From a virus, in IMG/VR virus record IMGVR_UViG_3300043395_000260, positions 1 to 24,159 of that record: a stretch of 24,159 nucleotides of DNA. One strand, 5' to 3'. Under the pieces are notes generated by a model. It saw only the letters and a list, made by a program, of their open reading frames with translations. It was not told the DNA's origin and searched no databases. Shown here one piece after another: positions 1 to 24,159 of the stretch. Positions within the stretch are counted from its first letter, which is position 1. Each line of letters begins with the position of its first letter. The position numbers and the translations under genes are program-made.

Positions 1-1248
1 AATGTGGAACTAGAGAATGGTTCCAAGATTATTGCAGCATCCACATCAAGTTCTGCAATTCGTGGAGGTTCTTTTAACTGTGTATTCTTGGACGAATTTG
101 CGTTCGTTCCAAACAACATCGCTGAAGAATTCTTCAACTCAGTTTACCCTGTAATTTCATCAGGTAAAACTTCCAAGATTATTATCGTGTCTACACCGAA
201 CGGTATGAATCTGTTTTACAAGTTGTGGATGGATGCCATCAACAAGAAGAACAACTATAAGACCTTTGAAATTCACTGGTCTATGGTTCCAGGTCGTGAT
301 GAGGCATGGAAAGAAGAAACAATTCGTAACACAAGTGAACGCCAGTTTAGACAAGAATTTGAAACCGAGTTCCTGGGTTCATCCAACACACTAATTTCTG
401 GTTATAAGTTACAAACAATTGTGTATCGTGATCCAATTGCATCACACGACTTGATGAAAATATATGAACATCCAGTCAAAGAAGGTGTCAATGAGGCCAA
501 ATCAGACCATCTCTATTGTATCTGTGTTGATGTGTCTGAAGGTAAGAACTTGGACAGTTCAGCATTCCAAGTTATTGATATATCACAGACTCCATATAAA
601 CAGGTGGCAACATATGCCAGTTCGTCAATCACACCTATTTTGTTTCCTACCGTCATATATAATGCAGCCAGATATTACAATGATGCGTATATATTGGTGG
701 AAATAAATAATAATCCACAGGTAGCAGACTCATTACATGCAGACTTTGAATATGAGAATCTATGGAAAGTATTCACAGGCAATAAGAAACCACAACAACT
801 GTCTGCTGGTTTTGCCCGTGGTATACAAATGGGACTGAAAATGTCACCTCAGGTCAAGGCAATTGGTTGTTCAAACCTAAAGACTTTGATTGAAGGTGAC
901 AAACTATTAATCAACGATTTCGACACTTACTCAGAACTTACTACATTCGAACAACAAAAAAATTCTTTTGCAGCTGCTTTGGGTGCAAATGATGACTTAG
1001 TTATGTCTTTGGTTATTTTTGGTTGGGTAACGACACAACAATATTTCAAAGAAATTGTTAACCACGACATTCGCAAACAAATCCAACTAGAAAACATGAA
1101 TCAGATGGATGAAGATGTTCTACCTGCACCAATCATTGATGACGGTTTAGACCATGGTTTCGAAATGATTGGTGGTGATATGTGGGAACTTGCAGACGGA
1201 GGAGAAACGTATGCTAAGTTTATGAGAAACCAACTCGAAAGGTTATAA
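1..1248 (+). CDS. 17: Terminase large subunit gp17 (5'-truncated by window)
   Basis: Packaging motor ATPase and headful nuclease that pumps DNA through the portal into the prohead. The frame is open from base 1 and the window cuts off the N-terminal part, including Walker A; the GTG at 4 is not a real start. Counting from that GTG, the Walker B region VFLDEF lies near residues 27-32 and the coupling motif STPNG near 63-67. The RNase H-like nuclease follows, with likely metal ligands D176 (CVDVSEG), E233 (LVEINN) and D330/D331 (NDDLVMSLVIFGW). These match the order of the T4 gp17 acidic triad. The C-terminal end (DLVMSLVIFGW followed by an acidic tail) is close to T4. It is followed by the sheath gene 67 bases on, as in T4. 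The family assignment is very secure. Confidence 0.96.
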   Translation, partial: NVELENGSKIIAASTSSSAIRGGSFNCVFLDEFAFVPNNIAEEFFNSVYPVISSGKTSKIIIVSTPNGMNLFYKLWMDAINKKNNYKTFEIHWSMVPGRDEAWKEETIRNTSERQFRQEFETEFLGSSNTLISGYKLQTIVYRDPIASHDLMKIYEHPVKEGVNEAKSDHLYCICVDVSEGKNLDSSAFQVIDISQTPYKQVATYASSSITPILFPTVIYNAARYYNDAYILVEINNNPQVADSLHADFEYENLWKVFTGNKKPQQLSAGFARGIQMGLKMSPQVKAIGCSNLKTLIEGDKLLINDFDTYSELTTFEQQKNSFAAALGANDDLVMSLVIFGWVTTQQYFKEIVNHDIRKQIQLENMNQMDEDVLPAPIIDDGLDHGFEMIGGDMWELADGGETYAKFMRNQLERL

Positions 1249-1259
1249 AAATAGCCTTT

Positions 1260-1267
1260 CATAAATA
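1260..1267 (+). promoter_or_regulatory. Putative late promoter of gp18
   Basis: CATAAATA followed by CT matches the T4 late promoter TATAAATA at 7 of 8 positions and lies 48 bases upstream of the sheath start. It would be read by host RNA polymerase carrying gp55, which is encoded in this window. The assignment is inferred from motif and position only. Confidence 0.6.
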
Positions 1268-1315
1268 CTCTTATGGTATTTTGCCAAAAGAACATAATAA
1301 TTCAAGGAGAATAAA

Positions 1316-3007
1316 ATGGCATTTCAAATCTCTCCAGGCGTAAATGTAGCTGAAGTGGATGCAACAACCGTTGTTCCAGCAGTTTCACAAACGGCCGGTG
1401 CATTTGCTGGACAATTTAGATGGGGTCCAGCAAATAAAGTAAAACAAATTGACAGTGAAATTACATTAACAAGCACATTCGGTAAACCAAACTCAACAAC
1501 AGCCGTAGATTTCTTTACTGCTGCTAACTTTTTGGCTTATGGTAATAATTTGAGTGTTGTTCGTGCGGTAGGCTCAACAGCTAACAACGCAACAGATGGT
1601 TCAGGATTAAACATCCAAGTTCAAAATGAAGATGTATTCGAAACTACTTACTTAAACGGTAACAATGGTAACGACTACGGTCCTTTCATTGCACGTTATC
1701 CTAGTGACCTAGGCAACTCACTTCGTGTTTCTGTTTGTGCAAATACACAAAACTTTAGCACATGGTCATACAAGAACTATTTCACATCAGCTCCAGGAAC
1801 ATCAGATTTCGCAGACAGCGTTGGTGGTTCCAATGATGAAATGCATATTGTTGTTATTGACCACAAAGGACAATTCACTGGTTCTGCCGGTGCTATCTTA
1901 GAAACATTCGCTTTCGTTTCAGCTGCATCTGATGCGGTTATTAACGGCGTAACAAACTACTATAAACAAGTTATTTTTAATAACTCAAAATATGTTTATG
2001 CAATTGATCCTATTTCATATGTGTCTACCAATTCAGTATGGGGACAATCAGCTGTAGGCAGAGATTTCTCTGGTGTAACAGAAGTTGTAACGGTAACATT
2101 AACAACAGGTTCTTTAGCTTCTCCTTCAGATGCCAATATTGAATCTGCTTATGATTTGTTTGCAAATAAAGAAAACATTGATGTTGGTTTGGTGTTAACA
2201 GGTGGTCATCCTGTTGCAGTTCAACAATATGTTATCGACAATATTGCAGTTGGTCGTGCTGACTGTGTTGCGTTCATTTCACCAAGATACAGTGATGTTG
2301 TAAATCAAGCCGGTAATGAAACTGCAAACATTGAAGATTGGTTAACAGCATTGTCAAGAAGTTCTTCTTATGTTGTTGCTGATTCTGGTTGGAAATATCA
2401 ATTCGACAAATATAACAACACATACCGTTGGATCCCATTGAATGGTGATATCGCTGGTCTATGTGTGTATACAGATAATGTCCGTGATCCATGGTTCTCA
2501 CCAGCAGGTTTCAACCGTGGTGCAATTAAGAATTCTATTAAATTATCATGGAATCCAAACAAATCATACCGTGACACATTGTATGCAGCAGGTATAAACC
2601 CTGTTGTTTCTTTCCCTGGCCAAGGCACAGTATTGTTTGGTGACAAGACATTGTTGAACAAACCATCTGCGTTTGACCGCATCAACGTTCGCCGTCTATT
2701 CATTACATTGGAAAAGGCAATTGCACAAGCTGCCAAGTTCTCAATGTTTGAATTGAACGATGAATTCACAAGAGCACAATTTATTGCGTTAGTATCACCA
2801 TTCTTGCGTGATATCCAAGGTCGCCGTGGTATTACCGACTTTAGAGTTGTTTGTGATTCAACAAACAACACACAACAAGTGATTGACAGTAATCAGTTTG
2901 TTGGTGATATCTACATTAAACCTGCACGCTCAGTTAACTATATTCAGTTAAACTTTGTTGCTGTTGGAACTGGTGTTGACTTCGTAACAATCGTTGGCGC
3001 AGCTTAA
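1316..3007 (+). CDS. 18: Contractile tail sheath protein gp18
   Basis: Forms the contractile outer sheath around the tail tube. The N-terminus (MAFQISPGVNVAEVD) and the following TAGAFAGQFRWGP segment are typical of the T4 gp18 family. So is the C-terminal domain, with IRDPWFSPAGFNRG-like and GINPVVSFPGQGTVLFGD-like segments; this C-terminal part forms the conserved inner sheath core. At 563 residues it is shorter than T4 gp18 (659), as in many non-enterobacterial T4-like phages that lack part of the outer domains. AAGGAG is placed well before the ATG. The tube gene follows directly. Codon choice is regular and well adapted, as expected of an abundant late protein. The call is secure. Confidence 0.95.
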   Translation: MAFQISPGVNVAEVDATTVVPAVSQTAGAFAGQFRWGPANKVKQIDSEITLTSTFGKPNSTTAVDFFTAANFLAYGNNLSVVRAVGSTANNATDGSGLNIQVQNEDVFETTYLNGNNGNDYGPFIARYPSDLGNSLRVSVCANTQNFSTWSYKNYFTSAPGTSDFADSVGGSNDEMHIVVIDHKGQFTGSAGAILETFAFVSAASDAVINGVTNYYKQVIFNNSKYVYAIDPISYVSTNSVWGQSAVGRDFSGVTEVVTVTLTTGSLASPSDANIESAYDLFANKENIDVGLVLTGGHPVAVQQYVIDNIAVGRADCVAFISPRYSDVVNQAGNETANIEDWLTALSRSSSYVVADSGWKYQFDKYNNTYRWIPLNGDIAGLCVYTDNVRDPWFSPAGFNRGAIKNSIKLSWNPNKSYRDTLYAAGINPVVSFPGQGTVLFGDKTLLNKPSAFDRINVRRLFITLEKAIAQAAKFSMFELNDEFTRAQFIALVSPFLRDIQGRRGITDFRVVCDSTNNTQQVIDSNQFVGDIYIKPARSVNYIQLNFVAVGTGVDFVTIVGAA

Positions 3008-3013
3008 TAAATA
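3006..3013 (+). promoter_or_regulatory. Possible late promoter of gp19
   Basis: AATAAATA overlaps the gp18 stop codon and lies 20 bases upstream of the tube start, a 7/8 match to TATAAATA. The same AATAAATA variant precedes gp23 in this window. The motif is A/T-only, so chance occurrence is quite possible. Confidence 0.4.
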
Positions 3014-3032
3014 AACGATATAGGAGAAAACA

Positions 3033-3575
3033 ATGTCATTCAATGTAGCAGAATTTAGAGCTAATATGATTGGGGACGGTGCCCGCCCTAATCTATTCTC
3101 TGTATCTTTAGTGTTTCCAACAACCGTAACAAACTCCACAGCTGCTGGTCAAAAAATTACTTTCATGGCCAAAACTGCACAGTTACCTGGTTCTTCAATT
3201 GGAACTGTTCCCGTTTATTACTTTGGTCGTGAAATGAAGTTTCCTGGAAACAGAACTTTTGCAGACTGGACACTAACAATTATTAACGATGAAGATTTCA
3301 CCATTAGAAATTCGTTAGAAAACTGGATGAATGCTATCAATAGTCATAACGGAAACGTTCGCAGCGGTGCTGCAAGAAATTCTTCCGGTTATTCTGTTGA
3401 TGCTAATGTCATCCAATACGGCAAAACAGGAAACGAATTGAAGAAATATAAATTTGTTGGAATGTTCCCATTAGACCTAGCACCAATCGACTTAGATTGG
3501 GGTGCAAATGATTCTATTGAAGAATTCACATGCACATTTGCTTATCAATTCTGGGAAACAGATACAACTTCCTGA
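3033..3575 (+). CDS. 19: Tail tube protein gp19
   Basis: Major subunit of the rigid inner tail tube, which stacks as hexamers inside the sheath. At 180 residues it is slightly longer than T4 gp19 (163). Features shared with the family are the start MSFNVAEFRANM, the LPGSSIGTVPVYYFGREMKF segment, FADWTLTIINDEDF, the ENWMNAI helix and the terminal FPLDLAPIDLDW...FAYQFWE strand. The start has AGGAG 8 bases upstream. It sits between sheath and portal as in T4 and is followed by a strong terminator, which separates tail from head genes. It shares a recognisable fold pattern with the protein at 9594-10106. The call is secure. Confidence 0.94.
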   Translation: MSFNVAEFRANMIGDGARPNLFSVSLVFPTTVTNSTAAGQKITFMAKTAQLPGSSIGTVPVYYFGREMKFPGNRTFADWTLTIINDEDFTIRNSLENWMNAINSHNGNVRSGAARNSSGYSVDANVIQYGKTGNELKKYKFVGMFPLDLAPIDLDWGANDSIEEFTCTFAYQFWETDTTS

Positions 3576-3582
3576 TAATTAC

Positions 3583-3614
3583 GGAGGACCCACACGGGTC
3601 CTCCATGTTTTTTT
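3583..3614 (+). terminator. Rho-independent terminator after gp19
   Basis: A perfect 9-bp stem, GGAGGACCC (3583-3591) with GGGTCCTCC (3596-3604), closes an ACAC loop. It is followed three bases later by seven T residues (3608-3614). Confidence 0.92.
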
Positions 3615-3619
3615 GATTA

Positions 3620-3625
3620 TATAAT
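3620..3625 (+). promoter_or_regulatory. Possible -10 element just upstream of portal gene
   Basis: TATAAT sits 11 bases before the gp20 ATG, immediately after the gp19 terminator. No clear -35 box is visible and it is not a TATAAATA late octamer. If used, the transcript would have a leader of only about five bases. Weak evidence. Confidence 0.25.
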
Positions 3626-3636
3626 TACACACAAAT

Positions 3637-5373
3637 ATGGCAAACACAAATAAATTTTCATTGTTCGGTTTCACCATCTCTCGTCAGAAAGACGAGGAGG
3701 AAGCTATCGTTCAACAATCATTCACTCCACCATCTTCGGATGATGGCGCATTAACTATAACATCTGCTGCCTATTATGGCACTTATGTTGACCTAGACGG
3801 CACGGCCAAAAATGAGGTAGAACTTATCTCTCGTTATCGTGAAATGGCCATGCAACCAGAAATTGAATCGGCAATAGATGATATAGTTAATGAAGCAATT
3901 GTTCAAGATGATGATGGTCTGATAACCAAAATTATCTTAGATGATTTGAAACAGCCAGAAAAAATTAAAAATGCTATCAAAGAAGAATTCAATACCGTTT
4001 TGCGTTTATTGGATTACAGAAAGATGGCACAAGATATCTTCCGTAGATATTATATTGATGGTAGAATGTATTATCACATCATTATTGACCGTGAGAAACC
4101 ACAAGAAGGTATCAAAGAACTTCGTTATATCGACCCACGTAGATTGAGAAAAATACGTGAGATGAGAAAACAAAAGGATGAAAGAACTGGTGCAGATATC
4201 ATGCAACCAGTCAATGAATATTATATTTACAACGACAAGGTTGTTAGTGGTAGTGCATCCAATTTTGGTCCTGTTGGTATTCGTATTACAACAGATTCAA
4301 TTATTTCGGTGGTGTCAGGTCTTATGGATTCACGCCGTGCGGTTGTTCTATCATATCTACACAAGGCAATTAAACCACTCAACCAGTTGCGTATGATTGA
4401 GGATGCGACAGTCATCTATCGTATCTCCAGAGCACCAGAACGCCGCATTTTCTACATTGATGTAGGTAACTTACCAAAATTGAAGGCTGAACAATACTTG
4501 CGTGATATCATGGTCAAGTATAAAAACAAATTGGTTTACGATGCCAACACAGGTGAAGTCCGTGATGACCGTAAATTCATGTCTATGATGGAAGACTTCT
4601 GGTTACCTCGCCGTGAAGGTGGTAAAGGCACAGAAATTACAACATTACCTGGTGGTCAAAATCTAGGTGAGTTGGAAGATGTTAAGTATTTCCAAAAGAA
4701 ACTATATGGTGCATTATGTGTTCCTATCTCTAGACTGGAACCAAATCAAGGTTTCTCTCTAGGTAGAACATCAGAAATCACTCGTGATGAATTGAAATTC
4801 TCCAAGTTTGTGGATAGATTGAGAAACAAATTCTCAGATGTATTCAATCAGGCATTGCGTGTTCAGTGCGTATTAAAAGGTATTTGCACAGACGAAGAAT
4901 TTGAATTGTTCAGAGAACACATTCACTATGATTTCATCAAAGATAATAATTTTTCTGAACTAAAAGAATCAGAACTAATCAATCAAAGATTGTCTTTATT
5001 GGGCGCAATTGATCCATACACAGGAAGATATTTCTCTCAAAAATGGATTCAACAAAATGTGTTGCGTTTATCTGATGACGAAATTGATGAAATGGATAAA
5101 CAAATTGAGGCAGAAAAAGAAATGGGTCTAGGATTACCTGTTGCTGTTACAAACGATGTTGCACAACAACAAATGCTAGGACAAGTTCAGACCGACCAAA
5201 TGGTTCAGCAGGCAGAAATGATGCCAGACCAAGGTCAAGATACCACTGGTTCAGGTGGTTCCTCATCATCGAAACCAAAAGCAAAAAGTTCCACTAGTTC
5301 AAAACCAGTTAAAGGTGATTTAAGTTTGGAAGAAGTTGAAAACACCTTCACTAGATTGAAACGTATTTTATAA
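3637..5373 (+). CDS. 20: Portal vertex protein gp20
   Basis: Dodecameric portal at the special capsid vertex. It initiates prohead assembly and is the channel through which gp17 packages DNA. The 578-residue product aligns along its length with T4 gp20 (524 residues). Shared segments include EIESAIDDIVNEAIV, FRRYYIDGRMYYHIIID, GIKELRYIDPRRLRKIRE, YRISRAPERRIFYIDVGNLP and the TSEITRDELKFSKF region. The extra length is a low-complexity Gln/Ser/Lys-rich C-terminal stretch before a final basic helix. The ATG has no recognisable Shine-Dalgarno sequence (upstream is ACACACAAAT), which is unusual for this phage. It is followed at 14 bases by the gp67-like gene. The call is secure; the start is the only reasonable ATG. 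Confidence 0.95.
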   Translation: MANTNKFSLFGFTISRQKDEEEAIVQQSFTPPSSDDGALTITSAAYYGTYVDLDGTAKNEVELISRYREMAMQPEIESAIDDIVNEAIVQDDDGLITKIILDDLKQPEKIKNAIKEEFNTVLRLLDYRKMAQDIFRRYYIDGRMYYHIIIDREKPQEGIKELRYIDPRRLRKIREMRKQKDERTGADIMQPVNEYYIYNDKVVSGSASNFGPVGIRITTDSIISVVSGLMDSRRAVVLSYLHKAIKPLNQLRMIEDATVIYRISRAPERRIFYIDVGNLPKLKAEQYLRDIMVKYKNKLVYDANTGEVRDDRKFMSMMEDFWLPRREGGKGTEITTLPGGQNLGELEDVKYFQKKLYGALCVPISRLEPNQGFSLGRTSEITRDELKFSKFVDRLRNKFSDVFNQALRVQCVLKGICTDEEFELFREHIHYDFIKDNNFSELKESELINQRLSLLGAIDPYTGRYFSQKWIQQNVLRLSDDEIDEMDKQIEAEKEMGLGLPVAVTNDVAQQQMLGQVQTDQMVQQAEMMPDQGQDTTGSGGSSSSKPKAKSSTSSKPVKGDLSLEEVENTFTRLKRIL

Positions 5374-5386
5374 TTAGGAGATAAAC

Positions 5387-5596
5387 ATGCCAACAGCAAG
5401 AGAAATAGTTGATTACGCAGAACAAGATAACGCAATTGAAATGCGTAATGCCTTGTATGGTGCATTGCACGACAAAATTATGGATCATATTAACAACCAC
5501 AAGGTTGAAGTTGCGAAACAACTAATGAATCCTCCAGCTGCTACAGCAGAAGATGAAGTTATCTATGCAGCAAACGCAACAGCTGAAGCTGAATAA
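5387..5596 (+). CDS. Small prohead core protein, gp67-like by position
   Basis: A 69-residue protein starting MPTAREIVDYAEQDNAIEM, with an Ala/Glu-rich C-terminal tail. T4 encodes the prohead core protein gp67 (80 residues) at exactly this place, between portal 20 and protease 21. Proteins with a similar MPTAREivdYAEQDNA start occur here in other T4-like phages. Its small size, acidic character and late context suit an internal scaffold component. Identity to T4 gp67 itself is not obvious from sequence. AGGAG precedes the ATG. The assignment rests mainly on position and recollection of the family; the reading frame itself is convincing. Confidence 0.7.
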   Translation: MPTAREIVDYAEQDNAIEMRNALYGALHDKIMDHINNHKVEVAKQLMNPPAATAEDEVIYAANATAEAE

Positions 5597-5611
5597 GTTT
5601 TGACATAATGG

Positions 5612-5619
5612 TATAAATA
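5612..5619 (+). promoter_or_regulatory. Late promoter TATAAATA upstream of the 173-residue structural gene
   Basis: A perfect TATAAATA octamer lies in the 49-base gap between the gp67-like gene and the next start. A TTGACA lies just upstream (5600-5605) but has no matching -10 at 16-18 bases, so only the late octamer is called. Confidence 0.7.
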
Positions 5620-5645
5620 TTATTCAAACATAACAGGGATTACAA

Positions 5646-6167
5646 ATGTCAAATTCATTTTCATATCAAGTGGTAAAAGATACCACGGAACATGTGGTTA
5701 TTAAATTAACCGGATCGTTCGATGGAACTGGCCAAGAAGCGAATACTGTTCGTATTCAAGCCAACACACTTTATGGTGCATTAGATACATCTAAAGCCAA
5801 TCTATTATCATCTTCAGCCAACACAGGCGCACTAGGATTCTATGGTCTTTCAATTTACCGTGTTTGGTATGATTGTTCCACCGATGGTGATGTGCAATTA
5901 TATTGGAATGCTGAAACGCCTGCGCCAATCATGTATTTGAATGGTAATGGAGAATATGATGCTGCAGGCAACTGGATCACAATACCAAATAACACAAAAG
6001 GAACCACAGGTTCAAAAGGTGATATCGGTATTGTTACAAGAGGCATGGTTGCAAATAGTTCATATACAATTATTATGGAATTGCGTAAAGACAACGAACA
6101 TTACCAGCGTGGTCAAATGAATGATCCTGCTGCGTTCAACTACCCACCATACAGCATTCGTCCATAA
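5646..6167 (+). CDS. Putative virion structural protein (gp68 position), function unknown
   Basis: A 173-residue soluble protein rich in beta-prone, Gly/Asn/Thr/Tyr-containing segments, with no signal peptide or membrane segment. It occupies the position of T4 prohead core gene 68 (between 67 and 21) but does not resemble that protein. The sequence (for example VVIKLTGSFDGTG, GLSIYRVWYDCSTDGDVQLYW, YTIIMELRKDNEHY) looks like a compact beta-sandwich. A perfect late octamer upstream and placement in the head operon suggest a capsid or decoration protein made late. Only a weak AGGG precedes the ATG. The reading frame is well supported. The structural role is an inference from context. Confidence 0.65.
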   Translation: MSNSFSYQVVKDTTEHVVIKLTGSFDGTGQEANTVRIQANTLYGALDTSKANLLSSSANTGALGFYGLSIYRVWYDCSTDGDVQLYWNAETPAPIMYLNGNGEYDAAGNWITIPNNTKGTTGSKGDIGIVTRGMVANSSYTIIMELRKDNEHYQRGQMNDPAAFNYPPYSIRP

Positions 6168-6176
6168 GGTAAACAA

Positions 6177-6821
6177 ATGAAACTTATTAGAGAACTTACC
6201 GAATCAGTAAACTATTTAACGGAAGAAAAAGATGGAAAGAAAACACTTTACATCGAAGGTCCGTTTCTAGTAGCAGAAGCAGTTAACAAAAACAGACGCA
6301 TGTATAAAGAAGAAACCATGCGTAATGAAGTTAACCGTTACAACGAAGAATATATCACAAAAAATCGTGCCTTTGGTGAACTGGGACATCCAGACACCCC
6401 ATCCATTAATCTTGACCGTGTATCACACTTAATCGTTGGTCTACGCCAAGAGGGAAATGCTTGGATAGGCAAAGCAAAAATTCTTGAAACCCCAATGGGT
6501 AACATTGCAAGAAACCTAATCGAAGGCGGCGCACAACTTGGTGTGTCATCTAGAGGTATGGGTTCTCTTAAAATGGAAAACGGCATCAATGTCGTTCAAG
6601 GAGACTTTCATCTGGCCACAGCGGCAGATATTGTAGCAGACCCTTCCGCACCTGGTGCGTTTGTGCAAGGTATCATGGAAGGTAAGGAATGGATGTTGGT
6701 TAACGGTGTTTGGACCGAACAACATTACGATATTGCTAAACAACAAATTGTTAAAGCATCAAAGAAAGATATTGAACGTGTCAGTTTAAATATCTTTGAA
6801 AACTTCCTTAAAAAACTTTAA
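6177..6821 (+). CDS. 21: Prohead core protein protease gp21
   Basis: Serine-type maturation protease (peptidase family U9) that digests the scaffold and trims the capsid protein before packaging. At 214 residues it matches T4 gp21 (212). The conserved GPFLVAEAVNKNRRMY segment is followed by the ELGHP histidine (H71) and the LGVSSRGMGS serine (S124/S125), the expected catalytic pair. These are followed by a conserved DPSAPGAFVQGIMEG stretch. It lies between portal and scaffold genes as in T4. The ATG is 9 bases after the previous stop with a modest AAGG. Its expected cut sites, L/I-x-E, can be found in the scaffold and capsid proteins next door. Secure. Confidence 0.94.
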   Translation: MKLIRELTESVNYLTEEKDGKKTLYIEGPFLVAEAVNKNRRMYKEETMRNEVNRYNEEYITKNRAFGELGHPDTPSINLDRVSHLIVGLRQEGNAWIGKAKILETPMGNIARNLIEGGAQLGVSSRGMGSLKMENGINVVQGDFHLATAADIVADPSAPGAFVQGIMEGKEWMLVNGVWTEQHYDIAKQQIVKASKKDIERVSLNIFENFLKKL

Positions 6822-6822
6822 A

Positions 6823-6830
6823 TATAAATA
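6823..6830 (+). promoter_or_regulatory. Late promoter TATAAATA upstream of gp22
   Basis: A perfect late octamer starts right after the gp21 stop codon, 28 bases before the scaffold ATG. A second near-match, TATAAATC, lies at 6836-6843. Confidence 0.72.
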
Positions 6831-6858
6831 TCCAATATAAATCAAGGAGATTCTCAAA

Positions 6859-8124
6859 ATGGGAAAATTTAATCTGACAGACGCCGCTAAAGCAATCTTA
6901 CAAGAAGGTTCAAAAGAAAACTTTGAAGCTTCTGTTCGCAGCGGCCACAAAGACGCTCCATCTAAACTACCTACATCAGTTGCTTATGGCACAAAAGATG
7001 TTGGTGAAGTTGCAGGTGAAGTTAAGAAACAAGACGATGATGAAGGTGATTACACCAAAGGTGTTCCAACAGCTACACCTCCAGGTGCAACACCACCAGT
7101 TGGTTCCGAACCAATGCACAAGTTGTCTGGTCAACCAGGTGAATCACAAGGTTCAGAACACAAAGCTGTTCAAGCAGATGCAACAGACTACAATGCAATC
7201 CGTGACCGTATCAAAGCCAAACTTGCTCCACAAATGATGAAAGCAAATCCAGGTGCAACATTCCAATCTTATGCTGAAGAAAAAGTAGAAGATGAAGCCG
7301 TTGTTGCTGAAGAAAAAGGTGAAGGTCACGAAGACGAAGCCGAAGATAAGAAACTTATCAAGTCTATGATGAAGAAACAAAAAATGAAGGAAGACATGGA
7401 CGCTGATGTTGGTGCTCTATTGTCTGGTGAAGAACTTTCAGAAGAATTTAAGACAAAAGCAACTACAATTTTCGAAGCTGCCGTTGTTGCTCGTTCACAA
7501 GCAATTGTGGAAGATATCGAAGAAGCACTATACGAAGAATTCGAAGTTGCTGTAGAAACAGTAAAAGAAGAATTGGCCAAGAAGTTAGATGACTACATCA
7601 ACTATATGGCAGAAGAATTCTTCAAAGAAAACCAATTGGCAATCGAAAAAGGTCTACGTTCAGAAATCGTTGAAGATTTCATCCGTGGAATGAAGTCATT
7701 GTTCGAAGAACACTACATCGAAATCCCAGAAGAAAAAGTGGATGTTGTAGAAGAATTGACAACTAAGGTTGAAGAATTGGAATCTTCTATCAACGAAGAA
7801 ATCGCTCGCAGCGTTGAAATGAAGAAACAAATTAATGAATTCAAAAAGAATGAGGCTATACATGCAGTATGTGAAGGCCTAACGCAGACACAGGTAGAAA
7901 AATTGAAAGCACTTGCAGAGAGTGTTGAATTTACTACTGAAGAAGAATTCGGCGAAAAACTAGGAACATTGGTAGATTCATACTTCCAACAACCTGTTAA
8001 ATCTGCCGTTAGTTCTGCTCTGAATGAAGAAGTCGTGGTTGAGGATGACAACAAGGTCGCTCCTGCTGTTGATCCACAAATCGCACAATACGCACAAATT
8101 ATCTCAAAATCATTGGTTAAATAA
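6859..8124 (+). CDS. 22: Major prohead scaffold core protein gp22
   Basis: Internal scaffold of the prohead, degraded by gp21 during maturation. It is a 421-residue, strongly acidic, helix-rich protein. The N-terminal third is polar with a Pro/Thr-rich linker (GVPTATPPGATPPVGSEP around residues 69-86). The rest is long Glu/Lys-rich helices with coiled-coil character, ending AQYAQIISKSLVK. It is much longer than T4 gp22 (269 residues), as in other non-enterobacterial T4-like phages. It lies between 21 and 23 with AAGGAG before the start. The reverse complement carries spurious ORFs because GAA-rich codons read as TTC. Scaffold identity rests on composition, C-terminal pattern and unequivocal position. 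Confidence 0.88.
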   Translation: MGKFNLTDAAKAILQEGSKENFEASVRSGHKDAPSKLPTSVAYGTKDVGEVAGEVKKQDDDEGDYTKGVPTATPPGATPPVGSEPMHKLSGQPGESQGSEHKAVQADATDYNAIRDRIKAKLAPQMMKANPGATFQSYAEEKVEDEAVVAEEKGEGHEDEAEDKKLIKSMMKKQKMKEDMDADVGALLSGEELSEEFKTKATTIFEAAVVARSQAIVEDIEEALYEEFEVAVETVKEELAKKLDDYINYMAEEFFKENQLAIEKGLRSEIVEDFIRGMKSLFEEHYIEIPEEKVDVVEELTTKVEELESSINEEIARSVEMKKQINEFKKNEAIHAVCEGLTQTQVEKLKALAESVEFTTEEEFGEKLGTLVDSYFQQPVKSAVSSALNEEVVVEDDNKVAPAVDPQIAQYAQIISKSLVK

Positions 8125-8127
8125 ATA
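8120..8127 (+). promoter_or_regulatory. Possible late promoter of gp23
   Basis: AATAAATA overlaps the end of gp22 (7/8 match to TATAAATA) and lies 40 bases upstream of the capsid start. A looser TATAAGATAC follows at about 8139. Which of the two is used cannot be told by eye. Confidence 0.45.
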
Positions 8128-8167
8128 AAATTTACCGATATAAGATACTCATAAGGAGAAATACTAA

Positions 8168-9514
8168 ATGTATCTAACAGAAGAACTACAAAAGAAATGG
8201 GCACCAGTCCTAGAACATGACGGTCTAGAGTCCATCAAAGATCCATACAAGAAGGCTGTTACAACTCTTGTTTTGGAAAACCAACAACGTGAAATGGCAG
8301 CTGCTGCACAACAGTTGAATGAAACTGCTGTTTCTGCTGCTCCAACAAACGTTACAGGTTCTGGCATTTCTAACTACGACCCAATCTTGATTAGCTTGGT
8401 TCGCCGTGCATTGCCTAACTTGATTGCTTATGATGTTGCTGGCGTTCAGCCAATGACAGGACCTACAGGTCTTATCTTCGCAATGCGTGCTCGTTACAAT
8501 GCACAATCTGGTGCAGACGCAAACTCAAACGAAGCATTCTTCAACGAAGCAAACACAGACTTCTCTGGTGCATTGTCTACAAGCAACCCATACGGCTTTG
8601 CTGGTAACAACACAACAGATATCCGCACAAACCCTGTTGCTGACTTGACAGCTAACCACTACACAACTGGTATTGGTATGTCTACATCTACAGCAGAAGC
8701 TTTGGGTGCAGATACAGATAGTCCATTCAAGCAAATGGCATTCAGCATTGAGAAAGTTACTGTAACTGCTCAAAGCCGTGCATTGAAAGCTGAATACTCA
8801 CTAGAATTGGCACAAGACTTGAAGGCAATCCATGGTTTGGATGCTGAAACAGAATTGTCTAACATTCTGTCAACAGAAATCTTGGCTGAAATCAACCGTG
8901 AAGTTATCCGTACTATCTACACTACTGCTGTTGCTGGTGCTCAATACGGCACAACAACTGCTGGTGCTTTCGACTTAGACACAGACTCTAACGGTCGTTG
9001 GTCAGTTGAACGTTTCAAAGGTTTGATTTTCCAAATCGAACGTGATGCAAACGTTATCGCAAAACAAACTCGTAGAGGTAAAGGTAACGTGATGATTGTT
9101 TCATCAGACGTTGCTTCTGCTATGGCAATGGCTGGTGTTCTACAATACACACCTAACCTATCTGCTGACCTACAAGTAGATGACACTGGCAACACATTTG
9201 CTGGTATGTTGCACGGTCGTATCAAGGTCTACATCGACCCATACTTCGGTGGTTACACATCTAACCAAGAATTGGTTACAATCGGTTATAAGGGTTCTTC
9301 TCCTTATGACGCTGGTCTATTCTACTGCCCATACGTTCCTCTACAAATGGTTCGTGCAGTTGACCAGTATACATTCCAACCAAAGATTGGATTCAAGACT
9401 CGTTACGGCATGGTTGCAAACCCATTCGCAACTGGTTTGACAACTGGTCACGGCGCTTTGAACCCACGTTCAAACGTTTACTACCGTATCTTCCAAGTTA
9501 AGAACTTGATGTAA
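8168..9514 (+). CDS. 23: Major capsid protein gp23
   Basis: Main hexamer-forming subunit of the head, HK97 fold. The 448-residue sequence is clearly gp23-like: MYLTEELQKKWAPVLEH start, SNYDPILISLVRRALPNLIAYDV, GVQPMTGPTGLIFAMRARY, and the C-terminal NPFATGLTTGHGALNPRSNVYYR region. An L-N-E tripeptide at residues 50-52, just before the conserved SNYDP part, fits the gp21 L/I-x-E cleavage rule. Removal of about 52 N-terminal residues is therefore predicted. It is shorter than T4 gp23 (521) as in other marine T4-like phages. AAGGAG precedes the ATG. Codon use is visibly biased towards a restricted set, as for a very abundant protein. A strong terminator follows. Confidence 0.96.
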   Translation: MYLTEELQKKWAPVLEHDGLESIKDPYKKAVTTLVLENQQREMAAAAQQLNETAVSAAPTNVTGSGISNYDPILISLVRRALPNLIAYDVAGVQPMTGPTGLIFAMRARYNAQSGADANSNEAFFNEANTDFSGALSTSNPYGFAGNNTTDIRTNPVADLTANHYTTGIGMSTSTAEALGADTDSPFKQMAFSIEKVTVTAQSRALKAEYSLELAQDLKAIHGLDAETELSNILSTEILAEINREVIRTIYTTAVAGAQYGTTTAGAFDLDTDSNGRWSVERFKGLIFQIERDANVIAKQTRRGKGNVMIVSSDVASAMAMAGVLQYTPNLSADLQVDDTGNTFAGMLHGRIKVYIDPYFGGYTSNQELVTIGYKGSSPYDAGLFYCPYVPLQMVRAVDQYTFQPKIGFKTRYGMVANPFATGLTTGHGALNPRSNVYYRIFQVKNLM

Positions 9515-9535
9515 TCCCCATTAAGAGGGATATTT

Positions 9536-9564
9536 AAAGGGACACTTCGGTGTCCCTTTTTTTT
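9536..9564 (+). terminator. Rho-independent terminator after gp23
   Basis: The 10-bp stem AAAGGGACAC / GTGTCCCTTT closes a TTCG tetraloop (9546-9549) and runs into eight T residues (9557-9564). This is a textbook UUCG terminator that isolates the capsid transcript. Confidence 0.95.
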
Positions 9565-9568
9565 GGCT

Positions 9569-9576
9569 CCTAAATA
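9569..9576 (+). promoter_or_regulatory. Weak late-promoter-like sequence
   Basis: CCTAAATA followed by CTG matches TATAAATA at 6 of 8 positions. The sequence TAAATACT is shared with the gp18 promoter candidate. It lies directly after the gp23 terminator, where a new promoter is needed for the next gene. Confidence 0.35.
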
Positions 9577-9593
9577 CTGAAAGAGGAGATAAA

Positions 9594-10106
9594 ATGACAG
9601 CTATCAATAGAAGTCCTGAAAATACCAATTTTTTACAACCAACAAAATTCTTGTTGACATTCGATAGAATTCGCACGACACAATATTTTTGTCAAAGTGT
9701 TAATCTTCCAGGCATCAGTTTGGGTGAAGTGAATAGAGCCACTCCATTCTTAGACATGTATTCACCTGGAACAAAACTATCGTATGATCCGTTAGATGTA
9801 GAATTCATTTTGGATGAAAAACTTCAAGGTTGGAAAAACATATACGATTGGTTCTTAACCATGGCAGACCCCGATGGTTTCGAAAAGCGTGACGGCAGCA
9901 AAGAACTGCAAACAAACAAACATTTCTCTGATGCCACTTTAACCATTCTAAGTGGTTTAAACAATCCGTTGGTGAGAATACAATATAAAAATTTATTCCC
10001 ATTAACTCTTGGTGAAATCAGATTTGATTCAACACAATCTGCCGATACCATTATTACAGTCAGAGCAACATTCAGGTATCAATCATACGAATACTTGACA
10101 ACTTAA
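9594..10106 (+). CDS. Second gp19-like tail-tube-fold structural protein
   Basis: A 170-residue protein with the tail-tube family pattern, comparable by eye with gp19 of this window. Shared features are KFLLTFDRI, SVNLPGISLGEV, FILDEKLQGWKNIYDWFLTMADPD, a Phe-Pro-Leu-x-Leu strand (LFPLTLGEIRFD) and a terminal ATFRYQSYEY strand. It is therefore likely to be a tube-related part of the tail or baseplate, such as a tube-end or tube-initiation protein. In related phages the gene after 23 is sometimes annotated gp3 (tail completion), but identity to T4 gp3 cannot be shown here. It is flanked by the gp23 terminator and the uvsY promoter, so it is its own unit. AGGAG precedes the ATG. Confidence 0.72.
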   Translation: MTAINRSPENTNFLQPTKFLLTFDRIRTTQYFCQSVNLPGISLGEVNRATPFLDMYSPGTKLSYDPLDVEFILDEKLQGWKNIYDWFLTMADPDGFEKRDGSKELQTNKHFSDATLTILSGLNNPLVRIQYKNLFPLTLGEIRFDSTQSADTIITVRATFRYQSYEYLTT

Positions 10107-10123
10107 ATATTTTCTGATATAAT
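10095..10123 (+). promoter_or_regulatory. Perfect sigma70 promoter for uvsY
   Basis: TTGACA (10095-10100), a 17-base spacer and TATAAT (10118-10123), with TGA directly before the -10 giving an extended -10 as well. It starts inside the last codons of the preceding structural gene. It marks the switch from late structural genes to host-polymerase-driven recombination genes. Confidence 0.9.
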
Positions 10124-10149
10124 CTACATTATTTGTTTTTTGAATTGAT

Positions 10150-10584
10150 ATGGAAACACTAGAGCAAGTTCTAAAAATGTGGGATACAGATGCGGAGATG
10201 GATCGGACAGAACCATCTAAAGAACTGTTAAAAATACCCACACTACACAGTAAGTATCTTGGTATTCTTACCAAGCATAAGATTGCCTCAAAGAAAGCAC
10301 ACTTTGATTACCTGCGTATGCGTAAGGTAAAATGGGAATACTTTACCGGTAAAATGACTAAAGATGAGTTGGAAGAATATGGTTGGGAACCTTTTCTATT
10401 CACACTCAAGTCTGATATCAACACATACTTGGAGGCCGATAAAGACCTTATCAAGTTGTTGGAGAAAAAGGTTTACCATGAAGAAGTCATTTCTGTAATC
10501 GAATCAATCATGTCTGAACTGAAACAAAGAACTTGGCAATTGAGAGATTTTATATCTTGGGAGAAATTTGTTGCAGGACAATGA
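10150..10584 (+). CDS. uvsY: UvsY recombination mediator
   Basis: Recombination mediator protein that loads UvsX recombinase onto gp32-covered single-stranded DNA. At 144 residues it is close to T4 UvsY (137). Matching segments include a LHSKYLGILTKHKIASKKAHFDYLRMRK-type basic helix, DINTYLEADKDLIKL (T4 VLSADKDVLKV), and the terminal RDFISWEKFVAGQ (T4 MRAFEAGK). It is transcribed from its own consensus promoter with a leader of only about 20 bases. That leader has no Shine-Dalgarno sequence. It overlaps the uvsW start by 14-17 bases. Secure as UvsY; the ATG at 10150 follows an in-frame stop nearby. Confidence 0.9.
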   Translation: METLEQVLKMWDTDAEMDRTEPSKELLKIPTLHSKYLGILTKHKIASKKAHFDYLRMRKVKWEYFTGKMTKDELEEYGWEPFLFTLKSDINTYLEADKDLIKLLEKKVYHEEVISVIESIMSELKQRTWQLRDFISWEKFVAGQ

Positions 10585-12067
10585 CCATTTAACCATAACA
10601 AAGGTTAACGAAGTATACGCCAAAGTGGATTGTGAACGCCACCTTGCGAGGGAACTATCCGAATACTTCACTTTCTTAGTGCCAGGTTACCAGTTCGTTC
10701 CAGCCTATCGGAATCGAATTTGGGACGGTAAGATTAGACTATTCAATTTACAAACCAGCCAAATATATCTGGGGTTGATTCCATATCTAATAGAATTCTG
10801 TGACGAACGCAGTTACACATACACCCACGATATCGTTAAAGATGAATATTCAGTTTATCTGGCGGAAAAATTCATCAAATCTTTGAATCTACATTCAAAC
10901 GGCAAACCAATCTCTGTTAGAGAACACCAAATGAAGGCATTTATTCACACTATGAGAAATCGTAGAGGTCTAATATTGTCTCCTACGGCATCAGGTAAAT
11001 CATTAATCATATATCTAATTTGCAGACAACTTTTGGACTTCCAAAACATGAAAGGTCTGATTATAGTTCCAACGACCTCTTTGGTTGAACAGTTATATTC
11101 AGACTTTGGTGACTATGCAAGTGAGTCTGGTTTCAAAAATTACATGCATGTTCATAGAATTTACCAAGGCAAAGAGAAACACACAGATAAAGCAATAACA
11201 ATATCCACATGGCAATCTCTATATCAAATGCCGCCAGAATACTTTGAACAATTCGATTATGTGATTGGTGATGAAGCACATTTATTTAAAGCACAGTCAC
11301 TAACAACAATTATGACTTCATGTAAAAATACAAAGTATAGAATTGGTTTGACTGGAACTTTGGATGGAACCAAAACACACAAATTGGTATTGGAAGGTTT
11401 GTTTGGTCCAGTTGAACGAGTAATCACCACAAAAGAATTAATTGACAAAAAAGAATTGTCCGATTTTAAAATAAAGTGTCTCATACTAAAACATAATGAT
11501 AAGATATGTGAGGAAATGAAGGACAAAAGTTATGTGGATGAAATTCAATATTTGATATCAAGTGAACCTAGAAATAAATTCATTCGTAACTTGACCATTT
11601 CATTAAAAACAAACACATTGGTGTTATATCAAATGGTTGAAAAACATGGTCAAATACTATATGATATGATTAAAGATAGAGCTGGTGACCGCAAGGTATT
11701 CTTCATACACGGCAAGGTGGAAACGGAAGACCGTGAAGAAGTTAGAAAAATTATGGAGGTAGAAAATGACGCTATCGTGGTGGCTAGTTACGGGACTTTT
11801 AGCACTGGCATTAATATACGCAATCTTCACAATATTATCTTTGCGAGCCCGTCTAAATCACGTGTGCGTAATCTACAAAGCATTGGACGGGGTTTGCGCC
11901 AATCTAGCGGCAAAGAACAAGCAACTCTCTACGATATTGCAGATGACCTCAGACACAAAAAACACATGAACTTTACTCTGCAACATTTCGTGGAACGAGT
12001 GAAGATATATAATGAGGAGAAGTTCTCATTTAAGATTTATAATATAGGACTAAAAAATGGCAGTTAA
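10568..12067 (+). CDS. uvsW: UvsW recombination helicase, non-ATG start
   Basis: Superfamily 2 helicase/translocase that unwinds R-loops and branched recombination intermediates and helps switch origin-dependent to recombination-dependent replication. Length (about 499) and N-terminal domain (WDGKIRLFN, T4 NWDGRIRLLD) match T4 UvsW. Motif I is SPTASGKS (138-145), motif II DEAH (235-238), motif III TGTLDGTK, and motif VI QSIGRGLRQ. There is no in-frame ATG before residue about 122. Initiation must be at TTG 10568 or TTG 10571, both after GGAG (10559-10562) and inside the uvsY end, indicating translational coupling. The C-terminal part also contains a nested +1-frame ORF at 11766-11969. Confidence 0.93.
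   Translation: MLQDNDHLTITKVNEVYAKVDCERHLARELSEYFTFLVPGYQFVPAYRNRIWDGKIRLFNLQTSQIYLGLIPYLIEFCDERSYTYTHDIVKDEYSVYLAEKFIKSLNLHSNGKPISVREHQMKAFIHTMRNRRGLILSPTASGKSLIIYLICRQLLDFQNMKGLIIVPTTSLVEQLYSDFGDYASESGFKNYMHVHRIYQGKEKHTDKAITISTWQSLYQMPPEYFEQFDYVIGDEAHLFKAQSLTTIMTSCKNTKYRIGLTGTLDGTKTHKLVLEGLFGPVERVITTKELIDKKELSDFKIKCLILKHNDKICEEMKDKSYVDEIQYLISSEPRNKFIRNLTISLKTNTLVLYQMVEKHGQILYDMIKDRAGDRKVFFIHGKVETEDREEVRKIMEVENDAIVVASYGTFSTGINIRNLHNIIFASPSKSRVRNLQSIGRGLRQSSGKEQATLYDIADDLRHKKHMNFTLQHFVERVKIYNEEKFSFKIYNIGLKNGS
11766..11969 (+). CDS. Candidate nested gene inside uvsW: small single-pass membrane protein
   Basis: A 67-codon ORF read in the +1 frame relative to uvsW. It starts with ATG preceded by GGAGGT (11755-11760) at five bases, the best Shine-Dalgarno match in the window. 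The product begins MTLSWWLVTGLLALALIYAI, continues FTILSLRARL and ends in a polar 35-residue tail. That is one clean membrane segment (about residues 5-27) followed by a basic stop-transfer-like RAR. This layout resembles small phage inner-membrane proteins such as accessory lysis or signal-anchor proteins, but no family is recognised. GC content here is about 44 percent by hand count, visibly above the rest of uvsW. That may reflect double coding or simply the conserved helicase motifs. Real expression is unproven. Confidence 0.45.
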   Translation: MTLSWWLVTGLLALALIYAIFTILSLRARLNHVCVIYKALDGVCANLAAKNKQLSTILQMTSDTKNT

Positions 12068-12407
12068 AATTTTAAGATTCAAGGATGGATTGGATGTAAT
12101 CTGCGAATGTATTTTTGAAAATAATGACAAACTTGTTATTGAAAATCCTATGTTGTTTGAACTCAGAGGTATGAATTTGGTGCTGCAATATTGGTTACCA
12201 ATGGCAGTAATTAAAGGTGAGTCTGTGGAAATCGGTGTGGATAATATTCTATGCACAATGGATCCAACTGATGATTTCGCAGAGTATTATATTTCTTCAA
12301 TGGAAAGAATGAAGAACTTTGAGAGGAAAGAAAATGAAGTGAATTTGGACGATGAAATTTTAGCAGCCTTTGAAGAAAAGGAAACTGGAAAGTCCTTAAT
12401 ACATTAA
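12057..12407 (+). CDS. Conserved small phage protein, possible Sm-like beta-barrel
   Basis: A 116-residue protein overlapping the uvsW stop by 11 bases, with AGGA upstream, so it is co-transcribed and probably coupled. The first 65 residues have the rhythm of short beta-strands: KILRFKDGLDVICECI, KLVIENPMLFEL, LVLQYWLPMAVI. This pattern (hydrophobic strand, G/D turn, I/V-x-NP strand) resembles Sm/LSm-like small barrels seen in phage proteins between uvsW and gene 55. The second half is acidic and helical. No enzymatic motif is visible. The barrel idea is my inference; the gene itself is well supported by its packing in the operon. Confidence 0.6.
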   Translation: MAVKILRFKDGLDVICECIFENNDKLVIENPMLFELRGMNLVLQYWLPMAVIKGESVEIGVDNILCTMDPTDDFAEYYISSMERMKNFERKENEVNLDDEILAAFEEKETGKSLIH

Positions 12408-12454
12408 TATCATCGGGGGACACCGAGGACTTTAACACAAGTCAAGCCCCTTGT
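12389..12454 (+). promoter_or_regulatory. Structured intergenic leader upstream of gene 55
   Basis: A perfect 8-base inverted repeat AAAGTCCT (12389-12396) / AGGACTTT (12426-12433) encloses the stop codon of the previous gene and a smaller CGG/CCG hairpin. A second small inverted repeat ACAAG (12437-12441) / CTTGT (12450-12454) follows. TGGTATATT at 12468-12476 resembles an extended -10, but it is so close to the ATG that it would start transcription at or inside the gene. The role is unknown: attenuator, processing site or operator are possible. Confidence 0.4.
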
Positions 12455-12479
12455 CAACAACTTTTTATGGTATATTTGA

Positions 12480-13025
12480 ATGAGTAAACAGAAACATTAC
12501 ATTAATAATGAAGATTTTTTAAAAGCACTGGTAGACTACAAAACTAGGTGCCAAGAGGCCGAATCTAATGGCAAACCAAAACCAAACATACCAAATTATA
12601 TTGGTGAGTGTTTTATGAAGATTGCCGAAGGTCTATCACACAAACCAAACTTCATCAACTATACTTACCGTGATGAAATGATTTCCGATGGTATCGAAAA
12701 CTGTTTAATGTATTTCGAAAACTTTGATCCTAGTAAGTCTAAAAATCCATTCGCCTACTTCACTCAAGTCATCTACTTTGCATTCCTAAGACGCATACAA
12801 AAAGAAAAGAAACAACTCTATGTCAAATATAAGGCAACAGAGATGTATGGTGTTCTAGATGAATTTGAATTACTGGAATCGGAAGACGGTGTAACCAAAC
12901 AATTTGAATTATATGACAACATCTCAGAGTTCATTGAGAATTATGAAGATGCCAAACAAGCCAAAAAACAATCCAAAAATCAAGTAAAGAAACCAAAAGG
13001 CTTAGAAAAATTTATCGAGGAGTGA
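12480..13025 (+). CDS. 55: Late sigma factor gp55
   Basis: Divergent sigma factor that replaces sigma70 on host RNA polymerase and recognises TATAAATA late promoters, examples of which occur here before structural genes and hsp20. At 181 residues it is close to T4 gp55 (185). Matching segments are IAEGLSHKPNFINYTYRDEMISDGIENCL, FDPSKSKNPFAYFTQVIYFAFLRRIQKEKKQ and the Lys-rich linker before the end. The final residues GLEKFIEE resemble the hydrophobic C-terminal clamp-binding peptide of T4 gp55 (SLDFLYE), through which gp45 activates late transcription. No Shine-Dalgarno is visible before the ATG. The cupin gene follows 4 bases after the stop. Confidence 0.93.
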   Translation: MSKQKHYINNEDFLKALVDYKTRCQEAESNGKPKPNIPNYIGECFMKIAEGLSHKPNFINYTYRDEMISDGIENCLMYFENFDPSKSKNPFAYFTQVIYFAFLRRIQKEKKQLYVKYKATEMYGVLDEFELLESEDGVTKQFELYDNISEFIENYEDAKQAKKQSKNQVKKPKGLEKFIEE

Positions 13026-13029
13026 CATA

Positions 13030-13362
13030 ATGATATTTGATATTTCTGATATTGGTGGTGAAGTTGTTAAAGACAATGAAACCTATTTGTTGAAGGACAA
13101 TACAACATTACAAAATCTGACAGTCAGTAGCACCAAATTACATCCAACAAAATCTACCAGAGGTCATACACACGCTGGCCAAGAAGAAGTGTATTACTTT
13201 GTGAGTGGAACAGGACAAATGGAACTCAATGGTGATGTGTTTAATGTGTTTCCTGGTTTAATGGTATTAATTGAAGATGGTGTTTATCATAGGGTATACA
13301 ACACTTCTTTTACCGAAGAATTGTATTTTGTATGTGTGTTTGATAAGAAAAGGAATCATTGA
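13030..13362 (+). CDS. Cupin-domain protein
   Basis: A 110-residue single-domain cupin, a small beta-barrel that often binds a metal. Motif 1 is RGHTHAGQEEVYYFVSGTG with candidate ligands H46, H48 and E52 or E53. Motif 2 is FPGLMVLIEDGVYHRVYN with H87, so a complete 3-His/1-Glu set is present and the protein is likely to be an active metal-binding cupin. Family members include sugar-phosphate isomerases, dioxygenases and sugar-nucleotide epimerases. It overlaps the downstream cytidylyltransferase-like gene by one base (TGATG), suggesting a two-gene sugar or polyol metabolism module. GAGGAG lies upstream within the gp55 end. The substrate cannot be told from sequence. Confidence 0.82.
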   Translation: MIFDISDIGGEVVKDNETYLLKDNTTLQNLTVSSTKLHPTKSTRGHTHAGQEEVYYFVSGTGQMELNGDVFNVFPGLMVLIEDGVYHRVYNTSFTEELYFVCVFDKKRNH

Positions 13363-13793
13363 TGAAAATTGGATTTACTTGTTCCACTTTTGACTTGTTT
13401 CATGCTGGTCATGTTATGATGCTCAAAGAAGCAAAACAACAATGTGATTATTTAATTGTTGGTATACAAACTGACCCCACTGTTGACCGTGATTGGAAAA
13501 ACAAACCAGTTCAAACGGTATTGGAAAGATTCATTCAGGTCCAAGCATGTAAGTATGTTGATGAAATTATACCGTATACCACAGAAAAAGAATTGATGGA
13601 CATATTGACTTCTTATCCAATTGATGTTAGAATAATCGGAGAAGAATATCGTAACAAACAATTTACTGGTCACGATTTACCTATAGCCGCATATTTTAAT
13701 AGTAGACAACACAGTTTCTCCACCACAGAGTTGAGACAAAGAGTGTTGGATGCAGGAAGAGTCAATAAGAATGAAAGTAGCAATAATAACTGA
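13362..13793 (+). CDS. Cytidylyltransferase-like nucleotidyltransferase
   Basis: A 143-residue member of the small nucleotidyltransferase family (glycerol-3-phosphate cytidylyltransferase/TagD type). Such enzymes transfer CMP or AMP to a phosphorylated substrate. The nucleotide-binding HxGH motif is HAGH (14-17) in GFTCSTFDLFHAGHVMMLKEA. The second conserved motif is STTELRQRV (from 120). The conserved GEEYRNKQFTG loop lies between them. Start ATG 13362 overlaps the cupin stop; AAGG is about 9 bases upstream. A TTG one codon earlier is possible but less likely. The C-terminal NKNESSNNN runs over the start of gp47 in another frame. Partnership with the cupin suggests making an activated polyol or sugar, perhaps for surface or host modification; this is inference. 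Confidence 0.82.
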   Translation: MKIGFTCSTFDLFHAGHVMMLKEAKQQCDYLIVGIQTDPTVDRDWKNKPVQTVLERFIQVQACKYVDEIIPYTTEKELMDILTSYPIDVRIIGEEYRNKQFTGHDLPIAAYFNSRQHSFSTTELRQRVLDAGRVNKNESSNNN

Positions 13794-14838
13794 CCAACAC
13801 TTTGGTGCTCGTAACGATTCACCATTGTTTTTGGATTTTTTTGAGAAGTTCTATAAAGAAATTTTCTTTCCAACATTAGAAAAGGAAAAGATTGATACGG
13901 TTTTAATCTTAGGTGACACCTTTGACCGTAGAAAATATGTGAATTTCTTTTCACTGAAACGAGCCAAAGAAATGTTTTTTGATCCTTTGACTAACAGAGG
14001 TATTCAAGTTCATATGTTGGCAGGAAACCATGATACTTATTTTAAAAATACTAATGATGTGAACTCTGCTGACTTATTGTTGGGTGAATATGGTATGAGT
14101 ATCAATGTTATTGACCACCCAGCACACATATATGTTGGTCCACATAAAATTTGTATGATGCCTTGGATTTGTCCAGAGAATTATGATGATTCGATGGAAA
14201 CCTTAAAAGATTCTGATGCAAAATATTGCATGGGTCATTTTGAGATTGCCGGTTTTGCCATGCACCGAGGTATGCCTTCTGAAGGCGGACTTGACCGTTC
14301 AGTATTCAATAAGTTTAGTCACACATTCAGTGGTCATTACCACCACAGGTCCACAAACGATGACATTTATTATGTTGGTAATCCATATGAAATGACTTGG
14401 CAAGATTATGATGATCCAAGAGGATTCCACATATTCGATTTGGATTCACAACAACTAGATTTCATACCAAATACAAACCGAATGTTTTTCAGAATCACAT
14501 ATGATGATAAAGAACAAACAATTAAAGAAATTGATGGTATGGATTTGAAACCTTATACAAATACCTATGTTAAAGTGGTTGTAATAAACAAAACCAACCC
14601 GTATTTGTTTGACAAATTTATGAATAACCTGTATAATGTTAATCCTGCGGATATTACTATCGTAGAAGATTTCACCGATTCGGTTGATGATGATACTTTG
14701 GTCGATGAAGCCGAAGATACAATCACCATATTAAACAAGTATGTTGATGGCATTACCGAAGAAAGTATTGATAACGAAAAGTTAAAATCAATTTTGAAAG
14801 AACTTTATATTGAAGCGTTGAACACTGAACAAGCATGA
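13771..14838 (+). CDS. 47: Recombination endonuclease subunit gp47 (Mre11-type)
   Basis: Nuclease subunit of the gp46/gp47 complex (Mre11-Rad50 relatives), which degrades host DNA and resects ends for recombination-dependent replication. The calcineurin-like metallophosphoesterase motifs are all present: D8-x-H10 (TDQH), GDTFDRR (48-54), GNHD (85-88), GHFEIAGF and SGHYHHRS. The product is 355 residues from ATG 13771, against 339 in T4. That ATG gives the family start MKVAIITDQHFG. An upstream in-frame TTG adds eight residues without family support. It overlaps the previous gene by 23 bases and gp46 by 4 (ATGA). Secure. Confidence 0.94.
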   Translation: MKVAIITDQHFGARNDSPLFLDFFEKFYKEIFFPTLEKEKIDTVLILGDTFDRRKYVNFFSLKRAKEMFFDPLTNRGIQVHMLAGNHDTYFKNTNDVNSADLLLGEYGMSINVIDHPAHIYVGPHKICMMPWICPENYDDSMETLKDSDAKYCMGHFEIAGFAMHRGMPSEGGLDRSVFNKFSHTFSGHYHHRSTNDDIYYVGNPYEMTWQDYDDPRGFHIFDLDSQQLDFIPNTNRMFFRITYDDKEQTIKEIDGMDLKPYTNTYVKVVVINKTNPYLFDKFMNNLYNVNPADITIVEDFTDSVDDDTLVDEAEDTITILNKYVDGITEESIDNEKLKSILKELYIEALNTEQA

Positions 14839-16553
14839 TTTTATTCCAAAAGATTAAGTGGAAGAATTTTCTATCCACTGGAGCACACTTTACTGAAATT
14901 GATTTTACTAAATCCAATAACACATTGATTATTGGACATAATGGTGCAGGCAAGTCCACAATTTTGGATGCGTTGTGTTTTGGTCTTTTTGGTAAACCTT
15001 TCCGTAAAATTAATAAACCACAACTATTAAATTCTATCAATGGCAAAGAGGCTGTTGTAGAAATTCACTTCAATATTGGCCAGAAAAAATATAAAGTGAT
15101 TCGTGGTATTAAACCAAATGTATTTGAAATTTATCTGAATGATGTATTGCTGAACCAGGATGCAGCTGCAAAAGACTACCAGGAAATATTAGAGAGTAAC
15201 ATACTCAAACTAAACTATAAGTCCTTCACGCAAGTTGTTATCCTTGGTTCGGCATCTTTTGTTCCTTTCATGCAGTTATCCGCCGCAGACCGCAGAGCAA
15301 TCATCGAAGACCTGTTAGATATTCAAATCTTTTCTTCAATGAACAATGTTATCAAAGAGAAGAACTCTGCCATCAAAGACAATCTAACCAAAACAAAGTA
15401 TTCCATTTCACTTGCGGAAGAAAAGATAACACTACAAAAACAGAACATTGAAGAACATAAGAAAAACAATGATGCTGAAATCGAAAAGAAGAAACAAGAA
15501 ATTGAAGTTTCTAATCAACAACTGAATAAGTTAAATAAAGATGTTGAGTTAATCAACAAACATATTGCAGTGTTACAGAATAAAATTGGTGATAAGAAAG
15601 AAAAACTGGATAAAAAGTCCAAGGGTTTATTTCAAATCAAAGGTAAGGTGCAAACCAATATAGACCGTAATCAAAAGGAGATTGACTTCTATGAAAACAA
15701 CCACGATTGTCCAACCTGTAAACAACCAATTACCAGTGAATGGAAAGATTCTCAAGTTAAAGAAAAGACAGAGAAAATCACTACACAGAAAACAGGATTA
15801 CAGGAAATAGAAGATGAACTGAATAAAGTAAGTTCAGAAATAAAATCTATCACAGGAATTATTGAACATATCAATGCACACAACGGTGAGGTAATCAAAC
15901 ACAATTCAACCATTTCTTCAATAAATGTTTATATAAAGAAACTCAACAATGAATTGAACGAGTTGAACAAAAGAGATTTCAATATGGAAGGTGTCAATCA
16001 AAAATTAATTGAATTGAATGCTGAATTGAATGACCTAAAGAAAACTTATGAAGATATACTCACCGAAAAACATTACTATGAATTTGCAGGAACATTACTG
16101 AAAGATGGTGGTATCAAAACTAGAATCATCAAACAATACTTGCCTATTATGAACAAATTAATTAACAAGTATTTGTCGGCCATGGACTTTTTTGTGAACT
16201 TCAACATCAATGAAAGTTTTGAAGAAACAATTAAGAGTAGGCACCGTGATGAATTCTCTTATGCAAATTTTTCGGAAGGTGAAAAAATGCGTATTGATTT
16301 GGCTTTATTGTTTACTTGGAGACAGATTGCCAAACTAAAAAATTCCACAAATACAAATTTGTTGATACTTGATGAAGTATTTGATTCTAGCCTCGATACA
16401 GTAGGCACCGAAGAATTTCTGAAGTTGATACATGAAATGGGTGCAGATACAAATGTATTTGTTATCTCACACAAAGGCGACCAACTGTTCGATAAGTTCC
16501 GTTCGGTTATTAAATTTGAAAAGAAAAATAATTTTTCAAGGATTGCAAAATGA
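14835..16553 (+). CDS. 46: Recombination endonuclease subunit gp46 (Rad50-type ATPase)
   Basis: ABC/SMC-type ATPase partner of gp47. At 572 residues it is close to T4 gp46 (560). Walker A is GHNGAGKST (34-42). Long Lys/Glu-rich coiled coils flank the zinc hook CPTC (292-295). The ABC signature FSEGEKMRIDLALL and Walker B LLILDEVFDSSLD follow near residues 480-520, and the H-loop is FVISHK. The start ATGA overlaps the gp47 stop and there is no Shine-Dalgarno, so translation probably depends on coupling to gp47, giving balanced subunits. It overlaps the deformylase gene the same way. Secure. Confidence 0.95.
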   Translation: MILFQKIKWKNFLSTGAHFTEIDFTKSNNTLIIGHNGAGKSTILDALCFGLFGKPFRKINKPQLLNSINGKEAVVEIHFNIGQKKYKVIRGIKPNVFEIYLNDVLLNQDAAAKDYQEILESNILKLNYKSFTQVVILGSASFVPFMQLSAADRRAIIEDLLDIQIFSSMNNVIKEKNSAIKDNLTKTKYSISLAEEKITLQKQNIEEHKKNNDAEIEKKKQEIEVSNQQLNKLNKDVELINKHIAVLQNKIGDKKEKLDKKSKGLFQIKGKVQTNIDRNQKEIDFYENNHDCPTCKQPITSEWKDSQVKEKTEKITTQKTGLQEIEDELNKVSSEIKSITGIIEHINAHNGEVIKHNSTISSINVYIKKLNNELNELNKRDFNMEGVNQKLIELNAELNDLKKTYEDILTEKHYYEFAGTLLKDGGIKTRIIKQYLPIMNKLINKYLSAMDFFVNFNINESFEETIKSRHRDEFSYANFSEGEKMRIDLALLFTWRQIAKLKNSTNTNLLILDEVFDSSLDTVGTEEFLKLIHEMGADTNVFVISHKGDQLFDKFRSVIKFEKKNNFSRIAK

Positions 16554-17146
16554 ATACAGAAGATATTGTTTTATACAACACACAAGAACAGGTTAAAGTT
16601 CAACCAACCGCAACACCGGTTGAAACATTTGATTTGGTTCCACCAGACCATCCTGCACTATACAAAGTTTTACCAGAATTTGATTTTGCAAATGCACCAA
16701 TCAATCCAAATAGTTTTGCATCTACATTGGTAGAAACATGCAGGAAACATAATGGTATCGGATTGTCCGCCAATCAATGTGGTTTCGAATACCGTGTTTT
16801 TGTTATGGGTGCCGGTGAAGAATATGTGGCATACTTTAATCCAAAAATCATTTCATCAAGTGGTGAAAAACACATGGAAGAAGGTTGTCTTTCATTCCCT
16901 TTCCTAAATCTTCACATCACCAGACCAGAAACCGTAGAAATTGAATATCAAGACTATAACGGACAAACACATACCAAAACTTTTAATGGTATATCTGCTC
17001 GTTGTTTCCTACATGAGCTTGACCACATGAACGGAATAGTGTATACTAGTCGTGTAAAACCTCTTGCATTGCAATTTGGTTTAAAGAAATTAGATAAAAT
17101 TAGACGCAAGTTTTTCACTGCACCGAAAAAATCGAAAAGAAAATAA
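16550..17146 (+). CDS. def: Peptide deformylase
   Basis: Metalloenzyme removing the formyl group from N-terminal methionine of new proteins. The three diagnostic motifs are intact: GIGLSANQ (69-76), EGCLS (111-115) and HELDH (155-159), which supply the Cys and two His metal ligands and the catalytic Glu. It is therefore likely to be active. There is an N-terminal extension of about 40 residues and a very basic C-terminal tail ending APKKSKRK. Phage deformylases are known from cyanophages and Vibrio phages, where they are usually shorter than bacterial ones. It starts in an ATGA overlap with gp46, with AAGGA upstream, and ends in a one-base overlap with the next gene. Probably an auxiliary gene sustaining phage protein maturation. 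Confidence 0.93.
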   Translation: MNTEDIVLYNTQEQVKVQPTATPVETFDLVPPDHPALYKVLPEFDFANAPINPNSFASTLVETCRKHNGIGLSANQCGFEYRVFVMGAGEEYVAYFNPKIISSSGEKHMEEGCLSFPFLNLHITRPETVEIEYQDYNGQTHTKTFNGISARCFLHELDHMNGIVYTSRVKPLALQFGLKKLDKIRRKFFTAPKKSKRK

Positions 17147-18411
17147 TGGCTACACCTACCGAATTTGTTGATGCTCAATGGGATAAATGGCAGAATCTTA
17201 ATGATCCTGAACGTTTTGAACATATTGATACCGAGGAACTTAAAGATGTTCTCATTAAGGACCTCAGGTATGCATCGCAAATGGATGTGAGAGAATATAC
17301 TCTTTATCAAAAATGGTTAGAGGTGCATGAAAAATATCCAACACGAACAATCACCACATTGTTTGGTGATGAACAACAGTTGGTGGATGTTACTCAAAAA
17401 AATTTGGTAGAAAAAGTTAAGAAAAATTTCTGGATGCCAGAAGGTCCAGATGACTATGAAAAACTAAAACCAAAATTGGTATTGTCTAATGGTCCTTTGG
17501 CTGAAACTTGGAATACCATACGAACATTCTCGTCTACGATGAAGAACAATTCCAATATTGGTCGAAATCTATATTACACCGTGGTAGATGAAGTGACGGA
17601 AAAATATCTTGGTGTGATGTGTATTTCTTCTGACTTTTTGGATTTGACACCTAGAGATACTGCAATTGGTTGGCCTAGAGATGTTAAGACACAACAAGGT
17701 ATGATTAACCATACCGCAATCGGTTCTACAATCGTTCCATTACAACCACTTGGTTTTAATTATATGGGTGGTAAACTACTTGCCCTTTTGTGTCTGGCTG
17801 ACACTGTTCAAAAAGATTGGAAAAGACAATATGGTGACGTTCTTGTTGGAGTTACTACTACTAGCCTTTATGGTAATACTAAGTCCAATGGTCTATCTCA
17901 GTATGATGGTCTTGAACATTGGAACAAAATGGGTTTCTCTAGTGGTTCGGTTGCTTTTGAACCGTCCAGAAAAACTAGAACGATGATTTATAATTGGGTG
18001 AAAGAGAATCACACCCGCAAATATTTCGAATGGTGGGAAGCCAAAAATCAAAAAGGTTTACCACTCAAGCGTGACCATAAGAATAGAACACTGAATTTTG
18101 CTTATGGTAAATTGGGTATTCCAAAAGAACTTATCCGCACCGAACATCAGAGAGGCATCTACTTTTCACCTCTCTATAACAACACCAATGAATATCTTAG
18201 GAAAGAAATTGGTGATGAACAACTGGTAAAATCATTTGATACCAGTGAAGAAACCTTGACGCAAATTTGGAAAACCAAATATGCCAAAGGTCGTATATCA
18301 ATGTTGAAGAAAAAGAATAATGTATCTTATGAATCATTGTTCTATGATGACTTGATATACCTGTCTTGGGAAGAAACCAAGGCAAAGTATTTGCCACAAG
18401 TAGGAAGATAA
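17146..18411 (+). CDS. DUF4338/DruA-like protein
   Basis: A 421-residue soluble protein. The central part has the pattern I associate with DUF4338, the family of the DruA component of the Druantia anti-phage system. It reads YLGVMCISSDFLDLTPRD, IGW, a Pro-containing LQPLGFNYMGGKLLALLCL, DTVQKDWKRQYGDVLVGVTT, then SLYGNTKSNGLSQYDGLEHW and NKMGFSSG. The flanking N-terminal (about 120 residues) and C-terminal parts are phage-specific and polar. It sits in the operon between deformylase and a small zinc protein with one-base spacing, so it is a stable phage gene rather than a recent insertion; base use matches neighbours. No role can be stated. The family link was made by eye and needs a profile search (PF14236). 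Confidence 0.6.
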   Translation: MATPTEFVDAQWDKWQNLNDPERFEHIDTEELKDVLIKDLRYASQMDVREYTLYQKWLEVHEKYPTRTITTLFGDEQQLVDVTQKNLVEKVKKNFWMPEGPDDYEKLKPKLVLSNGPLAETWNTIRTFSSTMKNNSNIGRNLYYTVVDEVTEKYLGVMCISSDFLDLTPRDTAIGWPRDVKTQQGMINHTAIGSTIVPLQPLGFNYMGGKLLALLCLADTVQKDWKRQYGDVLVGVTTTSLYGNTKSNGLSQYDGLEHWNKMGFSSGSVAFEPSRKTRTMIYNWVKENHTRKYFEWWEAKNQKGLPLKRDHKNRTLNFAYGKLGIPKELIRTEHQRGIYFSPLYNNTNEYLRKEIGDEQLVKSFDTSEETLTQIWKTKYAKGRISMLKKKNNVSYESLFYDDLIYLSWEETKAKYLPQVGR

Positions 18412-18412
18412 A

Positions 18413-18616
18413 ATGATACAAACATTTGTTATTTGTCCAAAACATGGAAAACATGAACATAGTATTGTGAGCCGTATTGAAGGACATGAAGGTGTTTGGT
18501 GTCAGATTTGCTGGTTGGAATCTTTAGGACCAACAATGCCTTCCGAGCAAGTGCCGTTTGAATTAAAATTAGACAACGATGTGGCAGATAAAAAAGTATA
18601 CCGCAAATATACTTGA
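18413..18616 (+). CDS. Small zinc-ribbon-like protein
   Basis: A 67-residue protein with paired metal-ligand-type residues: C8-P-K-H11 near the N-terminus and C30-Q-I-C33 within GVWCQICWLESLG. This suggests a treble-clef or zinc-ribbon knuckle pair. The tail after residue 40 is acidic and disordered-looking. AGGA precedes the ATG, which lies one base after the preceding stop. The -35 box of the next transcription unit begins in its last codons. Similar CPxHG...WCxxCW small proteins are common unknowns in T4-like phages. Function is unknown; DNA or protein binding is possible. Confidence 0.65.
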   Translation: MIQTFVICPKHGKHEHSIVSRIEGHEGVWCQICWLESLGPTMPSEQVPFELKLDNDVADKKVYRKYT

Positions 18617-18641
18617 CACACACACTAAGTAATAGTATAAT
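18613..18641 (+). promoter_or_regulatory. Perfect sigma70 promoter of the HTH-type gene
   Basis: TTGACA (18613-18618), exactly 17 bases, TATAAT (18636-18641). It overlaps the stop codon of the zinc-ribbon gene. Predicted transcription start is near 18648, right at a hairpin. Confidence 0.93.
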
Positions 18642-18648
18642 GCATATA

Positions 18649-18663
18649 CTTGCGAAATGCAAG
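18649..18663 (+). promoter_or_regulatory. 5'-terminal mRNA hairpin
   Basis: CTTGC (18649-18653), loop GAAAT, GCAAG (18659-18663) forms a hairpin at the predicted 5' end of the transcript, followed by a T/A-rich stretch and the AGGAG site at 18685-18689. A 5' stem followed by unpaired U-rich sequence is a typical mRNA-stabilising arrangement. It could also act as an early pause or weak terminator. Confidence 0.5.
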
Positions 18664-18696
18664 ATTTTATTTTTATTTTATCATAGGAGTTTTGAT

Positions 18697-18969
18697 ATGA
18701 CAAAGCATATTTCCGCCAAGCAGAAGATGATTAACTATTTGAGCAAGACTGAGGGTTACAATACCTTCTCTGTGGCCCAAGGCCGCAAGTTGTTCGGAGT
18801 TCAGAACGTTTCTGCACGTATTGATGAGTTGCGCCAAGAAGGCCACTGCATCTACACCAACAGCGTTACCAAAGGTGACGGCAGCAAGACAAACGTATAT
18901 CGTTTGGGCACACCAACCAAAGCAATGGTTCGTGCTGCACTAAAAGCAGGTTACAGCTTCACCGCTTAA
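18697..18969 (+). CDS. Small helix-turn-helix-type DNA-binding protein, probably highly expressed
   Basis: A 90-residue basic protein. Residues 1-62 (TKHISAKQKMINYLSKTEG, FSVAQGRKLFGVQNVSARIDELRQEG) have the pattern of a winged helix-turn-helix. The recognition-type helix VQNVSARIDELRQEG is followed by a CIYTNSVTKGDGSKTNVYRLG wing. The start ATG 18697 is chosen because AGGAG lies 7 bases upstream; a longer reading frame from 18613 begins inside the promoter and is not real. Codon use is richer in C-ending and major codons than in neighbouring enzymes, similar to the capsid gene. With its own consensus promoter, 5' hairpin and terminator it looks like an early, abundant protein, perhaps a transcription regulator or chromatin-like binder. 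Target unknown. Confidence 0.75.
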   Translation: MTKHISAKQKMINYLSKTEGYNTFSVAQGRKLFGVQNVSARIDELRQEGHCIYTNSVTKGDGSKTNVYRLGTPTKAMVRAALKAGYSFTA

Positions 18970-18982
18970 TTAACCCAAATAC

Positions 18983-19015
18983 TAGGGATCCAACCGGATC
19001 CCTATTTTTGTTTTT
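18983..19015 (+). terminator. Rho-independent terminator after the HTH-type gene
   Basis: A perfect 9-bp stem TAGGGATCC (18983-18991) / GGATCCCTA (18996-19004) with loop AACC is followed by TTTTTGTTTTT. It closes the single-gene unit. Confidence 0.93.
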
Positions 19016-19024
19016 GGAGAGAAA

Positions 19025-19843
19025 ATGGAAATTTCAATTAAAAAAGAAGAACTACAAAAGAAAAGTCTTTTCGTTGCGACACCAATGTATGGCGGCATGA
19101 ACCACGGTCTTTATGCCAAAGCTTGTCTTGATTTACAAGCACTCTGTATGCAATATGGTGTAACAGTGAAATTTTCATTTCTTTTCAATGAATCTTTAAT
19201 TACAAGAGCTCGTAACTATTTGGTTGACGAGTTTCTTAATCGTTCCGATTGCACACATATGTTGTTCATTGATTCGGACATTCACTTCAATCCACAGGAT
19301 GTTATTGCATTGTTGGCACTTGATAAAGATGTTATCGGTGGACCATATCCCAAGAAAGCAATCAAGTGGTCTTCAGTTAAAAAGGCCATGGAAAAAAATC
19401 CTGCAATTACACCACAAGACTTGGAAAAAGTAACAGGTGATTATGTTTTCAATCCAGTAAGAGGTACAGATAAGTTCAGTGTTGCTGAACCACTTGAAGT
19501 GTTGGAGATTGGAACAGGTTTCATGTTAATCAATCGTAAAGTATTTAAGAAGATGGAAGAAGCTTATCCACAACTTAGATATAAACCTGACCATGTTGGC
19601 CAAGCCCACTTTGATGGCTCACGTTACATTCATGCATACTTTGATACAATCATTGATACTAAAGATAGTGCAACAGGTGGTGGTTCTGACCGTTACTTGT
19701 CTGAGGACTATATGTTCTGTCAATTGTGGCGCAAAACTGGTGGCCAGATTTGGTTGTGTCCATGGATGAGAGCTGACCACATCGGCACATATCATTTCCG
19801 TGGTGACATGCCAGCAGTAGCAAATTTTGTCGGAGAAATGTAA
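19025..19843 (+). CDS. GT-A-type glycosyltransferase
   Basis: A 272-residue soluble enzyme with features of the GT-A glycosyltransferase fold. There is an N-terminal strand SLFVATPMYGGMNHG, a helix with ITRARNYLVDEFL, and the metal/nucleotide-sugar DxD motif HMLFIDSDIHFNP (D83, D85). This is followed by DVIGGPYPKK and a C-terminal EDYMFCQLWRKTGGQIWLCP with an acidic residue often acting in acceptor or base roles. Such enzymes in T4-like phages may glycosylate DNA, virion proteins or host surface sugars. GGAGAG lies before the ATG, directly after the preceding terminator. No promoter is evident, so expression may rely on read-through. It overlaps the kinase gene by one base. Donor and acceptor are unknown. 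Confidence 0.82.
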   Translation: MEISIKKEELQKKSLFVATPMYGGMNHGLYAKACLDLQALCMQYGVTVKFSFLFNESLITRARNYLVDEFLNRSDCTHMLFIDSDIHFNPQDVIALLALDKDVIGGPYPKKAIKWSSVKKAMEKNPAITPQDLEKVTGDYVFNPVRGTDKFSVAEPLEVLEIGTGFMLINRKVFKKMEEAYPQLRYKPDHVGQAHFDGSRYIHAYFDTIIDTKDSATGGGSDRYLSEDYMFCQLWRKTGGQIWLCPWMRADHIGTYHFRGDMPAVANFVGEM

Positions 19844-20505
19844 TGATTGTTGGTTTACTTGGATTCATTGGTTCAGGTAAAGGCACCGCAGGTGATATGT
19901 TGAAAGGTATGGGTTTTACACCCGTATCTTTCGCAAAAAGTGTTAAAGATGTTGCCGCTGAAATGTTTGGATGGCCTAGACATTTACTAGAAGGTGATAC
20001 CGAACAATCAAGAAATTGGCGTGAACAGCCTGATGAGTTTTGGTCTAAAGAATTAGGCAGAACTTTCACACCAAGATTGGCTTTACAATTGATGGGAACA
20101 GAAGTTGGTCGTGATGTATTTCATCAAGATTTCTGGATTATCAGATTGAAAAAGTATATTGAAAAAAATCCATATGAGAACTATGTAATTACAGATGTTC
20201 GATTTCAAAATGAAATTGAATTTGTTCATAGTTTGAATGGTATACTAATTGAAATCGAACGAGGTGTTCGTCCACATTGGTATGATATTGCAGCTAAGGC
20301 AAACCGTGGTGACACCAAAGCGGAAGATTTTATGTTGAAACAATCCGGTGTGCATGAATCGGAATGGAGATGGATCACCGGTCATCCAGACCATGAAATC
20401 AACAACTCAGGATCTTTGGAAAATCTAAAATATAATTTGATAAATTGCTTGACAAAATCTTACGGGTCAGGTATACTAAGTGAATTGAATGAAGGAGCAT
20501 CGTAA
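19843..20505 (+). CDS. Deoxynucleoside monophosphate kinase (gp1-like)
   Basis: A 220-residue P-loop kinase that should phosphorylate dNMPs for phage DNA synthesis, as T4 gp1 does. The Walker A motif is GFIGSGKGT (7-15). A following SFAKSVKDVAAEMFGWPRHLLEGD segment, LQLMGTEVGRDVFHQDFWI and VITDVRFQNEIEFV are typical of the phage dNMP kinase family. The extreme C-terminal coding region contains the sigma70 promoter for gene 45. GGAG precedes the start inside the glycosyltransferase gene. T4 gene 1 is far more divergent, so the kinase family is secure but the T4 gene number is less so. Confidence 0.85.
   Translation: MIVGLLGFIGSGKGTAGDMLKGMGFTPVSFAKSVKDVAAEMFGWPRHLLEGDTEQSRNWREQPDEFWSKELGRTFTPRLALQLMGTEVGRDVFHQDFWIIRLKKYIEKNPYENYVITDVRFQNEIEFVHSLNGILIEIERGVRPHWYDIAAKANRGDTKAEDFMLKQSGVHESEWRWITGHPDHEINNSGSLENLKYNLINCLTKSYGSGILSELNEGAS
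20449..20477 (+). promoter_or_regulatory. Sigma70 promoter for the clamp gene (45)
   Basis: TTGACA (20449-20454), a 17-base spacer and TATACT (20472-20477) lie inside the 3' end of the dNMP kinase gene, 27 bases upstream of the gp45 ATG. This would drive the 45-44-62-regA replication block. Confidence 0.85.
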
Positions 20506-21182
20506 TGAAATTATCTAATGAAACTTTGTCTGTTCTTAAAAACTTTGCCAGTATCAATCCTGGTATCGAATTTAAGAGTGGCAAAAAACTATCAACCATT
20601 TCTGCAACAAAAACTGTTCTGGCAAAAGCCGGTGTCAAGGATGAATTCCCTGAAGATTTTTGTGTGTATGATTTGAACCAGTTTCTATCTGTCCAATCCT
20701 TGTATAAGGATGGCGAAATCGAATTTGATGATAAGAATATCATCTTCAAATCTGGTCGCAAGAAATTGAACTATCGTAAGACTGTTAAAACAATGATTGT
20801 TACACCACCAGATAAAGATTTAACTCTACCATCTGTGGATGCATCTTTTGTTTTGAGTGCTGATGACTTGTCTAACATTCTAAAAGCTGCTAGTCTATTA
20901 CAGTCACCTAACCTTTCTATCTCATCTGACGGTGGAAAAATTTATGTTACCGCTTGTGATGCAAAAGATAATTCTGCACACACAGATTCAACCGAAGTTG
21001 CTGACGGTAATGGTAAAAAATTCAAGGCTGTATTTTTGACAGAGAACTTTAAGATGGTTGCAGGTTCTTATGAAGTCCAACTTTCCTCAAAAGGACTTTC
21101 TTATTTCAAGAATACTAAAGAAGATATGCAATACTGGATTGCTATCGAAGCCAAAGATTCTGACCTATCTTTTGGAGAATAA
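20505..21182 (+). CDS. 45: DNA polymerase sliding clamp gp45
   Basis: Trimeric ring that tethers DNA polymerase gp43 and, with gp55, activates late transcription. At 225 residues it is nearly identical in length to T4 gp45 (228). The start MKLSNETLSVLKNFASINPGI closely parallels T4 (MKLSKDTTALLKNFATINSGI-type). The DLNQFLSV, NYRKTVKTMIVTPPDK and C-terminal YWIAIEAKDSDLSFGE segments are also family-like. AGGAG lies before the ATG, and the ATG overlaps the kinase stop by one base. It has its own sigma70 promoter. Secure. Confidence 0.94.
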   Translation: MKLSNETLSVLKNFASINPGIEFKSGKKLSTISATKTVLAKAGVKDEFPEDFCVYDLNQFLSVQSLYKDGEIEFDDKNIIFKSGRKKLNYRKTVKTMIVTPPDKDLTLPSVDASFVLSADDLSNILKAASLLQSPNLSISSDGGKIYVTACDAKDNSAHTDSTEVADGNGKKFKAVFLTENFKMVAGSYEVQLSSKGLSYFKNTKEDMQYWIAIEAKDSDLSFGE

Positions 21183-21183
21183 T

Positions 21184-21459
21184 ATGACGAAGGTGAATAC
21201 ATTGTTTGGTTCTTTTGATGACGACCAACTGAAAAAACTTAAAGGTTATGTTGATGAAATGGTTATGCATATGAACCGTAATCAAGCAAATACTGAAGCC
21301 ATTAAAGATATTGTTGATATTGCCAATGATGAGTTGAAAATCCCTAAGAAGATTGTTAAACGTATGGCTAAAACACAATTCAAAAATTCGTTTCAGACTG
21401 AGGTTGCAGAATCAAAAGAGTTTGAAGCCTTGTTTGAAAGCATGAACGGCATTAAATAA
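21184..21459 (+). CDS. DsbA-like double-stranded DNA-binding protein
   Basis: A 91-residue helical, charged protein starting at ATG 21184 with GGAG upstream; the longer upstream reading frame is inside gp45 and rejected. Residues about 38-88 (EAIKDIVDIANDELKIPKK, IVKRMAKTQFKNSFQTEV, ESKEFEALFESMNG) resemble T4 DsbA (89 residues: LIKDIRIRAKDELGVDGKM...YDTVF). T4 DsbA is a small dsDNA-binding protein reported to bind near late promoters. Sitting next to the clamp, which is also a late-transcription activator, fits such a role. Similarity was judged by eye and is modest, so alternatives are an unrelated small replication accessory. Confidence 0.65.
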   Translation: MTKVNTLFGSFDDDQLKKLKGYVDEMVMHMNRNQANTEAIKDIVDIANDELKIPKKIVKRMAKTQFKNSFQTEVAESKEFEALFESMNGIK

Positions 21460-21797
21460 TGCAACAGTTAGAGATTGAATTCTTTTGGCCTCTAACTGAG
21501 CAGAACACATTGGACTTGGATTTTACTCCAAGTGAAGAATGGATTGCTGAATGGCGAAAGAAACAATGGAGTCCTGTAACTAGTGGCAGTTACTTAATTA
21601 GTAATGGCGGAACAGGCACAATCACATCATCATGGTCGCAACCAACAACCGAGTTTGTTATAAGACCAAATGAAAAGAATGTTGGTAAGTGGGAAATCAC
21701 GAACAATATGTTTGTGTATAGACCTACAAAACCAAATGCCCTCATCAGATTTATGGCCAAGATTCTTCTTGGCTTTAAATGGCACGATGGAAATTAA
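21459..21797 (+). CDS. Unknown protein between clamp and clamp loader
   Basis: A 112-residue protein beginning MQQLEIEFFWPLTEQ, then NTLDLDFTPSEEWIAEW. It has a polar middle (SGSYLISNGGTGTITSSWSQ) and an amphipathic basic C-terminus (ALIRFMAKILLGFKWHDG). The start codon overlaps the preceding TAA by one base and lacks a Shine-Dalgarno sequence, so it is probably translated by coupling. No domain recognised. The hydrophobic C-terminal helix could be membrane-touching or protein-binding. Position inside the core replication operon suggests a conserved phage accessory. Confidence 0.6.
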   Translation: MQQLEIEFFWPLTEQNTLDLDFTPSEEWIAEWRKKQWSPVTSGSYLISNGGTGTITSSWSQPTTEFVIRPNEKNVGKWEITNNMFVYRPTKPNALIRFMAKILLGFKWHDGN

Positions 21798-21817
21798 TTA
21801 TATTATGGAGAATTTGA

Positions 21818-22750
21818 ATGACAGAACACATTTTGTGGGTAGAAAAGTATCGTCCTAAAACAGTTGAAGATTGTATTCTTCCTGATAATATCAAATCAAC
21901 CTTTCAGGAATATGTAAACCGAAAAGAGATTCCCAACCTGTTGTTGTCAGGCACCGCAGGTGTAGGTAAAACCACAATTGCAAAAGCTTTATGTGAAGAA
22001 GTTGGTTGCGACTACATCGTAATCAACGGTTCCGATGACCGTGGCATCGGCGTCATGCAAGACAAGGTGAAGAACTATGCTACCTCTATGAGTTTTTCTG
22101 GTGGTCGTAAGGTTGTGATCCTAGATGAAGCTGACAATCTGACACCAGACGCACAAAAAGCCTTGCGTGGAATGATGGAAGAAGTCTCCAGTAATTGTTC
22201 CTTTATCTTCACATGCAACTTTAAGAATCGTATTTTGGATGCCATACATTCTCGTTGCACTGTAATTGATTTTAAACTAAATGGCAGTAAACAGAAGATG
22301 GCATCTTCGTTCTTTAAACGAGTTGAGTCTATTCTGGAACAAGAAGGAGTATCATATGATAAGCAAGTGGTTGCCGCAGTTATCACGAAACATTTCCCTG
22401 ATAATCGCCGTATTCTTAATGAGCTTCAGCGTTATAGTGTTAGTGGCACAATTGATAAAGGTATTCTGGCATCAGTTTCCGATGTGCAACTAAATGAGTT
22501 GCTCGAAGCTCTAACTAATAAAGATTTTTCTGCTTGCCGCAAGTGGGTCACAAACAACATAGACAACGATATGTCCAAAATTATCCGTAGTCTATATGAC
22601 ACACTTTATGACAAACTTAAACCCAATTCTGTTCCACAAATGGTTTTGATTTTGGCAAAATACCAATATCAAGGTGCGTTTGTTGCAGACCATGAAATCA
22701 ATCTTATTGCCTGCTTAACTGAATTGATGGTTGAATGTGAGTTCAAATGA
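21818..22750 (+). CDS. 44: Clamp loader large subunit gp44
   Basis: AAA+ ATPase that forms a 4:1 complex with gp62 and opens gp45 to load it at primer junctions. At 310 residues it is close to T4 gp44 (319). N-terminal WVEKYRPKTVEDCILP is the RFC-box-type start. Walker A is GTAGVGKT (45-52), Walker B ILDEAD (101-106), sensor 1 FTCNF, and the arginine-finger SRC (145-147). GGAG sits before the ATG; its stop overlaps gp62 (ATGA). T4 order 45-44-62-regA is kept. Secure. Confidence 0.95.
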   Translation: MTEHILWVEKYRPKTVEDCILPDNIKSTFQEYVNRKEIPNLLLSGTAGVGKTTIAKALCEEVGCDYIVINGSDDRGIGVMQDKVKNYATSMSFSGGRKVVILDEADNLTPDAQKALRGMMEEVSSNCSFIFTCNFKNRILDAIHSRCTVIDFKLNGSKQKMASSFFKRVESILEQEGVSYDKQVVAAVITKHFPDNRRILNELQRYSVSGTIDKGILASVSDVQLNELLEALTNKDFSACRKWVTNNIDNDMSKIIRSLYDTLYDKLKPNSVPQMVLILAKYQYQGAFVADHEINLIACLTELMVECEFK

Positions 22751-23136
22751 GTCCGTTCGATTTCGCAGACTTCATCCTCAGAAAGAAGGTGCCTGACGAT
22801 GAATTGGATTTTAAAGAATATGCACCATTTTTAATCAATAGGTCTTTATCCTATCACCTAGATTGTGTGTTATATGTGAATGACATGAATCTTTGGCCAG
22901 ATTTGGATAAAGATATGCAATACCAGTATCTTCTAAATAGTATCAGGCCTATGAAACGGAAGTTCGTTCCATGGCAAAAGGCCGATTCTGTGAAAGATAT
23001 TGAGTGCGTAAAAGCCTACTATGGTTATTCTAATTCCAAGGCTAGAGAAGCTCTTCGTATACTCACCGATGAACAAATCGCTGATATAAAAACAAGAATA
23101 GACACTGGCGGAGTGAAGAATAATGATAGACGTTAA
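22747..23136 (+). CDS. 62: Clamp loader small subunit gp62
   Basis: Single-copy subunit of the gp44/gp62 clamp loader. At 129 residues it is shorter than T4 gp62 (187) but shares the central pattern. The segment YVNDMNLWPDLDKDMQYQYLLNSIRPMKRKFVPWQKADS corresponds to T4 YAMNL...FNYLMAAVPRGKRYGKWAK. A helical VKAYYGYSNSKAREALRILTD follows. The shortened form is usual in marine T4-like phages. It is translationally coupled to gp44 through an ATGA overlap and its last 14 bases overlap regA. Secure by position and motif. Confidence 0.88.
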   Translation: MSPFDFADFILRKKVPDDELDFKEYAPFLINRSLSYHLDCVLYVNDMNLWPDLDKDMQYQYLLNSIRPMKRKFVPWQKADSVKDIECVKAYYGYSNSKAREALRILTDEQIADIKTRIDTGGVKNNDRR

Positions 23137-23530
23137 AGATTTGGTTGAAGTGACCTTAAATGATAAAGATGATTTTCTAAAAGTTAGAGAAACACTTACA
23201 CGCATTGGAGTGGCTTCCAAAAAGGATCAGGTTTTATACCAATCCTGCCACATATTACATAAGCGTGGACAATACTATGTTGTCCATTTTAAAGAATTGT
23301 TTGCCCTAGATGGTAAACCAACAGATATTACCGAGAATGATTTGTCTCGTAGAAATGCGATTGCAAATCTATTGGAAGATTGGGGACTAGTAAAAATTGT
23401 GAACAAGAAACAAACAGAGGTTCCACCTCCTATTTTCCTTTCACAAATTAAGATTCTATCCCATAAAGAAAAGAATGATTGGCAACTGACACCAAAGTAT
23501 AATATTGGTAAAAAACCAAATAGTGTTTGA
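23123..23530 (+). CDS. regA: RegA translational repressor
   Basis: RNA-binding protein that silences early phage mRNAs by binding around their start codons. At 135 residues versus 122 in T4, it is strongly conserved: DDFLKVRETLTRIGVASKKD, VLYQSCHILHKRGQYYVVHF, RRNAIANLLEDWGLVKIV and WQLTPKYNIGKKP all align with T4. The first seven residues (MIDVKDL) are an N-terminal extension relative to T4. GGAG lies upstream inside gp62. In T4 RegA represses 44, 45 and itself, and the same operon arrangement here suggests the same feedback. Secure. Confidence 0.95.
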   Translation: MIDVKDLVEVTLNDKDDFLKVRETLTRIGVASKKDQVLYQSCHILHKRGQYYVVHFKELFALDGKPTDITENDLSRRNAIANLLEDWGLVKIVNKKQTEVPPPIFLSQIKILSHKEKNDWQLTPKYNIGKKPNSV

Positions 23531-23555
23531 CTAAGTTGTATAAATAAAATATAAT
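23527..23555 (+). promoter_or_regulatory. Sigma70 promoter of hsp20, overlapping a late promoter
   Basis: TTGACT (23527-23532, over the regA stop), a 17-base spacer and TATAAT (23550-23555). Five of six -35 bases and all -10 bases match consensus. The late octamer lies inside its spacer. Predicted start near 23562 gives a leader of about 112 bases. Confidence 0.75.
23539..23546 (+). promoter_or_regulatory. Late promoter TATAAATA of hsp20
   Basis: A perfect late octamer within the spacer of the sigma70 promoter, giving a predicted transcript start near 23553. Binding of the two polymerase forms would be mutually exclusive. Confidence 0.72.
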
Positions 23556-23563
23556 AGTCTCAG

Positions 23564-23667
23564 TCCCATCGGGATGGGAACTACCATGCCGTTGAAGGGT
23601 AGTAAAATATCCAGCGGTGCCGATGCCTTCGGGGTCGGCAATTTTATTAACTCGCTTAAATAAGGAG
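23564..23667 (+). promoter_or_regulatory. Structured hsp20 5' leader, candidate ROSE-like RNA thermometer
   Basis: Four hairpins in series. I: TCCCAT (23564-23569) / ATGGGA (23574-23579), loop CGGG. II: ACTACC (23580-23585) / GGTAGT (23598-23603), 12-base loop. III: TGCCGA / TCGGCA (23618-23640) with inner CC-UUCG-GG and one bulged G. IV: CTC-g-CTT (23651-23657) pairs with AAGGAG (23662-23667) over an AAAT loop, hiding the Shine-Dalgarno of hsp20 with a bulged G. Bases 23652-23656 read UCGCU, matching the UYGCU anti-Shine-Dalgarno core of ROSE thermometers that control bacterial small heat-shock genes. The fold is drawn by hand. Hairpin III followed by ATTTTATT could alternatively act as a terminator or attenuator. 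Confidence 0.55.
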
Positions 23668-23673
23668 AAACCT

Positions 23674-24111
23674 ATGACCGACTTATTCAGTCAATTCAGT
23701 AAATTTGACCCATTTTCAATTGGATACACCGATGTATTCAAAGAATTGGAGTCCATGTCCAAATCGCTTGCTAAAGCTGCAACATATCCTCCATACAATA
23801 TCAAACAAGTAAAAGACAATAAATTTGTCATCGAAATGGCCGTTGCTGGTTTCGCTCAGTCTGATATTGAAATTACCTTGGAAGGTAACAAACTAGTTAT
23901 CAAAGGTAATACACAAGATGAGGATGCACCAGAGAATTTCTTGTTCAAAGGTATTGCTAATCGCAACTTCACCCGTGAATTCAAATTGGCCGACAAGGTC
24001 GAAATTGAAAATGCCGAATTGGTAAACGGTATGTTGAAGATTGGCCTTGCAAATATGGTAAAATTGCAAGACACCATCAAGAAAATTCCTTTGGTTAACA
24101 AAGATGCTTAA
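23674..24111 (+). CDS. Small heat-shock protein Hsp20
   Basis: ATP-independent chaperone of the alpha-crystallin/IbpA family that holds unfolding proteins. At 145 residues it has typical length. The N-terminal arm MTDLFSQFSKFDPFSIGYTD resembles IbpA-type arms. The alpha-crystallin domain runs from YNIKQVKDNKFVIEMAVAGF through EITLEGNKLVIKG to NGMLKIGL. The C-terminal I-x-L oligomerisation motif is KKIPL near residue 140. Start ATG 23674 has AAGGAGAAA upstream and is preferred to a GTG at 23617, which lies inside a leader hairpin. Hsp20 genes near regA/43 are common in T4-like cyanophages. Expression is probably both early and late from the overlapping promoters, with post-transcriptional control by the leader. 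Confidence 0.93.
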   Translation: MTDLFSQFSKFDPFSIGYTDVFKELESMSKSLAKAATYPPYNIKQVKDNKFVIEMAVAGFAQSDIEITLEGNKLVIKGNTQDEDAPENFLFKGIANRNFTREFKLADKVEIENAELVNGMLKIGLANMVKLQDTIKKIPLVNKDA

Positions 24112-24159
24112 TTGGTGGCCTGTTTCCGATGAGGAATGGGAACGCCTAAATTATCCGGA
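24104..24159 (+). CDS. Start of an unknown gene (3'-truncated by window)
   Basis: An ATG overlapping the hsp20 stop by 8 bases opens a frame that stays open to the window end (MLNWWPVSDEEWERLNYP). The Trp-rich, acidic sequence does not look random. No Shine-Dalgarno is visible, so it would be coupled to hsp20. Too short to assign. Confidence 0.4.
   Translation, partial: MLNWWPVSDEEWERLNYP

Follow-up and report, generated by a model that had tools for sequence, protein, structure and literature searches.

A putative small membrane-protein gene overprinted on the helicase gene uvsW in one clade of T4-like phages

Does the +1 frame of the phage helicase gene uvsW encode a second, membrane-spanning protein? 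The question is raised by a 24,159-nucleotide stretch of viral DNA (IMG/VR record IMGVR_UViG_3300043395_000260, positions 1 to 24,159; here, the window), which is part of a T4-like phage and shows the gene order uvsY-uvsW-ORF-gp55-gp47 as in the phages Melnitz and Mosig. An initial annotation of the window, made from its letters alone, had proposed a genuine membrane-protein gene nested within uvsW (Table 1). Very small phages offer well-known examples of genes nested out of frame, and our literature search found no paper describing one in uvsW.

Table 1. The uvsW gene of the window and the features of the ORF nested in it
Feature	Positions	Strand	Remarks
uvsW helicase gene (host frame)	10568-12067	+	phrog_16, E = 2e-106; Pfam ResIII, UvsW_N, Helicase_C
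Nested ORF	11766-11969	+	+1 frame of uvsW; 67 codons; tail poorly conserved
Shine-Dalgarno sequence GGAGGT of nested ORF	11755-11760	+	Within uvsW codons Met-Glu-Val (ATG GAG GTA)
Start ATG of nested ORF	11766-11768	+	Spans uvsW codons Asn-Asp (AAT GAC)
Predicted transmembrane helix	11775-11843	+	Residues 4-26, followed by basic/His residues (RAR in the window)

The elements on which the proposal was built are present in the window: the 67-codon frame, the GGAGGT lying five bases before the ATG at 11766, and one strong hydrophobic segment (maximum 19-residue Kyte-Doolittle score, 2.36) were all confirmed, and the Shine-Dalgarno (SD) sequence and its spacing resemble those of real genes of the window (e.g., TATGGAGAATTTGA-ATG at 21818). 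The higher GC content reported for the segment is found locally (0.44 versus 0.36 for the whole of uvsW) but is not a conserved feature. Part of the rise is accounted for by the amino acids of the helicase motif (expected GC, 0.389 +/- 0.019) and another part by a GC3 of 0.41; since a GC3 raised in this way is restricted to the window and a few of the relatives near it, the rise is no general signature. Resampling of synonymous codons in this one sequence, with the ATG fixed, yielded a transmembrane (TM)-bearing ORF of at least 67 codons in 4.7% of draws, and a TM-bearing ORF in 0.6% of draws when an SD sequence was also required. The single-sequence chance of such an ORF is not extreme, and the case for a nested gene must therefore rest on conservation. 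As a negative control, we used a nested ORF with SD, ATG, and TM segment in the clamp-loader gene (22356-22493; 45 codons, +1 frame, AAGGAG, Kyte-Doolittle score 2.89), which is probably due to chance: of the six relatives read, most have lost its start, its SD, or its frame.

To place the window among its relatives, uvsW was gathered from viral contigs (eight scans) and annotated phages and dereplicated at 93%, and the resulting 285 sequences were used to build a tree. One clade of 83 members that includes the window (uvsW 68 to 100% identical) carries the ATG and SD and is marked by Met-Glu-x-Glu-Asn-Asp in uvsW. Its members are T4-like, Kyanoviridae-related phages and, on our reading of the metagenome sources, are mainly freshwater or lake derived. 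The closest cultured relatives are Methylophilales phage Melnitz (57% identity) and Pelagibacter phage Mosig (56%); these and the other marine clades mostly have Thr-Glu-... at the site, without the SD-plus-start pair. Rare scattered cases aside, the combination of ATG and SD is confined to the MExEN(D) clade, and the cultured and marine relatives examined lack it. The nested ORF is thus phylogenetically restricted, as an overprinted gene would be, and its start signal is not conserved in the control clades.

Within the clade, the ATG is present at codon 1 in 78% of the 82 tips and at codon 1 or 2 in 98%, a second ATG at position 11769 being found in many relatives where the window has ACG. 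The SD is kept in 82% of 82 members, at least 28 codons are open in about 91 to 92% (82 to 83 members), and the joint signature of start, SD, frame, and TM segment is seen in 76% of 82 tips. The ATG with SD at 11766 is the only conserved (at least 40%) out-of-frame pair in a set of nine of the clade's genes, covering 3350 positions. An alternative frame that is open and equipped with a start signal (ATG 11766 plus GGAGGT), as expected of an overprinted gene, is therefore a conserved property of the clade. The expectation that the frame would hold in relatives is borne out insofar as the start and SD are kept across a deep clade, but in 7 of the 83 members the frame is interrupted before codon 28 is passed, and an eighth member has no start codon, with the losses scattered on the tree. 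About the first 43 codons are kept, the tail is not conserved, and the stop falls variously after 43, 51, 57, 61, or 67 codons. In the peptide alignment the hydrophobic class is conserved with no invariant residue, and 19 of the 21 +1 codons that differ in the nearest relative alter the residue. Some clades often have a +1 start farther upstream, at 11709; it was rejected as the beginning of the ORF, being cut off by stops at 11751/11760 in many members, the window included.

The strongest rival explanation is that there is no gene: the ORF would be a by-product of T-ending codons in helicase motif V and of the conserved Met-Glu-x-Glu-Asn-Asp that spells GGAG...ATG, kept by descent. T-ending codons are indeed in excess at motif V (uvsW 11771-11813) in all clades, even those with no startable nested ORF. 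Because of these codons, the +1 frame is also open and hydrophobic in the Mosig-like and Melnitz-like clades, which cannot start the ORF, and marine clades without ATG and SD match the window's clade in both respects; openness and hydrophobicity alone are therefore no evidence for a gene. Of the hydrophobic segment described by the initial annotation, the presence stands but the diagnostic value does not. A codon-resampling null strongly favored the nested ORF, as did permutation of same-residue columns (P < 1/2000); both were dropped as proof because the permutation is significant in the start-less clades too.

The Mosig-like, Melnitz-like, and other clades without the start were used as controls. 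When the pooled controls are subtracted from the clade, the +1 hydrophobicity has its whole-gene peak exactly at 11766, with no such signal at that place in frame +2; when the Mosig-like or the Melnitz-like clade is subtracted singly, the difference is smaller and is not the top window. That the excess is specific to the start-bearing clade and peaks at the start speaks against a by-product. So does a simulation of uvsW-only evolution on the clade tree (150 runs from an ORF-like root, with the site-specific codon preferences of the control clades and one substitution rate assumed for all columns), which falls short of the observed retention: start, SD, frame, and TM segment are kept together in a mean of 17% (maximum, 33%) of tips versus the 76% observed, and the SD alone in 43% (maximum, 74%) versus 82%. 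When this simulation was run along the whole gene, 11763-11766 took ranks one to three among 460 windows for +1 hydrophobicity excess and was unremarkable in frame +2; for openness it ranked 13th, with the top windows (11802-11829) lying in the same segment. As judged from these sequence comparisons, the start signal, frame, and hydrophobicity of the 11766 ORF are kept beyond what uvsW and the local codon bias would produce.

A nested gene should also restrain synonymous change in its host. Early pairwise synonymous rates over all 67 codons gave no reduction (O/E, 1.01). Within the clade, the 60-bp bin 11756-11815 has the fewest synonymous changes of uvsW (0.77 of the gene mean), and the relative synonymous change at 11756-11857 is 0.83 versus 0.97 to 1.19 in the control clades without the start. 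Of the synonymous constraint envisaged for 11750-11970, the part limited to the first ~20 codons thus holds, but the tail (codons about 44 to 67; rate, 0.96) is unconstrained. The reduction is mild, and dips of 0.67 to 0.74 occur elsewhere in uvsW of other clades; constraint beyond the host frame, which overprinting would impose, is nevertheless seen both in this bin and in the excess over the simulation.

Codon choice at the start signal adds to this. At 11756, the SD codon is GAG in a ratio of 68:15, though GAG makes up 21% of all Glu codons in clade genes, and the Asn codon of the start is AAT rather than AAC by 64:4, with the fewest synonymous changes among the conserved Asn columns of uvsW. 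In the clade's uvsW, no other Glu or Asn column is as strongly biased, which argues against a mere by-product. The codons favored at the nested ORF (AAT, TTT, GAG, and ACT) run directly counter to the preferences of the window's structural genes (AAC, TTC, GAA, and ACA), and an optimal or high-expression codon choice is thereby ruled out as their cause. GTG at 11780 (Trp in +1) was considered as a special column and set aside, since the unrelated column 11990 is equally biased. The Gly codon GGA at 11807, which places Glu inside the nested helix, is over-used and counts against a simple TM constraint. A second rival accepts the nucleotide constraint but ascribes it to some other element within uvsW (a folded RNA, an internal promoter, or a binding site for a protein); it is improbable: the windows of low synonymous change do begin at ~11702, slightly upstream of the ORF, but no Rfam match comes near the gathering score, the fold z-score is 0.28, promoter-like matches are at the level of shuffled sequence, and the pattern is frame specific, appearing in +1 and not in +2.

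Two further peculiarities were observed in uvsW of relatives. In Melnitz-like loci (e.g., L269-L348), the position equivalent to window 10842 has an out-of-frame (+1) ATG with SD in 93% of the clade; the ORF is open for 54 to 60 codons, is mostly polar, and is either incidental or a further candidate for a nested gene. Its conservation means that such ORFs can possibly be conserved incidentally. In two contigs, inserted ORFs split uvsW at codons about 397 to 411, at the site of the nested ORF (L076, 1538-3317; L552, 3-1518), and the main inserted ORF has no Pfam match. Both contigs carry one additional base that brings the +1 ATG into the reading frame of the 3' half of uvsW (MELLLLLRSVHFSTGIN...), and translation of this half of the split helicase may therefore begin at the ATG of the nested ORF; this is a hint from two contigs, short of proof, that initiation at the nested ATG is possible. 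L076 has a second insertion (835-1554), an ORF of about 240 aa that interrupts uvsW near codon 266 and matches HNH endonuclease weakly, with a score under the curated cutoff.

On balance, we regard the 11766 ORF as probably a real overprinted gene for a small membrane protein, over about its first 43 codons. The proposal of a genuine nested membrane gene thus survives, but weakened and for a shorter stretch: the conservation of start and SD and the lowest synonymous bin favor it, but only these codons are gene-like, because the tail is unconstrained and the stops are variable. Our confidence goes no higher owing to the mildness of the synonymous reduction, the single rate of the simulation, the ORF at 10842, and the over-used GGA at 11807. 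The absence of a gene is the distinctly less probable reading, although it accommodates the losses, the free tail, and the comparable conserved non-TM ORF at 10842 in the Melnitz-like clade.

If the gene is real, it would have arisen de novo in one T4-like clade, in the +1 frame of uvsW. Ribosomes would attach to the uvsW message at GGAG(G) and initiate at 11766 (or, in relatives, at the adjacent 11769 ATG), and translation would yield a bitopic membrane peptide of 43 to 67 residues whose helix derives from the T-ending uvsW codons, with the T shifted to the second codon position. AlphaFold2 predicts one helix (H2-65; mean pLDDT, 82). The positive residues after the helix suggest an N-out/C-in insertion into the inner membrane; Lys/Arg make up 13% of residues 27 to 34 in the clade versus 1 to 8% in the controls. 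In T4, a late promoter drives the production of UvsW (PMC3016281), and the nested peptide would therefore most simply be late too, expressed together with uvsW.

Searches for homologs of the nested peptide in PHROGs, Pfam, the PDB, and phage records found none, and the T4 holin profile Phage_holin_T (PF11031) gave no Pfam match to it; a search for the T4 holin in six clade contigs gave no match, and its positive control likewise gave none. Single-TM phage holins and small lysis peptides such as T7 gp17.5 and MS2 L are short, with one TM helix and a charged end. The 11766 peptide resembles them in all three respects, with no family match; their genes are standalone or differently overlapping, unlike the 11766 ORF. 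A closer parallel is gene E of phiX174, which is likewise nested in a shifted frame of its host, gene D, has a single TM segment, and turns T-ending codons of the old frame into Leu-rich second positions. The pair D/E has been presented as a de novo origin by overprinting, and E has a lytic TM segment (PMC8227390). The 11766 ORF differs in having no detected sequence homology to E, in its host gene (a helicase in a large double-stranded DNA [dsDNA] phage), and in being shorter, with a tail that varies in length, and action on the cell wall is only a candidate role for it. Membership in the E-type family found no backing in Pfam, PHROG, or PDB matches or in an invariant residue of the ORF alignment.

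By analogy with this layout and topology, our best guess is that the product might be an envelope-active accessory peptide for lysis, lysis timing, or superinfection exclusion, a specific role that we put forward as speculative and on the whole unlikely. Slightly less doubtful, yet still tentative, is the picture of a lysis, lysis-timing, or exclusion peptide that was born by overprinting in uvsW, belongs to a large T4-like clade from fresh water, and is absent from all annotations. Were that true, dsDNA myoviruses too would grow phiX174-E-like genes inside core genes. If the nested gene is real, new membrane genes can arise within the core genes of T4-like phages, and genes of this kind are being overlooked by annotation pipelines in phages that abound in aquatic habitats. 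The clades would then form a natural series, in which the Mosig-like and Melnitz-like phages, with a hydrophobic but unstartable +1 frame, stand beside the clade in which an SD and an ATG appeared.

Follow-up and report, generated by a model that had tools for sequence, protein, structure and literature searches.

The leader RNA of T4 gene 32 carries a pseudoknot that acts as an autogenous translational operator, with an A/U-rich stretch before the ribosome-binding site (PMC3014915). Stem-loops at the 5' terminus stabilize the ompA and papA messages, where the helix lies at or next to the 5' end and its position outweighs its sequence; RppH and RNase E depend on 5' ends that are single-stranded, and mRNA is stabilized by secondary structure at the 5' end (PMC3997798). 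MotB of T4 is an early DNA-binding protein that is thought to act on both host and phage DNA (PMC6070864). Knowledge of the T4-like phages that infect abundant aquatic bacteria comes mostly from sequence, and the means by which these phages take over their hosts are largely obscure.

The window, by which we mean the whole 24,159-base stretch analyzed here, is a virus record from a T4-like phage. It holds a transcription unit for a 90-amino-acid winged helix-turn-helix (wHTH) protein, and the layout of promoter, leader structure, wHTH ORF, and stop signal is retained in well over a hundred related virus sequences. The most informative feature of this unit is a covarying 5' structure that takes the form of a pseudoknot in a divergent clade; the original prediction had only "a hairpin." The reading we favor, with a probability of roughly 0.55, is that of a monocistronic early gene of T4-like phages tuned for high output of the wHTH protein, with a putative 5'-protected mRNA and an abundant early DNA-binding product. 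The unit draws attention to a short and widely kept early protein, apparently expressed at a high level, that deserves to be tested first, and the gradation from pseudoknot to hairpin that nature offers at this one gene could reveal what these phages need at the 5' end of an early message.

The Window and Its Relatives

The window contains a T4-type structural block, gp47/gp46, a peptide deformylase gene, a DruA-domain gene, the wHTH unit, and gp45-gp44-gp62. By capsid protein, the closest isolate is Methylophilales phage Melnitz, which infects OM43 bacteria (64.9%). The DruA-domain gene (17146-18411; PF14236, 2.9e-20) carries a domain as found in the Druantia defense system, and its product is 59% identical to a DUF4338 protein of Pelagibacter phage Mosig. 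Between this gene and the wHTH unit lies a 67-amino-acid ORF (18413-18616) whose stop codon overlaps the -35 box of the wHTH promoter. It encodes two CxxC/CxxH-like cysteine-histidine pairs and has no Pfam match.

Two arrangements of neighbors are found around the wHTH gene. In the window's lineage the DruA gene is upstream and the gene at 19025 downstream (108 loci), and in Melnitz-like phages hsp20 is upstream and gp45 downstream (50 loci), counts in which many loci are fragments or overlapping copies. The relatives are mostly metagenomic fragments, and many of the leaders are related to one another and hence do not represent independent events. A bacterial origin was rejected, as the patterns used confirmed no relative in 84,980 species genomes of bacteria and archaea.

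Promoter and Terminator

The wHTH gene is preceded on the plus strand by a sigma-70 promoter that matches TTGACA-N17-TATAAT at all 12 positions (18613-18641), just as had been described, with the -35 TTGACA at 18613-18618, a 17-nt spacer, and the -10 TATAAT at 18636-18641. Relatives match at 10-12 of the 12 positions, and some promoters in the pseudoknot clade are weaker (8-10/12). The pattern TTGACA-N17-TATRAT occurs at 30 sites in the genomes of four large relatives, all in the coding direction, and a reversed-pattern control gave 0; it is thus probable that these sites are genuine promoters and occur regularly in phages of this kind. The perfect promoter had also been taken as a mark of special investment. 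It is present, but promoters of this kind are too common to single out the wHTH gene. Two other sites in the window also match TTGACA-N17-TATAAT at 12/12, one at 10095 and one at 14609; the latter is within the gp47 gene and upstream of gp46, and has an equivalent in one relative (G001, 75181).

Among wHTH promoters, a TGn extension is found at 24 of 30 TATGAT sites versus only 2 of 16 TATAAT sites, as if promoter strength were held constant by adding TGn where the -10 box is TATGAT. Late-type NATAAATA motifs stand upstream of the sheath, capsid, and other structural genes. This motif is absent at the wHTH gene, which supports assignment of its promoter to an early type.

The unit ends in an intrinsic terminator (18983-19014, plus strand), recognizable from sequence, fold, and relatives. 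It consists of a perfect 9-bp stem closed by a 4-nt loop (TAGGGATCC-AACC-GGATCCCTA, 18983-19004) and a T-rich tail (TTTTTGTTTT), in agreement with the perfect terminator originally reported. None of 200 shuffles was as stable as its fold (-16.3 kcal/mol; z -4.9), and 53 of 79 distinct relatives have a terminator-like site behind the ORF, versus 2.2% of shuffles. At most Melnitz-like loci the hairpin downstream of the ORF is G-rich and lacks a T-run.

All the elements proposed for a complete, strong transcription unit are thus in place. The further claim that the cassette is insulated stands on its 3' side, where the terminator lies, but not on its 5' side, where no clear terminator separates it from the co-oriented upstream genes. 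The gene at 19025 starts 20 nt past the terminator and has no promoter of its own of at least 10/12 between 18613 and 20449. It is therefore likely that the terminator acts to set a dose ratio and does not isolate the unit.

A Structured Leader at the Predicted Transcript Start

The leader hairpin CTTGC-GAAAT-GCAAG (CTTGCGAAATGCAAG) occupies 18649-18663 on the plus strand, at the predicted +1. It is followed by an A/U-rich segment that is unstructured by sequence and fold (18664-18684) and by a Shine-Dalgarno AGGAG (18685-18689) 7 nt before the ATG; both the hairpin and AGGAG had been noticed in the original prediction. By energy alone the hairpin is unremarkable (z -1.5), and the window has no Rfam match to a known RNA family. 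The distance from the -10 box to the start of the hairpin is fixed at about 7 nt in relatives, with the transcript start deduced from the promoter. Among 74 distinct promoter-leader sequences from relatives with a promoter of at least 10/12, all 74 have a hairpin starting 5-8 nt past the -10 box and 61 have it at one offset. When further clades are included, the hairpins of 80 of 113 distinct leaders lie at one exact offset, whereas shuffles give a flat distribution.

The stems at this fixed position differ widely, with CTTGC/GCAAG, CTCGT/ACGAG, CTCAA/TTGAG, CTTTCA/TGAAAG, and CCCACA/TGTGGG all represented. Inner stem pairs in the 113 leaders are 87.5% Watson-Crick versus 29% when arms are swapped between leaders (maximum 46% in 5,000 trials), although the arms were picked as each leader's best hairpin, which makes pairing high by construction. 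The fixed offset together with the variety of stems is the stronger evidence. Because the position is constant while both arms covary, it is the structure and not the sequence that appears to be maintained. Melnitz and many other relatives have simple hairpins; three Melnitz-like leaders (L306, L314, and L326) are longer and contain multiple helices, as in ATTACTATAAATGTAATAGT with AGTC..GACT after it.

Of 28 other perfect promoters in four genomes, most have no hairpin at this offset, and two have 7-8 bp stems nearby. These two, and hsp20, led us to drop the idea that the hairpin is unique to the wHTH promoter. The hsp20 leader (23527-23671 in the window, and L328-L340 in relatives) has a strong promoter and a hairpin near the predicted start (TCCCATCGGGATGGGA). 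At 7 of 14 relatives' hsp20 genes, the -10 box and a late-type TATAAATA are fused, and next comes a hairpin with a near-constant core GRTGCCTYNGGGGYC and a tail ATTAACTCGCTTAA, the same core and tail being found in the window at about 23617-23650. This element has no Rfam match and is possibly a separate conserved leader RNA. Since hsp20 also combines a strong promoter with a near-start hairpin, this feature seems to suit strong early genes generally and not the wHTH protein alone.

A Pseudoknot in the Divergent Clade

In a divergent clade, the leader can form an H-type pseudoknot (L122, L125, L127, L134, L190, L192, L198, L221, L226, L229, L233, L237, and copies). Stem 1 lies near the predicted start, and its loop pairs with a stretch just upstream of the ribosome-binding site. 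The second stem is formed by different sequences in different leaders, including GGTCGCA/TGCGACC, GATTGCA/TGCAATC, GAATCGC/GCGATTC, GACTGC/GCAGTC, and AATCAC/GTGATT. For most of these leaders the pseudoknot score is equaled in 0-2 of 100 shuffles (11 of 100 for L134). At least two pair types occur at 5 of 6 aligned pairs, and equally full pairing arose in 1 of 5,000 swaps. No Rfam match was found in nine loci of this clade. A pseudoknot in the window's own leader was considered and rejected, as it does not rise above shuffles.

Crossing stems have no meaning outside RNA, and this is an argument that the simple hairpin found in the same position is likewise an RNA element. A reading of the hairpin as a DNA dyad for the wHTH protein was abandoned on these grounds. 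G-U pairs, which also bear on the dyad reading, occur in Melnitz-like leaders and are rare in the window's lineage (1 in 74 leaders), so this point rests on the relatives. The hairpin is also flagged by the scan as an intrinsic terminator or attenuator, an assignment that was set aside because the RNA would end within about 15 nt of its start.

The protein tree, built on few columns, rooted at its midpoint, and with forks left open, places the pseudoknot rows as a grade beneath a hairpin clade of 29 rows (support 98/92). This arrangement suggests that the hairpin is the reduced form and that the window's hairpin is probably a remnant of a pseudoknot. A more ambitious proposal would be a new class of phage leader RNA, in which an ancestral H-type pseudoknot was reduced to a 5'-terminal hairpin at the exact transcript start. 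Its predicted role would be that of a sensor or operator controlling how much is made of an early takeover protein, encoded by a conserved early wHTH gene of freshwater and marine T4-like phages. We consider this proposal tentative and rather unlikely.

The Winged Helix-Turn-Helix Protein

The gene (18697-18969, plus strand, with its ATG at 18697) is assigned by profile match, structural model, and relatives to the HTH_39 wHTH proteins. A basic, HTH-like protein of 90 residues had been predicted, and this is what is found: a 90-amino-acid ORF with a net positive charge from its sequence and an HTH_39 (PF14090) profile score of 24.9 bits against a curated cut-off of 21.3. In Pfam and PHROG scans, HTH_39 and phrog_4973 (function unknown) are the only strong matches. 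Structure prediction, proposed earlier as a check, likewise yields a wHTH fold (H7-15, E23-25, H26-33, H38-47, E52-58, E64-70, H75-83; mean pLDDT 84). The predicted model matches other predicted phage wHTH proteins, down to 2e-7. Fold matches in the PDB are weak and generic only, sequence searches of the PDB gave nothing convincing, and a literature search on HTH_39 yielded two papers that each name it once.

Orthologues 35-42% identical to the window protein are annotated as hypothetical proteins in Melnitz (QZI94950.1), Pelagibacter phage HTVC008M (AGE60444.1), and Stenotrophomonas phage DLP_6 (AMQ66079.1). Helix 3, the recognition helix, is nearly invariant among relatives, and the records of all eight large relatives contain exactly one match.

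Codon use had been called capsid-like. This holds for C-ending bias, with NNC making up 13 of 18 two-fold NNY codons in the wHTH gene versus 76 of 95 in gp23 and 22-55% in other genes. It does not hold for the codon adaptation index against gp23, which at 0.435 is average and was therefore discarded as a demonstration of high expression. Across 86 relatives, NNC has a share of 0.58 in the wHTH gene versus 0.33 in the next gene, supporting the view that signs of high expression are conserved. Third-position G+C in the wHTH gene is 0.54 versus 0.22-0.38 in the other genes measured, with a mean of 0.38 in relatives; it includes G-ending Lys, Gln, and Glu codons, which the capsid gene does not prefer.

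Weighing the Explanations

Unit anatomy, conservation, covarying structure, predicted wHTH fold, and synteny are all observed here, and the steps that would connect them in the favored reading are as follows. At the onset of infection, the host's sigma-70 RNA polymerase would transcribe the wHTH gene from its consensus promoter. The hairpin would then hide the 5' end of the message from 5'-end-dependent decay of the RppH/RNase E type, and a good Shine-Dalgarno sequence with C-ending codons would make translation efficient. The terminator would halt most transcription, leaving a lower dose for the gene at 19025, the dNMP kinase, and gp45 behind it. Fold, charge, and expression signs suggest that the product is made early and in abundance and probably binds the DNA of the host, the phage, or both, possibly as the takeover regulator or nucleoid-like protein originally envisaged. 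A helix that is fixed in position and free in sequence fits masking of the 5' end and not a sequence-reading protein, which favors a stabilized, highly expressed early message. The pseudoknot-clade leader is more elaborate than end protection needs, which counts against this explanation.

A rival explanation is control at the RNA level, in which the hairpin or pseudoknot would be an operator bound by the wHTH protein or another factor to limit translation. The covarying pseudoknot lies just upstream of the ribosome-binding site, gene 32 provides the precedent (PMC3014915), and leader structures are kept in Melnitz-like phages with a protein only ~35% identical. Yet the sequences of stem and loop are free to change although the protein shows good conservation, the window's own leader shows no pseudoknot above shuffles, hsp20 leaders are structured as well, and RNA binding by a wHTH protein would be unusual. 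Such self-control is conceivable chiefly for the pseudoknot clade and overall seems unlikely to us.

The nearly invariant recognition helix would suit a sequence-specific, MotA-like regulator of later phage promoters, made early from its own promoter. A single wHTH domain, one copy per phage, and a location adjoining the clamp block fit this role, and middle promoters reportedly could not be identified in Melnitz, where divergent versions may be in use (PMC9004378). Length and model give no second domain of the MotA type, and we find this possibility quite doubtful. A DNA autorepressor with its operator in the promoter spacer is highly improbable. Some relatives have long spacer dyads, TTAGTATTA-N10-TAATACTAA in L064 and GTTGTAAG-N13-CTTACAAC in L071, and mean arm length is 5.27 versus 4.87 with right parts swapped, but swapping reproduces most of the excess. 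The dyad center shifts and the sequences differ widely while helix 3 is constant, and the window's dyad is of 4 bp only; the spacer dyad was accordingly rejected as an operator.

Comparison with Known Systems

Melnitz resembles the window at this locus: its promoter matches at 11/12 positions, a hairpin stands at the predicted start, and another hairpin lies downstream. As in the window, its wHTH orthologue lies near gp45 and the clamp loader (the gp45-gp44-gp62 clamp block), and the same is true of HTVC008M. Unlike the window, Melnitz has hsp20 and not a DruA gene upstream of the wHTH gene, and HTVC008M and DLP_6 differ in that the promoter-hairpin layout is missing from the stretch read.

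MotA has a second, double-wing domain besides its wHTH domain, whereas the window protein is a single 90-amino-acid wHTH domain with a C-terminal helix. MotB serves as a model for the proposed role only. The likeness to T4 gene 32 lies in the structured leader RNA of an early T4-type gene with an A/U-rich stretch, and in the pseudoknot of the divergent clade. The protein is different, however, the window has a hairpin only, and the structure is at the predicted transcript start. In the manner of ompA and papA, the wHTH leader keeps a helix at or near the predicted 5' end whose position is conserved over its sequence, here in a phage gene whose message would be stabilized in the same way.
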